Below, piece after piece: positions 1-64,000 of a DNA stretch of 64,000 bases (its first letter is position 1; the number at the start of each line of letters is the position of its first letter). This stretch comes from Arthrobacter sp. SLBN-112 (lineage in GTDB: Bacteria > Actinomycetota > Actinomycetes > Actinomycetales > Micrococcaceae), in NCBI RefSeq assembly GCF_030944625.1, contig NZ_JAUSXY010000001.1, positions 3,410,001 to 3,474,000 on the forward strand, given 5' to 3'. The notes under the pieces are model-generated. The model worked only from the letters and a program-made list of their open reading frames with translations, was not told the DNA's origin and searched no databases. The translations under genes were made by a program, and so were the position numbers.

Positions 1-1
1 A

Positions 2-841
2 TCAGCGAGCTTCGAGGCCAAACCCGGAGGGACCTCCGGCATCGGCGAGGAACCCCCGGCCCTGTGGACCTTCAGTCCCGCACGCAAGTCACTGCAGAAC
101 ACCAACCGCTGGGCGCAGCAGCTTAGCGAGCTTGAGCCTCTGGACGGACCTGTTCCGGCCCGCCGCCTCACCGCGGTTTCGGACCGCCCCTTCGACTTTG
201 AAACTGACGCGGATTCGTCCAAGGCTTCGTCCGGTGGCCAGGGCGCCCAGGCGCAGGAGTCCGGCAAGGAATCCGACGGCCTCCTGGATATGCTCCGGTC
301 ACGGCGTGGCCATCGGATAGGCGTCGACGAAGATTCCGACGACGCCCTGGCACTGCTGCTCACCCATGGGGTACCGGCAGCCCATCCCCGCCCGTCCGAG
401 GTGGTCCCGGAACCCGATACAAACGAACCGGAACCCCAGGACGGCCAGCGCGACGCACCGGCTGCCCAGGGTGATTCGTTCATCCGTCGCAGGGACGCCA
501 GGCCGTCCATGCTGTCCAGGCTCAGCCTTCTTCCGCCGCACCGCGATGTCCAGGACGACGCATTGCGGCTGCACGACGGCGTCAGCACCGATACGAGGGA
601 AATCACCATTGCGGCGTCGCCGCAGAAACCTTCCGGCGGCAGCCAGGGTGCACAAACCGGCGGCGCCGGATTGGATGAGTTGCTTGGCAGCAACCCCCGC
701 CGAACCACTGCAAAGCAGGACGATTCTTCCCCCAGCACCGGCCAGCTTCCGGAGACTGAGGCGCCGGAACGGCCGGCAAAACCTAAGCGATCAAGCGTTC
801 CGTCCTGGGATGAGATCGTTTTCGGAACCCGAAGCGACTAA
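2..841 (+). CDS. sepH: Septation protein SepH, C-terminal part (5' end outside window)
   Basis: The frame is open from base 2 to the TAA at 839-841 and has no start in the window, so this is the C-terminal 279 residues of a longer protein. Two blocks look like the conserved C-terminal region of actinobacterial SepH (old name DUF3071): PALWTFSPARKSLQNTNRW near the window start, and RSRRGHRIGVDED followed by the terminal SVPSWDEIVFGTRSD. The stretch between them is acidic and low in complexity, as expected for the disordered linker of this family. SepH binds DNA through an N-terminal helix-turn-helix (not seen here) and stimulates FtsZ assembly at the division site. No neighbour in the window explains its job further. 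Confidence 0.85.
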   Translation, partial: SASFEAKPGGTSGIGEEPPALWTFSPARKSLQNTNRWAQQLSELEPLDGPVPARRLTAVSDRPFDFETDADSSKASSGGQGAQAQESGKESDGLLDMLRSRRGHRIGVDEDSDDALALLLTHGVPAAHPRPSEVVPEPDTNEPEPQDGQRDAPAAQGDSFIRRRDARPSMLSRLSLLPPHRDVQDDALRLHDGVSTDTREITIAASPQKPSGGSQGAQTGGAGLDELLGSNPRRTTAKQDDSSPSTGQLPETEAPERPAKPKRSSVPSWDEIVFGTRSD

Positions 842-934
842 GAGCTTCTCGCCAGGCCCCTGATGGCCGCAGGCACGTGCTAGGCTCCCCACCACACGGC
901 CTTGTTAAATAGCGCCATCACCAGGAGGTTTGCG

Positions 935-1543
935 GTGCCGGACACAACCTGCCACATGTCCATTTCACTGGACGGCTTCGTCGCCGGACCGGACCAGAGC
1001 CTCGAAAACCCGCTGGGCAAACGAGGACTTGAACTGCACGGCTGGCATATCGGCGACCCCCGGGCCACTGAAGCCAACAAGGCCGCCGCCGATTGGCTCA
1101 TGCGGCCCCGCGGCGCATATGTGATGGGCCGGAACATGTTCGGCCCCATCCGCGGTGAGTGGAATGAGGAATGGAACGGCTGGTGGGGTCCGGAACCGCC
1201 CTACCACGCACCGGTGTTCGTTCTGACCCACCATGAACATGCCCCGATCCAAATGGAGGGCGGGACAACCTTCCACTTCGTCACCGACGGATTCGACGCC
1301 GCCTACGCCGCCGCCTGCCAAGCCGCTGGAGACAAGGGGGTGGACATCGCCGGTGGCGCCTCGACCGTCCGCCAGGCACTGACTGCGGGCGTCGTCGACG
1401 AACTTACGCTCGACATCGCACCGGTCCTCCTCGGTTCGGGCGAGCGGATCTTCGACGGCGTCGAGTCTTTCGACTTCGAACCCTTCGAGGTGCTTCACTC
1501 ACCGCTGGCCACCCACATCCGCTACCGGCGCAGGAGCCAGTAA
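935..1543 (+). CDS. Dihydrofolate reductase family protein (RibD C-terminal-like)
   Basis: A 202-residue protein starting VPDTTCHMSISLDGFVAGPD, the usual opening of the RibD-C / DHFR-like fold used by many small NADPH-dependent reductases. The middle GAYVMGRNMFGPIRGEW and the late DIAGGASTVRQALTAGVVDEL block are the nucleotide-binding motifs of the family. I chose the GTG at 935 because AGGAGG lies at 923-928, six bases before it; the in-frame TTG at 902 has no such site. The substrate cannot be read from sequence: these proteins are rarely the housekeeping DHFR. It is a single gene, separated from sepH by 93 bases. Confidence 0.85.
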   Translation: MPDTTCHMSISLDGFVAGPDQSLENPLGKRGLELHGWHIGDPRATEANKAAADWLMRPRGAYVMGRNMFGPIRGEWNEEWNGWWGPEPPYHAPVFVLTHHEHAPIQMEGGTTFHFVTDGFDAAYAAACQAAGDKGVDIAGGASTVRQALTAGVVDELTLDIAPVLLGSGERIFDGVESFDFEPFEVLHSPLATHIRYRRRSQ

Positions 1544-1547
1544 GACT

Positions 1548-1564
1548 CCGTCGGCGGCCGACGG
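1548..1564 (+). terminator. Short hairpin after the reductase gene
   Basis: CCGTCGG and CCGACGG pair around a three-base loop just after the stop of the reductase. There is no T-run, so terminator function is uncertain. Confidence 0.35.
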
Positions 1565-1625
1565 TGGCCACAGCGGGTGCCCGCTGACCTGCCCGCGGTG
1601 GTACAGGATCCCCTTTGTTGTCGGG

Positions 1626-3117
1626 TCACCCGTTGAGATATTCGATGAGGGCTTCTTCGAGGAGGCTCCGTTCACCGGGCGCGACCAAGGCCTGTCTCAG
1701 TTGCGGGGGCCATGTTGTGGGTTCCCAGTCTTGGTGTTCGCTGGTGTAGTGGCGGCCGGCCGGTGAGGTCCAGCCGGGTGGTTCGGTTTTGCTGGCGGGT
1801 GTGGGTTTCCAGCCTGTGGTGTGCCGGAGGCGGTGGTGTTTGGGGCATGGCTGTCCCAGGTTGCTGATTCCGGTGCTGCCGCCCTCTGCCCAGGCGAGGA
1901 TGTGGTCGGCCTCGGTGTCCAGGGAGGGGTTGCTGCAGCCGGGGAACGGGCATTTACCGTCCCTGAGCCGGAGCCAGTTCCGCATGGCCTTGCCCACCCG
2001 GTAACTGGTCCGCCCGATCTCCAACGGCGCCCCGTCCCGCGGGTCCACCAGCACCCGGTAGAACGAGCCCGCCCCCTCAGCGACCAATCGGCGGGCCATC
2101 GACGCCGGGATCGGCCCGTACCCGTCCAGCACCGCCGGCTCATCGGTCAGACCCAGCAGGGAGAACACCGGCACGGTCACCAACACCTGCGCCCGGATCG
2201 AAGATGACAAGCCAGCCCCCGTCCCGTCCCCGGTCCCGGCGTCGAACCCCTCGCTGAGGCCCTCCCCACCTCCGCCGGTACCGCTCCCGCTGCTGGCGGG
2301 GGTAAGTCCGTTGGTGAGGATCGCGTCAGCGAAGTTGTCCGCACGGAGCTGTGTCATGGTCCGGGGTTCCTCAGGTCCCTGCTGGGACCGGGCGATCGCG
2401 GTGAGCCGGTTCAACCCAGCCAACGCCTGGTCCGCAGGCATGTACGCGCCCAGCCACGCCATCCCGTCCCGGTCCGCCCGGTACTCCACCCGCCGATCCG
2501 AAATTCCCTTGGCATGGCGCTTCTCAATCGACTCGGCATGATGGCGCTCCCGGCCACGTCCGGGCCTTGGCACGGAACCGGTGCGCCGGCAACTCCCCCA
2601 CCGGACAACCGCGCGCCGGATCCGGTGCGCCGGGGTCCAGGAAATGCCCCTCCAACGCCGCCGCCCCGGCAGGATCAAGGGCCGCGGTCTCATCAGCCAT
2701 GGCCACCGCATGCCCCCACGACAGAGTCCCCGCCTGCAACGCGGCGAAGGTGAGCGGCAAGGACGTTGCCAGGGCGTGGGAAGTGGCAAGGAACGAGGAC
2801 GCGGCCCGCGGACCAAGACTGAGTACGCAGCCGATCTCCGCCGCGACCGCCATCTCCTGCGCCACCACCGGCACCCCCGGCCCCGCAACAACACCGGCAG
2901 CATCCGCATACCCCACCGCCGCCTTCGCCTTCAGACCAGCGACCCTGGCCTCCACCTCACGGACACCGGCCAGGACATCCAGGCACCCATCCGCCAACCC
3001 CGCCAACGGATCAGCAACCGAGAACAGCTCCACACCGCACCCGTCCACCTCCGCAACAAGCACGGCAAGGGCAGCACGAATATCCTCAAAAGCCCCCACC
3101 ACCGCCGCTTTCCCCAT
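1626..3117 (-). pseudogene. DUF222 / HNH endonuclease (13E12-type), frameshifted
   Basis: Two overlapping minus-strand frames together encode about 496 residues. The N-terminal half starts at the ATG at 3115-3117 (MGKAAVVGAFEDIRAAL) and is the helical DUF222 domain; it runs into a TGA at 2524-2526 after ELPAHRFRAKARTW. The sense continues in the next frame as RERHHAESIEKRHAKGISDRRVEY and ends with the HNH domain CPFPGCSNPSLDTEADH...NLGQPCPKHHRLRH. Removing one G at 2552-2553 (plus strand) restores a single frame. This family is abundant and repetitive in Arthrobacter and Mycobacterium (REP13E12); its function is unknown, although a nuclease is implied by the HNH motif. The 47-bp repeat array lies immediately upstream. 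The break could be true inactivation or a base-calling error. Confidence 0.8.
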
Positions 3118-3186
3118 ACACCAATCATCACCAGAGGGTCTGACATTTAAGGCCGCCACCACAACGGACACCACAGAAGACCGGAC

Positions 3187-3495
3187 GGGTTTCGACAAGC
3201 TCAACCACCGGGTCTCCGACGTGCCCAACCACCCGGTTTCGACAAGCTCAACCACCGGGTCTCCGACGTGCCCAACCACCGGGTCTCCGACGTGCCCAAC
3301 CACCCGGTTTCGACAAGCTCAACGACCGGGTCTCAGACGTGCCCAACCACCCGGTTTCGACAAGCTCAACGACCGGGTCTCAGACGTGCCCAACCACCCG
3401 GTTTCGACGGCCCAACCACCCGGTTTCGACAAGCTCAACGACCGGGTCTCAGACGTGCCCAACCACCCGGTTTCGACAAGCTCAACGACCGGGTT
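3187..3495. repeat. Tandem array of about 47-bp units, core GTTGAGCTTGTCGAAAC
   Basis: The core (minus strand GTTGAGCTTGTCGAAAC) occurs at 3189-3205, 3236-3252, 3307-3323, 3354-3370, 3423-3439 and 3470-3486. A copy with an internal deletion begins at 3401. Between cores lies a second element, GGTTGGGCACGTC(T/G)GAGACCC on the minus strand, which is duplicated once between copies 2 and 3. Most cores are 47 bp apart. The frames running through it are simple repeat translations (VVELVETG, SETRW) and not genes. The array fills the gap between tdk and the HNH gene. The same core with C for T recurs near 21.8 kb. Confidence 0.9.
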
Positions 3496-3507
3496 CCGTG
3501 CGGACGG

Positions 3508-4236
3508 TTACGTCCTGCCGGGCTCCCCCGGACCGCCTGAACCGCGCCAGAGGCAGGCGTCCACCTCGAAGGGCAGCAATGGATCCTGCTGTGCCATCAA
3601 CTTGGCGCCGTGCGCGGTCACCCTGCGCATGAAATGCCGCCGGCACAGCGTCTCGTACCCCACCACGGGGACGTGCCCGGCTTCCGGGGCGGCGGCGTCA
3701 GCCACCATGTCCACGTCGCCGACCACCACCTGCGCACCTTCGGTGACCATGACGCCGTCGACCGTCCTGGCGTTGTGCGTGGCCCGGCGGCCGCACCAGC
3801 ACAGCGCCTCCACCTGGAGCACCTGTACCCGGTCCGCCAGCTCGATGAGGCGTTGGGACCCGGGGAACAGCCGGGTGCGGAAGTCTGCGGTGATGCCGAA
3901 AGCGAAGACGTCGACGTTGATCTCGTCCACCACCTTGGCCAGCTGCTCCACCTGCTGAGGCGTGTAGAACTGGGCTTCGTCGCAGATGAGGTAGTCCACC
4001 CGCCGGCCTTGGGTGCGGCGGACCATGACTTCCTCCCAGAAGTCCGTGGTGTCCAGCACCTCCACGGCGTCCGTCTCCAGGCCCAGCCGACTGGAGATCC
4101 GGGATTCGCCGGCGCGGTCGTTGCGGCTGAACCGCACGCCGCCGCGGCCGCGTGCCCGGTGGTTGTAGTCCATCTGCAAGGCAAGCGTGGATTTTCCGCA
4201 GTCCATGGTCCCGGAGAAGAAAATGAGTTCAGCCAC
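3508..4236 (-). CDS. tdk: Thymidine kinase (type II)
   Basis: A 242-residue cytosolic kinase that phosphorylates thymidine to dTMP with ATP in nucleoside salvage. The Walker A motif FSGTMDCGKST is at residues 7-17, the DEAQFY block with the catalytic Glu at 86-91, and the structural zinc site is formed by CWCG near 146 and CRRH further on, all typical of type II (bacterial/human TK1-like) enzymes. The C-terminus is longer than in E. coli Tdk and ends next to the repeat array. The start is a GTG at 4234-4236 with GGAAGGAG upstream; it overlaps the end of the phosphodiesterase gene by 8 bases, so the two are probably translated from one message. Confidence 0.93.
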   Translation of the reverse strand: MAELIFFSGTMDCGKSTLALQMDYNHRARGRGGVRFSRNDRAGESRISSRLGLETDAVEVLDTTDFWEEVMVRRTQGRRVDYLICDEAQFYTPQQVEQLAKVVDEINVDVFAFGITADFRTRLFPGSQRLIELADRVQVLQVEALCWCGRRATHNARTVDGVMVTEGAQVVVGDVDMVADAAAPEAGHVPVVGYETLCRRHFMRRVTAHGAKLMAQQDPLLPFEVDACLWRGSGGPGEPGRT

Positions 4237-5464
4237 GCCGGCGGCTCCTTCCGTCGGCCGTGAAGCAGAGCAGCGGGACCTCCCGCTCCGCCTTGGTCAG
4301 GGAGCCATGCTGGCCCACCACATCCATGGCGGTCGGCCGCATGCGCCGGCCGTCATAGAGGGCGACGGCGTCCCGCGCCGCGATCATGACGTCACCGATC
4401 CTGCCTTCAACGGCAGGCCGGACGTCACCAAAAAGGCCCCCGGCGATTGCTTCGTCCCGGGTGAATGCCCACACCCGGTCGCCGAACCGTGCCTTCCAGG
4501 CAGCCAGCAGCCGTTCCCGGCCGGCAGTACCTTCACGGTGCGTGTCTTCCAGGTACAGGTGGACCATCCGGGGTTCGCCGGCCGTATGCCGGACACCGTC
4601 AACCAACGCGGTGTCGGCGGAGAAGTCGATGCGCTGCGATTCGGGAATGTCCAGCATCCCGTGGTCCGCAGTGAGCAGGATCGTGGTCCCGGCGGGCAAT
4701 GAGGAGTTGAGCCGCTTAACCGTGGCGTCGAGCTCCTCCAGTTGGTGTTCCCACTGCTCCGACCGGCAGCCGTAGCGGTGGCCGGCCTTGTCCAGCTCGT
4801 TCACGTAGAAGTACATGAGGGACGGGCCGGCGGCCGCCATGGCATCGGCGGCAGCCCCGGTGCGCGCATGGGCGGTTGTCCCGGAGATGAACCTGCCCCC
4901 GCGCAGGGCGGCGCGGGTCATGGGCGAGCCGTCGAACTGGGCGAGGCTGACGGTACTGACGTCCGCCTGCCCGGCCACCCGCTCAAATACGGTGGGGAAC
5001 GGCTGCCACGTGGCCGGGTCGACGCCGGGGTCCCAGTTCCCCAGGAGGTTGACCACCTTGTCCTGCCCGGGGTCCAGGACGTCGTAGCCCACCATGCCGT
5101 GCTGGCCCGCCGGCAGCCCGGTCCCAAAGCTGGCCAACGCCGCCGCTGTGGTGGAAGGAAAAGCCGAGTCCAGCCACACGGGAACATCGCCCTGCCCTGC
5201 CTGCACCACGGAACGCAGGAAGGGTGTGTGCGCGGCTTTCTGCTTCAGGAGGTTCCTGCCCAGGCCGTCGGCGAGGACCACGCAGACGCGGCTTGCAGCG
5301 GGGAGTCCCAAGGTGTTGTCGAAGCCTTCGAGCCCCAAACTCGCTGCGGCGCTGGTGAGGACTTCGGCGACGGAGCGGCGCCCATAAGCGGGGGCGGCCG
5401 GAAGATCGGGACTCTGCCCGGAGTCCGCGGGAGTGTGTACGGCTTGGTGGCTGGCTTCCGGCAT
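4229..5464 (-). CDS. Alkaline phosphatase-superfamily phosphodiesterase / nucleotide pyrophosphatase
   Basis: A 411-residue protein with the metal-site motifs of type I phosphodiesterase/nucleotide pyrophosphatases: VVLADGLGRN (Asp66), the nucleophile block AFPSTTAAAL (Thr105/106), NELDKAGHRYG, LTADHGM and the late VVGQHGSLT. These bind two metal ions, usually zinc, and cleave phosphodiester or pyrophosphate bonds. No signal peptide is evident with the start used here. I chose ATG 5462-5464 because it lies one base after the TGA of the upstream DUF5998 gene; the open frame runs further upstream but only over that gene. The order DUF5998-phosphodiesterase-tdk suggests one operon. The substrate is unknown. 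Confidence 0.85.
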   Translation of the reverse strand: MPEASHQAVHTPADSGQSPDLPAAPAYGRRSVAEVLTSAAASLGLEGFDNTLGLPAASRVCVVLADGLGRNLLKQKAAHTPFLRSVVQAGQGDVPVWLDSAFPSTTAAALASFGTGLPAGQHGMVGYDVLDPGQDKVVNLLGNWDPGVDPATWQPFPTVFERVAGQADVSTVSLAQFDGSPMTRAALRGGRFISGTTAHARTGAAADAMAAAGPSLMYFYVNELDKAGHRYGCRSEQWEHQLEELDATVKRLNSSLPAGTTILLTADHGMLDIPESQRIDFSADTALVDGVRHTAGEPRMVHLYLEDTHREGTAGRERLLAAWKARFGDRVWAFTRDEAIAGGLFGDVRPAVEGRIGDVMIAARDAVALYDGRRMRPTAMDVVGQHGSLTKAEREVPLLCFTADGRSRRRG

Positions 5465-5465
5465 C

Positions 5466-6209
5466 TCAGCGCTGCTGGTGCCCGCGGCTGAGCCGGTTTC
5501 CGAACACCCCGGACCGCGGACGGGGTGCCATGGACTGCACGTGGGGTACGGGAGCTGCCGAGCCGGTGTTGACGGCGCGCAGGGCACGCGCAAAAAGTTT
5601 GGCGTCCTGCACGGCCTGGAGCCCGTCTGCCTCAGCGCTGATGCGGAGCACGATGTCTTCCTGCGCGATGGTCCCGGTGTAGCCGTGGTCGGCTTCGCAC
5701 TGCGGGTCCCCGCAGCTGGCGGGCCCCATGTCCAGCCGCTGGCCGCCGGACCACGCAATGGACAGGGTCAGTTCGCGCACGGGATCCGAGGGCTTGTAAT
5801 TTTGCGGCTGGGCGTACATGTAGCTCAGGACCACCGAACGGATCTGTGCCACAGGAACCGATTCGGTGGAGATTTGCGCGACGATCTGCTCCCCCGCCTC
5901 GTCCAGCTGCTGGTCGTCCACGTGGGTGATCACCAGCATGTCCGCAGTGAGCACCAGCACGGTGATGTGGCGCCGCACCTCTGCCCGGTCAAAGTGGGTT
6001 TCAAGGTGCACCAGATGGGCCACACAGTCCCGGCCGTCCAACGCGTCGTCAACGACGTCGGAGACCAGGCGCGGGTAGAACCCGGCCTTCTGCAGCGCGT
6101 CTTCGAGGCTCTGGCCCTGGAGTCCGTGGTTGTGTGAGCTGTGCTGGCGGAGTGCCTGGTTTTCATTGCCGGGCGTTTCGGGCGCCGACGCGGGAGGCTG
6201 GAAGCTCAT
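5466..6209 (-). CDS. DUF5998 family protein
   Basis: A 247-residue protein matching the actinobacterial DUF5998 family as I recognise it, with blocks LEDALQKAGFYPRLVSDVV, HLVHLETHFDRAEVRRH and ITHVDDQQLDE, and a CGDPQCEADHGYTGT segment whose two Cys and one His could bind metal. It looks cytosolic, with no signal peptide or membrane segment. It is the first gene of a probable three-gene operon with the phosphodiesterase (one base between stop and start) and tdk. The biochemical role is unknown; the shared operon hints at nucleotide metabolism, which is inference. Confidence 0.75.
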   Translation of the reverse strand: MSFQPPASAPETPGNENQALRQHSSHNHGLQGQSLEDALQKAGFYPRLVSDVVDDALDGRDCVAHLVHLETHFDRAEVRRHITVLVLTADMLVITHVDDQQLDEAGEQIVAQISTESVPVAQIRSVVLSYMYAQPQNYKPSDPVRELTLSIAWSGGQRLDMGPASCGDPQCEADHGYTGTIAQEDIVLRISAEADGLQAVQDAKLFARALRAVNTGSAAPVPHVQSMAPRPRSGVFGNRLSRGHQQR

Positions 6210-6250
6210 GCCCCCATTTTCACAGATCGGCCGGTCACTTGCTAACCGCC

Positions 6251-8935
6251 TCAGCCCAGCATGGCCCTGCGGGCACTGTCCGTCCGCTGGGCCGCGTTGC
6301 CAATCCGCACGTCAGCGGCCAGGATCGCGGCCCCGGACGTCCCGCACAGGACGGGGTTGAATTCCACGAGTGCGATCTCCGGATGGTTGTCCTTCATCCA
6401 GGCCAGCCTGGCGGCCAGGTCCTCCAGCGCCTGCACGTCAACAGCAGGGAGCCCCTGGTAGCCGAACAGCTTTCGTGATGCCCTGGGTGCACGGATGAAG
6501 TCGTGGACGTCGGCCGCGGAGAGCGGCGGAACCCGGTGGGCCCAGTCGTCGAGGAGGTTGACGGCGTCACCGGCGAGGCCGAACGAGATGACCGGCCCAA
6601 GCAATGGGTCTTCGATGGCCCGGAAGGTGCAAGCCTGACCGACCGATGCCATGGACTGGACTTCAAGGGCCGGGTCTCCGTAGGCGGCGAGCGCCCGCCG
6701 CATCTGCACCACGTTCTGGCGCAGCGATTGGGCGTCCTCGATGCCAAGGCGCACCCCGCCCAGGTCCAGCCGGTGCCGGAGGGCGGGGTCCGTGGTCTTC
6801 AGCACCACGGGCCAGCCGAGGGCTTCCGCTGCCTGCACGGCCTCATCCGGCGTTGTAAAGGCGGCCGATGGCAGGACGGTGATGCCGTAATGCCCCAGCA
6901 GGGAAGCCGCTGCTGCCGGCTCCAGTTGCTTGAGCTGTTCACCCGTGACGTCCCGGAGCAGTTCGTCGAGTTCCGCCTCGGCCTTGCGGGGATCACACCC
7001 CGCCGGTTCCACGAACTGTCCCTGGTCGCGGGCAGCCCATTCCGCATACCGCACCACGGCGGCGAGCGCCGCAACGGCGGCACCGGGGTTGGAGAAACAG
7101 GGGACGGTGCACCCATCGGCGCCTACCAGGCCCTCCACAATGATGGCGGGGTCCAGGATGCCGGTGAAGGCTGCCACCACCGGTTTTCCTGCCTCTGCCG
7201 CACACTCCGCCAGGACCCGGGCCACCGCGTCAACGGTCAAGCCCCTGGCTGGCAGGAGGGCTGCGATGGCGGCGTGCACGGTATCCGAGCCCAAGGCGTC
7301 AAGCAGTGCCGTCCGCAGGGCGGGCAGCGCCACCGACTGGCCGGTGTCGAGGTCAAGCCCGGACACCACCCGGGCCACGCCAAGCCCGTGCGCCACGGCA
7401 CTGTCCGCCACCACGTTGCCGAGGGCCTGGGAGTTGCTGAAGATGGCGACGTCGGGTCCGGCCGGAAGCGGTTGGCCGGACACCACTTGGGCGACGTCCA
7501 CGAGCTCTTCCACGGTTTCCACGCGAATCACGCCCGACTGGCGCAGCATGGCGTCCAGGGCGCCGGCCGGTGCCTGGGTGGTCCGGACGGCGTGTCCGGG
7601 CGGCAGCCGCAATCCCATCGTGTCCGATTTGGCAACGATCACCGGCTTGGTGCGGGCCAGGCGCCTGGCGATCCGGGAGAACTTGCGCGGGTTGCCAATC
7701 GATTCCAGATACAGGCCCACGGCGGTGGTATCGGCGTCGTCCTCCCAGTACTGCATCATGTCGTTGCCGGAAACGTCTGCCCTGTTGCCGGCCGAGAGCA
7801 GGCTGGAGAGTCCCAGCCGGCGCCGGCTGGACGCGGCGTACAGCGAGACGCCGATCGCCGCCGACTGGCTGAACAGGCCCAGGGCGCCGCGCAGCGGCAT
7901 GGTGGGCGCCATGGACGCATTCAGCGACACGTCCGGGTGCGTATTGGCGATGCCCAGCGACGCCGGCCCGATCACGCGCATCCCGTTGGCCCTGGCTTGG
8001 CGCACCAGGGCGCGCTGCCGCAGCAGGCCGCGTTCGCCGTCGTCCGCGAAGCCTGCCGTGGCAATCACCACGCCCTTGACCCCGGCGGCCGCGCAGTCTT
8101 CCACGACGCCGGCCACCTCCTCATAAGGCACGGCGATGATGGCCAGTTGGACGGGTTCGGGAACTTCGGACAGCTTGCCGTAAGGGATCATCCCGGCCAA
8201 TTCCAGCGCCTCCGGGTTGATGGCGTAGACGGACCCGTGGAAGCCACCCTCGATGATGTGCTCCAGCAGCTGGTATCCCACGGTGCCCCATTTGCGGCTG
8301 GCTCCGATCACGGCAACCGACGACGGCGTCAGCAGGTCCCGGACGCTCCTCGCCTCCGCGCGGTGCTCGCGGGATTCCATCACGGCGCGCGACTTCTCGG
8401 TGGGCTCCACGTTGAACTCGAGGCTGACGACGCCGTCGTCGAAATGCCGCTTGACGTCGTAGCCGGCGTCGGAGAACACCATCAGCATCTTGCGGTTCTC
8501 CGGCAACACCTCGGCGGTGAACTTGCGGATCCCGTTTTCATGCGCAGCGGCCGCCAGGTGCTCCAGCAGGATGGAGCCGATGCCCCTGCCCTGGTGTGCG
8601 TCGGCAATGTTGAAGGCCACCTCTGCCTCCGTGGGGTCGGTGAGCCGGTCATAGCGGCCGATGCCGATAATCTCACCGTGGATGGTGATGACGAACGCCA
8701 CCCGGTCCTTGTAGTCCACTTCCGTGAAGCGCTTGAGTTCCTTGGCCGACAACTTGGCCTTGAACGCGAAGAAGCGCATGTAGATTGAGTTTTGCGACTG
8801 CCCGGTGTGGAAGGCCTGGACGGCGTCGGCATCCGACGGGTGGATGGGCCGCAGGTGCGCAGTTCCGCCGTCACGCAGGACGACATCGGCCTCCCAATGT
8901 TCCGGATATTCGCCGTCCCCGGGCTGATCCACCAT
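6251..8935 (-). CDS. GNAT acetyltransferase fused to acyl-CoA synthetase (NDP-forming)-like domains, Pat-like
   Basis: An 894-residue fusion. Residues 15-180 are a GNAT domain with the acetyl-CoA loop QGRGIG at 115-120. From about 200 follow a CoA-binding Rossmann domain (SSVAVIGASRKWGTVGYQL), succinyl-CoA-ligase-like domains and a C-terminal ATP-grasp-like domain. The layout corresponds to protein lysine acetyltransferases of the Pat/PatZ type, which acetylate acetyl-CoA synthetase and other targets. The segment where active NDP-forming synthetases keep the phosphohistidine (usually SHTGALAG) reads RTTQAPAG here, so the ligase half is probably regulatory rather than catalytic. The gene is divergent from parC with 76 bases between. 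A true acyl-CoA ligase is the alternative. Confidence 0.85.
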   Translation of the reverse strand: MVDQPGDGEYPEHWEADVVLRDGGTAHLRPIHPSDADAVQAFHTGQSQNSIYMRFFAFKAKLSAKELKRFTEVDYKDRVAFVITIHGEIIGIGRYDRLTDPTEAEVAFNIADAHQGRGIGSILLEHLAAAAHENGIRKFTAEVLPENRKMLMVFSDAGYDVKRHFDDGVVSLEFNVEPTEKSRAVMESREHRAEARSVRDLLTPSSVAVIGASRKWGTVGYQLLEHIIEGGFHGSVYAINPEALELAGMIPYGKLSEVPEPVQLAIIAVPYEEVAGVVEDCAAAGVKGVVIATAGFADDGERGLLRQRALVRQARANGMRVIGPASLGIANTHPDVSLNASMAPTMPLRGALGLFSQSAAIGVSLYAASSRRRLGLSSLLSAGNRADVSGNDMMQYWEDDADTTAVGLYLESIGNPRKFSRIARRLARTKPVIVAKSDTMGLRLPPGHAVRTTQAPAGALDAMLRQSGVIRVETVEELVDVAQVVSGQPLPAGPDVAIFSNSQALGNVVADSAVAHGLGVARVVSGLDLDTGQSVALPALRTALLDALGSDTVHAAIAALLPARGLTVDAVARVLAECAAEAGKPVVAAFTGILDPAIIVEGLVGADGCTVPCFSNPGAAVAALAAVVRYAEWAARDQGQFVEPAGCDPRKAEAELDELLRDVTGEQLKQLEPAAAASLLGHYGITVLPSAAFTTPDEAVQAAEALGWPVVLKTTDPALRHRLDLGGVRLGIEDAQSLRQNVVQMRRALAAYGDPALEVQSMASVGQACTFRAIEDPLLGPVISFGLAGDAVNLLDDWAHRVPPLSAADVHDFIRAPRASRKLFGYQGLPAVDVQALEDLAARLAWMKDNHPEIALVEFNPVLCGTSGAAILAADVRIGNAAQRTDSARRAMLG

Positions 8936-9011
8936 AGGCTTAGCCTAGCCAAGAACTAGCGCAGCATGCCCGAAAAGCTGCCAGCACCCCCAGAAGGATT
9001 CACCAAACCCC

Positions 9012-11528
9012 ATGGCCCGCCGCCAAAGTTCAAAACCCATCGTGGACGACAACTACACGGAAAACATCGTCGATATCGATGTCACGTCCGAAATGCAGGG
9101 CTCCTTCCTGGAGTACGCGTACTCGGTGATCTACTCCCGGGCGCTTCCGGATGCCCGCGACGGGCTCAAGCCGGTGCAGCGCCGCATCCTGTACATGATG
9201 AGCGACATGGGTCTTCGCCCGGACCGGGGCCACGTCAAGAGCGCCCGCGTGGTGGGCGAGGTCATGGGAAAGCTGCACCCGCACGGTGACGCCGCCATCT
9301 ACGACGCCATGGTGCGCATGGCCCAGGACTTCTCCCTGCGGCTGCCCCTGATTGACGGGCACGGCAACTTCGGCTCGCTCGACGACGGCCCGGCAGCACC
9401 GCGGTACACCGAGGCCCGGCTGGCGGCAGCGGCCCTCACGCTCACCAACCACCTCGACGAAGACGTAGTGGACTTCGTCCCCAACTACGACAACCAGCTG
9501 ACCCAGCCGGACGTCCTTCCCGCCGCCTTCCCCAACCTGCTGGTCAACGGCGCAACCGGCATCGCCGTCGGCATGGCCACCAACATGGCGCCGCACAACC
9601 TGGTGGAGGTGATCTCGGCCGCCCGGCACCTGATCGCCCATCCGGACGCCACGCTGGAGGACCTCATGCGGTTCGTGCCGGGGCCCGACCTGCCCAGCGG
9701 TGGCAGGATCGTAGGCCTGGACGGCATCCGGGACGCGTATGCCACCGGCCGCGGCTCCTTCAAGACCCGGGCCAAGGTGGAAATCGAGCAGCTCACGGCC
9801 CGCCGCACCGGCCTGGTGGTCACCGAACTGCCGTACATGGTGGGCCCGGAAAAGGTGATCGAGAAGATCAAGGACGCGGTCAACGCCAAGAAGCTGACCG
9901 GTATCAGCGACATCGTGGACCTCACGGACCGCAAGCATGGACTGCGGCTGGTCATCGAACTCAAGAACGGATTCAACCCCAGCGCGGTCCTGCAGCAGCT
10001 GTACCGCTACACGCCGATGGAGGACTCCTTCGGCATCAACAACGTCACGCTCGTTGACGGCCAGCCGCAAACCCTGGGCCTGGTGGACCTGCTGAGAGTC
10101 TACGTAGACCACCGGATCAACGTGGTGCGGCGCCGCACCACGTTCCGGCTGGGAAAGAAGAAGGACCGCCTGCACCTGGTGGAGGGCCTGCTCATTGCCA
10201 TCGTGGACATCGATGAGGTCATCCAGGTCATCAGGTCCTCGGACGAGGCCGCCGCCGCCCGCGAACGGTTGATGTCCATCTACGACCTCACCGAGGTCCA
10301 GGCCAACTACATCCTGGAACTGCGCCTTCGCCAGCTCACCAAGTACTCCCGGATCGAGCTGGAAAAGGAGCAGGAGGAGCTCCGCCGCGAGATCGCGGAA
10401 CTGCAGGCCATCCTGGACTCAGAGGAACTGCTCCGCACGGTGGTCTCCGACGAACTCGGTGCGATCGCCGAGGAACACGGCACCGCGCGGCGCACGGTAC
10501 TGCTCGAATCCGAGGCCGTGTCCCCCACCGTCGCTGCCGAGCTGGCAGCGGTCCCCGGCAAGAACGGCAAGGCGGCACCGCTGGCGCTGGAGATCGCCGA
10601 CGACCCCTGCTGGGCCATCCTCACCGCGTCCGGGCAGGTTGCCCGGACCAGCAACCAGGAGCCCCTCGCCGAAGCAGGGCCCCGGAACAAACACGACGTG
10701 TACGCGTCGGTGGTCAAGACCTCTGCCCGCGGCGAGATCGCGGCCGTCACCTCGCTGGGCCGGATGCTCCGTCTGCAGGTCATGGACATGCCCGTCCTGC
10801 CGCCGGTATCCGGTCTGCCCAACCTGGCCGGCGGCGTACCGGCCAAGGAGTTCCTCACCCTCGTCAAGGGCGAATCCCTGGTGGCGTTTGTCCGCCTCGA
10901 TGAGGTCCTGGCCATCGGCACCGCCCAAGGCGTGGTGAAGCGCGTCCAGCCGGACTACCCGTTGAACCGCGAAGACTGGGAAGTCATCACCCTCAAGGAC
11001 AAGGATTTCGTGGTGGGGGTGGCTCCCGCCGCCGCTGACGACGACGAACTGGTCTTCCTGACCAGGCAGGCACAGCTGCTGAAGTTCCCCGCCGCCGTCG
11101 TCCGGCCCCAGGGGCGCACCGCAGGTGGCATGGCCGGCATCAAACTGGCTGCCGGGGACCAGGTGATCTTCTTCGGCGCTGTCCGTCCCAACGACGAGGC
11201 CGCCGTCGTGGTCAGCATCGCGGGGACCAACGGCGCCCTCCCCGGCACTGCCCCGGGGACCGCAAAGGTCACGGCCTTCGATGAATATCCTGCCAAGGGA
11301 CGCGCCACCGCGGGTGTCCGGGCACACCGGTTCCTGAAGGGTGAGGACACGCTGCTGCTGGCCTGGGCAGGACACGGCCCGGCGAAGGCGTCATCCGCCG
11401 CCGGCGTGGCGCGGTCGCTGCCGCAGGAGCATGGCCGGCGCGATGGTTCGGGCGTCCCGCTCTCCCAGGCCGTGGAAGCCGTGGGACCAACCATGGCGTG
11501 GACCGCGGACCCGGCACCCGAAAGCTAG
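9012..11528 (+). CDS. parC: DNA topoisomerase IV subunit A
   Basis: An 838-residue type IIA topoisomerase A subunit, which cuts and rejoins DNA to decatenate daughter chromosomes. The catalytic tyrosine is Tyr132 in [10 protein letters not shown]. The quinolone-determining block [10 protein letters not shown] covers residues 89-98, with Ala94 at the place of E. coli GyrA Ser83 and Asp98 at that of Asp87. A coiled-coil arm (about 440-490) and a C-terminal beta-pinwheel follow. The ATG has AGAAGGA upstream. I call it ParC and not GyrA because parE-type gene 21918-24026 and the sigA neighbourhood match the second topoisomerase of Micrococcales, whose gyrBA lies by dnaA; this is by context. It has no operon partner here. 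Confidence 0.88.
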
Positions 11529-11555
11529 GAGCCGGGGCCAGGGCACACCAGGGCT

Positions 11556-12356
11556 TTACCCCGCGACGTCCCGGCGGCGGAAGCCGGCGACGGCGAGCGC
11601 CAGGAACACGGCGATGGTGGCTGCCGATACCAGGACGCTGTCCCAGGCGATGCCCTGCCGGAGCGGATCGTGGCCGATGTACTGGAAGAACGGCGATACC
11701 TGCCGGATCCGGTCGAAGGCGTCCACCATTGGCGCGAGCGCGTTCACGATGTAGGCGAGCACCGCCAGCACGGCGGGTATCCCGCGGCTGAGCCCGCTCC
11801 GTCCCGTGGCCGCTGACAGTGCCAGCGCAACGGAGCCAAAGACGACACCCAGCAGGGCGAGGTGCAGCATGGCGGCAGCCACCTTGTCCGCCGGCAGGAC
11901 CAGGTCCACCAGGCTGCCCTCGAGCACCAGCGAAACGCCCATGACGGCGGCCAACAGGAAGGTGCCGAGCGCCATGGCCAGGAACTTGTCCAGCACCACC
12001 CTCCCGCGGTTCACGGGGTTGGAGAGCAGCAGGTCCATGGTGTGCCGGTCCTCTTCCCCGCCAATGGCCCCCGCACCGGCGCTGACGGCGTAGATCAAAA
12101 CCGCGACCGGCCCCATAAAGGTCATCAGCTCCACCTGGATGTATCCGGTGGGAGTGGACATGTCCGCGCTGGAGGTGGCGAACAGGGAACGGAACGCCTC
12201 CGGCATCTGGTCGATGAAGCCGCTGATGGAAGGCTGGGACTCGACGGCCGGCCACACTGCGGCGTACATGGCCACGATAAGGGCCAAGGATACGGCCCAC
12301 GCCAGCAGTGTCCTGCTTTGGTCCCGCAATGTCTTCATTAGGACGTTAGCCAGCAC
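11556..12356 (-). CDS. ABC-2 type transporter permease
   Basis: A 266-residue membrane protein with about six hydrophobic segments, starting MLANVLMKTLRDQSRTLLAWAVSLALIV; the soluble GGEEDRHTMDLLLSNPVNRGRVVLDKF stretch between membrane segments is typical of ABC-2 permeases. It forms the membrane pore for the ATPase encoded just upstream. The GTG at 12354-12356 overlaps the ATPase stop by 11 bases; the ATG at 12336-12338 (MKTLRDQ) is an equally reasonable start. It converges with parC, whose stop is 27 bases away. The exported substrate, perhaps a drug or lipid, is unknown. Confidence 0.85.
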   Translation of the reverse strand: MLANVLMKTLRDQSRTLLAWAVSLALIVAMYAAVWPAVESQPSISGFIDQMPEAFRSLFATSSADMSTPTGYIQVELMTFMGPVAVLIYAVSAGAGAIGGEEDRHTMDLLLSNPVNRGRVVLDKFLAMALGTFLLAAVMGVSLVLEGSLVDLVLPADKVAAAMLHLALLGVVFGSVALALSAATGRSGLSRGIPAVLAVLAYIVNALAPMVDAFDRIRQVSPFFQYIGHDPLRQGIAWDSVLVSAATIAVFLALAVAGFRRRDVAG

Positions 12357-13332
12357 GGTGGACCCCCGTCACGACTGTGTCCAGGGTGTTGGTGCCGCCT
12401 TGGTCCGACCCGTAGTAGCTCAGGAAGGTTTCCTCAAGCGGCGCCTCCGAGCACTCAAAGTCCTCCACGTCCCGGGCACTCACCAGCTTCAGGAGCGCAT
12501 CCAGGGCAGACTGCGGGGCGTTGCAGCTGAGCAAGCGGCCATCCACCATCAGGTCCCGCACCCCCGGGACTCCGGCGAAGTCGGCCGGGGCCACCGCTCC
12601 GGCGAAGCGGGCCCGCACCCGGTGCAGGGACCGCGCCGCGAGGTCCTCTAACCGTTCCACCGCCACGAGCTTTCCCGCCCGGACCACCCCGATCCTGTCG
12701 GCGACGCGTTCCACCTCACCCAGGACGTGCGAAGAGAACAGCGCCGATCCGCCGCCGGCCGTGTGCTCGCGGAGGATGGAGTGAAACACCTGCTGGACCA
12801 GGGGATCGATCCCGCTGGTGGGTTCGTCCAGGACCAGCAACCGCGGCCTGGACATCACCGCCAGGACAACGGCAAGCTTTTGCCGGTTTCCGCGCGACAG
12901 GGTCCGCGCCGGCCGGCTCAGGTCCAGGTCGAGCCGGTCCGCCATCCCGGCGGCGCGCGGCGCATCGTCCCGGTGCCGCAGGTGGGCGCAGTAGGCCACG
13001 TGCTGGTGGCCGGTCAGGCGGTCGTAGAGCGCGGGTTCCCCGGGGACATAGCCCACAAGGCGGTGGACGTCCCGGGCCTGCCGCCAGGCATCCAGCCCCA
13101 GCACCGACGCAGTGCCGGACGTGGGCCGCAGCATTCCCATCAGGAGCCGGATGGTGGTGGTCTTGCCTGCCCCGTTGGGGCCCAGGTAGCCGAACACCTC
13201 GCCCGGCCCGATGGTGAGGGTCACGTCGTCGAGCGCTGTGTTCCGGCCGAACCGCTTGGTCAGGCCGGACAGCTGAACCATGTTCTCCGCATCCATCCGG
13301 GAATCGACATCCGGGCGGCCGTCCGCGCTCAT
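12346..13332 (-). CDS. ABC transporter ATP-binding protein
   Basis: A 328-residue ABC ATPase with Walker A GPNGAGKTTT (about residues 52-61), a signature LSRGNRQ that departs from LSGGQ but is common in this subfamily, Walker B LLVLDEPTSGID and the switch SSHVLGE. A C-terminal extension of about 90 residues follows the nucleotide-binding domain, as in drug-exporter ATPases of the DrrA/CcmA type. It overlaps the permease gene, so the two form one export unit. The ATG is at 13330-13332; an internal Met before VQLSGLTKRF is also possible. The substrate cannot be told. Confidence 0.88.
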   Translation of the reverse strand: MSADGRPDVDSRMDAENMVQLSGLTKRFGRNTALDDVTLTIGPGEVFGYLGPNGAGKTTTIRLLMGMLRPTSGTASVLGLDAWRQARDVHRLVGYVPGEPALYDRLTGHQHVAYCAHLRHRDDAPRAAGMADRLDLDLSRPARTLSRGNRQKLAVVLAVMSRPRLLVLDEPTSGIDPLVQQVFHSILREHTAGGGSALFSSHVLGEVERVADRIGVVRAGKLVAVERLEDLAARSLHRVRARFAGAVAPADFAGVPGVRDLMVDGRLLSCNAPQSALDALLKLVSARDVEDFECSEAPLEETFLSYYGSDQGGTNTLDTVVTGVHRAG

Positions 13333-13402
13333 CCTGCAAGGCTATGCAGGCGCTGCCCGGTGTCCCAGAGTCTTTCGGCCCGGAGGCCCATAGACTGCTC
13401 TC

Positions 13403-13921
13403 ATGCCTATCGTTCCTGATGAAAAGGACTGGACCTGGGTCTTGTCCCGGCCCTGCCCGGAATGTTCCTTCGACGCTTCCACCACGACCCCGGCAACCGT
13501 TCCCGGCATCATCGAAAGCATGCTGCCCCGGTGGCGGGCCGTGCTGCGCCGGCCGGATGCCGCTGAGCGCCCCGACGACCAAACGTGGTCGCCGCTGGAA
13601 TACGCCTGCCATGTACGGGACGTCTTCAGCCTCTTCGACCACCGGCTCAACCTGATGCTGGCCGAGGACGGCGCCCGCTTCGACAACTGGGACCAGGACC
13701 TGACCGCGGCGGAAAAAGACTATGCCAATGCCGACCCGGCCGAGGTGAGTGCCCAACTGGCCGCCGAAGGACACCAGGCTGCGGATTCCTTCGCCGGTGT
13801 CCGGGAAGAGGACTGGGGACGGAAGGGGCTGCGCAGCAACGGATCCGGGTTCACGGTCCTGACGCTCGCCCAATACTTCCTGCACGACGTCGTCCATCAC
13901 CTGCACGACGTCGACGGCTAG
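13403..13921 (+). CDS. DinB-like (mycothiol-transferase fold) protein
   Basis: A 172-residue protein with the arrangement of the DinB/YfiT helical bundle: a His in SPLEYACHVRDVFSLFDHRL and a second cluster FLHDVVHHLHDVDG at the C-terminus, which together would hold one divalent metal. Related actinobacterial proteins use mycothiol or act on thiol adducts, but the exact reaction is not visible here. It looks cytosolic. It is divergent from the ABC exporter pair (70 bases between) and converges with cydDC. The start ATG at 13403 follows a short gap without a strong ribosome site. Confidence 0.75.
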   Translation: MPIVPDEKDWTWVLSRPCPECSFDASTTTPATVPGIIESMLPRWRAVLRRPDAAERPDDQTWSPLEYACHVRDVFSLFDHRLNLMLAEDGARFDNWDQDLTAAEKDYANADPAEVSAQLAAEGHQAADSFAGVREEDWGRKGLRSNGSGFTVLTLAQYFLHDVVHHLHDVDG

Positions 13922-13969
13922 GAGCAAGGGCAACTGGGCCCGGGCCCCTGCCGAGCGCCGGCTACAGGC

Positions 13970-16900
13970 TCAGTGCGACACTGCCACGCGATGCCCGGGC
14001 TGCCCGGCAGCGGCCGGAAGTTCCAGCCGGGCGTCGTCGGCGGCAATGTCAGCCCCGTTGTGGGTGACCAGGATGACCGTACGGTCCCGCAGCCCCCTGC
14101 GAAGGTCCGCCAGCATGGCTGCGGCCGCTTCCGCGTCCAGGTGGGCGGTGGGTTCGTCCAGCAGGATCACGTCCGCACCGGTCAGCAGCGTCCGCGCAAC
14201 GGCCAGGCGCTGGCGCTCGCCGCCGCTGAGGAAGGCACCGCCAGGGCCGATCCGGGTGTCCAGGCCGGCGGGCAGTCGGCCTGCCAGCCCGGTGAGTCCG
14301 ACGGCGGCCAGCACGGCATCCAATTCAGCGTCACCGGCCGGCAGTTCACCGTTCCCCGCAGGCCGCCCCAGCAGCAGGTTGCCACGGATGGTGGAATCGA
14401 AGAGGTGGGCCTCCTGCGGGCACCAGGCCGCACGTCCGGAGACCTGTGCCCGCCCCGCCGCCGGCGCCAGGAATCCAAGCAGGACCGAGAGCAGGGTGGA
14501 TTTTCCCGAACCGGACGGACCGCTGACAACCAACCAGCGCCCTGGCTCTGCCACGGCGTCCAGCCCTGTGAAGACCGGGGGTCCATCCGGCCATGCTGCG
14601 GCCAGGTCCACCAGGGCAATGCCTGGCGCACCGCGGTCCCGGCCGGGGAGGGCTTGCAGCCCGCCGGTGTCGCCGTCCGGGGAAGCCAGGCGCGCCCCGT
14701 GTCCTGACGGACCACCGTCCAGGGCGCCGGACTCCCCCACCCGCCGCAGGACCTCGCGGAGGGCCGGGAACTGGCGGACCGCCGTCGTCATGGCTGCGTA
14801 CGGTTCCACCAGCGCCAGCAGCAAGAGGACCACCACGGCTGCCGTGGCCGGGGCAACGCGGCCCGCGAGGACGTCGGGGGCCGCCAGCCAGGCAGCGGCC
14901 AGTGCGGCGGCTCCGCAGCCGGCGGTGGCAACGGCGTGTCCCAGCCCGTCGGCCCAGGCGGAGCGCCGGGAGGCGTGCGTGGCGTCCCGGTCCTCCGCCC
15001 GGAGTGCCGCGAGCACATGCGGTGCCAGTCCATTTGCGTGCAGTTCGGCCCGGGCGTCCAGTGCGGCCGCTATCCGCCGCAGGACGCCGGAGCGCAGGGA
15101 CTGCTCAGCGGTGGCCGACCGCCGGTCCCCCCACAGAGCCGCCGCAGGCGCGAGCAGCAGGCCGGCGGCAGCCGCGCCCATCACGGCGGGCAGGGCAGCG
15201 GGCACCAGGACCCCGGTGGCGGCCAGGGCCAGGACGGACACCGCGAGCGCCGTGAAGGGCGGCAGGACTACGCGCGGCAGGAGGTCGCGGATGGTGTCGA
15301 CGTCGTCAATCACCGTTCCCAGCACGTTGCCGCCCTGCAGGAGCCGGCGCAGGGACAGGGCCCTGCGGCTCAGGGATTCCCAGAGCCTGCCGCGGAGGCG
15401 CGTGAGGGCGGCGAAGACGGCATCGTGGAGCAGCAGCCGTTCCCAGTAGCGGAGGACGGCGCGGCCAATGCCAAAGAACCGGACGCCCACGATGGCGGTC
15501 AGGAGGTAGAGGATGGGCGGCTGTTCGCTGGCCCGGATGATGAGCCAGCCCGAGAGTCCGGACAGCGCGACGGCGAAGATGGCCGCCAAGGTGCCGACGA
15601 CGGCCGCGGCCGCGAATTTGCCGCGTACCGGTGCCAGGAGCGCGGCGAGGAGTCCGGCGGCTCCGGAGGTGGTCCGGGTGGTGCGGTTTGCCGCGTCACC
15701 CGCCGCCACGTCACCCGCCGGGCCGCTGCCGTCGGTGGCCGGGCCGTTGGACGCGGGGTCGCCGGAAGCGGGGTCGCCGGTGGAGGTGCTGGCGAACAGG
15801 CCCGGGGCGAGTTCGGGCACCTGCGGTTCCACAGCCTGTCCGGGACGTGCCACCGGAACCAGCAGGTCCGCAAGGTGCCGGGTGCGCTGGTTGTGGGCCA
15901 CCAGGATGACGGTGACCTGGCCGCGGAGCCTGCGGATGGCGTCCTCCACGATGGCCGCGGACGCGTCGTCCAGGTGCGCAGTTGGCTCATCGAGCAGCAG
16001 GATCGATGCCCCGGCATCAATCCTGGCCAGTCCCCGGGCCAGCGCCACCCGGCGCAGCTCGCCCGGGCTCAGCTCCGCCTGGTGCTTGGCCGCCAGGTGG
16101 CCTGCGCCGGCCCGCTCCAGGCAGCTGCGGGCAGCCTCCTCGGCGGCAAACCGGTCCGGGCCGTGGCCCGGGTCCCGTGTGAGGTACAGCAGCACCTCGT
16201 CCAACACGGTCCCCGCCACCATCACGGGGTGTTGCGGCACCCAGGCAATGGCGCCGCGGTCCAGGCCCCTGATCGATCCGGAGATGCTGGTGCCGTTGCC
16301 GGCGCCGATGGTCCCGGCCAGCACGCCGAGGATGGTGCTCTTGCCTGAGCCGCTGGGGCCGTCCAGCGCGGTGATCCGGTCCTGCGGTGCGGTGAAGGTG
16401 AGGGGGCCGACGGCGGTTCCGGCCCTCCCTGCGTACCGCACCGTCAGGCCGGTGACTTCGAGGGGGGCGCCCGGCCTGCCGGCTTTGGCGGCAGGCAGCG
16501 GTGCCGCCTCGGGTGCTCCGGTCACCGCCGCGGCTTCGGTCAGCGCCACCCGGCCGTCGTCGCTGGCGTGGTGGGCGGTGCCCAGCTCGCGGAGCGGGAG
16601 GTAGCAGTCCGGTGCCAGGATCAGTGCCAGCAGGCCCGCCTCCAGCGGCATGTCGCCGTGGACCAGGCGGACGCCGATGAACACCGCCACCACTGCCACC
16701 GAGATGGTGGCGATGAGTTCCAGGGCCAGCGCGGAGAGGAACGCGGTGCGGAGGGTGCCCATGGTGCGGGAGCGGTATTCCTCGGACATCTCTTCCAGGG
16801 CCTTGCGCTGGGCAGTGGCGCGGCCCAGGCCCACCAGGACCGGCAGGCCCTTGGCGAGTTCGAGCATGTGCGCGGACAACCGTGCCAGCGACGCCTGGGC

Positions 16901-17441
16901 CTGGCGCACGCTGTCCTCGGTGTAGCGGCCTATCAGCACCATGAAAACCGGGATCAGCGGCACCGTGAGCACGATGACCACCGCGCTCACCCAGTCCGCG
17001 AAGAGGATCCGAGCACCCAGCAGCAGCGGGATGGCCGCGCAGTTGACCAGTGCCCGGCAGGAACTGGGTGTAGTAGCTGTCCAGTGCGTCCAGGCCGCGG
17101 GTTGCCAGCACCGCCAGGCCGCCGTCGCCGGGCCCGGATCCGCGGACGCCGGTGCGGAGGGCATGCTCCAGCAGCCCGGCGCGCAGCTCTTCCTTCACCC
17201 CAAAGGCGGCGCGGCGGGCAGCGACCGCCTGTCCCCAGACGGTCAGGGACCTCACCAGGACGCCGATCAGTCCGGCGGCGATCTGGGTCCCCCACGCGGG
17301 GCTCCCGGCAACCAGTCCGGCCAGGACGGACGCCACCGCCTGGCCGATCAGGACCAGGGACAATGCCTTGAGCGCTGCGAGGACCCCCAGCCAGTAGATG
17401 GCGGAACGGGTGGCCGGGCCGGCGGGGAACGTTGGCCGCAC
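13970..17441 (-). pseudogene. cydDC: CydDC fused ABC exporter for cytochrome bd assembly, with one frameshift
   Basis: Two frames together make about 1156 residues: a CydD half (membrane helices, GPSGSGKST, LSPGE, ILLLDEPT) joined by a Gly/Ala/Asp-rich linker to a CydC half (GPSGSGKST, LSGGE, VILLDEPT). E. coli uses two genes; a single fused gene occurs in actinobacteria. CydDC exports thiols and is needed to assemble cytochrome bd. The GTG start at 17439-17441 lies one base after the cydB stop. The N-terminal frame is sound up to LDALDSYYTQFLPG and the other frame takes over at ALVNCAAIPLLLGARILFADW; removing one C from 17053-17055 joins them. A real lesion would probably disable the oxidase, so a base-calling error needs to be excluded. 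Confidence 0.85.
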
Positions 17442-17442
17442 G

Positions 17443-18492
17443 TCAGCCCTTGGTGGTGAACGCCTTGGCGGCCACCGCCGGGAGGAAGCTGTGGGCTTCC
17501 GGGATGTGGTCGGCGCTGACGCGGCGGCGGAAGACCCAGTAGGTCCAGGCCTGGTATGCGATCACCAGGGGAAGGCCAAGGGCGGCGACGATGCTCATCA
17601 GGCCCAGGGTGTAATCCGAGGAGGAGGCGTTGGAGATGGTCAGGTCAAAGGCGCTGTCCAGCGTGGAGGGCAGCACCACCGGAAACACGGCGCCGAAGAT
17701 GGCAGCGGTTCCCAGCACCAGGAAGGCGCCCATTGCCAGGAACGCCCGGCCCTCGGAACCGGCCCGGGCCAGCAGCCACGCGATAACGGCCGCAGCCACT
17801 GCCAGCAGGACGGCGGCCCAGGTCCAGGGCTTGCCGTCCATGAACTGGACGGCAAGGGCCCACGCTGCGATCGGCAGCAGCAGGAACGGCAGGAACCGCA
17901 CGAACCACCGGCGCGCACGGTGCCGTACCTCGCCGTCGGTCTTCAGGGCCAGGAACGCCAGGGCGTGCAGCAGGGAGAATCCCACCACGGCCGCACCGCC
18001 CAGCAGGGCGTAGCCGCTGAACCAGGCCAGGGGGCCGCCTACCCGGTCGCCGTTGGCGTTCAGCGGCAGGCCGGTGGTGGTCAGGGCCAGGGCGGCGCCC
18101 ACGCCGAAGGCCGCGAAGAAGGACCCCAGCGCAATCGCCCAGTCCCACCGGTTCCGCCAGCTGTCGGTGTCCACCTTGCCGCGGTATTCGAAGGCCACGG
18201 CACGGAAGATCAGGGCCAGCAGGACCACCAGCAGGGGCAGGTAGAGCGCGGAGAACAGGGAGGCGTACCAGAGCGGGAAGGCCGCGAAGGTTGCGCCGCC
18301 GGCGGTCAAGAGCCACACCTCGTTGCCGTCCCAGACGGGTCCGACTGTATTCAGGAGCACCCGGCGCTCGGTGTTGTTGCGGGCGAAGATCTTCATCAGC
18401 ATCCCGACGCCCAGGTCGAAGCCCTCCAGGAAGAGGTAGCCGGTCCAAAGCACCGCGATGGCGATGAACCAGATGGTGGGAAGCAGTTCCAT
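17443..18492 (-). CDS. cydB: Cytochrome bd ubiquinol/menaquinol oxidase subunit II
   Basis: A 349-residue membrane protein with about nine helices, beginning MELLPTIWFIAIAVLWTGYLFLEGFDLGVGML, the signature N-terminus of CydB, and containing NTVGPVWDGNEVWLL, the family's conserved loop. With CydA it forms the high-affinity terminal oxidase that reduces oxygen without pumping protons. I start it at ATG 18490-18492; the frame is open to 18612 but that part overlaps cydA and has no membrane character. It lies 43 bases after cydA and one base before cydDC, so it is the middle gene of the cydA-cydB-cydDC operon. Confidence 0.95.
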   Translation of the reverse strand: MELLPTIWFIAIAVLWTGYLFLEGFDLGVGMLMKIFARNNTERRVLLNTVGPVWDGNEVWLLTAGGATFAAFPLWYASLFSALYLPLLVVLLALIFRAVAFEYRGKVDTDSWRNRWDWAIALGSFFAAFGVGAALALTTTGLPLNANGDRVGGPLAWFSGYALLGGAAVVGFSLLHALAFLALKTDGEVRHRARRWFVRFLPFLLLPIAAWALAVQFMDGKPWTWAAVLLAVAAAVIAWLLARAGSEGRAFLAMGAFLVLGTAAIFGAVFPVVLPSTLDSAFDLTISNASSSDYTLGLMSIVAALGLPLVIAYQAWTYWVFRRRVSADHIPEAHSFLPAVAAKAFTTKG

Positions 18493-18535
18493 TGTTCGTT
18501 TCCTCTGCTCTTTGGAACCCGTGGGCCCGGTGCGG

Positions 18536-20140
18536 CTAGTAGGCGAAGGCCAGGACGTCGTCGGCAGGTTTGGCTTCCCCGGCGCCACCGGCGCCGGGGG
18601 TTTGGTCTTCATTTTCGTCCGCCGGTGCGTGGGCGAGTTCGGGCATCGCGGAGACTACGCCGCCCCGGATGTATTTCACCAGCAGTTTCACTTCCACCAC
18701 CAGCAGGACTGCGTAGACGGCGGTCAGCGTCACCAGGGAAGCGATGAGCTCCCCCGCGGAGACCCCCGGTGAAACGGCGGCAGCGGTGAACATGAACACC
18801 TGGTCGATGCCGCTGGGGTCCGGGTTGGGGGCCACGACGAACGGCTGGCGGCCCATCTCGGTGAAGATCCAGCCGGCGGCGTTGGCGCCAAACGGTGCCA
18901 GGATGCCGAACACCGCCAGGCGCATCAGCCAGCGTGATTCCGGCACCGTTCCCTTGCGGGTGATCCAGAGTGCCACCAGCGCAGCCAGCGCGGCGAGGCC
19001 GCCAAAGCCGATCATCATCCGGAAGCCCCAGTAGGTGACTTCCATGACTGGGACGTACTGGATCTCCTGGCCGGCGCGGTCCCCGTAGATCGGGTTGTCC
19101 GGCAGGGTGGTTCCGTATTTCTCTTTGTACTCGGGCAGCAGGCTGTTGACGCCCTTCACCTCGGTGGTGAAGTCACCCTTGGCCAGGAAGGAGAGGATGC
19201 CGGGGACTTCGATCACCGCCACGACGTCGTCGCAGTTCTTGGAGCCCACGTTGCCGACGCTCAGGACGGAGAAGCCCGTGCCGTCGTGGCAGGCGGCCTC
19301 GGCGGCGGCCATCTTCATGGGCTGCTGCTGGAACATGAGCTTGCCCTGGAGGTCGCCGGTGACGGCGGTGCCCGCGAACGAGATCATGGCCACCACGGCG
19401 CCGATGCGCAGGGACCGGATCCACACGCTGTAGTCGGTGCGGTCGCGGCCGGGGATGCGGGCGTCCGCACCGGGGATGACCCGGCCGTCGGCACCCACGG
19501 CGTCGACGCCGTCGTGCCGCCTCCGCCACAGGTGGTACCAGGCGATGCCAAGGAGGAAGCCGCCGGCAACGGCGAGGGCGCCGAACAAGGTGTGCGGGAC
19601 GGCCACCAGGGCAGTGTTGTTGGTGAACACGGCCCAGGCATCGGTCATGACGGGCCGGCCGTTCACCATTTCCACGCCCACCGGGTGCTGCATCCAGCTG
19701 TTGGCCACGATGATGAAGTAGGCGGAGAGGGCTGAGCCGATGACGGCCACCCAGAGGCACGCGAGGTGGATCGCCGGCTTGAGCTGTTTCCAGCCGAAGA
19801 TCCACAGCCCCAGGAAGGTGGACTCGACGAAAAAGGCCAGGAGGGCTTCCAGTGCCAGTGGGGCGCCAAAGACGTCGCCCACGAACCGGCTGTACTCGCT
19901 CCACGCCATGCCGAACTGGAACTCCTGCACGATGCCGGTGGCGACCCCCATGATGAAGTTGATGAGGAAGAGCTTCCCCCAGAACTTGGTCATCCGCAGG
20001 TACTCAGGCTTGCCGGTCCGGTGCCAGGCGGTCTGGATCACGGCTACCACCAGGCCCAGGCCGATGGTCAGGGGCACCATCATGAAGTGGTAGACGGTGG
20101 TGATGCCGAATTGCCAGCGTGCGATTTCCAAGGCGTCCAT
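18536..20140 (-). CDS. cydA: Cytochrome bd ubiquinol/menaquinol oxidase subunit I
   Basis: A 534-residue membrane protein carrying the quinol site and the three hemes. His18 (TTVYHFMMVP) and His183 (VAVPHTLFGA) correspond to the E. coli heme ligands, the EMGRQPFVV block holds the Met ligand of heme b558, and Glu98 and Glu106 (APLALEALLAFFVEST) match the conserved pair of the proton path. The periplasmic Q-loop is of the short type. The gene heads the cyd operon. Two BlaI-type palindromes lie 29-69 bases before its start codon, suggesting repression by the divergently encoded BlaI-family regulator. Confidence 0.95.
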   Translation of the reverse strand: MDALEIARWQFGITTVYHFMMVPLTIGLGLVVAVIQTAWHRTGKPEYLRMTKFWGKLFLINFIMGVATGIVQEFQFGMAWSEYSRFVGDVFGAPLALEALLAFFVESTFLGLWIFGWKQLKPAIHLACLWVAVIGSALSAYFIIVANSWMQHPVGVEMVNGRPVMTDAWAVFTNNTALVAVPHTLFGALAVAGGFLLGIAWYHLWRRRHDGVDAVGADGRVIPGADARIPGRDRTDYSVWIRSLRIGAVVAMISFAGTAVTGDLQGKLMFQQQPMKMAAAEAACHDGTGFSVLSVGNVGSKNCDDVVAVIEVPGILSFLAKGDFTTEVKGVNSLLPEYKEKYGTTLPDNPIYGDRAGQEIQYVPVMEVTYWGFRMMIGFGGLAALAALVALWITRKGTVPESRWLMRLAVFGILAPFGANAAGWIFTEMGRQPFVVAPNPDPSGIDQVFMFTAAAVSPGVSAGELIASLVTLTAVYAVLLVVEVKLLVKYIRGGVVSAMPELAHAPADENEDQTPGAGGAGEAKPADDVLAFAY

Positions 20141-20168
20141 GGCAGTCCCTACTGTTAGCAGTGCAGTT

Positions 20169-20185
20169 TTCTACGCTCCGTAGAA
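20169..20185. promoter_or_regulatory. BlaI-type operator 1 (cydA-proximal)
   Basis: TTCTACGCTCCGTAGAA has exact TTCTAC/GTAGAA arms around five bases. It lies 29 bases before the cydA start codon, so a bound repressor would block the cydA transcript. Confidence 0.7.
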
Positions 20186-20192
20186 CTGTAAC

Positions 20193-20209
20193 TTCTACAC
20201 AGTGTAGAA
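20193..20209. promoter_or_regulatory. BlaI-type operator 2
   Basis: TTCTACACAGTGTAGAA is a perfect 8-bp-arm palindrome centred 24 bp from operator 1. It contains the TACA...TGTA core known from BlaI/MecI/CopY operators. On the minus strand it includes TACACT, a possible -10 for cydA. Confidence 0.75.
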
Positions 20210-20281
20210 CATTGGCGGTGGCGGCGAAAAACCATCTGCCCCTCCCCTAGGATGGCGCGTCACTGCCCGACGCGCCAGATG

Positions 20282-20298
20282 TTCTACCATATGTAGAA
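20282..20298. promoter_or_regulatory. BlaI-type operator 3 (blaI side)
   Basis: TTCTACCATATGTAGAA has the same TTCTAC-N5-GTAGAA arms as the other two. It lies 104 bases before the blaI start codon, which suggests autoregulation of blaI and the M56 gene. Confidence 0.7.
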
Positions 20299-20401
20299 AG
20301 AAGTAGGGTTTCGGGGTAAATTTAGTTCTGTAGTTGAACAACCGCGTGACGTCACCGGCGCTGCGAAAGCGCACGGTGCGGGGAAATAAAGGAAAAGTGA
20401 A

Positions 20402-20785
20402 ATGGCTAGTCTTGGTGAACTGGAACGGGCGGTCATGGACCTGCTCTGGGCGGGCCAGGAAGCGGCTACGGCCAACACCCTGAGGGACCAGCTGGCGCGT
20501 GCGTCGGCGGCACAGGGCGGGGCGGGCCACGAAGGCAAGGAACTGGCTGTCACGACGGTACTCACCGTACTCTCCCGCCTGGAAAAGAAAGGGCTGGTGG
20601 AACGCGAACGCGGCACCCGCCCGCACCGCTACCAGGCCGTGTCCAGCCGTGCCGACCACACTGCCGAACTCATGCACGAGGTCCTTGGTTCAGCACCTGA
20701 CCGCGAGGCTGTCCTCGCCCGCTTCATTGGATCCGTCTCCGAAGGTGAAGCCGCTACGCTGCGCAAACTGCTTGGTCACCTCTAG
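20402..20785 (+). CDS. blaI: BlaI/MecI/CopY-family transcriptional repressor
   Basis: A 127-residue winged-helix protein: GELERAVMDLLWAGQEAATANTLRDQL, then VTTVLTVLSRLEKKGLVERERGTRPHRY, the recognition helix and wing of BlaI-type repressors, then a dimerising C-terminal helix pair. Such repressors bind palindromic TACA/TGTA operators and are released when cleaved or modified after a signal from an M56 membrane peptidase. The next gene, six bases on, encodes such a peptidase. Three matching palindromes lie between this gene and cydA. A role in beta-lactam response cannot be assumed, since no beta-lactamase gene is near; control of the cyd operon is the inference from position. Confidence 0.88.
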   Translation: MASLGELERAVMDLLWAGQEAATANTLRDQLARASAAQGGAGHEGKELAVTTVLTVLSRLEKKGLVERERGTRPHRYQAVSSRADHTAELMHEVLGSAPDREAVLARFIGSVSEGEAATLRKLLGHL

Positions 20786-20791
20786 CAGACC

Positions 20792-21784
20792 ATGTTCTGG
20801 GCCTCGTACCTGCTGGCGGTCTTTGCGATAGTCCTTGCCTGGCCGGTGCCGATCCTCCTGTCGCGGGCACAATGGCCGGCAAGGTCGCCGTTCACGGCGA
20901 TGCTGCTGTGGCAGGCGATCGCACTTGCAGGTGGCCTGTCCATGATCGGCGCCATGCTGGTCTACGGCCTGGAACCGATCGGCGACAACCTGGTTGCCGG
21001 CCTCCGGGCCCTTGCCGGCATGGTGCTTTTCAGCGCCCCCACCACCGCACTGGGGTTCTGGCACATCTTCGCCTTGTCCGCCGCGGCCCTGCTGACCGCC
21101 CACCTGGTTTTCACCCTGCTGCTCACGTACTACAAGATCCAGCGGCAGCGCCGGCGGCACCGCGAGCTCCTGGCCCTGCTCGCCTCACCGTCCGGGCAGG
21201 GAACCGGAACGCTGGTCATCAGCCACGAGTCCCCGGTGGCGTACTGCCTGCCGGGTGGGGCCCGCTCGGTGACCGTCCTGTCGGACGGCTTAATGGCCGC
21301 CCTCGAACCTGCCGAACTGCGCGCAGTGCTCATTCACGAGAACGCGCACCTGAGCCAACGGCACCACCTGCTGCTCTGGGCCTTCGCCGCCTGGCGGCAG
21401 GCGCTGCCCTGGCTGCCCACCACCCGGCTTGCACAGGAGTCGGTCAACTCACTCATCGAAATGCTGGCCGACGATGTCGCCCTGCGGACCGAAAGCAAAG
21501 CGACCCTGATCAAGGCCATCGCCATCGTCGCCAGCGGCTCGGCGGCCAATTCCGGCACCGGTAACATTCGGCCATCCTCACCCAGCCTGGCGTTGTCCGG
21601 GCTGGAGGCCGCCTCCGTGGGTCCGGGCTCGGACGCGGTCCGGACCGCGGCGTCCAGGGTCAGCCGCCTGTTGACGCCGCAACCCCAGTTGCCGGCCGCC
21701 GCCCGCAGTGCCGTCCTGGCCGGCTGCATCCTGCTGCTCGCACTGCCGACTGCTTTGCTCGTGGTTCCGGGGCTGCTCGGCTGA
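20792..21784 (+). CDS. M56-family membrane metallopeptidase (BlaR1/MecR1-like, without sensor domain)
   Basis: A 330-residue protein with hydrophobic segments near 3-25, 35-58, 70-115 and 305-330, and the zinc motif HENAH at residues 182-186; EMLADDVAL further on likely supplies the third ligand. M56 peptidases relay signals to BlaI-type repressors. No C-terminal penicillin-binding sensor domain is present, unlike BlaR1, so what it senses is unknown. It follows blaI by six bases and was surely co-transcribed with it. It converges with parE across the 44-bp repeats. Confidence 0.85.
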   Translation: MFWASYLLAVFAIVLAWPVPILLSRAQWPARSPFTAMLLWQAIALAGGLSMIGAMLVYGLEPIGDNLVAGLRALAGMVLFSAPTTALGFWHIFALSAAALLTAHLVFTLLLTYYKIQRQRRRHRELLALLASPSGQGTGTLVISHESPVAYCLPGGARSVTVLSDGLMAALEPAELRAVLIHENAHLSQRHHLLLWAFAAWRQALPWLPTTRLAQESVNSLIEMLADDVALRTESKATLIKAIAIVASGSAANSGTGNIRPSSPSLALSGLEAASVGPGSDAVRTAASRVSRLLTPQPQLPAAARSAVLAGCILLLALPTALLVVPGLLG

Positions 21785-21797
21785 CCTGCCGCCGTCG

Positions 21798-21920
21798 CGG
21801 TGGTTGAGCCTGTCGAAACACGGGCACCGTCAGCCGCATCCCGGTGGTTGAGCCTGTCGAAACACGGGCACCGTCAGCCGCATCCCGGTGGTTGAGCCTG
21901 TCGAAACCCAGGCACCGTCA
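21798..21920. repeat. Three tandem 44-bp units, core GGTTGAGCCTGTCGAAAC
   Basis: Units begin at 21798, 21842 and 21886; the first two are identical over 44 bp (core followed by ACGGGCACCGTCAGCC). The third diverges after the core and runs into the parE stop codon. The core equals that of the array at 3.2-3.5 kb apart from one C/T change. The element fills the gap between two convergent genes and codes for nothing convincing. Confidence 0.9.
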
Positions 21921-24026
21921 GGCGTCGATGCGCTCCCGGTCCAGGCTGGACGCTCCGGCGATAATGAAGTCCTTGCGCGGGGACACGTCCGAACCCATCA
22001 GGAGGTCGAAGATCTCCTCTGCCTGCTGGGCGTTCTCGATGCCCACCTTCCGCAGGGTGCGGTGGCGGGGGTCCATGGTGGTCTCGGCCAGCTGCTCGGC
22101 GTCCATCTCACCCAGGCCCTTGTACCGCTGGATCGGCTCCTTGTACCGCTTCCCTTCCTTGGCCAGGCGCGCAAGCAGCACATGGAGCTCGGCCTCGGAG
22201 TAGGTGTAGATCATCTCGTTGGCCTTCTGGCCGGCGTTGATGACCTCCACCCGGTGCAGCGGCGGTACCGCGGCGAAGACCCGGCCTTCGAGGATCATGG
22301 GCCGCATGTACCGGAAGAAGAGGGTCAGCAGCAGGGTCCGGATGTGGGCGCCGTCCACGTCGGCGTCGGTCATGAGGATGACTTTCCCGTACCGGGCGGC
22401 GCTGATGTCGAAACTGCGGCCGGAGCCGGCGCCCACCACCTGGATGAGGGCTGCGCATTCGGCGTTGGACAGCATGTCCCCCACCGATGCCTTCTGGACG
22501 TTCAGGATCTTGCCGCGGATGGGCAGCAGGGCCTGGAAGTCGGACGAGCGGGCGAGTTTGGCGGTGCCGAGGGCCGAGTCGCCTTCGACGATGAACAGTT
22601 CAGAGCGTTCTACGTCGTCCGTGCGGCAGTCAGCGAGCTTGGTGGGCATCGAGGAGGTTTCCAGGGCGTTCTTGCGCCGCTGCGTCTCCTTGTGCACGCG
22701 AGCCGAGATGCGGGACTTCATCTCGCTGACGATCTTTTCCAGCAGCAGGGCCGACTGTGCTTTGTCGTTCCGGTTGCTGGAAGTGAGCTTTGCGGAGATC
22801 TCCCGTTCCACCACCCGGGACACGATGGCGCGTACGGCGCTGGTGCCCAGGATTTCCTTGGTCTGGCCCTCAAACTGCGGCTCGGCGAGGCGGACGGTCA
22901 GGACTGCGGTGAGGCCGGCAAAGATGTCGTCCTTGTCGATCTTGTCGTTGCCGGCCTTGAGCTTGCGGGCGTTGGTCTCCACGGCTTTACGGAACGTCTT
23001 GACCAGGGCCTGTTCGAAGCCGGACTGGTGCGTGCCGCCTTTCGGGGTGGCAATGATGTTAACGTAGCTGCGGACGGTGCTGTCATAGCCGATGCCCCAG
23101 CGAAGGGCCACATCCACTTCACAGTCCCGTTCGACCTCTGCCAGCTGGCTGTGACCCCGGTCGTCCAGGACAGGGACGGTTTCCTTGAACTTGCCGGAAC
23201 CGTGCAGCCGCCACACGTCGGTAACGGCCGGATCGGCGGCCAGGAATTCGACGAACTCGGAGATGCCGCCGTCGTGGTGGAACACCTCCTCGTGCGGGCC
23301 TGCCTCACCGGGGGTTCCCGGGAGCTTGCGCTCGTCGCGCACGGTGAGCTTGAGTCCTGGGACCAGGAATGAGGTCTGCCGGGCACGGGCCGCGAGGTCT
23401 TCGTAGGAGAATTTCGCGTCCGGGGTGAAGATCTGCCGGTCCGCCCAGTAGCGGATCCGGGTTCCCGTGACTCCGCGCTTGGCCTTGCCCGTGACGTCAA
23501 GAACAGAGTCGTTGACGAACGGCGTGAACGGCGCTGCCGGATCCAGCCTGGACCCGGTGTCCTTGAACCGGCCGGGTTCGCCGCGCCGGAACGACATCTT
23601 GTAGGTCTTCCCGCCCCGGTCCACCTCCACATCCAGGCGTGCAGAGAGTGCGTTGACCACTGACGCGCCGACGCCGTGGAGGCCGCCGGATGCGGTGTAC
23701 GACCCGCCGCCGAACTTTCCGCCCGCGTGCAGCTTGGTGAAGACCACTTCGACGCCGGTGAGCCCCGTCTTGGGTTCCTTGTCGATCGGAATGCCGCGCC
23801 CGTCGTCGTGGATTTCAACGGAGTTGTCCGCGTGCAGGATGATGCGGATGTCGTGGCCGAAGCCGGCCAGGGCCTCGTCCACCGAGTTGTCGATGATCTC
23901 CCAAAGGCAATGCATGAGGCCGCGCGAGTCGGTTGAGCCGATGTACATGCCCGGGCGCTTGCGGACAGCTTCGAGCCCTTCCAGGACGGAGAGGTGCCGG
24001 GCGGTGTACTCAGAGCTTGGTGCCAC
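21918..24026 (-). CDS. parE: DNA topoisomerase IV subunit B
   Basis: A 702-residue type IIA topoisomerase B subunit and ATPase partner of ParC. The GHKL ATPase domain shows EIIDNSVDEALAG, DDGRGIPID and GGLHGVGASVVNALS; the TOPRIM domain shows FIVEGDSALG and LMTDADVDGAHI, with PIRGKILNVQKA between. The length suits ParE; GyrB of actinobacteria is similar, so the choice rests on the paired parC at 9012 and on the nearby sigA. The start is a GTG at 24024-24026 with AGGAG about ten bases upstream. Its end lies in the third unit of the 44-bp repeat. Confidence 0.9.
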   Translation of the reverse strand: MAPSSEYTARHLSVLEGLEAVRKRPGMYIGSTDSRGLMHCLWEIIDNSVDEALAGFGHDIRIILHADNSVEIHDDGRGIPIDKEPKTGLTGVEVVFTKLHAGGKFGGGSYTASGGLHGVGASVVNALSARLDVEVDRGGKTYKMSFRRGEPGRFKDTGSRLDPAAPFTPFVNDSVLDVTGKAKRGVTGTRIRYWADRQIFTPDAKFSYEDLAARARQTSFLVPGLKLTVRDERKLPGTPGEAGPHEEVFHHDGGISEFVEFLAADPAVTDVWRLHGSGKFKETVPVLDDRGHSQLAEVERDCEVDVALRWGIGYDSTVRSYVNIIATPKGGTHQSGFEQALVKTFRKAVETNARKLKAGNDKIDKDDIFAGLTAVLTVRLAEPQFEGQTKEILGTSAVRAIVSRVVEREISAKLTSSNRNDKAQSALLLEKIVSEMKSRISARVHKETQRRKNALETSSMPTKLADCRTDDVERSELFIVEGDSALGTAKLARSSDFQALLPIRGKILNVQKASVGDMLSNAECAALIQVVGAGSGRSFDISAARYGKVILMTDADVDGAHIRTLLLTLFFRYMRPMILEGRVFAAVPPLHRVEVINAGQKANEMIYTYSEAELHVLLARLAKEGKRYKEPIQRYKGLGEMDAEQLAETTMDPRHRTLRKVGIENAQQAEEIFDLLMGSDVSPRKDFIIAGASSLDRERIDA

Positions 24027-24252
24027 TGGTGATGAACTCCTTCAGGGACGCGGGTGCGGGACTGGAACCGCTCCCTCTAGGGTAGTCGGCGGCAGCGGCA
24101 GGAACCGGGTGCCACACCCGCCGGCCGGTGTGCGGCGCGCCACGGGCCGGGCCCCGGCAGGGCAGTGGGTCATTCTTGACCCAACCTTGCGGATACGCGC
24201 ACAGCGAACTTGCCCCATCCTTGCGGTGGATTGGATACGAATACTGGTTATA

Positions 24253-24268
24253 TAGATGTACTGATCTA
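24253..24268 (+). promoter_or_regulatory. Small hairpin in the leader of the DUF7455 gene
   Basis: TAGAT and ATCTA pair around six bases immediately before the AAGGAGG ribosome site. It may affect translation; no promoter elements could be assigned with confidence in 24027-24252. Confidence 0.3.
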
Positions 24269-24282
24269 CTAAGGAGGCCGAC

Positions 24283-24504
24283 ATGACAACAGCAGTGGCA
24301 GACCGCACGCTTAACGCACTGGACCGGTGCGACCGTTGCGGAGCTCAGGCATATGTCCGGGTTGTACTCGAGTCCTCCGGCGGTGAGCTGCTGTTCTGCG
24401 GCCACCACGCCCGTGCAGTGGAGGCAACGCTGAAGCCGTTGAGCTCCGACTGGCACGACGAGACGGGAAAGCTTCACGAGAAAGCTGCCGTCGAAATCGA
24501 CTAG
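24283..24504 (+). CDS. DUF7455 small zinc-binding-like protein
   Basis: A 73-residue protein with CDRCGAQAYVRV and ELLFCGHHARAVE, a CxxC...CxxH pattern that suggests one structural zinc. It matches the small actinobacterial DUF7455 family that sits beside sigA. A strong AAGGAGG lies at 24271-24277, six bases before the ATG. It has no membrane segment or signal peptide. It is divergent from parE and converges with sigA, with two hairpins between. The function is unknown. Confidence 0.8.
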   Translation: MTTAVADRTLNALDRCDRCGAQAYVRVVLESSGGELLFCGHHARAVEATLKPLSSDWHDETGKLHEKAAVEID

Positions 24505-24530
24505 ATGAGGCATCGGTAACAACGAACCCG

Positions 24531-24560
24531 GTGGGACCTGTCCAAATGGATGGGTCCCAC
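24531..24560 (+). terminator. Hairpin after the DUF7455 gene
   Basis: GTGGGACC pairs with GGTCCCAC, with a further TCC/GGA pairing inside the loop. No T-run follows, but it lies 26 bases after the stop and suits a terminator. Confidence 0.55.
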
Positions 24561-24605
24561 AGGCGTTTAACCACTCTTCCGGTGACACGCACCGGTTAAA
24601 CGGCC

Positions 24606-24647
24606 GGGCCGTCCCGGGCCCACCGCGGGGTGGGATCGGGACGGCCC
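24606..24647. terminator. Bidirectional terminator between DUF7455 and sigA
   Basis: GGGCCGTCCCG and CGGGACGGCCC form a perfect 11-bp stem, followed by GTTTCGTT on the plus strand. It sits 20 bases beyond the sigA stop on the minus strand, so it can serve both convergent genes. Confidence 0.75.
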
Positions 24648-24666
24648 GTTTCGTTGCGCCGGAGAC

Positions 24667-25974
24667 TTAGTCCAGGTAATCGCGCAGCACCTGCGACCTC
24701 GAGGGGTGGCGGAGCTTGGACATGGTCTTCGATTCGATCTGGCGGATCCGCTCGCGGGTGACGCCGTAGACCTTGCCGATTTCGTCTAAAGTCTTCGGCT
24801 GTCCGTCGGTCAGGCCAAACCGCATGGCCACGACGCCGGCTTCGCGTTCGGAGAGCGTATCCAGCACCGAGTGCAGCTGCTCCTGCAAAAGGGTGAAGCT
24901 CACGGCGTCCGCAGGGACCACCGCCTCGGAGTCCTCGATCAGGTCGCCGAACTCGGAATCGCCGTCCTCACCGAGGGGGGTGTGCAGCGAAATGGGTTCG
25001 CGGCCGTACTTCTGGACTTCGACAACCTTTTCCGGGGTCATGTCCAGTTCCAGGGCCAGTTCCTCGGGCGTGGGTTCGCGGCCGAGGTCCTGCAGCATCT
25101 GGCGCTGGACGCGTGCCAGCTTGTTGATGACCTCAACCATGTGCACCGGGATACGGATGGTGCGGGCCTGGTCTGCCATGGCGCGGGTGATCGCCTGCCG
25201 GATCCACCAGGTGGCGTACGTGGAGAACTTGAAGCCCTTGGTGTAGTCGAATTTCTCCACCGCGCGGATCAGGCCCAGGTTGCCTTCCTGGATGAGGTCC
25301 AGGAAGAGCATGCCGCGGCCGGTGTAGCGCTTGGCCAGGGAAACCACGAGGCGGAGGTTGGCCTCCAGGAGGTGGTTCTTGGCGCGCTTGCCGTCGTGGA
25401 TGATGAATTCGAGTTCGCGCTTGTACTTGGGGTCCATGGTGTCCCCGTCGGCAGCGATCTTCTCCTCGGCGAACAGTCCGGCTTCGATCCGGAGCGCCAG
25501 GTCGACTTCCTGCTCGGCGTTGAGCAGTGCCACCTTGCCGATTTGCTTGAGGTAGTCCTTGACGGGGTCGGCGGTGGCGCCGGCGGACATGACCTGCTGG
25601 ACCGGGGCGTCGTCGTCGTCTGCGTCGGAGTAGACAAAACCCTTGCCGCTGCCGGCGGCCCCCTTGACGGGATCGGCGTCGGCGTCCTCGGCCGCGTCGG
25701 GGCCTTCGAGGACGATGTCGTCGATGTCCTCCTCGACGTCGTCCGGGTCAACGTCCCCGGCGGCGGACTTTCCAGCAGCCTCTGCTGCAGCCTTGGCGCC
25801 GGGCTTGGGCCCGCGCTTCTTTGGCTCGCGCTTGCCGTCCGCTGCAGCCTCGCCGGACGAAGCCTTATTGGCAGCCCGCGTAGCTGCCCGCTTGGCGTTG
25901 GTCGCGGCCTGCTTCTCCTCAGGGGACACGACGTCCTGGGCGGCAGAATCCTTCTTCGTGGAAGACGGGGTCAC
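24667..25974 (-). CDS. sigA: Primary RNA polymerase sigma factor (RpoD/SigA)
   Basis: A 435-residue group 1 sigma-70 factor. An Ala/Lys-rich and acidic N-terminal region of about 125 residues precedes sigma 1.2 ([16 protein letters not shown]), 2.1-2.4 ([27 protein letters not shown]...[17 protein letters not shown]), 3 and 4 ([33 protein letters not shown]). It directs the polymerase to housekeeping promoters. The start is GTG 25972-25974 with AGAAAGG six bases before it. The gene lies alone on the minus strand between two well-defined hairpins and a roughly 300-base upstream region. Confidence 0.95.
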
Positions 25975-26279
25975 AGAAAACCTTTCTAGCGGTGGTCTGT
26001 GGAATCACCATACGGGCAACACCACTATGACCCTGTCAAGTCCGTGGTGAAAATCAAGCGCCACCACGGCCGGCAGAGTCACTTAAGACAACTCCCGGAG
26101 CGGCTGTAATGTTCCCTCGCGGGCACGGTTACAAGCACTCGATACACGGACCCAACCGGGTCTCGGCATCCATTGTCTCATGATTTGGCCGAATCCGGCC
26201 TCTCGTGCCGCCATCCGTTACCGCTGCCCCGCCTCCGGCACCCCCGCCGGGTGGACCCGGTGACCATCAAGGCCGGTTG
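25975..26279. other. Intergenic region upstream of sigA
   Basis: No gene is seen. The minus strand has a consensus -35 hexamer TTGACA at 26034-26039 but no good -10 at the usual 17-18 bases; TATGGT lies 21 bases away. The sigA promoter is probably here, but I cannot fix it. Confidence 0.5.
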
Positions 26280-27609
26280 TCAGCCCACCGCGCCCCCGCC
26301 TGGCGCCAAGGGATCTCCGCGGAACTTCTGCCAGGCCGCTTCCTTCCGCGCCGCCCAGCCGCAGAGCGTTCCGCGGGCCACGATGTCCAGCAGCAATTCC
26401 GCCAACCGGTACCCGGGCTCAAGGTGTAGTGCCTCCCCCAGGTAGGCGGCCGAGTACGATCCGCGGCCACGGCACCAGGCCACCCAGCCCCTGCCGGTCA
26501 AGGCTGCAGCTCCCGCCCGTCCGCCTGGCCCTGCCAGTTGTTCGAGGACGCAGTCCAGCACGTCCAGGGCCGCCCAGTCAGGCACCTCCGGGGCGGTTCC
26601 CATCAGGATTTCGCCGTACCCGGCCGCGGGGCAACCGGCGGGGGTCAGCCCACGAGGCTCACCGTCCCGGTCCAACCGTGCGGGCGCCGTGGCTGCGTCG
26701 AGCCCCGATTTCCGCAACCGTGCTGAAGTGTCCCGCCATGTGGCCGGAGCGGCCAGCGGCGGGGACACGGCGGAATCGCCGCCGGCACCCGGATCATTGA
26801 TGTCGTCCAGGACGCCGAAATGTTCCGCCCCTGCCTCCGCCGCGTTCCTGCCCGCCGCCGCCATGACCAGGACGGCGTCGCGCCAGGTGGGAACGGCGAG
26901 GGTGGCGCGAAGGAAGGCATCGCGCTCAGCGTCCGGGATCCAGGCAGCCCCGGCAGGCCTGGCCAGGATCAATTCCCAGAAGTCGAGCACGGCGCTGAAT
27001 TGTGCCCTGTTCCGGGTCCGGGCAGCCAGTTCCTCCGTCCAGACGTCCTCCCCCCTCCAGGACGGAGGCCACATACCTGGCAAGGAGCGGCGGCCCGGGC
27101 GCGGTGCGGGTTTTCGGCGCGGCCCCGATGCTGCTGCCCCGGTACACCATCTCGGTATTCAGCATGCTGTCCCTGATCTGCTGCACCGGGCGGCCGGGCA
27201 GCGGGCAACACGAAGAATCCCGGCAAAACGCGTCCCGCCAGTACTCGTCGCCCACGAACCAGGCGTCGCGTACGGGCATGCCGGCCTGGTCCAGGACAGA
27301 TTGCACCTCGCGGACCAGTTGGTCGTACGCGGTGGGCGGTGCCGCCCCGGCGTCGGTGGTGAAGACGGCCAGCAGCGAGCCGTCGGCATCGACGTCCGAC
27401 TGCAGGTAGCGGAGGACGGCCCGGGCGAACGCGGACGGGTCCACCTGCGTTTCCAGCCCGGGAAGGTCAAGCCGCAGCGTGGCTCCCAGTGTTGTGCCGC
27501 GCAAGGTCATGGCCACGAGGCTTGATGCCGGCCAGTATCCCAACGAATGCGGGATAAAGCCGAGGATGTCTTCGGGGCCGCGCACTGTCAATCGTTCTGA
27601 AGCTGTCAT
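26280..27609 (-). pseudogene. DUF4192 family protein, frameshifted in a C6 run
   Basis: The N-terminal frame starts at ATG 27607-27609 (MTASERLTVRGPEDILGFIPHSLGYWPASSLVAMTL), the typical opening of the actinobacterial DUF4192 family, and is sound up to LLARYVASVLEG. The rest, EDVWTEELAARTRNRAQFSAVLDFWELIL onward, is in another frame that ends at 26280. The plus strand has six C at 27050-27055; five would join both parts into about 442 residues, close to the family's size. It has no signal peptide or membrane segments and an unknown function. A shift in a homopolymer is a common base-calling error, but phase variation or real decay are possible. Confidence 0.8.
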
Positions 27610-27704
27610 GGCTCCAGCATCCGCCCCCGGCAGCGCAGCGAGCAGTGGGCAGCTCAGCTATGTGGGAAACCTGTGCGGTGGAGGACCAGTGATGCCGGGC
27701 AACC

Positions 27705-29051
27705 TTAGTCGTCGGTGGGTGCCGCCTGCCGGCGGCGCGCCAGGCTCTCGCGGCGCTGCCGTGCCAGGGCGCTGCGCAGCGGCGGCACGACGATCCCCTG
27801 TGCCGCCATCTGCCGGCGCACCTTCCGCCGGGAGGCCACGATCGCGGCCGAGCCAACCGCCAGCAGTACGAACTGGACGCTCAGGGCCAGCCGGAACGGG
27901 TCCAGGCCGTACAGGGCTCCCTGCGAAAACCCGGTGGCGTAGAGCAGGTCCAGCACCAGGCCGATCAGGAAGATGGACACCAGGGCGGCAATGAAACCGC
28001 CAACGTTGACAATGCCTGTGGCAGTTCCGATCCGGTGGGCCGGATTGAAAGTCCGCGCGAAGTCGAAGCCGATCATCGAACCGGGGCCGCCGATCGCGAG
28101 GACAACCACCAGCATTGCCAGCAGCCACAGCGGGGCACGCCCCGGCAACAGCAGCACCGCAGCCCAGGCCGCGGCTGTGGTACCGGCAATGAGCAGGACC
28201 ATCGTGGAGCGACGCAGCGGGTGGCGCGAAACGAAGCGGCCAATGAACGGGCCAACGGCCATGGCGGCCGCTACGTACAGTGCCATCAGGGCCGCGACGG
28301 TCCCGGCATCCAGCCCCTGCCCGGAGATCAGGAACGGGTAGCCCCAGGTCATGGCGAACACGGTGCCACTGAACTGGATGGTGAAGTGGCTCCACATTCC
28401 CAGCCTGGTCCCGGGCTGGCGCCAGGCGCGGGCCAGCGAGACGCCGGTGGCTTTCAGCCCCTGCCGGGCATCCGGGCGTTCGGTGCCAGGGGGAACGTCC
28501 TGCAGCAGCAGGAGGACCAGCACGACGGCGAGGGCTGACATCCCGGCCAGCATCAGGAAGGCGGGGGTCCAGCCCGACAGGTGCAGGACGAAAGCGAAGG
28601 GAAGCACACTAAAGAGCTGTCCCAGCTGGCCGGACATGCCGGTCAGCTGGGTGACCAGCGGAACGCGGGACGCCGCAAACCACAGCGGGATGAGCCGGAT
28701 CACGGAGATGAAGGTCATGGCATCGCCGGCCCCCACCAGCACGCGCCCCAGGACCCCGCCCGGAATGCTTTCGGCAAAGGCAAGCTGCAACTGGCCGAGC
28801 CCCATCAGGACAGCGCCGCCGGCGATCATGGCCCGCGAGCCGAACCTGTCCACCAGCAAGCCAACGGGGATCTGCAATCCGGCGTAGACCAGCAACTGCA
28901 GGACCGTGAAGAAGGAGATAGCTGAGGCGCTGGCGTGGAAGCGCTCGGTGGCCTCAAGTCCCACCACCCCGAAGGAGGTCCGTTGCGCCACGGCCACCAG
29001 GTACCCAAAAATTCCAACGGTCCAAATAAGCCAGGCGCGGGGTGCAGTCAC
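27705..29051 (-). CDS. MFS transporter (nitrate/sugar-phosphate permease-like)
   Basis: A 448-residue membrane carrier with twelve hydrophobic segments. The loop LLVDRFGSRAMIAGG between helices 2 and 3 is the MFS signature, and GRVLVGAGDAMTFISVIRLIPLWF resembles helix 4-5 of sugar-phosphate/nitrate-type carriers. The C-terminal tail is long and rich in Arg. The start is GTG 29049-29051, 51 bases after the stop of the PAC2 gene, so co-transcription with it is possible. The substrate cannot be named from the sequence. Confidence 0.85.
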   Translation of the reverse strand: MTAPRAWLIWTVGIFGYLVAVAQRTSFGVVGLEATERFHASASAISFFTVLQLLVYAGLQIPVGLLVDRFGSRAMIAGGAVLMGLGQLQLAFAESIPGGVLGRVLVGAGDAMTFISVIRLIPLWFAASRVPLVTQLTGMSGQLGQLFSVLPFAFVLHLSGWTPAFLMLAGMSALAVVLVLLLLQDVPPGTERPDARQGLKATGVSLARAWRQPGTRLGMWSHFTIQFSGTVFAMTWGYPFLISGQGLDAGTVAALMALYVAAAMAVGPFIGRFVSRHPLRRSTMVLLIAGTTAAAWAAVLLLPGRAPLWLLAMLVVVLAIGGPGSMIGFDFARTFNPAHRIGTATGIVNVGGFIAALVSIFLIGLVLDLLYATGFSQGALYGLDPFRLALSVQFVLLAVGSAAIVASRRKVRRQMAAQGIVVPPLRSALARQRRESLARRRQAAPTDD

Positions 29052-29102
29052 ATGTTCATTATGCCCGGACCGGGCCGGCTCCCCTGAAGCCGTGACGCGC
29101 CG

Positions 29103-30041
29103 CTACGGCCTTGGATTTTCCCTGGCCAGGTAAGCCTCCACCGCAGCGCCGAGGTCGTCGGCGTCGGGAAGCTCGTCGTTCTCGTTGGCCAGGAGCGAAC
29201 GCCGCACCATGCCGTCCGACTTCTCGTCGTAGCGCGTTTCAAGGCGGGAAACCACCTGCTGGACTTCCTCGGAGGCCTCGATCTGCTCGGCGATCTGGCG
29301 GCTGACGTCGCGGCCCGATTCACGCAGCCTGTCGGTGGGCAGCATGAGCGAGGTCGCAGCACCCAGATATTCGAGGCCGGCGACGGCAGCCGTGGGGTAC
29401 TCGGCCTCGGCGAGATAGTGCGGAACGTGGATGACGTAACCGGCGACGTTGCGTCCGGCTTCGACGAGGCGCAGCTCCAGGATGTGGCCGACGGCGGCCG
29501 GAACTTCCACCGTGGGCTTCCACACCGAGATGCCTTCGATCAGCTCAGGCCGGTTTCCGTGCACGGTGACGCCAACGGGACGGGTATGCGGAACCGGCAT
29601 GGGGATCGAGTGGATCCACGTGACCAGGTTGACATCGAGTTTCTCCACGATGTTCACCACGGCGCGGGCAAACCGCTCCCATTGCAGGTCCGGTTCGAAT
29701 CCTGCCAGGAGGAGGAACGGCTTTCCCAGGCCGTCAACGAGGCGGTAGAGGGCCAGCCGGGGCTCCTGGTAGTCCTGGATATGGTCTTCCACGAAGCTCA
29801 GGTGCGGCCGGCGGGACCGGTAGTCGATCAGCTGGTCGGCGTCGAAGACGGCGACGGGCTGGGCATCGAGGGTGTCCAGCAGCTCGGCGTTGATCTGCTT
29901 CACCACGTGGCCTGCGTCGGCGAAACCGGTGAATCCCATGACCATGTTCAGCCCCTGGAGGTCGGGGCTGTGGAACAGCTCGATGTTGCTGGCGTAGAGC
30001 GCGTCGGGGTCCAGCAGGGAGCCGGAAATCCGTTCAAGCAC
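29103..30041 (-). CDS. PAC2 (proteasome assembly chaperone) family protein
   Basis: A 312-residue protein of the PAC2 fold, with blocks VMGFTGFADAGHVVKQINAELL, LLAGFEPDLQWERFA and VTVHGNRPELIEG that recur in the actinobacterial members. The C-terminus is acidic and helical. The family name comes from proteasome assembly chaperones; in bacteria the role is not settled. The start is a GTG at 30039-30041 with GAAAGGA upstream. It is divergent from pepA, with 256 bases between, which may hold both promoters. Confidence 0.85.
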   Translation of the reverse strand: MLERISGSLLDPDALYASNIELFHSPDLQGLNMVMGFTGFADAGHVVKQINAELLDTLDAQPVAVFDADQLIDYRSRRPHLSFVEDHIQDYQEPRLALYRLVDGLGKPFLLLAGFEPDLQWERFARAVVNIVEKLDVNLVTWIHSIPMPVPHTRPVGVTVHGNRPELIEGISVWKPTVEVPAAVGHILELRLVEAGRNVAGYVIHVPHYLAEAEYPTAAVAGLEYLGAATSLMLPTDRLRESGRDVSRQIAEQIEASEEVQQVVSRLETRYDEKSDGMVRRSLLANENDELPDADDLGAAVEAYLARENPRP

Positions 30042-30297
30042 GGCGTGTTCCTTTCAGCGGTTCAGGTGGACATCTTGCATAACGCGGCGGGGGTTCCGGG
30101 CATTCCGACACCACGTGTGGCGCACATCTCAGGAAATTCTCCCGCCATGGTGCGGAAGGGCTACGATCGGAACTGGCCTGCCAGGCGGGCTTGCACGCAC
30201 CCGGAGCGGTCCAACAACGGCCGGAGCCGGGCCACCATGGCAGAGCGCCCAACATGCATCCCTGCCCGAACGTTTCGAGAATTGAGGACTCATCCCT

Positions 30298-31821
30298 GTG
30301 GTCAAGAATACTGAAATCAACCTTAGTACCGTCTCGCGGGACTTGAAGAAGAGCCCCAGCGATGCAGTGGTCATCGGGGTGGGGCAGGGAACCGACGGAC
30401 CCGTCCTCTTGGACAACCCGTTGACGGCAAAGTCCGCTGAAGCCATCACGGACTCCCTCAAGGCGCTCGGCGTCACCGGAGCCGCAGACCAGCTGGTGCG
30501 CCTGCCGGGCCTGCCCGAAACCGGAGCCGGAATCCTGGTCCTCGCCGGCGTGGGCAAGGTCGCGGCCATGGAGCCTCTGTCTGGCGAGTCGCTTCGCCGC
30601 GCCGCGGGCTCGGCGGTCCGGCAGCTTGCGGGCCTGGCCACAGTCACCTTGGCGTTTCCGACGGCGACGGTGCAGGACGTCGCGGCTGTCGCCGAGGGTG
30701 CAGCGCTGGGCGCCTATGCCTTTACCGAGTTCCGGTCTTCAACGGACGGGCTTAAGGATCCCGTCCGCAATGCCGTGATCTTCACCGAGCTGGCCGGCAA
30801 CGGCGGTGTGGACTCCGCGCTGAAGCGGGCCGGCCTGGTGGCCAAGGCAGTGAACGCAACACGGTCCCTGGTCAACACCCCGCCCAGCCACCTGTACCCG
30901 GAATCGTTCGCAGAGGCCGCCAAGGACCTGGCCAAGGGCCTGCCCGTGAAGGTGACCGTGTGGGACGAAAAGCGCCTGGAAAAGGAAGGCTTCGGCGGCA
31001 TCATGGGCGTTGGCAAGGGCTCCTCGCGCCAGCCGCGGCTGGTCAAGGTCGAGTACTCCCCCGCCAAGGCCACGTCGAAGATCGCGCTCGTCGGCAAGGG
31101 CATCACGTTCGATACCGGCGGTATTTCCCTCAAGCCGGCCTTGAACATGGGCGACATGAAGAGCGACATGGCGGGGGCCGCCGTCGTCCTTAACACTGTC
31201 CTGGCCATCGCCGGGCTGGGCCTGCCCGTGAAGGCGACCGCCTGGCTGTGCATCGCCGAGAACATGCCCGGCGGTAGCGCCTCCCGCCCCGCCGATGTCC
31301 TGACCATGTTCGGCGGCAAGACCGTGGAAGTGCTTAATACGGATGCCGAAGGCCGCCTGGTCATGGCGGACGGCATCGTCGCCGCCAGCGGCGAATACCC
31401 GGACGCCATTATCGACGTCGCCACCCTCACCGGCGCGCAGCTCATTGCACTCGGCAACCGTACCGCCGGCATCATGGGCTCGGACAGCGTCACGGGCCCG
31501 CTCAAGGCTGCGGCCGACCGCGCAGGCGAACTGGTCTGGCCCATGCCCCTGCCGGAGGAACTGCGCCCCAGCCTGGACTCCCAGGTGGCGGACCTTGCCA
31601 ACATCGGCGAACGGCATGGCGGAATGATGACAGCGGCGGTGTTCCTGCGCGAGTTCGTGGGTAAGGACAAGGCGGGCGCACAAATCCCCTGGGCGCACAT
31701 CGACATTGCCGGGCCGTCGTTCAATAACGGCAGCCCGTACGGCTACACCCACAAGCAGGGCACCGGCTGCACCGTCCGGACCCTGGTTGCGTACGTCGAG
31801 GACATCCTCGCCGCGGCCTGA
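30298..31821 (+). CDS. pepA: Leucyl aminopeptidase (M17)
   Basis: A 507-residue cytosolic aminopeptidase that removes N-terminal residues from peptides using two metal ions. The C-terminal catalytic domain shows GKGITFDTGGISLKPA (metal-binding Lys and Asp) with GDMKSDMAGAA just after, and NTDAEGRLVMAD, the M17 signature with Asp, Glu and the catalytic Arg. The N-terminal macro-like domain, about residues 1-160, is less conserved. The start GTG at 30298 follows TTGAGGA at about ten bases. A strong hairpin follows the gene, so it is probably a single transcription unit. Confidence 0.93.
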   Translation: MVKNTEINLSTVSRDLKKSPSDAVVIGVGQGTDGPVLLDNPLTAKSAEAITDSLKALGVTGAADQLVRLPGLPETGAGILVLAGVGKVAAMEPLSGESLRRAAGSAVRQLAGLATVTLAFPTATVQDVAAVAEGAALGAYAFTEFRSSTDGLKDPVRNAVIFTELAGNGGVDSALKRAGLVAKAVNATRSLVNTPPSHLYPESFAEAAKDLAKGLPVKVTVWDEKRLEKEGFGGIMGVGKGSSRQPRLVKVEYSPAKATSKIALVGKGITFDTGGISLKPALNMGDMKSDMAGAAVVLNTVLAIAGLGLPVKATAWLCIAENMPGGSASRPADVLTMFGGKTVEVLNTDAEGRLVMADGIVAASGEYPDAIIDVATLTGAQLIALGNRTAGIMGSDSVTGPLKAAADRAGELVWPMPLPEELRPSLDSQVADLANIGERHGGMMTAAVFLREFVGKDKAGAQIPWAHIDIAGPSFNNGSPYGYTHKQGTGCTVRTLVAYVEDILAAA

Positions 31822-31842
31822 TCAAGGGCTGGTGCACGGTGC

Positions 31843-31889
31843 CACGCGGCTTTGCGGCGGGGGTGATCCCTCCACCACAAAGCCGCGTG
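31843..31889 (+). terminator. Hairpin after pepA
   Basis: CACGCGGCTTTG pairs perfectly with CAAAGCCGCGTG, and GTG/CAC extends the stem beyond one mismatch. No T-run follows. It lies 22 bases after the pepA stop. Confidence 0.65.
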
Positions 31890-31941
31890 ACACTGGCCAC
31901 AAGCGCTCCACAAACGCGCCGCCAAGGTGGAGCATGGATAG

Positions 31942-31963
31942 GTGGTTCGCTAAGGTGAACCAC
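31942..31963. promoter_or_regulatory. Inverted repeat upstream of lpdA, possible operator
   Basis: GTGGTTC-N8-GAACCAC, 112 bases before the lpdA start. The spacing suits a dimeric regulator, but I cannot match it to a known one. Confidence 0.4.
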
Positions 31964-32075
31964 GGTAGTCACAAATGCAAGAGAGTTGCCCTGCTGACAT
32001 AATCACGGCAGTGCAAGTTCCAAGACCAGATGATGCGCGCTGATCGCGTCATCGTTCACGCGAGGGAGCGTTTTA

Positions 32076-33458
32076 GTGGCCGATCAGGCAACTGCGCAAG
32101 AATTCGACATCCTGGTACTCGGTGGCGGCAGCGGCGGGTACGCCGCGGCGCTGCGGGCGGTACAGCTGGGCCTTACCGTCGGCCTCGTGGAGAAGGGCAA
32201 GCTGGGCGGCACCTGCCTCCACAACGGCTGCATCCCCACCAAGGCCCTGCTGCACTCAGCGGAGCTGGCCGACCACGCCCGTGACTCCGCCAAGTACGGC
32301 GTGAACGTCACCCTCGACAGCATCGACATCAACGCTGTCAACGCCTACAAGGACGGCATTATCGCCGGCAAATACAAGGGCCTGCAGGGACTCATCAAGT
32401 CCAAGGGCATCACCGTCATCGAGGGCGAAGGCAAGCTGCAGGGCACAGACACCGTCGTCGTGAACGGCACCGCCTACAAGGGCAAGAACATCGTCCTGGC
32501 CACCGGCTCATACTCCCGCACCCTGCCCGGCCTGGAAATCGGCGGCAAGGTCATCACGTCGGACCAGGCCCTCACCATGGACTACATCCCCAAGAGCGCC
32601 ATCATCCTCGGCGGCGGCGTCATCGGCGTCGAATTCGCCTCGGTCTGGAAGTCGTTCGGCGTGGACGTCACCATCGTCGAAGGACTCCCCTCCCTCGTTC
32701 CCAACGAGGACGCGACCATCGTGAAGAACTTCGAGCGCGCCTTCAAGAAGCGCGGCATCAAGTTCTCCACCGGCATTTTCTTCCAGGGCGTCGAGCAGAA
32801 TGACGACGGCGTGAAGGTCACCCTCGTGGACGGCAAGACCTTCGAAGCCGACCTGCTGCTGGTGGCCGTTGGCCGCGGCCCCGTCACCGCCAACCTGGGC
32901 TACGAGGACGCCGGCATCACCATTGACCGCGGCTTCGTGATCACCAACGAGCGCCTGCACACGGGCGTCGGCAACATCTACGCCGTGGGCGACATTGTTC
33001 CCGGCGTGCAGCTGGCGCACCGCGGTTACCAGCAGGGCATCTTCGTTGCCGAGGAAATCGCGGGCCTGAAGCCGGTGGTCGTTGAGGACATCAACATCCC
33101 CAAGGTCACCTACTCCGAACCCGAAATCGCCACCGTTGGCTACACCGAAAAGGCTGCCAAGGAAAAGTTCGGCGAAGACCAGGTGCAGACGCAGGAGTAC
33201 AACCTCGCCGGCAACGGCAAGAGCTCCATCCTGGGCACCTCCGGTCTGGTCAAGCTGGTCCGCCAGAAGGACGGCCCCGTGGTGGGTGTCCACATGATCG
33301 GTGCACGCATGGGCGAGCAGGTGGGCGAGGCCCAGCTGATCGTGAACTGGGAAGCCTACCCGGAGGACGTGGCCCAGCTGGTGCACGCCCACCCCACCCA
33401 GAACGAGGCCCTCGGCGAAGCCCACCTGGCGCTGGCCGGCAAGCCGCTGCACGGCTGA
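32076..33458 (+). CDS. lpdA: Dihydrolipoyl dehydrogenase
   Basis: A 460-residue FAD enzyme (E3) that reoxidises dihydrolipoyl groups of 2-oxoacid dehydrogenase complexes with NAD+. It shows the FAD motif LVLGGGSGGYAAALRA, the redox pair Cys47/Cys52 in GGTCLHNGCIPTK, the NAD motif IILGGGVIGVEFAS, AVGDI before the FAD end, and the C-terminal HAHPTQNEALGEA with the catalytic His. The start is GTG 32076 with GAGGGAG upstream. The next gene is sucB, 114 bases on, with lipB and lipA further down, so a shared job in lipoate-dependent metabolism is clear. Confidence 0.95.
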   Translation: MADQATAQEFDILVLGGGSGGYAAALRAVQLGLTVGLVEKGKLGGTCLHNGCIPTKALLHSAELADHARDSAKYGVNVTLDSIDINAVNAYKDGIIAGKYKGLQGLIKSKGITVIEGEGKLQGTDTVVVNGTAYKGKNIVLATGSYSRTLPGLEIGGKVITSDQALTMDYIPKSAIILGGGVIGVEFASVWKSFGVDVTIVEGLPSLVPNEDATIVKNFERAFKKRGIKFSTGIFFQGVEQNDDGVKVTLVDGKTFEADLLLVAVGRGPVTANLGYEDAGITIDRGFVITNERLHTGVGNIYAVGDIVPGVQLAHRGYQQGIFVAEEIAGLKPVVVEDINIPKVTYSEPEIATVGYTEKAAKEKFGEDQVQTQEYNLAGNGKSSILGTSGLVKLVRQKDGPVVGVHMIGARMGEQVGEAQLIVNWEAYPEDVAQLVHAHPTQNEALGEAHLALAGKPLHG

Positions 33459-33482
33459 TTTTCCACAGTATTACCAGGCCCG

Positions 33483-33511
33483 GTGCACCCGGCCGCGCAG
33501 ACCGGGTGCAC
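33483..33511 (+). terminator. Hairpin between lpdA and sucB
   Basis: GTGCACCCGG and CCGGGTGCAC form a perfect 10-bp stem with a nine-base loop. There is no T-run, so it might reduce rather than end transcription into sucB. Confidence 0.5.
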
Positions 33512-33572
33512 TAGGCTTCCACCATGGCAGCAATCATTCGCACTAAAGATCAATAAGGAGAACGGGGACGAC

Positions 33573-35318
33573 ATGTCTGAATCCGTTAACTTGCCCGCCC
33601 TCGGTGAGAGTGTCACCGAAGGAACCGTCACCCGCTGGCTCAAGCAGGTAGGTGACCGGGTAGAGGTGGACGAGCCGCTGCTCGAAGTCTCCACCGACAA
33701 AGTAGACACTGAAATCCCCTCTCCTGTAGCTGGCGTGATTGAAGAAATCCTGGTCGCTGAAGATGAGACCGCCGAGGTAGGCGCACCGCTGGTGCGTATT
33801 GGCGACGGCTCCGGCGGCAGTTCCGCGCCTGCCGAAGAAGCACCCGCCCAGGAAGCCCCCGCGCAGGAAGCTCCAGCCCAGGCTGAGGCGGCCCCCGCGC
33901 AGGAAGCACCTGCCGAGGAAGCTCCCGTCCAGGCAGCACCGGCTGCCGGCGGCGGCGACAGCCACGAGGTCACACTGCCCGCGCTGGGCGAAAGCGTCAC
34001 CGAAGGCACCGTCACCCGCTGGCTGAAGGCCGTGGGCGACTCCGTTGAGGTGGACGAGCCGCTGCTGGAAGTTTCCACTGACAAGGTGGACACCGAGATT
34101 CCGTCTCCGGTGGCAGGCACCCTGCAGGAAATCCGGGTCAACGAGGACGAGACCGCCGAGGTTGGCTCCGTGCTCGCCGTTATCGGCTCCGGTGCTCCCG
34201 CTGCTGCGGCCCCGGCTCCGGCTGCCGCACCCGCACCCGAGGCCCCCAAGCAGGAGGCCCCCAAGCAGGAAGCCCCCAAGCAGGAAGCTCCTGCTCAGGC
34301 CGCAGCTCCCGGCCCTGCTGCTGCTCCCGCGCCGGCTGCCGCACCTGCTGCTCCGGCAGCCCAGGAGGCAGCCCCGGCCGGTGGCTCCGAGTCCGGCTAT
34401 GTCACCCCCCTGGTCCGCAAGCTGGCCAACCAGCACGGCGTTGACATCTCCTCGCTGTCCGGCACCGGCGTCGGCGGCCGCATCCGCAAGCAGGACGTCA
34501 TTGCCGCGGCAGAGGCAAAAGCCGCTCCCGCCGCAAGTCCGGCCGCAGCCCCTGCAGCGTCCGCTCCGGCCGCTTCCGGTGCTGCTGCCTCCTCCCTGCG
34601 CGGCACCAGCCAGAAGGCTCCCCGCATCCGCCAGGTCATCGCCCGGCGCATGCGTGAATCGCTGGAGATCTCCACGCAGCTGACCCAGGTCCATGAGGTG
34701 GACATGACCAAGGTCGCCAAGCTGCGTGCCCGGGCCAAGAACTCCTTCCAGGCCCAGAACGGTGTCAAGCTGACGTTCCTGCCCTTCATCGCCAAGGCCG
34801 TGGCCGAGGCCCTCAAGCAGCACCCGAAGCTCAACGCTGCGTACGACGAGGAAAAGCAGGAAATCACTTACCACAACGCCGAGCACCTGGCGATCGCCGT
34901 CGACACCGACAAGGGCCTGCTGGTACCGGTCATCGCCGATGCCGGCAACCTGAACCTTGCAGGACTGGCAGGCAAGATCGCGGATGTCGCTTCCCGCACC
35001 CGCGACGGCAAGATCGGCCCGGACGAGCTGTCCGGCGGCACGTTCAGCATCACCAACATCGGTTCCGTTGGCGCCCTGTTCGACACCCCGATCATCAACC
35101 AGCCGCAGGTGGGCATCCTGGGCACCGGCGCCATCGTCAAGCGGGCCGTTGTGGTTGCGGACGAGAACGGTGACGACTCGATCGCCATCCGCTCCATGAT
35201 GTACCTTTCCCTGACGTACGACCACCGCCTGGTGGACGGCGCCGACGCGGGCCGTTTCCTCCAGACCTTGAAGGCACGCCTGGAAGAGGGCGCCTTCGAA
35301 GCGGACCTGGGGCTGTAA
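33573..35318 (+). CDS. sucB: 2-oxoglutarate dehydrogenase E2 (dihydrolipoyl succinyltransferase)
   Basis: A 581-residue E2 with two lipoyl domains (lipoyl Lys43 and Lys171, each in [17 protein letters not shown]), Ala/Pro linkers with an APKQE repeat, a peripheral subunit-binding domain at about 275-312 ([19 protein letters not shown]) and a C-terminal acyltransferase with the catalytic DHRLVDG motif. I start at ATG 33573, since AAGGAG and a second purine run precede it and [17 protein letters not shown] is the usual N-terminus; the open frame goes further upstream. An E2 of pyruvate dehydrogenase or a shared E2 is possible: in actinobacteria this type can serve both complexes. lpdA precedes it. 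Confidence 0.9.
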
Positions 35319-35335
35319 CGCCGCCGGATTCAACG

Positions 35336-35384
35336 ACGGCGGTGCCGGCGTGGGTGGGAAACCGCCCGCTGCCGGCGCCGCCGT
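35336..35384 (+). terminator. Terminator after sucB
   Basis: ACGGCGGTGCCGGC pairs with GCCGGCGCCGCCGT over 14 bases with one G-T pair; CGCCGTTT follows. Confidence 0.7.
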
Positions 35385-35472
35385 CGCCGTTTAACCCGGC
35401 GCACTATACCTGCCGCCCGGCGCCAGCGTGGTTTTGCTACGTGGCGTAGAACTGACTGGCTAAGCTGGGTCC

Positions 35473-35841
35473 ATGACCATACTTTTCTACATCCTGCTTT
35501 TCCTGCACATCGTCGGCGCCTCCATGGTGGTGGGTATCTGGATCGCCAACATGAAGACGCCCTCGGTCCACCCCCGTCAGCGTGACGGTGCCTTCGTCCA
35601 GTTGATAACCGGCATCGCCATGATGGGGCTCCTTCCGGTCCTCCACGGCCAGAACCCGGCCGAGTTCGATCCGAACTACGCCAAGCTGGGCATCAAGTTC
35701 GCTGTCGGCCTCGTGGTGGCAGTCCTGGCCGTCATTGGGACACGCAAGGTGAAGAACGGTCAGCCCGTCTCCACCGGCCTCGCCCACGGCGTGGGCGGCC
35801 TGGCCCTGGTCAACGTGGCCATCGCCACCATCTGGCAGTAA
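35473..35841 (+). CDS. Small integral membrane protein
   Basis: A 122-residue protein with about four hydrophobic helices (MTILFYILLFLHIVGASMVVGIWIA, FVQLITGIAMMGLLPVL, FAVGLVVAVLAVIG, and a C-terminal ALVNVAIATIW). An early His and a polar middle stretch are visible, but no known motif. The ATG at 35473 follows a short leader. It sits alone between sucB and an OsmC-type gene. I cannot name a function. Confidence 0.75.
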   Translation: MTILFYILLFLHIVGASMVVGIWIANMKTPSVHPRQRDGAFVQLITGIAMMGLLPVLHGQNPAEFDPNYAKLGIKFAVGLVVAVLAVIGTRKVKNGQPVSTGLAHGVGGLALVNVAIATIWQ

Positions 35842-35991
35842 GCCCGCAGGAGCCGGCGCGTCCGGCCGTCCGGTCATAATCCTCTGAGAGCGGACAACCC
35901 GTGCACCCGGCAGGCGTGGTCCCTAGGATGGGAAACAGCGGGCCCGGCCGCGGGTGCCCGGCCCGAAATCGAATCGACGTTGAGGAGTGAC

Positions 35992-36420
35992 ATGGCGACA
36001 ACACGCAACGCGCACACTGTATGGACCGGAAGCCTGACCGAAGGCTCAGGCAACACCACCCTGGACAGCTCCGGCCTGGGTACCTTTGATGTCACCTGGA
36101 AGGCGCGCACCGAGGCCGCCGGCGGAAAGACCAGCCCGGAAGAGCTGATCGCCGCTGCACACTCGGCATGCTTCTCCATGGCATTCAGCCACGAACTGAG
36201 CCAGGCCGGCTTCACACCCGAGGAAGTCAACACGAAGTCTGAGGTCGGCTTCCAGCCGGGTACCGGCATCACGGGCAGCCACCTGACCCTGACCGCCCGC
36301 ATTCCGGGCATCTCGGAGGAGGACTTCCAGCGGATCGCCGAGGCCGCGAAGAAGGGCTGCCCGGTGTCCCAGGCCCTCACCGGCATCGAGATCACCCTGG
36401 ATGCCACATTGCAGGCGTAG
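35992..36420 (+). CDS. osmC: OsmC-family peroxiredoxin
   Basis: A 142-residue protein of the OsmC/Ohr fold, which reduces organic hydroperoxides with two cysteines. The peroxidatic Cys lies in EELIAAAHSACFSMAF and the resolving one in AAKKGCPVSQAL, the positions found in OsmC. MATTRNAHTVWTGSLTEGSG is the usual OsmC-type start. I chose ATG 35992 since GAGGAG lies just before it; a TTG at 35980 is possible but unlikely. A strong terminator follows. Ohr is the other option, but this spacing fits OsmC better. Confidence 0.9.
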   Translation: MATTRNAHTVWTGSLTEGSGNTTLDSSGLGTFDVTWKARTEAAGGKTSPEELIAAAHSACFSMAFSHELSQAGFTPEEVNTKSEVGFQPGTGITGSHLTLTARIPGISEEDFQRIAEAAKKGCPVSQALTGIEITLDATLQA

Positions 36421-36443
36421 GCCGCGCCGGCATATACACGCGA

Positions 36444-36485
36444 AAAGGCCCTGCCCCGCCGGACATCCGGCGGGGCAGGGCCTTT
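36444..36485. terminator. Bidirectional terminator between osmC and the tricorn gene
   Basis: A 20-bp perfect stem beginning AAAGGCCCTGCCCCGCC, with its complement ending in GGGGCAGGGCCTTT and a minimal loop at 36462-36467. It serves the two convergent genes. Confidence 0.9.
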
Positions 36486-36503
36486 CGTTTGCCCGCGGGA
36501 ACT

Positions 36504-39500
36504 TTAGGCCGGGGCCTCAGCCTGGCTCCCCTGCCGGCGGGCCGGCAGCGGCGCAGGCTTCAGGCGGCGGTAACCCGAACGGACCGGCGGACGGTCGGTG
36601 GGCAGTTCCTGGATCATTTCCTTAAGCGCGCCGATGCCGTACTCAAGCTGGGGATCGCGGCCGGCGGCGTAGGCGTGCGGCGGGTAGGTCACCTCGATGT
36701 CCGGATCAACGCCGTAGTTTTCCACGCTCCAGCCGACCCCGCCGCCGAACCAGGTGGCATACCTGGGCTGGGTGACACCTGTGCCGTCTGCCAGGGAGAA
36801 GCGGTTGTCGATGCCCACCACACCGCCCCAGGTCCGCGTCCCAATCACGGGTCCAATTCCCCGCAGCTTGGAGACCTGGGTGATGATGTCGCCGTCGGAC
36901 CCGGCGAATTCGTCGGCGAGGATGATCACCGGCCCGCGCGGCGCGTGGTGCGGATACGTCCGGGGCTTTTCCCCGCGCGGCATGCTCCAGCCGGTGACCT
37001 TGCGGCCGATCAGTTCGGCGACGAGCTGGGACGTGTGCCCGCCGCGGTTCCGGCGCACATCGACGATCAGGCCGTCCAGCGCGGTTTCCGTGTCCAGGTC
37101 CCGGTGCAACTGCGCCCAGCCATTGGCCATCATGTCCGGAATATGGAGGTAGCCGAATGTCCCGTTGGAGGCCTCCCGGACGGTGCGCCGGTTGCCGGCA
37201 ACCCATTCCTGGTACCGCAACCGCTCCTCGTCCTTGACCGGCACGACGGCGACCCGCCGCTGGGTGCCCGCAGCCCCGCCGTGTCCCGGGCCGTTGAGCA
37301 GGGTCAGCTCCACCGCGCGGCCGGCGGCGCCCACCAACTGCATGGCAGGCGTGACGGCCTGTGACAAGGGGATGCCGTCAACAGCCAGCAGGATATCCCC
37401 GGCCTTGGCGCCGACGCCCGGCCGGGTCAGCGGCGAGGTCGCGAGGGGGTCGGAGGACTCACCGGCCAGGATGCGGGTGATCTCCCAGCCGTGCGGCGTG
37501 TGGGTGAGGTCTGCGCCGAGCCGGCCCTGCCCGCGGCTGCCGCGTTCGGTCACAGCGGCCGGGCGCACGTAGGCATGGGACGTGCCGAGTTCGCCGTGCA
37601 ACTCCCACAGCAGGTCCACCAGGTCGTCGTGTGAGCCCAGGCGGTCCACCAGGGGCCGGTACCGGGCACGGATCGATTCCCAGTCCTGGCCGGCCATGTC
37701 CTCGGTCCAGAAGAAGTCGCGTTGCAGGCGCCAGGCTTCGTCGAACGCCTGTCCCCAGACGCTGAGCGGGTCCAGCAGGACCCTGATCCGGCCCAGGTCC
37801 ACCTTGACGGCCTTGCCGGATTCCTCATCCGCCTTAGCATCGGACGGGACGGCAGTGACGTGCTTGTCCGAGACCAGGACCACCTTACTGCGGTCCCCGG
37901 ACAGGCGGTAGCTGTCCACGGCGTCCACCAGCGTGGCCGGCTTGCGGCGGGCGATGTCGTACCGGACCAGGCTGGGGCGGGCGTCCTTGTCCTCCTGGCT
38001 GGCCTTGCCGTCGCCCGTTACACCGGCCAGGACGGAGTCGAGCCACAGGAGTGCGCCGTCAACGGCCTTCAATGAGCTGTAGTTGCCTTGGGGTACGGGA
38101 ACCCCGATGACGCGGTGCGCCAGGCCCTCCGCGTCGACGTGGACGGCCGCCCCGCCGTGCTGCCCTTCGCTTGCGTCCGTGCCGCCCGTTCCCGCTTCGG
38201 TTGCCGGCTCCTCGCCGGCCGGATCCACCGACGGGCCAAAGGGCGACGGCGTGTCAGCCGCGAGTGCCACAAGGTAGGGCTTGATGGGGCTGGGGAAGGA
38301 GAGGTCGAACGAGTGCCCGTCATAGACGGGGTCGAAGCTGCGGTTGGAAAGGAACGCCAGGAACTTGCCGTCCGGGGTGAATGATGGGGAATCGTCACGG
38401 AAGCGCCCATCCGTGACATCCACGGGGTCCGCGTCGAGGTTGTCCACGGTGGCCAGGCGCAGGCGGCTGCGCGAGCCGAAGGACGTGACCGGCTCAGACC
38501 ACGCCAGCCAGCGCGAGTCCGCGGACCAGGCCAGCTCGGAGATACTGCCTTCGCCGATGCTGGCGACCCGCGTGAGGTTTCCGGTGCGGGTATCGGCCAC
38601 ATGGACGTCGCCAAACGAGGTACCCAGGGCCACCCACCGGCCGTCCGGGCTGGCTTCGAGCGAGCTGGCCCGCGACGGCGTGGGGACCGCGATGCCGGTG
38701 TCCGCCGCATCTGCCCGGGCTTCCGCCGCGGCAGTTGAGTCTTCCGGTGCCACGTCCGCCTGGTGGTCGTCGTCAGAGGGAACATGCTGGGTGCCGCCCG
38801 CAAGCACTGCGGCACCGGAGGCCGGGACCGGCTGCGGCAGGCTGACTGTTTCCGGCCCCTCCCCGCCGGCTTGTCCGGCACCGGCGGAGTCGCCCGCGGC
38901 GGAACCCGACACAGCCTTTGCATCGCGTGCTTCCGCCTGCTGGGTCCCGTGCGGGACAGGTGCGGCGATGTCCTTGATGTGCAGCGCCTCGACGCCGTCG
39001 TGGTCGGCAATGTAGGCGATGCGGCCGTCGCCCAGCGGCCTGGGCAGCCGTCCGCGGACGCCGGGGGTTGCCTCGATGATGCGGGACGGCCCGTCTTTGT
39101 GGCGTACCCAGTGGATGGTTCCGTGCGACTCGACGGCGCTGGCGGCACCGGTGGTATCGGGTGCCACAGCGCCCAGGTGCTTGGTTGCATCGAGGAGTGC
39201 CGGGCGCCTGGTCTGCGAGGCGGAGCCCAGGGAGATGTCCAGCTTGACAGCGTCCGACCCAAGATCGTTCAGGACCCAGAGCTCGCCGGCGGATTCAAAG
39301 ATGACCCGTTTGCCGTCGGTGGCGGCGTGCCGGACATAGAAGTCCTGGTGGTCGGTGTGCCGGCGCAGGTCCTCTCCGTTGGGCAGCACCGAGTAGAGGT
39401 TGCCGTAGCCCTCATGGTCGGAAAGGAAGGCGATCCGGCCATCGACCCAGAGGGGATCGGCGAGGTTGCCGTCCAGGTCCGGCAGCAGCCGCTCAAACTC

Positions 39501-40046
39501 GCCGTTGTCGTCGTTGTCGATCCACAATTTTCCGGCCGTGCCGCCGCGGTACCGCTTCCACCATGCCGGTTCGCGGGACAGCACCGTCCCCAGCACCACG
39601 GGGCGTTCGTCGCCTACTTCGGGGCCGAAGGCCACGGACTCGACCGGACCGTACGGCAACTCCTGGGCCCACCCGCCATCCAACGGGACGCTGTAGGCGT
39701 AGGTGTGCCGGCTTTCAGCCTGCCGGAACGCACTGGTGGCCACCACGGAACCGCCGGCGGTGAACCCCTTGACCCTTGTGCTGCTGTGCCCAAAGTACGT
39801 GAGCTGCCGGTACCCGCCGCCGTCGACCTGTGCCGAGACAACCTCCGGCGCTGTTCCCTGCACCACTGTCCACACCAGCCGCTCGCCGTCCGGCGTGAAC
39901 CGGGGGTTGCGGGCGGGAAGCTGGAGGGACGAGACGCGCCAGGCCCGGCCGCCGTCCAGCGGCGCGATCCAGACGTCGTCCTCGGCCACGAAAGTGACCA
40001 GGTCGCCGTGCAGATGCGGGAAACGGAAGTAGCTCGAGGAAGTCAT
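36504..40046 (-). CDS. Tricorn-like S41-family protease
   Basis: A 1180-residue protein with an N-terminal beta-propeller (YFRFPHLHGDLVTFVAEDDVW, then WD40/PD40-like repeats such as ARNPRFTPDGERL and SPSFTPDGKFLAFLSNRSF), a PDZ domain near residues 880-950 (KAGDILLAVDGIPLS) and a C-terminal S41 catalytic domain. HGELGTSHAYV holds the Ser-His pair and EFAGSDGDIITQ the nucleophilic Ser of the tricorn tetrad. Tricorn cuts peptides from the proteasome. Ala/Gly/Asp-rich insertions near residues 485-600 and 700-740 are unusual. I start at ATG 40044-40046 (MTSSSYFRFPH), since the open frame before it lacks conserved sequence. Confidence 0.85.
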   Translation of the reverse strand: MTSSSYFRFPHLHGDLVTFVAEDDVWIAPLDGGRAWRVSSLQLPARNPRFTPDGERLVWTVVQGTAPEVVSAQVDGGGYRQLTYFGHSSTRVKGFTAGGSVVATSAFRQAESRHTYAYSVPLDGGWAQELPYGPVESVAFGPEVGDERPVVLGTVLSREPAWWKRYRGGTAGKLWIDNDDNGEFERLLPDLDGNLADPLWVDGRIAFLSDHEGYGNLYSVLPNGEDLRRHTDHQDFYVRHAATDGKRVIFESAGELWVLNDLGSDAVKLDISLGSASQTRRPALLDATKHLGAVAPDTTGAASAVESHGTIHWVRHKDGPSRIIEATPGVRGRLPRPLGDGRIAYIADHDGVEALHIKDIAAPVPHGTQQAEARDAKAVSGSAAGDSAGAGQAGGEGPETVSLPQPVPASGAAVLAGGTQHVPSDDDHQADVAPEDSTAAAEARADAADTGIAVPTPSRASSLEASPDGRWVALGTSFGDVHVADTRTGNLTRVASIGEGSISELAWSADSRWLAWSEPVTSFGSRSRLRLATVDNLDADPVDVTDGRFRDDSPSFTPDGKFLAFLSNRSFDPVYDGHSFDLSFPSPIKPYLVALAADTPSPFGPSVDPAGEEPATEAGTGGTDASEGQHGGAAVHVDAEGLAHRVIGVPVPQGNYSSLKAVDGALLWLDSVLAGVTGDGKASQEDKDARPSLVRYDIARRKPATLVDAVDSYRLSGDRSKVVLVSDKHVTAVPSDAKADEESGKAVKVDLGRIRVLLDPLSVWGQAFDEAWRLQRDFFWTEDMAGQDWESIRARYRPLVDRLGSHDDLVDLLWELHGELGTSHAYVRPAAVTERGSRGQGRLGADLTHTPHGWEITRILAGESSDPLATSPLTRPGVGAKAGDILLAVDGIPLSQAVTPAMQLVGAAGRAVELTLLNGPGHGGAAGTQRRVAVVPVKDEERLRYQEWVAGNRRTVREASNGTFGYLHIPDMMANGWAQLHRDLDTETALDGLIVDVRRNRGGHTSQLVAELIGRKVTGWSMPRGEKPRTYPHHAPRGPVIILADEFAGSDGDIITQVSKLRGIGPVIGTRTWGGVVGIDNRFSLADGTGVTQPRYATWFGGGVGWSVENYGVDPDIEVTYPPHAYAAGRDPQLEYGIGALKEMIQELPTDRPPVRSGYRRLKPAPLPARRQGSQAEAPA

Positions 40047-40119
40047 CGTTCGATCATAGTCAACCGCCGCGTGCCCCTGCGGGAGGTGCCGGAGCCGCGC
40101 TGCCGTGGTGAGATGGACC

Positions 40120-41022
40120 ATGCATATCGTCATGGCCGGCGCCTCGGGGCTCATCGGCACCTCCATGTCCGCAGCCTTCCGCGATGCCGGCCACTCGGTG
40201 GTGACGCTGGTCCGCCGGACGCCCGCCGCCGCGTCCGAAATCAGATGGGATCCGGCGGCTGGCGTCCTGGACCCCGGCGCCCTTGCCGGCGCGGACGCCG
40301 TCGTCAACCTGGCCGGAGCCGGCATTGGCGACAGGCCCTGGACGCGGCGGAGGGTCGAGGAACTGTTCAGTTCACGGCTGGCACCCACCCGGACCCTGGT
40401 GCAGGCCATGGGTCAGCTGGAAACGCCGCCGGCAACCTTTATCAGCCAATCGGCGTCAGGTTACTACGGCGACGCCGGCAACACGGTCCTGCGCGAGGAC
40501 GCACCTGCCGGTTCAGGCACCTTGGCACAGATCTGCGTCGAGTGGGAACGGGAAGCCAACCTGGCGCCCGAGGGTGTTCGCGTGCTGACGCCCCGGACCG
40601 GGGTGGTGTTCAGCCGTTCCGGCGGGGCACTGGGCAAGCTGCTCCCCCTGTTGCGGCTGGGCCTGGGCGGCCCGTTCGGCAACGGCCGCCAGTTCTGGCC
40701 GTGGGTGACGCTTCCGGATGTCTCAGCTGCCTTCCTGTTCCTTCTCGAATCCCGGGTGAAAGGGCCGGTGAACGTGGCGGCACCGGAGCAGGCGGACGTC
40801 AACGCGATCGTTGCGGCACTCGTCCATGCCCTCCACCGCCCCGCCGTGCTGCGGGTTCCGGCACCGGTCCTGCGGACGGTGATGCCCAGGCTCGCCGAGG
40901 AGCTTCTGCTGTTCAGCCAGCGGATGGAACCTGCGGTCCTGTCGGCAGCCGGCTTCCGGTGGCAGCACGGGAACCTCGACTCTGCCGCCCGCTGGGTCGC
41001 AGGGAAGGACAGCGGCAACTGA
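40120..41022 (+). CDS. TIGR01777-family epimerase (YfcH-like SDR)
   Basis: A 300-residue protein of the extended SDR fold. MHIVMAGASGLIGTSM is the NAD(P) binding motif, AVVNLAGAGIGDRPWT a TIGR01777 hallmark, and FISQSASGYYGD the Ser-Tyr active-site region (SxxxYYG). The second half ends with FRWQHGNLDSAARWV, as in YfcH-like proteins, whose substrate is unknown. I use ATG 40120; a GTG at 40105 is in frame. It is divergent from the tricorn gene, with 73 bases between, and converges with the kinase gene. Confidence 0.85.
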   Translation: MHIVMAGASGLIGTSMSAAFRDAGHSVVTLVRRTPAAASEIRWDPAAGVLDPGALAGADAVVNLAGAGIGDRPWTRRRVEELFSSRLAPTRTLVQAMGQLETPPATFISQSASGYYGDAGNTVLREDAPAGSGTLAQICVEWEREANLAPEGVRVLTPRTGVVFSRSGGALGKLLPLLRLGLGGPFGNGRQFWPWVTLPDVSAAFLFLLESRVKGPVNVAAPEQADVNAIVAALVHALHRPAVLRVPAPVLRTVMPRLAEELLLFSQRMEPAVLSAAGFRWQHGNLDSAARWVAGKDSGN

Positions 41023-41065
41023 CCGGGAGCACCGATGCCGGACGGCCGGGGATCCGTCACCCGCT

Positions 41066-42724
41066 TCACCCGCCCGGAAGGATGTCGCTGATCCTCCACT
41101 GGCCGTCAACGGACACCAGGACCAACCTGAGGCGCTGGGCCGGGCTGGCTGCGCCTGCCGCCAGCACCTCGTCCTCCGCACTCATGGCCTGGTAGCCGGA
41201 CGAGGCGGAGGTCAGACGGACCACGGCACGGCCCTGCGTCGAGCCGGATTCGGGCGTGACGTCCGAAACCGTAGTGGTGAAACCGTCGAGGCGCTGCCCG
41301 GAGGCACCCAGTTGCCCGGCAATGTCCTGGTCCGCCGCGGCGGCGGGCGAACCGGGCGCGTTGACGGCGGACAGCAGTTCCACGCTGCCGGTATGGAGGG
41401 CGTAGTCGCGCAGCGCTGCCAGCCCCCGCACAGCCACCAAGGGGTCGGCAGCCGCGGCCTGCTGCCGGGCCTCGCCAAGCACGCCGGCAAGGCCGTTTTC
41501 GCCGTCATGGCCTGACGTGGCTGGAACAGACGAAGCGTGGGCAGCGGAGTCCACCGGCATGCCCGGTGCAGCCTCGCCGCGCCAGGGTCCTGCACCACCG
41601 GAAGCGGACAGCCACCATATTCCCGCCGCCACGGCCACTGCCGGCAAGGCGACCCGGGCCGTCTGTCGGGGGATTCGTGATGCCTGGGTCCCGACTGGTC
41701 CGGCCGCATGTTTTCCGTGCGATGCTGCCTCGGCCCGGGTGATGGGAAAGGGGCGGTTCCGTGCCCGCGATCCCGGCCCGGACCATCTTAAGGTTGAGGC
41801 CCGCCGGCGCAGGCTCCCGAGTTTCGTACCCAGGGCCGTACCCTTCGATGAGGCGGGCATATTTCGGCGGGTGAGCAACTCCGGCAGGACCGTGGGATGG
41901 ACGGCACCCGAGAGGTCCAGCGGCAGTGGCGCCGCGCTGCGGTAGACGGCAGTACCCAGCGCCATGGCAGTGGGCCGTAACCGGCGGTCCTCGTTCAACC
42001 CCTGTTCGAGGGCTGCGGCAAGCTCCTTCGGGACGCCGGGAACCAGCAGGGACAACGGCGGCCGGTCCAGCGTACGGCCGGGCACTTCGCCCGTCAGGCA
42101 ATACCAGCCGAGCGCTGCCAGCGAGAAGACATCACGCTCGGGCTGAAGCCCCGCGCGGACGGCATCTACGGGTGACGGGTCAAGGAAGCCGGCGGTTCCA
42201 GCCGTCAACGCACCGCCTGGATCGCCGAGCATCCGGGCCACGCCGACGTCGGACAGCATCGGTTTCCCTTGCCCGGTGAACAGTACGTTCCCGGGTGAAA
42301 CGTCCGAGTGTGTAAACCCTTGTCCGTGCAGGTAGCCCAGGGCCTGCGCAATGGGCGTCAGCACGGTAACGCTCTCCCCCACGCTCAACCTGCCCCGGGA
42401 AGCCACCAACTGCGCCAGCGAGCCACCGGCGGCATAGTCCATGGTCAGGGCCGTCCCGGTCCGCGGCGCCACCACACGCACGGCGTCGTGGGCCCTGATG
42501 AGGTGCGGGTGGTCCAGGACCGAAAGAATGCGGATCTCCCTCCGCACCTCTTCCTCCCGCACGCCCGGCCCCGGGACCCCCGTACCTGAGGTGCGGAAGC
42601 ACTTGAGCGCGTACGCCCTGCCCGTACGTTGTTCCGTGCCCAGCCACACGTCCGCGCTGCCGCCGCGGCCCAACAGCCGGCCGACGTCGTAGCCCGGAAC
42701 CTCTGGCGCTTGTGCAACATCCAT
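41066..42724 (-). CDS. Serine/threonine protein kinase with C-terminal membrane anchor
   Basis: A 552-residue protein. The kinase domain covers about 10-260: GRGGSADVW loop, ALKCF with the ATP-binding Lys, catalytic THSDVSPGNVLF and LSDVGVAR, so HRD reads HSD and DFG reads DVG, while the catalytic Asp, Asn and metal-binding Asp remain. A basic linker precedes one membrane helix (VALPAVAVAAGIWWLSA, near 365-385), and about 170 residues lie outside, ending in LVLVSVDGQWRISDILPGG. The exterior part resembles a small stress- or ligand-sensing fold and not PASTA repeats. It probably acts as a signalling kinase. The target and signal are unknown. Confidence 0.82.
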   Translation of the reverse strand: MDVAQAPEVPGYDVGRLLGRGGSADVWLGTEQRTGRAYALKCFRTSGTGVPGPGVREEEVRREIRILSVLDHPHLIRAHDAVRVVAPRTGTALTMDYAAGGSLAQLVASRGRLSVGESVTVLTPIAQALGYLHGQGFTHSDVSPGNVLFTGQGKPMLSDVGVARMLGDPGGALTAGTAGFLDPSPVDAVRAGLQPERDVFSLAALGWYCLTGEVPGRTLDRPPLSLLVPGVPKELAAALEQGLNEDRRLRPTAMALGTAVYRSAAPLPLDLSGAVHPTVLPELLTRRNMPASSKGTALGTKLGSLRRRASTLRWSGPGSRARNRPFPITRAEAASHGKHAAGPVGTQASRIPRQTARVALPAVAVAAGIWWLSASGGAGPWRGEAAPGMPVDSAAHASSVPATSGHDGENGLAGVLGEARQQAAAADPLVAVRGLAALRDYALHTGSVELLSAVNAPGSPAAAADQDIAGQLGASGQRLDGFTTTVSDVTPESGSTQGRAVVRLTSASSGYQAMSAEDEVLAAGAASPAQRLRLVLVSVDGQWRISDILPGG

Positions 42725-42762
42725 AGTCCATGTCTAGCGGAATCCCGGCAGGGCTGCAGAAG

Positions 42763-42771
42763 TTATCCACA
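42763..42771 (+). promoter_or_regulatory. DnaA-box-like nonamer in the lipB upstream region
   Basis: TTATCCACA matches the DnaA box consensus exactly. It stands alone, between the divergent kinase and lipB genes, so it is not an origin; a regulatory or titration role is only a possibility. Confidence 0.35.
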
Positions 42772-42861
42772 GGCACTCGCCGCAGCAGTCACATTGGGTG
42801 CCTGCGGTGAGCTTGGACACTAAACCGGGCCGGAACGGCTGCGGGGTCTAAGCTGGATCCC

Positions 42862-43530
42862 ATGACTCTTGAGTTTTCACAGCTGGGTCTTGCCCCCGAC
42901 TTCGTTGACTACATGGAAGGCTGGGAAGCCCAGCGCGAACTCCATGACAAAGTTGTCGCCGGAGTTGCCCCCAGTACAGTCCTGCTCCTGGAGCACGCAG
43001 CCGTCTACACGGCCGGCAAGCTCACCGAGGACCACGAGCGGCCATTTGACGGCACCCCGGTCGTCTCCGTGGACCGCGGCGGCAAACTCACCTGGCACGG
43101 CCCCGGGCAATTGGTCGCCTACCCCATCCTGAAGCTAAAGAACCGCGCCGGCATCCGCGACTACGTGGAGCGCCTCGAAGACATCATGATCACGGTCATG
43201 GCGGACTACGGCATCAACGCAGAACGCATCAAGGGACGGGCCGGCGTCTGGATCAAGGCAGACGCCAAGGGCCCCGACCGCAAGATTGCCGCTATCGGCA
43301 TCCGGGTCCTGAACGGCGTCACCATGCACGGCATTGCCATCAACTGCAGCAACGACCTTGCCCCCTATGGCCAGATCATCGCCTGCGGCATCACCGACGC
43401 AGGCGTGACCACCATGTCGTTGGAAACAGGACAGGACATCCGTCCGGCCCACGTCGTGGACCGGTTCGTGGAGGAATTCCACAAGCACGAAGAAGCATTG
43501 GTTTCGAGCCCTGAAGGAGCTCTACTGTGA
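42862..43530 (+). CDS. lipB: Octanoyl-ACP:protein octanoyltransferase
   Basis: A 222-residue transferase that moves octanoyl from acyl carrier protein to lipoyl domains, the first step of lipoate synthesis. [17 protein letters not shown] (residues 72-88) is the family block; the catalytic Lys141 lies in RKIAAIGIR and the catalytic Cys175 in [10 protein letters not shown]. The ATG at 42862 is the first good start. The gene overlaps lipA by four bases (GTGA), so the two are surely one operon. Its protein target SucB is encoded 7.5 kb upstream. Confidence 0.96.
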
Positions 43531-44546
43531 CATTGGCACCTGAAGGCCGGAAGATGCTGCGGATCGAGCAGCGCAATGCTGCCGTTCCGGTGGAGCGGAA
43601 GCCGGAATGGATCAAGGCCAAGGTCCAGATGGGCCCGGAGTTCGTCGGGCTGAAGAACCTGGTCAAAAAAGAAGGCCTGCACACCGTCTGCGAGGAAGCC
43701 GGCTGCCCGAACATCTTCGAATGCTGGGAAGACAAGGAAGCGACCTTCCTGATCGGCGGCTCCGAATGCACCCGCCGCTGCGACTTCTGCCAGATCGACA
43801 CCGGCAAACCCTCCCCCGTGGACATGTTCGAACCCACCAAAGTGGCCCGCTCCGTCCAATCCATGCAACTCCGGTACGCCACCGTCACCGGCGTCGCCCG
43901 CGACGACCTCGCAGACGAAGGCGTCTGGCTCTACGCCGAAACCGTCCGCAAAATCCACGAACTGAACCCCGGCACCGGCGTCGAACTGCTCATCCCGGAC
44001 TTCTCCGGCAACCCCGACCACATCAAGGCGATCTGCGACTCCAAACCCGAAGTCTTCGCCCACAACGTCGAAACCGTCCCCCGGATCTTCAAACGGATCC
44101 GCCCCGCGTTCCGCTACGACCGCTCCCTGGACGTCATCACCCAAGGCCGGAACCTGGGCATGGTCACCAAATCCAACCTCATCCTGGGCATGGGCGAAAC
44201 CCGCGAGGAAATCTCCGAAGCCCTCCGCGACCTCCACCAGGCAGGCTGCGACCTGATCACCATCACCCAATACCTCCGCCCCTCCGAACGCCACCTGCCC
44301 GTGGACCGCTGGGTCAAACCCCAGGAATTCGTGGACCTCCAGCACGAAGCCGAAGAAATCGGCTTCCTCGGCGTCATGTCCGGCCCCCTGGTCCGCTCCT
44401 CCTACCGCGCCGGCCGCCTCTGGGCCACCGCCATGCGCAAAAAAGGCCGCGACATCCCCGCCGAACTCGCCCACATCGCCGACGGCATCCAAGACTCCGG
44501 CACCACCCGCCAGGAAGCCAGCACCCTCCTCGCCTCACATTCCTGA
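43527..44546 (+). CDS. lipA: Lipoyl synthase
   Basis: A 339-residue radical-SAM enzyme that inserts two sulfurs into octanoyl chains on E2 and H proteins. The auxiliary cluster is held by Cys55, Cys60 and Cys66 (CX4CX5C) and the radical-SAM cluster by Cys81, Cys85 and Cys88 (CTRRCDFC); the C-terminal RSSYRAG block supplies the auxiliary-cluster Ser. The start GTG at 43527 overlaps the lipB stop by four bases with AAGGAGC upstream. A clear terminator follows, so lipB-lipA is a two-gene operon. Codon use turns notably C-rich in its second half. Confidence 0.97.
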
Positions 44547-44567
44547 CCTCCTCTGCGAGGACTGGCA

Positions 44568-44605
44568 AAGGGCCGGACACCGGAAGATTCCGGCGTCCGG
44601 CCCTT
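44568..44605 (+). terminator. Terminator after lipA
   Basis: AAGGGCCGGAC-A-CCGG pairs with CCGG-C-GTCCGGCCCTT, with one internal mismatch and a six-base loop; GCGTTT follows. Confidence 0.85.
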
Positions 44606-44634
44606 GCGTTTAAGTCACGTAGAATTGAGGCACT

Positions 44635-45387
44635 ATGGCTAAATCCCCTGACTCCAGCAACTCCACCCCGGCGGGCTCCAGCGCGGTGAAGCGCGGCCTG
44701 TTCACGCGCAAGCCGAAGGAAGCGAAGGCCAAGAAGCCCAGCAGGCTTAAGCAGATCGGCGAGGTCTTCACCATGACCCGCCGCCACGACCCCATGGTTC
44801 CGTGGCTGATGCTGTTGGCATTCCTGGGCGTTGTGGCTGTGAGCTTCCTGGTGGGCTTCTGGCTGGATAACTGGATCACCGGCCTGATCATCGGTATTCC
44901 GCTGGGCCTGCTGGCAGCCACATTCATTCTGTCCCGCCGCGCTGAGCGCGCAGCGTTCGCGCAGATCGAAAACCAGCCCGGCGCCTCCGGCGCCGCCTTG
45001 GGCACGCTCCGCCGTGGCTGGATTACCGAGGAACAGCCCGTGGCTGTCAATCCTCGCACGCAGGATGCCGTGTTCCGTGCGGTGGGCCGTCCCGGCGTCG
45101 TCCTTGTCAGTGAAGGCCCCACCCACCGGGTAAAGCCGCTGCTGGATGCCGAACGCAAGCGCCTCGCCCGGATCCTGCCCAACGTTCCGGTCCACACCAT
45201 CCAGACCGGGCACGGCGAAGGCCAGGTCCCGCTTAGCCAGGTGGCCAAGAAAATGGGCAAGATGAAGAACGAACTGACCAAGCTGGAAGTCAGCACTGTG
45301 TCCAAGCGCATCGCTTCCATGGGCACCCGGCTTCCGATCCCCAAGGGAATAGACCCCTACAAGGCCCGTCCCAACCGCGGACGCTAA
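44635..45387 (+). CDS. DUF4191 membrane protein
   Basis: A 250-residue protein with a Lys-rich N-terminal 50 residues, two close membrane helices near 58-78 and 82-100 (WLMLLAFLGVVAVSFLVGFWL; GLIIGIPLGLLAATFIL) and a C-terminal domain with PVHTIQTGHGEGQVPLSQVAKKM. The shape agrees with the actinobacterial DUF4191 family, which sits beside lipA in many genomes. The function is unknown; conserved linkage suggests a house-keeping role. It is followed by a textbook terminator. Confidence 0.88.
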   Translation: MAKSPDSSNSTPAGSSAVKRGLFTRKPKEAKAKKPSRLKQIGEVFTMTRRHDPMVPWLMLLAFLGVVAVSFLVGFWLDNWITGLIIGIPLGLLAATFILSRRAERAAFAQIENQPGASGAALGTLRRGWITEEQPVAVNPRTQDAVFRAVGRPGVVLVSEGPTHRVKPLLDAERKRLARILPNVPVHTIQTGHGEGQVPLSQVAKKMGKMKNELTKLEVSTVSKRIASMGTRLPIPKGIDPYKARPNRGR

Positions 45388-45394
45388 CTGGCCG

Positions 45395-45436
45395 AACGCC
45401 CCGGTACCGGCATCGCCGGGCGCCGGGGCGTTTTTT
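45395..45436 (+). terminator. Rho-independent terminator after the DUF4191 gene
   Basis: AACGCCCCGG and CCGGGGCGTT enclose a GC-rich loop with internal CCGG/GCCGG pairing; six T follow. It is the clearest intrinsic terminator in the window. Confidence 0.9.
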
Positions 45437-45505
45437 CTTGCCGCCGAACCGGCGGCACCCACCATGTGACGGACCGTGCATCTAACCAACGACAGGAACA
45501 CCACC

Positions 45506-45859
45506 ATGCCGCTGAGGACCACAGTGGTCCGGGCCTTCCGGATCCTTGCCATCGCCGAAGCCTGCAGTTGGGCAGCGCTGCTGGCCGGGATGTACTTCAA
45601 ATGGATCGCCGGAACCACAGAGCTTGGCGTCCAGGTGGCGGGGCCCGTCCACGGCGCCCTGTTCATGGGCTATGGGCTGGCAGCACTGATGCTCTGGCGC
45701 GTGGAGCGATGGCCCTTCCGGGTGGCGGCACTGGCAGGTTTCTCCGCGGTCTTCCCGTTCGCAACCATCCTGTTCGAGCGCTGGGCCGGGCGTCGCGGCT
45801 ACCTTGACACCGCGTTGCCGGAGAGCACCCCCGACCGCCTCGCGTCCAGCCGCAGCTGA
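45506..45859 (+). CDS. DUF3817 membrane protein
   Basis: A 117-residue membrane protein with three hydrophobic helices. The order FRILAIAEACSWAALLAGMYFKW, GVQVAGPVHGALFMGYGLAAL and WPFRVAALAGFSAVFPFATILFERW matches DUF3817 (YdzA-like), including the PVHG motif. I place the start at ATG 45506; a GTG at 45476 is in frame. It converges with the RDD gene. The function is unknown. Confidence 0.85.
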   Translation: MPLRTTVVRAFRILAIAEACSWAALLAGMYFKWIAGTTELGVQVAGPVHGALFMGYGLAALMLWRVERWPFRVAALAGFSAVFPFATILFERWAGRRGYLDTALPESTPDRLASSRS

Positions 45860-45871
45860 CCGCCTTGGCAC

Positions 45872-46312
45872 CTACCGGCGGATCAGCAGCGTATTCATCG
45901 CCTTGTCATGAAGTCCGCGCTGGTCGGGGTCGAAAATGACGGCGGGGATGACCAGGCACAGCAGGACCGTCCTCACCAGGGCGGCGAGCGGTCCGGGCGT
46001 GCCCCCACCCGGCCTCACCACGGCAATGCCCATGATGCGGTGGCCGATGCTGTAGCCAAGGGTTCCCACCAGCAGGATCTGTTCGATGGCGAAGACCGCA
46101 AGCGTGGCCCAGGAGTCACCGCCGAACGCAAAGTTGCTGATCAGGAGCGCAATGCCCCAATCGATCATGATCGCGACGATCCTGCGTCCTGCCCGTGCGA
46201 TGGAGCCGGGACCGGACTCCGGCAGGCCCAGCCGCTCACCCGGATATTTGGAGACGCCGGACGTATCCGGTCCGCTGAGCCAGGAACCAATGTCTTTGCG
46301 ATCTACCACCAT
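45872..46312 (-). CDS. RDD-family membrane protein
   Basis: A 146-residue protein with the RDD fold: GRRIVAIMIDWGIALLISN (the family's Arg and Asp), a second helix AVFAIEQILLVGTL, then GYSIGHRIMGIAVV and RTVLLCLVIPAVIFDPDQRGLHDKAMNTLLI with the closing DP-RGLHDKA block. The role of most RDD proteins is unknown; some affect ion or antiporter functions. It is divergent from glnA with 282 bases between, an arrangement common in Arthrobacter-like genomes as far as I recognise it. Confidence 0.88.
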   Translation of the reverse strand: MVVDRKDIGSWLSGPDTSGVSKYPGERLGLPESGPGSIARAGRRIVAIMIDWGIALLISNFAFGGDSWATLAVFAIEQILLVGTLGYSIGHRIMGIAVVRPGGGTPGPLAALVRTVLLCLVIPAVIFDPDQRGLHDKAMNTLLIRR

Positions 46313-46410
46313 CCAAGCCTACCGGCCCTGCGGCAGGTGGGCGCCCACAGTGTGGATGGGGTTGGACCACACTGTGGACCGGCGATAGCGTTTCCATAGC
46401 AGGGCATTCT

Positions 46411-46448
46411 GTAACCTGCCCGAAACAATGCGGACACGGACGGGAAAT
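46411..46448 (+). promoter_or_regulatory. GlnR-type box upstream of glnA
   Basis: The sequence reads GTAAC-n6-GAAAC-n6-GACAC-n6-GAAAT, which matches the four-element, six-base-spaced GlnR operator known from actinomycetes (a1-b1-a2-b2) with one mismatch in the last element and one in the third. It lies 147 bases before the glnA start. This suggests nitrogen-dependent control of glnA by an OmpR-type GlnR encoded elsewhere. Confidence 0.75.
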
Positions 46449-46594
46449 GCCGGATCCATAGGCTGTGAGAAGTTTCAAGCAAATCCCCTCGGCAGGTGTA
46501 CCAGCAGGGAAAACCTTGCGTTCTCCCTGCCTTTGGATTGCGCTGGACCACATGGCTTGCATGCCAGATATTTACATATGCGTTAGGAGCATAG

Positions 46595-48019
46595 ATGTTC
46601 AAGACTGCGGACGAAGTCCTCAAGTTCATCAAGGACGAAGATGTAAAGTTCGTCGATATCCGCTTCACCGATCTTCCGGGCGTCCAGCAGCACTTTAACG
46701 TCCCCGCAAAGAGTGTTGACGCCGATTTCTTCGTCAACGGCCAGCTCTTCGACGGTTCCTCCATCCGCGGCTTCCAGGGCATCGCCGAATCTGACATGCA
46801 GCTGATCCCGGACGTGACCACCGCGTTCCTGGACACCTTCCGCATGGAGAAGACGCTCGCGCTGAACTTCTCGATCGTGAACCCGCGCACCGGCGACCCC
46901 TACCACCGCGACCCCCGTGGCGTGGCTGAAAAGGCAGAGGCCTACCTGGCCTCCACCGGCATCGCCGACACCGCGTTCTTCGCTCCCGAAGCCGAGTTCT
47001 TCGTGTTCGACAACGTCCAGTACCAGTCCTCACCGCAGGGCAGCTTCTACAAGATCGACTCCGAGGAAGCCCACTGGAACACCGGCCGCGAGGAAGAGGG
47101 CGGCAACCTGGGCTACAAGACCCCCGTCAAGGGCGGTTACTTCCCGGTCTCCCCCACCGACAAGCAGGCGGACCTGCGCGATGCTATGTGCGTTGCCCTG
47201 GACGAAGCCGGCCTTGAGGTCGAGCGCAGCCACCACGAAGTTGGATCCGCCGGCCAGGCCGAGATCAACTACAAGTTCACCACCCTGACCCACGCGGCCG
47301 ATGACCTGCAGAAGTTCAAGTACGTCATCAAGAACACCGCAGACGCCTGGGGCAAGTCAGTTACCTTCATGCCCAAGCCGGTCTTCGGTGACAACGGCTC
47401 GGGCATGCACTGCCACCAGTCGCTGTGGAACGGCGGCGAGCCGCTGTTCTACGACGAGAAGGGCTACGCCGGCCTGTCCGATACCGCCCGCTGGTACATC
47501 GGCGGCCTGCTCAAGCACGCGAACGCCGTCCTGGCCTTCACCAACCCCACGGTGAACTCCTACCGCCGACTGGTCAAGGGCTTCGAAGCCCCGGTCAACA
47601 TGGTCTACTCGCAGGGCAACCGCTCCGCCGGTATCCGTATCCCCATCACGGGCACCAACCCCAAGGCCAAGCGCATCGAGTTCCGCGCACCGGACCCCTC
47701 CTCCAACCCGTACCTGGCCTTCGCTGCGCAGCTGATGGCCGGAATCGACGGCATCCGCAACCGCATCGAGCCGCCGGCTCCGATCGACAAGGACCTCTAC
47801 GAGCTCCCCGCCGAGGAAGCCAAGGACATCCCCAAAGCCCCGGGCACGCTCGAAGAAGCCCTGGAAGCCCTGGCCGAGGACAACGAGTTCCTGCAGGCCG
47901 GCGGCGTGTTCACCCAGGACCTGATCGACACCTGGATCGAGTACAAGTACGAGAACGAGATCCGCCCGTTGTCGCTGCGCCCGAACCCCTACGAGTTCGA
48001 GCTCTACTACGGCGTCTAG
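46595..48019 (+). CDS. glnA: Glutamine synthetase type I (adenylylatable)
   Basis: A 474-residue GS-I that makes glutamine from glutamate, ammonia and ATP as a dodecamer. The signature blocks are [26 protein letters not shown] and [10 protein letters not shown]. The adenylylation Tyr402 lies in [10 protein letters not shown], as in E. coli, which fits with glnE nearby. The ATG at 46595 has GGAG at 46586-46589. The long upstream region carries the GlnR box. A strong terminator follows, so glnA is transcribed alone, apart from glnA2-glnE. Confidence 0.97.
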
Positions 48020-48054
48020 CCTGCAGCCTGCCTGCCAGGCATGCTGACGTAACG

Positions 48055-48091
48055 AAAGGCGGCCACCGGAACCATCCGGTGGCCGCCTTTT
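48055..48091 (+). terminator. Terminator after glnA
   Basis: AAAGGCGGCCACCGGA and TCCGGTGGCCGCCTTT form a perfect 16-bp stem with a four-base loop, followed by T. Confidence 0.92.
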
Positions 48092-48134
48092 CGCGTTCAT
48101 GGCTCCCGTCTCCCGGAACGGCGGGCCGCAAGGT

Positions 48135-48177
48135 GGGGGCCCGGCTCCAGACGTGCTGAGACCGGGAGCCGGCCCCC
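48135..48177 (-). terminator. Hairpin downstream of the GNAT gene
   Basis: GGGGGCC(C)GGCTCC pairs with GGAGCCGGCCCCC with one bulged base. It lies 120 bases after the GNAT stop on the minus strand and may end the glnA2-glnE-GNAT message. The rest of 48178-48296 shows nothing. Confidence 0.5.
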
Positions 48178-48296
48178 CTGACGAATGCCCCCCGAGACGA
48201 AGACTCAGTACAGCCTTCCCCCCAACAAGGTTGAAGAACACCGCCAATCCACATGATCGGGCAAACGCTTGCTGAGCGCAATGCCGGTCCGGCGCG

Positions 48297-48842
48297 TTAC
48301 GGCTGCGCCACGCCACCGAAACTGTGGAACATGGTCCGTTGCGGCCCGGCGGACCCACCCAGGTACGGTCCGGCGTCGACGAAACCGGCGCGCCGGTAAG
48401 CGGACAGTCCGGCAGGGTTTGCCTCGTTGACGGACAGGACGACGCCGGACTCACCGCTGTGCTGGCGCGCGGTCAGCCGGCGGGCGGCGTCCACGGCAGC
48501 GGCGGCCGCGAGCGACCCAAGCCCTTTGCCCTGGTGCCTCCGGTCGATGAGGAAGCCACGGAGCAGCCAGGCTGAATGGTCGTCAGGCCAGCCGGCCAGT
48601 CCTGCCGCCCCCAGCTGGAGCGTCAACACGCCTGCGGCGGCTCCTGACGCCTCCACCACATACGGCCGCCGTGACTCTTCTTCCAGCCCTGCCAGAGTCA
48701 TCCGCAAAGGATCGCCGACAAAGCGCTCCTGGCCGGGCTGCAGCCCCATGCCGGCGATGGCACCGAGCTGGATGGCGCGGGCGTCGGAGTCGAGGTCGCG
48801 CAGCGGGATGAGCCAGACCCAGTCCCGGGCCTTACTGGCCAT
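48297..48842 (-). CDS. GNAT-family N-acetyltransferase
   Basis: A 181-residue acetyltransferase. The acetyl-CoA loop RRHQGKGLGSLAAAAAVDAARR is the motif A of the GNAT fold, and VNEANPAGLSAYRRAGFVDAG is motif B. The ATG at 48840-48842 overlaps the glnE stop by 11 bases; an upstream start at 48857 is also open. It is the last gene of the glnA2-glnE operon. The substrate, protein or small molecule, is unknown; its place with the nitrogen genes may be accidental. Confidence 0.82.
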   Translation of the reverse strand: MASKARDWVWLIPLRDLDSDARAIQLGAIAGMGLQPGQERFVGDPLRMTLAGLEEESRRPYVVEASGAAAGVLTLQLGAAGLAGWPDDHSAWLLRGFLIDRRHQGKGLGSLAAAAAVDAARRLTARQHSGESGVVLSVNEANPAGLSAYRRAGFVDAGPYLGGSAGPQRTMFHSFGGVAQP

Positions 48843-51800
48843 AGAAGACGCGTTCAAAGACAGCCCGGGCCCGCCGGCTTACCCTCAGGTAGTCCTCCTC
48901 CAGCGCTGCGGCCCGGCCCGGCTCGTAGCCGCACCAGCGCGCTACCGCTTCGAGGTCCCGGCGGGAAGACGGCAGGAGGTCTGAGGCTTTGCCACTCCAG
49001 ATAACGTTGGCGGACCGGATACGGCTGGCCAGCCGCCAGGCGTCGGCCAGGAGCCCCGCGTCGCCGTCCTCCAGTAACCCCAACCGCGCGGCCGCGGCCA
49101 AAGACTCCAGGGTCGACGTGGTCCGCAGCTCCGGGTGCCTTCCGGCGTGCTGGAGTTGCAGCAGCTGTACCAGCCACTCGACGTCGCTCAGCCCGCCACG
49201 GCCCAGTTTCAGGTGGCGTGCGGGGTCGGCGCCGCGCGGCAGCCGCTCGGATTCCACCCTGGCCTTGATCCGCCGGATCTCGCGCACGTCCTGGTCGGAA
49301 ATCGACGCCGGATACCGGATGGGATTGATCAGCTCAAGAAAATCAGCGGCGAGGCTATCGTTGCCGGCCATCGGGCGTGCCCGCAGCAGTGCCTGCGCCT
49401 CCCAAATCAGGGACCAGCGGCGGTAGTACTCGGCGAAGGAGTCCAGGGAACGCACCATGGCCCCGTTCTTGCCCTCCGGCCGGAGGTCGGCGTCCATCTG
49501 CAGCACGCGTTCGGCCATGATGGCCGGTCTCAAGGGCTGGGTGAGCAGGCTGGATACCTTGGCCACGAGGCGGGTGGCCTGTTCCTGGGCCTCGGCCTCG
49601 GTGAAGCCCGGGAGGGCCCGGTGCACGTACATGACGTCGGCGTCGGAGCCATAGCCGATCTCCCGGCCGCCCTGACGGCCCATGGCCACCACCAGCACTG
49701 TGGTCTTGAGCGGGCCGCCGGCGGAAACGATCCCCTCCGCCACCCTGAGCGCGCCCAGGACGGCTGCACGGTCAGTGTCCGCCAGCGCCCTGCCCACCTG
49801 GTCCTGGTCAAGCAGGCCTGCCGAGTCGGCGATGGCAATGCGCAGGATCTCCCGGCGCCGGATCAGGCGGATCAGGCGCATGGCGCTCTCCGGGTCCGCG
49901 TGCCGGGACATCTTGGCGGTAATTTCCTGCCACTGGGCTTCGAAGCCCACCGGAACCAGGTCCTTGTCCTGCCCCAGCCATGCCACGGACTCCGGAGATA
50001 CTTCCAGCAGGTCGGCGATCAGCCGGGAGTTGGACAGCATGTGGCACAGGCGTTCAGCGGCAGCGTTGGAGTCGCGCAGCATGCCCAGGTACCAGTGCGT
50101 GGTGCCCAGTGCCTCGCTGACGCGCCTGAAGGCGAGCAGCCCGGCATCGGGATCAACCCCTTCCGCGAGCCAGTCCAGCAGGATGGGCAGCAGCTGCCGC
50201 TGGAGCGCAGCGCGGCGGCTGACGCCGGCCGTCAATGCCTCGATGTGGCGCATCGCCCCTTGCGGGTCCCGGTAGCCGAGGGCGGCAAGCCGCCCTTGGG
50301 CTGCTTCCGGGGTCAGCTTTGCGTCCTCGGTGCTGAGCTTGGCCGCGGTGTTCAGCAGCGGCCGGTAGAAGATGCGCTCATGCAGTTCCCGGACCGAGCG
50401 CTTGGTCCGCTGCCACGCGGACAACAGTGCATCGGGTCCCGGCCGTTCGTTGGAGAAGGGCCCCAGCACGGCCTTGGCCAGGGAGCGCAAGGCCGGCTCC
50501 GCCACGGGCATGAGGTGGGTTCGGCGCAGCTGGAAGAGCTGGATCCGGTGTTCCAGCAGGCGCAGGTACCGGTACGCGTTGTCGAACGCAGCAGCGTCGG
50601 AACGCCCGATGTAGCCCCCGGCCGACAATGCGGCGATCGCCGAGGTGGTGTCCCGTCGTCGTAATGACTCATCGGCCTTGCCGTGCACCAGCTGAAGCAG
50701 CTGGACGGTGAATTCGACGTCCCGCAGGCCGCCGCGGCCCAGCTTGATCTGCCGTTGTTCCTCCGCTGGCGGAATGTGCTCTGTCACCCTCCGCCGCATG
50801 GCCTGGACGGATTCAACGAAGCCGTCCCGCCCCGCCGAGTTCCAAATCAGGGGCGCCACGGCTTCCTCGTACCTGCGGCCCAGCACGGCATCACCGGCCA
50901 TGGCGCGGGCCTTCAGCAGCGCCTGGAATTCCCAGCTTTCAGCCCATCTGGCGTAGTACGTTTCATGCGAGGCAAGGGTGCGGACCAGCGGACCGGACTT
51001 GCCTTCGGGACGCAGGTTCGCGTCCACTTCCCACAGTCCGGGTTCCCGGGCCACCGACGAGATGGCCCTCGAAATGCCGCTGGCCAGGGCCGTGCCGATG
51101 GTGTTGGCGTCCGCGTCCTCCAAGCTGCCGGCGTCCACCACATAAATAACGTCGACGTCGGAGATGTAGTTCAGCTCGCGGGCGCCGCATTTGCCCATGC
51201 CGATGACGGCGAGGCCGACGTCGGCGACGTCGGCGGCGCCGTACTGGCCGGACGCTTCGGCACGGGACACAGCGAGGGCGGCTTCGATGGCGGCCGCCGC
51301 GAGGTCCGCAAGTTCACGGCCGACAGACGGCAGGAAGTCCAGCGGATCCGCAGCGCACAGGTCCTTGACGGCCAGGTCCACCAGCCCGCGCCGGTACGCC
51401 GTGCGCAGGGCGGCGTAGGCGTCGACTCCGGTCACGGCGGCGACGGGACGGGCGGCGCGTGGGTCGGCGCCGACTGATTGCAAAAGTGTTGCCCGAAGCC
51501 GGTCAGGATCGGCCGGCAGCGGCTCGGGACTGGCACGGACCCAGAAGGCGTCCAGGTGTTCGGGGTGCCGGATCAGGAACTCCCCCAGCGCTTCGGAGGC
51601 CCCAAGGACCCTGTACATCGGCTCGCTGGCCTCCGTCCCGGCGGCGGCCAGCTCCCGGAGCTGCGGATGCTTTTCGATCAGACGGACCAAGGACTGCAGG
51701 GCAGTATCCGGGCTGGCCGCAAGCTGCAGCCCGGCGAAGAGCGTGTCCTGGTCCAGCCCCTCGAGTTCGCGCGCGGCCAGGAACCGTTCGCCCTTCTCCA

Positions 51801-51852
51801 GGTCGCTGAATCCGGCCGCGATGAGGCGGCGTGCCAGACTCACGCCGGGCAC
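48832..51852 (-). CDS. glnE: Glutamine synthetase adenylyltransferase / adenylyl-removing enzyme
   Basis: A 1006-residue bifunctional enzyme. The N-terminal adenylyl-removase nucleotidyltransferase has AVIGMGKCGARELNYISDVDVIYV (about 218-241), the C-terminal adenylyltransferase has VVAMGRQGGREIGYGSDADVMYVH (about 720-743), each followed by a helical domain with LGRGGLRDVEF or LGRGGLSDVEW. It attaches AMP to a Tyr of GlnA to lower its activity. The GTG start at 51850-51852 directly follows the glnA2 stop without gap. The substrate GlnA has the target Tyr402. No glnB or glnK is in the window. Confidence 0.96.
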   Translation of the reverse strand: MPGVSLARRLIAAGFSDLEKGERFLAARELEGLDQDTLFAGLQLAASPDTALQSLVRLIEKHPQLRELAAAGTEASEPMYRVLGASEALGEFLIRHPEHLDAFWVRASPEPLPADPDRLRATLLQSVGADPRAARPVAAVTGVDAYAALRTAYRRGLVDLAVKDLCAADPLDFLPSVGRELADLAAAAIEAALAVSRAEASGQYGAADVADVGLAVIGMGKCGARELNYISDVDVIYVVDAGSLEDADANTIGTALASGISRAISSVAREPGLWEVDANLRPEGKSGPLVRTLASHETYYARWAESWEFQALLKARAMAGDAVLGRRYEEAVAPLIWNSAGRDGFVESVQAMRRRVTEHIPPAEEQRQIKLGRGGLRDVEFTVQLLQLVHGKADESLRRRDTTSAIAALSAGGYIGRSDAAAFDNAYRYLRLLEHRIQLFQLRRTHLMPVAEPALRSLAKAVLGPFSNERPGPDALLSAWQRTKRSVRELHERIFYRPLLNTAAKLSTEDAKLTPEAAQGRLAALGYRDPQGAMRHIEALTAGVSRRAALQRQLLPILLDWLAEGVDPDAGLLAFRRVSEALGTTHWYLGMLRDSNAAAERLCHMLSNSRLIADLLEVSPESVAWLGQDKDLVPVGFEAQWQEITAKMSRHADPESAMRLIRLIRRREILRIAIADSAGLLDQDQVGRALADTDRAAVLGALRVAEGIVSAGGPLKTTVLVVAMGRQGGREIGYGSDADVMYVHRALPGFTEAEAQEQATRLVAKVSSLLTQPLRPAIMAERVLQMDADLRPEGKNGAMVRSLDSFAEYYRRWSLIWEAQALLRARPMAGNDSLAADFLELINPIRYPASISDQDVREIRRIKARVESERLPRGADPARHLKLGRGGLSDVEWLVQLLQLQHAGRHPELRTTSTLESLAAAARLGLLEDGDAGLLADAWRLASRIRSANVIWSGKASDLLPSSRRDLEAVARWCGYEPGRAAALEEDYLRVSRRARAVFERVFYGQ

Positions 51853-53193
51853 CTAGAGGATGCCGAGGTTGCGCTGCAGCTCGTAGGGCGTCACCTGCAG
51901 GCGGTAGTCCTGCCACTCGGCGCGCTTGTTGCGCAGGAAGTGCTCGTAGACCTGCTCGCCGAGGATTTGCGGCATCAGCTCCGAGTCCTCCATGGAGCGG
52001 ATGGCATCGTGCAGGCTTGCCGGCAGCGGATCGTGGCCCATGGCTCGGCGTTCGGCCGAGCTGAGCGACCAGACGTCGTCCTCGGCGGCTGCCGGCAACT
52101 CGTAGCCTTCCTCGATGCCCTTCAGCCCTGCACCGAGCAGGACGGCATAGGCAAGGTAGGGGTTGGCCGCGGAATCAATGCCGCGGTACTCGATGCGGGC
52201 GGACTGGCCCTTGCCCGGCTTGTACAGCGGCACGCGGACCAGTGCGGAACGGTTGTTGTGCCCCCAGCTCAGGTAACTCGGAGCTTCGCCGCCACCCCAG
52301 AGCCGCTTGTAGGAGTTGACGAACTGGTTGGTGACCGCCGTGAACTCGGGGGCGTGCTTGAGGATGCCGGCAATGAACTGCCGGGCCGTCTTGGACAACT
52401 GGAACTCGGCACCTGCCTCGAAGAACGCATTGCTGTCCCCCTCGAACAGCGAGAAGTGCGTATGCATGCCGGAGCCGGGGTGATCGGTGAACGGCTTGGG
52501 CATGAAGGTGGCGTAGGTTCCCTGCTGCAGGGCCACCTCCTTGATGACCGTGCGGAACGTCATGATGTTGTCCGCGGTCTGCAGTGCGTCGGCGTAGCGA
52601 AGGTCGATCTCGTTCTGGCCGGGACCGCCTTCGTGATGGCTGAACTCCACCGAGATTCCCACCGATTCCAGCATGGTGACGGCGGTGCGGCGGAAGTCCT
52701 GGGCCACGCCTCCGGGAACGTGGTCGAAGTAGCCGCCCTCATCCACCGGAACGGGTGCGCCGTCCGGACCCGGCTCCTGGGACTTCAGCAGGTAGAACTC
52801 GATCTCGGGATGCGTGTAGCAGGTGAAGCCCATGTCCGCAGCCTTGGCAAGGGTCCGCTTGAGGACGTTGCGCGGATCAGCGGTGGAGGGCTCGCCGTCG
52901 GGAGTCAGAATGTCGCAGAACATGCGTGAGGTCTGCTCCGTCTCGCCGCGCCACGGCAGGATCTGGAAGGTTGCCGGGTCCGGCTGCAGCAGCATGTCCG
53001 ATTCGAAGACGCGGGCCAGGCCTTCGATGGAGGAACCGTCGAAGCCGAGGCCTTCCTCGAAGGCTCCTTCGACTTCCGCCGGCGCCAGCGCCACGGACTT
53101 CAGCGATCCCACGACGTCGGTGAACCACAGCCGCACGAAACGTACGTCGCGCTCTTCGATCGTGCGCAGGACAAATTCTTGCTGGCGGTCCAT
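51853..53193 (-). CDS. glnA2: Glutamine synthetase-like GlnA2 (lacking adenylylation Tyr)
   Basis: A 446-residue GS-I-type protein, shorter than GlnA, with GFDGSSIEGLARVFESD, KPFTDHPGSGMHTHFS and NNRSALVRVPLY. The segment that aligns with the adenylylation loop reads DDVWSLSSAER: Trp375 replaces the Tyr, so GlnE cannot modify it there. In actinomycetes such GlnA2 paralogues are found beside glnE and some have other substrates, such as polyamines. I chose ATG 53191-53193 with AAGAGG upstream; a TTG at 53212-53214 is possible. It is the first gene of the operon with glnE. Confidence 0.93.
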   Translation of the reverse strand: MDRQQEFVLRTIEERDVRFVRLWFTDVVGSLKSVALAPAEVEGAFEEGLGFDGSSIEGLARVFESDMLLQPDPATFQILPWRGETEQTSRMFCDILTPDGEPSTADPRNVLKRTLAKAADMGFTCYTHPEIEFYLLKSQEPGPDGAPVPVDEGGYFDHVPGGVAQDFRRTAVTMLESVGISVEFSHHEGGPGQNEIDLRYADALQTADNIMTFRTVIKEVALQQGTYATFMPKPFTDHPGSGMHTHFSLFEGDSNAFFEAGAEFQLSKTARQFIAGILKHAPEFTAVTNQFVNSYKRLWGGGEAPSYLSWGHNNRSALVRVPLYKPGKGQSARIEYRGIDSAANPYLAYAVLLGAGLKGIEEGYELPAAAEDDVWSLSSAERRAMGHDPLPASLHDAIRSMEDSELMPQILGEQVYEHFLRNKRAEWQDYRLQVTPYELQRNLGIL

Positions 53194-53471
53194 GATGGCC
53201 TCTTCTCCGGTCAACGTTCGTGCTCCGGGGCCCGCGCAAAGGGGAAAGCCGGCAGCAGTTCACCAACACTGTACTAATCATTCGGCGCCGATGCTTGAGC
53301 CTGCGCCGTGCGTAACACAGCATTAACCTCCCGCGGCGCCCGCAGCGCGCACCGGCGGGGTTTACTGCGGGACTTCCACGGCGTTCCGGCACAGCCGCTA
53401 TGACGCTAATCACCTTTACCGGGAGCCGGCTGCGGTAGCAAGCACGGCAGGTCCCGCACTACGCTCATCCC

Positions 53472-54362
53472 ATGGCCACCAGCAACAGCTCCGACTCCAG
53501 CGCGTCCGCAGAAGTACCAGCCCCTTACGGCAGCGGCCCCGGAACACCGGCGGCCGCCGCGCCGAAACCAGCCAAGGTCCGCATCCACCACCTGCAGCAG
53601 GCCAAGCGCGACGGCACCAGGTTCGCCATGCTCACCGCCTACGAGCAGTACACAGCGGAGATTTTCGACGCTGCGGGCATTGAAGTGCTGCTGGTCGGTG
53701 ATTCGGCCTCGAACAACGTCTTCGGCAACGAAACCAGCCTCCCGGTCACCGTGGACGAATTGCTGCCGCTGTGCCGCGCCGTCGCCAGGTCCGCGAAGCG
53801 CGCCATGGTGGTCGCCGACCTGCCCTTCGGCAGCTATGAGGTCAGCGCCGGACAGGCCGTCGCCACCGGCGTCCGCTTCCTGAAGGAAGGCCTGGCCCAT
53901 GCGGTGAAAATCGAGGGCAGCGCGTATTACGCACCCACGGTGCGTGCAATGGTGCAGGCGGGCATCCCGGTGATGGCACACATCGGCTTCACCCCGCAGA
54001 GCGAACACGCACTGGGCGGATACCGGGTGCAAGGCCGGGGCGACGACGCCCGGCGGCTGATCGACGATGCCCGCGCCCTCGCCGCCGCAGGCGCGTTCTG
54101 CGTGCTCATGGAGATGGTCCCCGCCGACACCGCAGCCGCAGTGGACGCCGCCGTGGACGTTCCCACCATCGGCATTGGCGCCGGGAACGCGACCACGGGC
54201 CAAGTCCTCGTCTGGCAGGACATGGCCGGCTTGCGCGGCGGCCGGATGGCGAAATTCGTCAGACAATACGCGGACCTGCGTACCACCCTCCTGGACGCAG
54301 CCACCGCCTACGGCGAGGACGTCCGGTCAGGCCAGTTCCCCGGCCCGGAACATTCGTTCTAG
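53472..54362 (+). CDS. panB: Ketopantoate hydroxymethyltransferase
   Basis: A 296-residue enzyme that makes ketopantoate from 2-oxoisovalerate and methylene-tetrahydrofolate in coenzyme A synthesis. The blocks [33 protein letters not shown] (metal and substrate), [18 protein letters not shown] and [21 protein letters not shown] are all PanB hallmarks. An N-terminal extension of about 35 residues rich in Ser and Ala is not part of the family core, so a later start at residues 30-40 could be true, though ATG 53472 is the best visible. No other pan gene is near. Confidence 0.93.
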
Positions 54363-54546
54363 CTTTTTACTTTGTCCCGAGGCCGCAGAGGAACGGTCGA
54401 CCTGACGGAAATGCCAGCGCGACGTGCGGCGTCCGGGCGGTACTCCGGAAGCGGACGTCAAGGTGAGGCCGCCCGCGGCCGAGGCAGTCCGCGGAGGAGT
54501 GCCGTCCGGACACCCCGACACCAAGGCGCCCAACCCACCCAACTGT

Positions 54547-54711
54547 TCAGTCGTCGTCGCCCTTTTCCCAGGCTTCATTGCGCGCCCTGACCTTCTCAAT
54601 GGCGTGCTCCGCTTCTTCGCGGGTCTTATAGGGCCCAATGAGCTGGCTCCAGTCAGAGAGCCGGTCCTCTTCCACTTCGTGGGTATTGACGTTGAACCAG
54701 TACTCAGTCAT
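54547..54711 (-). CDS. Small SPOR-domain-like protein
   Basis: A 54-residue protein starting MTEYWFNVNTHEVEED and ending GPYKTREEAEHAIEKV. The GPYKTREEAEHA motif is the end of a SPOR-like repeat. I chose ATG 54709-54711 because GAGGAG lies just before it; the open frame further upstream has no such site. It lies between panB and map and is transcribed against both. The function is unknown; with no membrane anchor, a role in cell wall binding is unlikely. Confidence 0.75.
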   Translation of the reverse strand: MTEYWFNVNTHEVEEDRLSDWSQLIGPYKTREEAEHAIEKVRARNEAWEKGDDD

Positions 54712-54832
54712 CGTTGCTCCTCGTTCCGGCGACAGGAAAGCCGCGGGTGATCCACGTAACACAAACACCTACGTGCGTCCTCCGCCGCTTGTCGGTTGTT
54801 AGGCGTTCTGCGGTGCCTTATATGATCAATCT

Positions 54833-55711
54833 ATGCCTTCCCTTGCCTCCACTGCACCCACCGGCACCCTCACCCCGGGTACCGTGGGCCCGCAGCGTTC
54901 CGTCCCGGCGTCCATCCCCCGTCCGGAGTATGTCGGCAAGCCTGCCCCGGCCAAATTCACCGGCTCGGAGGTCAAGTCCGCCGAAACCATCGAAAAGATC
55001 CGCATCGCCGGACGGATCGCGGCCCAGGCCATCGTCGAGGTCGGCAAGCACATCCAGCCCGGCATCACCACCGATGAACTGGACAAGGTGGGCCACGAAT
55101 TCCTGCTGGACCACCAGGCCTACCCCTCCACGCTCGGCTACCGCGGATTTCCCAAATCCCTGTGCTCGTCGCTGAACGAGGTCATCTGCCACGGCATCCC
55201 GGACAGCACTGTGGTCCAGGACGGCGACATCCTGAACATCGACATTACGGCGTACATCAACGGGGTCCACGGCGACACCAACTACAGGTTCCTGGTGGGT
55301 GACGTGGACGAGGAATCCCGGCTGCTCGTCGAACGCACCCGGGAGTCGCTCAACCGGGCCATCAAGGCGGTGGCCCCGGGGCGGGAAATCAACGTGATCG
55401 GCCGCGCCATCCAGTCCTACGCCAAGCGTTTTGGCTACGGCGTGGTGCGCGACTTCACCGGCCATGGCGTCGGCGAAGCATTCCACACCGGCCTGATCAT
55501 CCCGCACTACGATGCCGCCCCCGCGTACAACACCGTGATCGAAACGGGAATGGTGTTCACGATCGAACCGATGCTCACCCTCGGAACCGTGGAGTGGGAC
55601 ATGTGGAGCGACGACTGGACCGTGGTGACCCGGGACCACAAGCGCACAGCCCAGTTCGAGCACACCCTGCTGGTCACCGAAACCGGTGCGGAAATCCTCA
55701 CCCTGCCGTAG
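54833..55711 (+). CDS. map: Methionine aminopeptidase type I
   Basis: A 292-residue metalloenzyme that removes the initiator Met. The five metal ligands are visible: the two Asp in [16 protein letters not shown], His in [12 protein letters not shown], Glu in VFTIEPML and Glu in QFEHTLLV. A Pro-rich extension of about 45 residues ([18 protein letters not shown]) at the N-terminus marks it as the actinobacterial type 1c form, which may touch the ribosome. ATG 54833 begins the extension. The gene is followed by ppgK after 112 bases. Confidence 0.95.
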
Positions 55712-55823
55712 TCTGTCCCCTGCCTGCATGCGGCATCCGCTGCCCGTGCAGGCCCAACACCTGTATTTGGGGCCGCCCCAGGGCGCCCCTTCCCTGCCCG
55801 CCCCAGCCTAGAACGGAATCCCA

Positions 55824-56627
55824 TTGGCCAAGAAGGACGAGAAGTCGCACAAGAACGCACCACTGATCGGCATCGACATCGGGGGTACGGGCATCAAGGG
55901 CGGCATTGTCGACCTGAAGAAGGGCAAGCTCCTCGGTGAACGCTTCCGGGTGCCCACCCCCCAGCCCGCCACCCCCGAAGCTGTCGCCGAAGCCGTGGCC
56001 CTCGTGGTCGCCGAACTCTCGGCGCGCCCCGAGGCCCCGGAGGCCGGCTCCCCCGTCGGCGTGACCTTCCCCGGCATCATCCAGCACGGTGTGGTCCACT
56101 CTGCAGCCAACGTTGACAAGAGCTGGCTGGACACGGACATCGATGCACTCCTCACGGAGCGGCTGGGCCGCCCCGTGGAGGTCATCAACGACGCCGATGC
56201 AGCAGGCCTGGCCGAAGCCCGTTACGGCGCCGGCGAAGGCGTCGCAGGCACCGTCCTGGTCATCACCCTGGGCACAGGCATCGGCTCCGCCTTCATCTTC
56301 GACGGCAAACTGGTACCGAACGCGGAGCTGGGACACCTTGAGATCGACGGCTTCGACGCCGAATCGAAAGCCTCAGCCGTAGCCCGGGAACGGGACGGAC
56401 TGTCATGGGAGGAGTACAGCGTGCTGCTGCAGCGGTACTTCTCGCATGTGGAGTTCCTGTTCTCGCCGGAGCTGTTCATCGTCGGCGGCGGAATCTCCAA
56501 GCGCGCGGACGAGTACCTTCCCAACCTCAAGCTCAGGACCCCCATCGTCCCGGCCGTCCTGCGGAACGAGGCCGGCATTGTGGGCGCCGCCCTGGAAATC
56601 GCACTGAAGCACAAACTGGCCAAGTAA
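55824..56627 (+). CDS. ppgK: Polyphosphate glucokinase (PPGK; ROK fold)
   Basis: A 267-residue kinase that phosphorylates glucose, and in Arthrobacter relatives mannose, with inorganic polyphosphate or [21 protein letters not shown] is the phosphate-binding motif, [14 protein letters not shown] holds the sugar-binding Asn-Asp, and [17 protein letters not shown] closes the second phosphate loop. The ROK zinc motif CGxxGC is absent, as in PPGK enzymes. The start is TTG at 55824, with an acceptable GGAA before it; no better ATG exists in frame before the conserved part. The terminator that follows is shared with nrdR. Confidence 0.92.
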
Positions 56628-56635
56628 GGGTGGTG

Positions 56636-56675
56636 CCGGTGACGGCTGCGGCTTCCCCTCCGCTGCCGTCACCGG
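56636..56675. terminator. Bidirectional terminator between ppgK and nrdR
   Basis: CCGGTGACGGC and GCCGTCACCGG form a perfect 11-bp stem just after ppgK; nrdR ends four bases further on in the opposite direction. Confidence 0.75.
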
Positions 56676-56678
56676 AGC

Positions 56679-57179
56679 TTAGAGAGGGCTCTTCTCGGAA
56701 CTCTTCGGGCCGGCAGCGCCATTTGCGCCTTCCTCGGCCTCGTGGCGAAGCAGGGCAATAGCCGACTCGAAGTCCTCCAGGGACTCGAACGCCTGGTACA
56801 CGCTTGCGAAGCGCAGGTACGCTACCTCGTCCAACTTCTGGAGCGGTCCGAGGATTACCAGGCCTACCTCGTGCGCATCGATTTCGGCGGCGCCGGACGA
56901 GCGGATCTGCTCCTCCACTTCCTGGGCCAGCATGGCGAGATCGTCTTCGCTGACAGGCCGGCCCTGGCATGCTTTACGCACCCCGTTGATCACCTTGCTG
57001 CGGCTGAAGGGTTCGCCGACTCCCGAGCGCTTGATGACGGAGAGGCTGGTGGTTTCCACGGTGGTGAACCGGCGGCCGCATTCGGGACACTGGCGCCGGC
57101 GTCGGATAGCCGAGCCGTCATCCGCCATCCGGCTGTCCACCACGCGGGAGTCGGGGTTGCGGCAGAACGGACAGTACAT
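56679..57179 (-). CDS. nrdR: Transcriptional repressor of ribonucleotide reductase genes
   Basis: A 166-residue NrdR. The zinc ribbon (Cys3, Cys6, Cys31, Cys34: [10 protein letters not shown] and [13 protein letters not shown]) is followed by an ATP-cone domain with [24 protein letters not shown]. NrdR senses ATP/dATP and represses nrd operons through 16-bp palindromic boxes. I start at ATG 57177-57179, the normal NrdR N-terminus; the frame is open further upstream. Two NrdR-box-like sites lie 111-145 bases before the start, pointing to autoregulation. No nrd gene is in the window. Confidence 0.95.
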
Positions 57180-57289
57180 GGCGTTTCCCCTCTCACTTCC
57201 GGCGTCGAACGGCAACGGAGCCGGCAGCGCCGTTGGACGGCCTGCCATCCCAGTTTACGGCTACATCTGGGGTAATAACAAGCCTGTAA

Positions 57290-57326
57290 TTACTATATGT
57301 AGTGGCCGGGACGCTATATGTAGTGG
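57290..57326. promoter_or_regulatory. Two NrdR-box-like sites upstream of nrdR
   Basis: ACTATATGTAGT at 57292-57303 and GCTATATGTAGT at 57313-57324 match the core of the NrdR box (ACACWATATATWGTGT) and are 21 bp apart, two helical turns. On the minus strand the first includes TATAGT, a good -10 hexamer. They lie between hisD and nrdR, so nrdR is the only gene they can serve in that direction. Confidence 0.7.
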
Positions 57327-58700
57327 CTATCCGCGGACAGGGAACCGTGCACTCACTGCGTCCCCGTGGGCAGGCAGGTCCTCGGCCAGGGACAGACTCA
57401 CAATATGGCCGCTGACCTCCGCCAACGCCTCCCGGCTGTAGTTGACCACCTGGATGGCGCGCAGGAACGTGGTGACGTTCAGGCCGGATGAAAAGGCAGC
57501 AGTCCCGCTGGTGGGCAGGACGTGGTTCGAGCCTGCGCAGTAGTCGCCCAGGCTGACCGGGCTGTAGTCCCCCACGAAGATCGCGCCGGCATTCCGAATC
57601 CGCGCGGCCACGGCGGCGGCGTCCCGCGTCATGATCTCCAGGTGCTCGGCGGCGTAGGCATCGCACGCGGCAATACCCTGGTCCAGGTTGTCCACCAGGA
57701 CGACGCCGGACTGGGGACCGGACAGCGCCTCCCGGACCCGGGCGGAGTGCTTGGTTGCGGCGGCCTGCAGTTCCAGCTCGGCGCGCACCGCCGTGGCCAG
57801 CGGCTCGGAATCGGTGACCAGGACCGATGCCGCCTTGGGGTCGTGCTCGGCCTGGCTCAGCAGGTCCGCGGCCACCAGCGCCGGCTGCGCGGAATCATCG
57901 GCCAGGATGGCGATCTCCGTGGTTCCTGCCTCGGAATCGATGCCCACCACACCCTTGACCAGGCGCTTGGCGGTGGCGACGAAGATGTTGCCGGGCCCGG
58001 TCACCACGTCCACGGGCTCCAGCGCGGGACCGGCGTCAGCGGCCTCCACGCCGTAGGCAAACGCGGCGATGGCCTGCGCCCCGCCGATGCCGTAGACCTC
58101 AGTGATGCCCAGCAGCGCCGCGGCGGCAAGGATAGTGGGGTGCGGCAGGCCGCCGAACTCCTTCTGCGGCGGTGAAGCAAGGGCGATGGATTCCACCCCC
58201 GCCGCCAGCGCCGGCACCACGTTCATGATCACCGAGGACGGGTACACGGCCAGGCCGCCGGGAACATACAGCCCCACGCGCGCCACGGGCACCCAGTTCT
58301 GGCTGACGACGGCGCCGTCGCCCAGTTCGACATCGACGTTGCGGGGACGTTGCCGGTCGGCGAATTTCCGTGCCCGGCTGATGGATTCCTCCAATGCTGC
58401 CCGGACATCCGGGTCGAGCCCGTCCAGGGCTGAGGCGATCGCCTCCCGGGGAACCAGCGGATGGCGCTGCTGCACGCCGTCGAACTTTTCTGCAAGGTCC
58501 GCCAGCGCCGCGAAACCGCGCTGCCGGACGGCAGCGATGATGTCCAGGACCTTTTCCTCTGCATCCGCCACAGTCTGGCCCTTGGCGCGTGGAACGGCGG
58601 CGCGCAGGGCCGCGAGCGTCAGGGTGCGGCCCCGAAGGTCGATGGTGCGGAAGTCGACGGCGGCTGTCACGGGGGCAAGTGGCTGCGGGGAAGTGGTCAC
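57327..58700 (-). CDS. hisD: Histidinol dehydrogenase
   Basis: A 457-residue zinc enzyme that oxidises histidinol to histidine in two NAD+ steps. [30 protein letters not shown] (zinc-binding His), [12 protein letters not shown] and [17 protein letters not shown] are the family blocks with the catalytic His residues. The start is GTG at the 58700 end. No other his gene is in the window after it; nrdR follows downstream, and the NrdR boxes begin right after its stop. The small membrane protein gene upstream ends four bases before this start, so they are probably co-transcribed. Confidence 0.95.
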
Positions 58701-58704
58701 CGGA

Positions 58705-59238
58705 CTATTTTACGGCGATGTTCCCGGCCGCAGTTCCCCCGGCGCTGCCGTCCGGCTTCCGGCCCGCCATACCCACCAGCTCCAAGACGAAGACCGACAC
58801 TGCCGTGGCAGCCGGCCACAGCAGCAGCACAGGCAACGCCCGGAGCGAGAAGGCGATGCTGGCGTTCGCTGAGGTGTCCACCGCCGGGCCCCAGAGCCGG
58901 GCCGCGAGAAGACCGGTTCCCCAGGCAACCAGGCTGCCCGCTACCGCTCCGACCAGGCCGGCCAACAACGCCGCCCGGGGGTCCGGACGCTTACCGTCCG
59001 CCAGGAACACCGCCAGCAGGCAGCCGGCCAGCACCTGGATCCCGGCGAGTGTCAGGTCGCGCGGAAGCCACACCAACGGAGCTGTGCCCGAGGCCAGGGA
59101 GGGGTTCCCGGTGATCAGGTTCAATCCCCCCGGGGCCAGGAGCCACCAGAGGAGGCCGGCCGGAACGCCTGCCGCCGCGGGGACCAGCAGCAGGGACCAT
59201 GGCAGCTGCCGCCGCGCGGGGCGGGCAAAGTTCGTCAT
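58705..59238 (-). CDS. Membrane protein of unknown function upstream of hisD
   Basis: A 177-residue protein with four hydrophobic segments, starting [36 protein letters not shown]. The layout (a first helix with [13 protein letters not shown], then a long polar loop and three close helices) recalls the actinobacterial DUF2567 type, but I do not claim that. I chose ATG 59236-59238, since the frame before it shows no conserved start. It ends four bases before hisD, which suggests one transcript. The function is unknown. Confidence 0.65.
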
Positions 59239-59339
59239 GAAAGACACCTTAACAAAGGTTCCTGCGGAGCCCATCAGGGGTTCCACGGCTGCGTGTTTTC
59301 CCGCCTGGCCCGGGGGCCCATACGCTTGGGGAAAGAGAT

Positions 59340-59864
59340 ATGCCACTTAGTGCAGGAGTTCCGGTGACCGACAACAGCGAGCCCTTTGAGCAGACGTTCC
59401 GGGAGATGTTCCGTCGGCATGCCGCAGGCGTCGCCATCATCACCGTGAACTACCAGGACGAGCCCTACGGGTTCACCGCCACGTCGGTGGCCTCACTGTC
59501 CGCCAAACCGCCGCGCTTCACGTTCAATATGGCCCGCAGTTCCAGGTCCTGGCCCGCCGTTGCCAACACCCAGTACCTGGGAGTCCACATGCTGGGCCTG
59601 GAAAACCAGGAGTTGGCAGCCCGCTTCGCCAGGCCGGGCAACCGGTTCGAGGGCAACCACTGGGAAATCGGGCCCCACGGGGTGCCCATCCTGAAGGATG
59701 TGGCCGGCTGGCTGATCGGCGAGGTGCAGATGCGGCTGTCCTTCGAAAACAACGCCGTGGTGGTGGTCCAGGTGGTGGACGGCCAGGTGGGCGGCGACGG
59801 TGCGCCGCTGCTGTACCACGGCGGCGCCTACGGGCAGCCCGTTCCGCTGGACTACGAAATCTAG
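59340..59864 (+). CDS. Flavin reductase family protein
   Basis: A 174-residue FMN-binding split-barrel protein. FREMFRRHAAGVAIITVNYQDEPYGFTATSVASLSAKPPRFTFNMARSS is the flavin-binding stretch of the NADH:FMN reductase components. It would supply reduced flavin to a monooxygenase, but no such partner is near. ATG 59340 is used; the GTG at 59364 (VTDNSEPFEQTF) is an alternative close to the conserved start. It is divergent from the membrane protein gene and converges with dnaE. Confidence 0.85.
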   Translation: MPLSAGVPVTDNSEPFEQTFREMFRRHAAGVAIITVNYQDEPYGFTATSVASLSAKPPRFTFNMARSSRSWPAVANTQYLGVHMLGLENQELAARFARPGNRFEGNHWEIGPHGVPILKDVAGWLIGEVQMRLSFENNAVVVVQVVDGQVGGDGAPLLYHGGAYGQPVPLDYEI

Positions 59865-59913
59865 CGGCCTCCGGCCTTGGCGCCGGGCTGCCGTGCCCGG
59901 GGCTAAAGGCGCG

Positions 59914-59945
59914 GGCGACGCCGGAAGCCGGCTTCCGGCGTCGCC
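59914..59945. terminator. Bidirectional terminator between the flavin reductase gene and dnaE
   Basis: GGCGACGCCGGAAG and CTTCCGGCGTCGCC form a perfect 14-bp stem around CCGG. It lies nine bases beyond the dnaE stop on the minus strand. Confidence 0.8.
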
Positions 59946-59953
59946 CTCCCCTG

Positions 59954-62900
59954 TCAGGCGTCCAGGCAGGCCGGGCCCAGCAGCACTTTCAAATCACCGA
60001 ACAGGGACGGGCTGGGGTTCACCCGCAGGTGGACCGGCAGGCCCATGATCTCCGTGCGGGTGTCGCCCTGCAAATGCAGCCGCACTTCCGAGTTGCCCCG
60101 GTGCGTGCGCAGCACATCACCCAGTTCCGTGACTACGGCCTCGGTGGCCTTGTAAGTGGGCATGGTGATGACCAGCGGCCCGTGCAGGCCCTCGCTCAGG
60201 TCCGGAACGGACAATTCCATGCAGTTCAAGGTGATCGCGCCGTCATCGCGCTTTTGCAGGCGGCCCTTGACCACCACGATCAGGTCCTCCGCGAGCACGG
60301 AGGCGATGGGTCCGTAAACCTGGCCAAAGAACATGACTTCGATGGAACCGCCCAGGTCCTCGATCTCGGCCCGGGCGTAGGCGTTGCCGCTGGCTTTGGC
60401 GATGCGGCGGCTCAGCGAGGTGATCATGCCGGCGATGGTGATGATCGCGCCGTCCTGCGGCCCGTCCTCGCCGATGATGCTGGTGATGCTCATTTCCGCG
60501 TGCTGGCTCAGCAGCCCTTCGAGGCCCTGCAACGGGTGGTCCGAGACGTACAGGCCCAGCATGTCCCGCTCGAAGGACAGCTTGTCCTTCTTCTCCCACT
60601 CGGGCAGGTCCGGGATCTCGATGCTGAGCGACGCTTCCGATTCGGCTTCCTCAAAGCCGGCGAAGAGGTCGAACTGGCCGATTGCCTCGTTCCGCTTCAA
60701 GGTGATGACGGAGTCGATGGCTTCTTCGTGGATCATGGCCAGCGCACGCCGGTGGTGGCCCAGCGAGTCGAAGGCCCCGGACTTGATCAGGGATTCGATG
60801 GTCCTCTTGTTGCAGACCACCGCCGGCACCTTCATCAGGTAGTCCTTGAAGGACGTGTAGGCGCCTTCGCTCTCACGTGCGGTGACCATGGCCTCGACGG
60901 CGTTGGCACCCACGTTGCGGATGGCGCCCATGCCGAAGCGGATGTCATTGCCCACAGGGGTGAAGTTCAGGGCGGACTCGTTGACATCCGGCGGAAGCAC
61001 CGTGATGCCCATGCGCCGGCATTCGTTCAGGTAGATGGCGGACTTGTCCTTGTCGTCGCCGACGGAGGTCAGCAGTGCCGCCATGTACTCGGGGGCGTAG
61101 TGCGCTTTCAGGTAAGCGGTCCAGTAGGAGATGACCCCATACGCGGCGGAGTGGGCCTTGTTGAAGGCATAGTCGGAGAAGGGCAGGAGGATGTCCCAGA
61201 GGGTCTTGACCGCCTCCATGGAGTAGCCGTTGTCCTGCATGCCCTGGGAGAATCCGGCGAACTGCTTATCCAGTTCCGACTTCTTTTTCTTGCCCATGGC
61301 GCGCCGGAGGATGTCTGCCTGGCCCAGCGAGTAGCCGGCCAGCTTCTGCGCCACGGCCATCACCTGCTCCTGGTACACGATCAGGCCATACGTTCCGCCG
61401 AGGATCTCCTTGAGCGGTTCCTCCAGTTCCGGGTGGATGGGGATGACTTCCTGGATCCCGTTCTTGCGCAGCGCGTAGTCGGTGTGGGCGTTGGCGCCCA
61501 TGGGGCCGGGCCGGTACAGCGCCAGCACCGCGGAGATGTCTTCGAAGTTGTCAGGCTTCATGAGCTTGAGCAGGGACCGCATGGGGCCGCCGTCGAGCTG
61601 GAACACGCCCAGGGTGTCACCGCGGGCCAGGAGTTCGTAGGACGGGGCGTCGTCGAGCTCGAGGTTTTCCAGGTCCAGCTCGATGCCGCGGTTCATCTTG
61701 ATGTTCTCGAGGGCATCGGAAATGATCGTCAGGTTCCGCAGGCCCAGGAAGTCCATCTTGATCAGGCCAAGGCCCTCGGACGTCGGGTAGTCGAACTGGG
61801 TGATCACCTGGCCGTCCTGGAAGCGGCGCATGATGGGGATGACGTCGATGATGGGGTCCGAGGACATGATGACGCCGGCCGCGTGCACGCCCCACTGGCG
61901 CTTCAGGCCTTCGATGCCCAGGGCCGTCTCGAAGACCTTGGCGGCTTCCGGGTCGGTGGCGATCAGCTGCCGGAAGTCGCCGGCCTCGCTGTAGCGCTTG
62001 GCTTCGGGGTTCTGGATGTCCGCGAGCGGAATGTCCTTGGCCATCACGGCGGGAGGCAGGGCCTTGGTCAGCGTCTCGCCCATGCTGAACGGGTAGCCCA
62101 GGACGCGGGAGGAGTCCTTCAGGGCCTGCTTGGTCTTGATGGTGCCGTAGGTGACGATCATGGCGACCCGTTCGTCACCGTACTTGCGGGTCACATAGTC
62201 GATGACTTCCGAGCGGCGCCGGTCATCGAAGTCGACGTCGAAGTCGGGCATGGACACGCGGTCCGGGTTGAGGAAGCGTTCGAAGATCAGGCCGTGGCGC
62301 AGGGGGTCGAGGTCGGTGATGCGCATGGCGTAGGCAACCATGGAACCTGCACCCGAGCCACGGCCGGGGCCAACACGGATGCCGTTGTTCTTGGCCCAGT
62401 TGATGAAGTCGGCAACCACCAGGAAGTAGCCGGGGAACCCCATGGACGTGATGACGCCGAGCTCGTAGTCTGCCTGTTTGCGGACCTCGTCCGGAATGCC
62501 GCCCGGGTAACGGTACTGCAGGCCCTTGTCCACTTCCTTGACCAGCCATGAGGTCTCGTCCTCGCCTGGCGGGCACGGGAACCGGGGCATGAAGTTGGCG
62601 TCCGTGTTGAAGGACACCTCGCAGCGCTCGGCGATCAGCAGGGTGTTGTCGCAGGCGTCCGGGTGGTCGCGGAAAAGCTCGCGCATCTCCTGCGGGGATT
62701 TGAGGTAGTAGCCGCTGCCGGAGAACGCGAACCGGGAGCCGCCGTTGTCATAGGTGGGTTCGAGCAGCGTGGAGCCGGACTGGATGGCCAGCAGGGCCTC
62801 GTGGGCCTTGGCATCGTGCTCGTGGGTGTAGTGGAGGTCGTTGGTGGCCACCAGCGGCAGGTTCAGGTCCTTGGCGAGCCTCAGGAGGTCGCCGGTAACC

Positions 62901-63511
62901 CGCCGTTCAATGTCCAGCCCGTGGTCCATGAGCTCGCAGAAGTAGTTTTCCGCCCCGAAGATGTCCCGGAATTCGGCTGCCGCCTCCAGTGCTTCGCGGT
63001 ACTGGCCGAGCCGGAGCCGGGTCTGCACCTCACCGGAGGGGCATCCGGTGGTGGCGATGAGCCCTTCGGAGTAGGTGTTGAGCAGCTCCCGGTCCAGCCG
63101 CGGCCACTTGCCGAACACGGAATCCAGGGAGGCGATGGAGGAGGCCCGGAAAAGGTTCCGCATGCCCACGTTGTTGTAGCTCAGGAGCGTCATGTGGGTG
63201 TAGGAGCCGCCGCCGGAGACGTCGTCCTTGCGCTGGGACTCATCGCCCCAGCGGACACGTTCCTTGTCCGTGCGGGCGGTGCCGGGCGTTACGTAGGCTT
63301 CGACACCGATGATCGGCTTGATGCCCTTGTCCGTGGCCTTGCGCCAAAAATCGAACGCCCCGAACAAGTAGCCGTGGTCGGTGGTGGCAAGGGCCGGCAT
63401 GCCCAGGCGCTCGGTTTCATCGAACAGCTCGCCCAGGCGGGCAGCTCCATCCAGCATGGAATATTCGGTGTGGGTGTGCAGGTGGACAAACGAATCTTTG
63501 CTGGAACTCAC
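59954..63511 (-). CDS. dnaE: DNA polymerase III alpha subunit
   Basis: A 1185-residue replicative polymerase. The PHP domain opens with FVHLHTHTEYSMLDGA (metal-binding His), the palm has MPDFDVDFDD near residues 420-428 (two catalytic Asp), and a helix-hairpin-helix and OB-fold lie in the C-terminal third (IITIAGMITSLSRRIAKASGNAYARAEIEDLGGSIEV). The length and order match DnaE1 of actinobacteria; DnaE2 (ImuC) is shorter and lies in SOS cassettes. The GTG start is at 63509-63511. It lies 50 bases after an RluA-type synthase gene on the same strand. Confidence 0.96.
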   Translation of the reverse strand: MSSSKDSFVHLHTHTEYSMLDGAARLGELFDETERLGMPALATTDHGYLFGAFDFWRKATDKGIKPIIGVEAYVTPGTARTDKERVRWGDESQRKDDVSGGGSYTHMTLLSYNNVGMRNLFRASSIASLDSVFGKWPRLDRELLNTYSEGLIATTGCPSGEVQTRLRLGQYREALEAAAEFRDIFGAENYFCELMDHGLDIERRVTGDLLRLAKDLNLPLVATNDLHYTHEHDAKAHEALLAIQSGSTLLEPTYDNGGSRFAFSGSGYYLKSPQEMRELFRDHPDACDNTLLIAERCEVSFNTDANFMPRFPCPPGEDETSWLVKEVDKGLQYRYPGGIPDEVRKQADYELGVITSMGFPGYFLVVADFINWAKNNGIRVGPGRGSGAGSMVAYAMRITDLDPLRHGLIFERFLNPDRVSMPDFDVDFDDRRRSEVIDYVTRKYGDERVAMIVTYGTIKTKQALKDSSRVLGYPFSMGETLTKALPPAVMAKDIPLADIQNPEAKRYSEAGDFRQLIATDPEAAKVFETALGIEGLKRQWGVHAAGVIMSSDPIIDVIPIMRRFQDGQVITQFDYPTSEGLGLIKMDFLGLRNLTIISDALENIKMNRGIELDLENLELDDAPSYELLARGDTLGVFQLDGGPMRSLLKLMKPDNFEDISAVLALYRPGPMGANAHTDYALRKNGIQEVIPIHPELEEPLKEILGGTYGLIVYQEQVMAVAQKLAGYSLGQADILRRAMGKKKKSELDKQFAGFSQGMQDNGYSMEAVKTLWDILLPFSDYAFNKAHSAAYGVISYWTAYLKAHYAPEYMAALLTSVGDDKDKSAIYLNECRRMGITVLPPDVNESALNFTPVGNDIRFGMGAIRNVGANAVEAMVTARESEGAYTSFKDYLMKVPAVVCNKRTIESLIKSGAFDSLGHHRRALAMIHEEAIDSVITLKRNEAIGQFDLFAGFEEAESEASLSIEIPDLPEWEKKDKLSFERDMLGLYVSDHPLQGLEGLLSQHAEMSITSIIGEDGPQDGAIITIAGMITSLSRRIAKASGNAYARAEIEDLGGSIEVMFFGQVYGPIASVLAEDLIVVVKGRLQKRDDGAITLNCMELSVPDLSEGLHGPLVITMPTYKATEAVVTELGDVLRTHRGNSEVRLHLQGDTRTEIMGLPVHLRVNPSPSLFGDLKVLLGPACLDA

Positions 63512-63561
63512 CGCACTATTCTAAGCGCTGCCGCTTGGCGGCCCCGCGCAGGCTGCCCGTG

Positions 63562-64000
63562 TCAGGCCTGACCCGATTCCAGCACGTCCAGGGCGTAGGC
63601 CAGGTCCTGCGGGTAATCGCTGGTGACGGTGACGCGCTCCCCCGTCACCGGGTGGTCGAATCCCAGTTGGCGGGCGTGGAGCCACTGCCGGGTGAGCCCC
63701 AGGGTGGCGGCAAGGCGCGGGTCGGCACCGTAGGTGAGGTCGCCGGCGCACGGGTGTCGGAGGGCGGAAAAGTGGACCCTGATCTGGTGCGTCCGGCCCG
63801 TTTCCAGGTGGACTTCCACCAGGCTGGCCTTGCCGAAGGCTTCCAGGACTTCGTAGTGGGTCACTGAGGGGCGGCCGTCCTCGATGACGGCAAAACGCCA
63901 GTCGTGTCCGGGGTGCCGCCCGATGGGGGCGTCGATGGTGCCTGTCAGCGGGTCCGGAAGGCCCTGCACCACCGCGTGGTACACCTTGTCCACCGTGCGC
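63562..64000 (-). CDS. rluD: RluA-family pseudouridine synthase, C-terminal part (5' end outside window)
   Basis: The frame is open to the window edge; what looks like a start at 63991-63993 is an internal Val in [13 protein letters not shown]. The 145 residues seen hold the C-terminal region of RluA/RluD-type synthases: [31 protein letters not shown] is the conserved RTHQIRVH block. The catalytic Asp (HRLD) would be upstream of the window. It likely makes pseudouridines in 23S rRNA, but RluC or RluA cannot be excluded. The order rluD-dnaE is common in actinobacteria. Confidence 0.88.

Follow-up and report, generated by a model that had tools for sequence, protein, structure and literature searches.

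The closest described relatives of the system analyzed here are the BlaI/BlaR pair (Rv1846c/Rv1845c) of Mycobacterium tuberculosis and the PetR-PetP pair of Synechocystis. As far as the excerpts of these papers go, M. tuberculosis BlaI binds in front of the ATP synthase operon and represses it (PMC12565901), a link that a preliminary description of our locus had drawn on and that is in print (PMC12565901, PMC5473688). The excerpt of PMC5473688 further states, citing Sala 2009, that BlaI binds before the cytochrome bd genes, and that mycobacterial BlaR orthologues have no extracellular sensor. PetR-PetP, a BlaI/BlaR1-type pair, switches electron carriers, and its protease is activated by copper, again according to excerpts (PMC7896320, PMC13421787). 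Given these mycobacterial and cyanobacterial precedents, control of respiration by the BlaI family is expected in kind. The abstract of Sala 2009 reportedly does not list the cytochrome bd genes as BlaI targets, and rv1456c is said to be among the targets in M. tuberculosis. Here, we analyzed a stretch of 64,000 nucleotides of Arthrobacter sp. SLBN-112, referred to as the window, in which a BlaI-type gene stands divergent from the genes of cytochrome bd.

The blaI gene (20402..20785, plus strand) encodes a winged-helix repressor of 127 aa. Its product belongs to the BlaI/MecI family (Pfam PF03965, E 2.2e-20), scoring 73.6 bits against a curated cut-off of 22.6, and is the only BlaI match in its own genome at E 0.001. 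The nearest solved structure is PDB entry 2g9w (E 9.5e-15, residues 3-126; 43% identity in the alignment), which we take to be that of M. tuberculosis BlaI. Six bp past the blaI stop begins a gene for a membrane metalloprotease of the M56/M48 type (330 aa, 20792..21784, plus strand). This protein reaches 21.8 bits with the M56 profile PF05569, below the curated cut-off of 31, and 37.7 bits with the M48 profile PF01435, above the cut-off of 20.3; a comparison with the PDB gave no sequence match. The zinc motif HExxH and a downstream glutamate (H182, E183, H186, and E223) are invariant in 30 proteins, and membrane helices are combined with a metalloprotease fold as in BlaR1-type proteins. Pfam detected no C-terminal extracellular penicillin-binding domain, and the chain terminates in its last helix (302-329), in agreement with the earlier claim that the M56 partner lacks a penicillin sensor domain. 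On the minus strand lie cydA (18536..20140, cytochrome bd subunit I, PF01654, E 8.7e-153), cydB (17443..18492, subunit II, PF02322, E 7.6e-102) and the ABC exporter gene cydDC (13970..17441, two ABC_tran stretches in 13970-17164). The operon had been presented as cydABDC; Pfam confirms cydA and cydB, whereas cydD and cydC are not separate genes but one fused gene, whose frame is broken near 17,020-17,090 in this assembly. Counterpart cydDC pieces share one frame in three other loci (L279, L280, and L285), and the interruption is either a real frameshift or an assembly error.

With cydA starting at 20140 (minus strand) and blaI at 20402 (plus strand), the gap between the two genes measures 261 bp. 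A pattern search of the window recovered three copies of TTCTAC-N5-GTAGAA with exact arms inside this gap, none of them assigned to a strand. The cydA-proximal copy (20169-20185, exact palindrome TTCTACGCTCCGTAGAA) is centred 37 bp from the cydA start. The second cydA site (20193-20209, TTCTACACAGTGTAGAA) is centred 61 bp from that start, lies 24 bp from the first and has perfect 8-bp arms around a single central base. On the blaI side, the third copy (20282-20298, exact, TTCTACCATATGTAGAA) is centred 112 bp from the blaI start. Number, exact arms, coordinates, the one perfect 17-bp palindrome and the arrangement of two copies before cydA and one before blaI were all as the preliminary description had given them. 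A chance origin of the sites was rejected: 300 first-order Markov windows held no exact match, compared to three in the window; the analytic expectation is 1e-4 exact copies per 64 kb (three seen) and 0.007 per genome (seven seen); and the same arms written backwards, used as a reversed control pattern, occur twice in the genome against seven forward copies. The sites are very probably operators of BlaI, putative as such an assignment from sequence must be: the TAC/GTA dyad of the candidate operators would suit a BlaI/MecI dimer, and the sites co-occur with BlaI.

The genome (4.39 Mb, one contig) contains seven exact copies, that is, the three at cydA/blaI and four elsewhere. These remote sites are found 48-91 bp before hmp, hemQ, a phosphoglycerate-mutase-like (PGM) gene and the gene of a 130-aa membrane protein. 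The hmp product is flavohemoglobin-like, a name given by reading together with an NCBIfam score of 310 bits that stays below the cut-off of 432, and hmp adjoins an NsrR-like gene (named by eye). Downstream of its exact site, hemQ is followed by hemH, and the PGM-like gene is followed by TlpA-, CcdA-, ResB- and CcsA-like genes (the last three by eye), a cytochrome c biogenesis operon. Seven further copies carry one mismatch, six of them before genes. Four have clear targets: atpI-atpB of the ATP synthase (AtpI named by eye); qcrC, with the site in the ctaE-qcrC gap about 60 bp upstream of the start of qcrC; an ABC-ABC-ctaA cluster, with the site between it and a SufR-like gene (ctaA confirmed by domain, the others by eye); and a 122-aa membrane protein. 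The last of these sites is the fourth BlaI-type operator candidate of the window (35435..35451, no strand, TGCTACGTGGCGTAGAA), and the gene behind it (35473..35841, plus strand) is a predicted regulon member. Its product is 71% identical to a target in genome G086, and a homologous gene with an exact site is present in G086 and G097. Two other copies stand 204 bp before sucC (domain confirmed) and 78 bp before the gene of a 109-aa membrane protein; the seventh lies within a hemolysin-III-like gene (by eye) and was therefore counted as a miss. The preliminary description had held cyd to be the only large target in reach. This is true locally but not genome-wide, where the site is also found at the genes for ATP synthase, heme, cytochrome c biogenesis, bc1, heme A and flavohemoglobin.

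We compared cydA loci from Arthrobacter, Pseudarthrobacter, Paenarthrobacter, Sinomonas and other genera, taking the best 80 of 593. In all 80 of these named loci, cydA is preceded by two or more exact sites, a third exact site is present in 72, and a divergent blaI-M56 pair lies beside cydA in 77. The earlier suggestion to look for the site before cydA in other Arthrobacter genomes was answered by retention of the sites throughout this set. The two cydA sites are spaced by 23-26 bp in 79 of the 80 loci and by 18 bp in one. Spacers and flanks differ among the loci; since the conservation profile was made from exact matches, it documents this spacer variation and is no independent proof that the arms are fixed. 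Seen from the regulator, 55 of 61 family genomes match BlaI. Each of the best 30 family BlaI loci has an M56 gene and one or more exact sites; 25 of them combine a divergent cydA with at least two exact sites, and five have no cydA and one site.

The number of sites follows the regulator. Exact sites occur in 41 of 41 genomes of the genus (307 in total, 54 for the reversed pattern). Two or more sites are present wherever a family genome has a BlaI orthologue (E 4.5e-30 or better; 52 of 52 genomes), as established for 51 by site count and for G078 via its blaI locus. Six family genomes without a BlaI match have 0, 0, 0, 0, 0, and 1 exact sites, and three with a weaker match have one each; these nine genomes without a (proper) orthologue fall into four genera and therefore do not count as nine independent cases.

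Autoregulation is usual in the BlaI family, and the three clustered sites of the window share one gap. BlaI might hence control its own operon only, with the cydA-side sites being autoregulatory and the remote sites unrelated. However, five loci in which cydA lies apart from blaI (L073, L161, L288, L293, and L345) retain the site pair at cydA. No blaI is found within the 2.5-kb flank of L288, L293 and L345, and in genome G074 the pair accompanies cydA (L073) and blaI (L045) has one site. In genome G081 the pair stands at a cydA whose product is 43% identical to that of the window (L161), and blaI has no exact site; as G081 possesses a BlaI orthologue, autoregulation is not universal. Exact sites also recur before hemQ, hmp, PGM-TlpA and other genes across genera. 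The loci with separated cydA and blaI led us to reject pure autoregulation, to which we assign a next to negligible probability. The sites could instead belong to a respiration regulator of the Rex, Crp or NsrR type, with BlaI as a bystander or target. Patterns of the Rex and Crp type, based on motifs that we presume to be theirs, gave no match near cydA (20169-20298). Moreover, the site number tracks the presence of the BlaI orthologue, and a site stands before blaI in all of the best 30 BlaI loci, including the five without cydA. Thus, ownership by another regulator is quite improbable, even though cydAB is under Rex control in Streptomyces and is activated by Crp in M. smegmatis, according to the excerpt of PMC7739888, and the neighbor of hmp is NsrR-like by eye.

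In 16 genomes, 117 of 127 exact sites were examined; the other ten are the trios at cyd/blaI in G009, G020 and G039 plus a single G051 site 70 bp before blaI. Among the 117, 87 stand before genes for respiration, heme, cytochrome assembly, globin/NO functions or cyd/blaI, a proportion that is a description and no test, because the reference list was drawn from the same loci. The targets are cydA/blaI, hmp, hemQ-hemH, PGM or TlpA, sufR/ABC-ctaA, ctaG, copC, SURF1, sdhC, ctaC, ctaB, atpI, hemA/hemE, a group III truncated globin-like gene (by eye) and qcrC. A further 23 sites precede recurring genes with another or unclear role: 11 belong to the 130-aa protein, 4 to a pyridoxamine-oxidase-like protein, 3 to a 212-aa membrane protein, 2 each to the 122-aa type and to aceA with a membrane protein, and 1 to an LpqE-like protein. 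Seven sites match no listed gene (L150, L153, L160, L168, L171, L070, and L216). The reversed control pattern yielded 10 sites in the same genomes, and none of these 10 loci had a listed neighbor. Of 109 cases measured, 100 had the nearest start 10-130 bp away from the centre of the site. Domains confirmed the target types SURF1, Sdh_cyt, CtaG, chlorite-dismutase-like HemQ, GlutR, COX15-CtaA and CopC, and family matches confirmed heme o synthase, CtaC and QcrC. Pfam had no match for the 130-aa target (L002, 1557-1949; none in NCBIfam either), the AtpI-like, group III globin-like and LpqE-like proteins or the 122-, 109- and 212-aa membrane proteins; the names AtpI, globin and LpqE were assigned by eye. 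In a separate analysis of atpI, a one-mismatch site lay 63-89 bp before the gene in 30 of 30 loci from 29 genomes of the genus, and G048 has an exact site at the ATP synthase. Control of cyd by BlaI, as originally proposed, is strongly supported by the 80 cydA loci, by the loci with separated cydA and by the near-absence of sites where the orthologue is missing; its scope had been drawn too narrowly.

Several observations were made alongside. The 130-aa protein is a site target in 11 of the 16 genomes. A pyridoxamine-oxidase-like flavoprotein (PF12900 in L193) is found behind the operator in L146, L159, L184, L193 and L199. G051 and G081, both of genus g12, have 13-15 exact sites and an enlarged set that includes ctaB, ctaC, CtaG, SURF1, sdhC and aceA. 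Immediately before the hemQ operator in L004 stands a Crp-like sequence of the form TGTGAC-N-TCAC, which we assume to be the Crp motif; it is partly conserved in 25 sequences and is possibly an activator site.

A class-wide search matched BlaI in 63 of 118 genomes. Outside the family, M56 adjoins blaI in 28 of 28 loci, 17 of which have a cydA homologue inside the 1.5-kb flank. The pattern TWCTACN5GTAGWA was found in 30 of the 118 genomes; it gave 28 loci beyond the genus, each from a different genome, of which 10 have cydA beside the site, two more have BlaI-M56 and 16 have neither. In 20 further regions from such genomes, 14 were without a match to the reference list, and three of the remaining six matches were more than 1 kb away. 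Outside the family the motif drifts to TACTAC forms, and most other sites there had no neighbor in the reference list. A loose palindrome scan of the loci, run without a control, is a hint only. In family f20, exact sites are found near a distant cydA homologue (26-30% identity) in L103, L106, L226 and L232, with two to three tandem sites in L103, L106 and L232 and blaI nearby in L103, L106 and L226. On these sequence comparisons, the cyd link is old, and the full regulon is documented for the family only.

The best overall explanation, to which we assign a probability of roughly 0.78, is that BlaI represses a respiratory and heme regulon and that the M56 protease relieves this repression. A BlaI dimer would bind TTCTAC-N5-GTAGAA close upstream of its targets, at two sites before cydA, one at the blaI operon and single sites before hemQ-hemH and the genes for cytochrome c biogenesis, heme A, bc1, ATP synthase and Hmp (NO detoxification). 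The protease, BlaR1-like minus the penicillin sensor, would cut BlaI when respiration through heme-copper oxidases falters; copper or heme shortage, NO and low oxygen are candidate triggers. With BlaI gone, cytochrome bd, Hmp and the assembly genes would all be derepressed at the same time. By analogy, repression is probably the main sign, and removal of BlaI by the protease is likely. As the signal, a failing heme-copper oxidase or copper supply is our first choice, a doubtful one as yet, favored because the targets include copper-linked assembly factors, a copper-free alternative oxidase and NO defence. Copper is as good a candidate as redox or membrane stress.

Two further readings concern what the protease senses and in which direction BlaI acts. 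The pair could be a beta-lactam response system of the staphylococcal type with respiration as a side branch; membership of the BlaI/BlaR1 family would fit, and M. tuberculosis BlaI represses blaC too (excerpt of PMC5473688). Yet the protease stops after its last membrane helix with no penicillin-binding domain, and no beta-lactamase gene was seen behind the seven exact and seven one-mismatch sites of the genome (names partly by eye), so we regard this as very improbable. Less easily set aside, though still unlikely, is a PetR-like dual control, in which BlaI would repress some genes, e.g., cyd, and activate others (heme-copper oxidase, ATP synthase and heme genes), and in which the protease would respond to copper. 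Excerpts report that PetR represses petE and activates petJ and that copper activates PetP (PMC7896320, PMC13421787), that sigC belongs to the BlaI regulon of M. tuberculosis (PMC8265638) and that SigC averts copper starvation (PMC7924339). In addition, the copper-linked CtaG, CopC, CtaC and SURF1 genes carry the site in related genera. The close spacing to the start in most measured cases fits repression but is compatible with activation too. The repressing sign is an analogy, weakened by the fact that PetR, of the BlaI family, also activates petJ (PMC7896320, excerpt).

Going beyond the regulon repressed by BlaI and relieved by the protease, we would suggest, at somewhat less than even odds, that the actinobacterial BlaI-M56 pair is by origin a regulator of the respiratory chain. 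Its protease would sense a failing heme-copper oxidase (copper/heme supply, NO) and free the alternative oxidase, heme and oxidase assembly, ATP synthase and NO defence at once; the mycobacterial beta-lactam use would be secondary, and several small membrane proteins of unknown role would turn out to be novel factors of respiration. Should this hold, a family usually classed with antibiotic resistance would rank among the main regulators of aerobic respiration across a large group of bacteria, through a protease-based switch without a known sensor domain. This would also account for the action of mycobacterial BlaI on ATP synthase and assign the 130-aa (L002), 122-aa (35473-35841) and 212-aa (L015) membrane proteins to respiration. 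In these soil bacteria, a switch of the resistance type looks like one for respiration.

Among the literature matches listed, and as far as their titles and abstract openings go, no work had heme or cytochrome genes under BlaI control except in mycobacteria and cyanobacteria; nor did these matches describe so broad a regulon, its operator or the conserved arrangement of cyd, blaI and M56. Compared to staphylococcal BlaI/MecI-BlaR1/MecR1, the penicillin-binding sensor is missing and no beta-lactamase target was seen. Rex and HrrSA are unrelated to BlaI in protein and motif. In excerpts, Rex of Streptomyces acts on cydAB (PMC7739888) and HrrSA of Corynebacterium bears on terminal oxidases (PMC7337898), and both are to this extent alike in target. 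Of the M. tuberculosis regulon, the ATP synthase operator is present here and a beta-lactamase operator was not seen among the seven exact and seven one-mismatch sites of the genome. The ATP synthase and ABC-ctaA sites parallel the mycobacterial targets rv1303-atp and, reportedly, rv1456c. In contrast to M. tuberculosis, blaI-M56 is divergent from cydA, the sites add hemQ-hemH, hmp and cytochrome c biogenesis, and relatives add ctaB, ctaC, SURF1, sdhC and hemA/hemE. The likeness to PetR-PetP (PMC7896320, PMC13421787) lies in neighboring BlaI and BlaR1-type genes, adjacent here in 30 of 30 family loci and 28 of 28 loci beyond, and in sites at genes of electron transport. While excerpts describe for PetR-PetP a four-protein regulon around the plastocyanin/cytochrome c6 switch with copper as signal, the putative regulon here is the aerobic respiratory apparatus.
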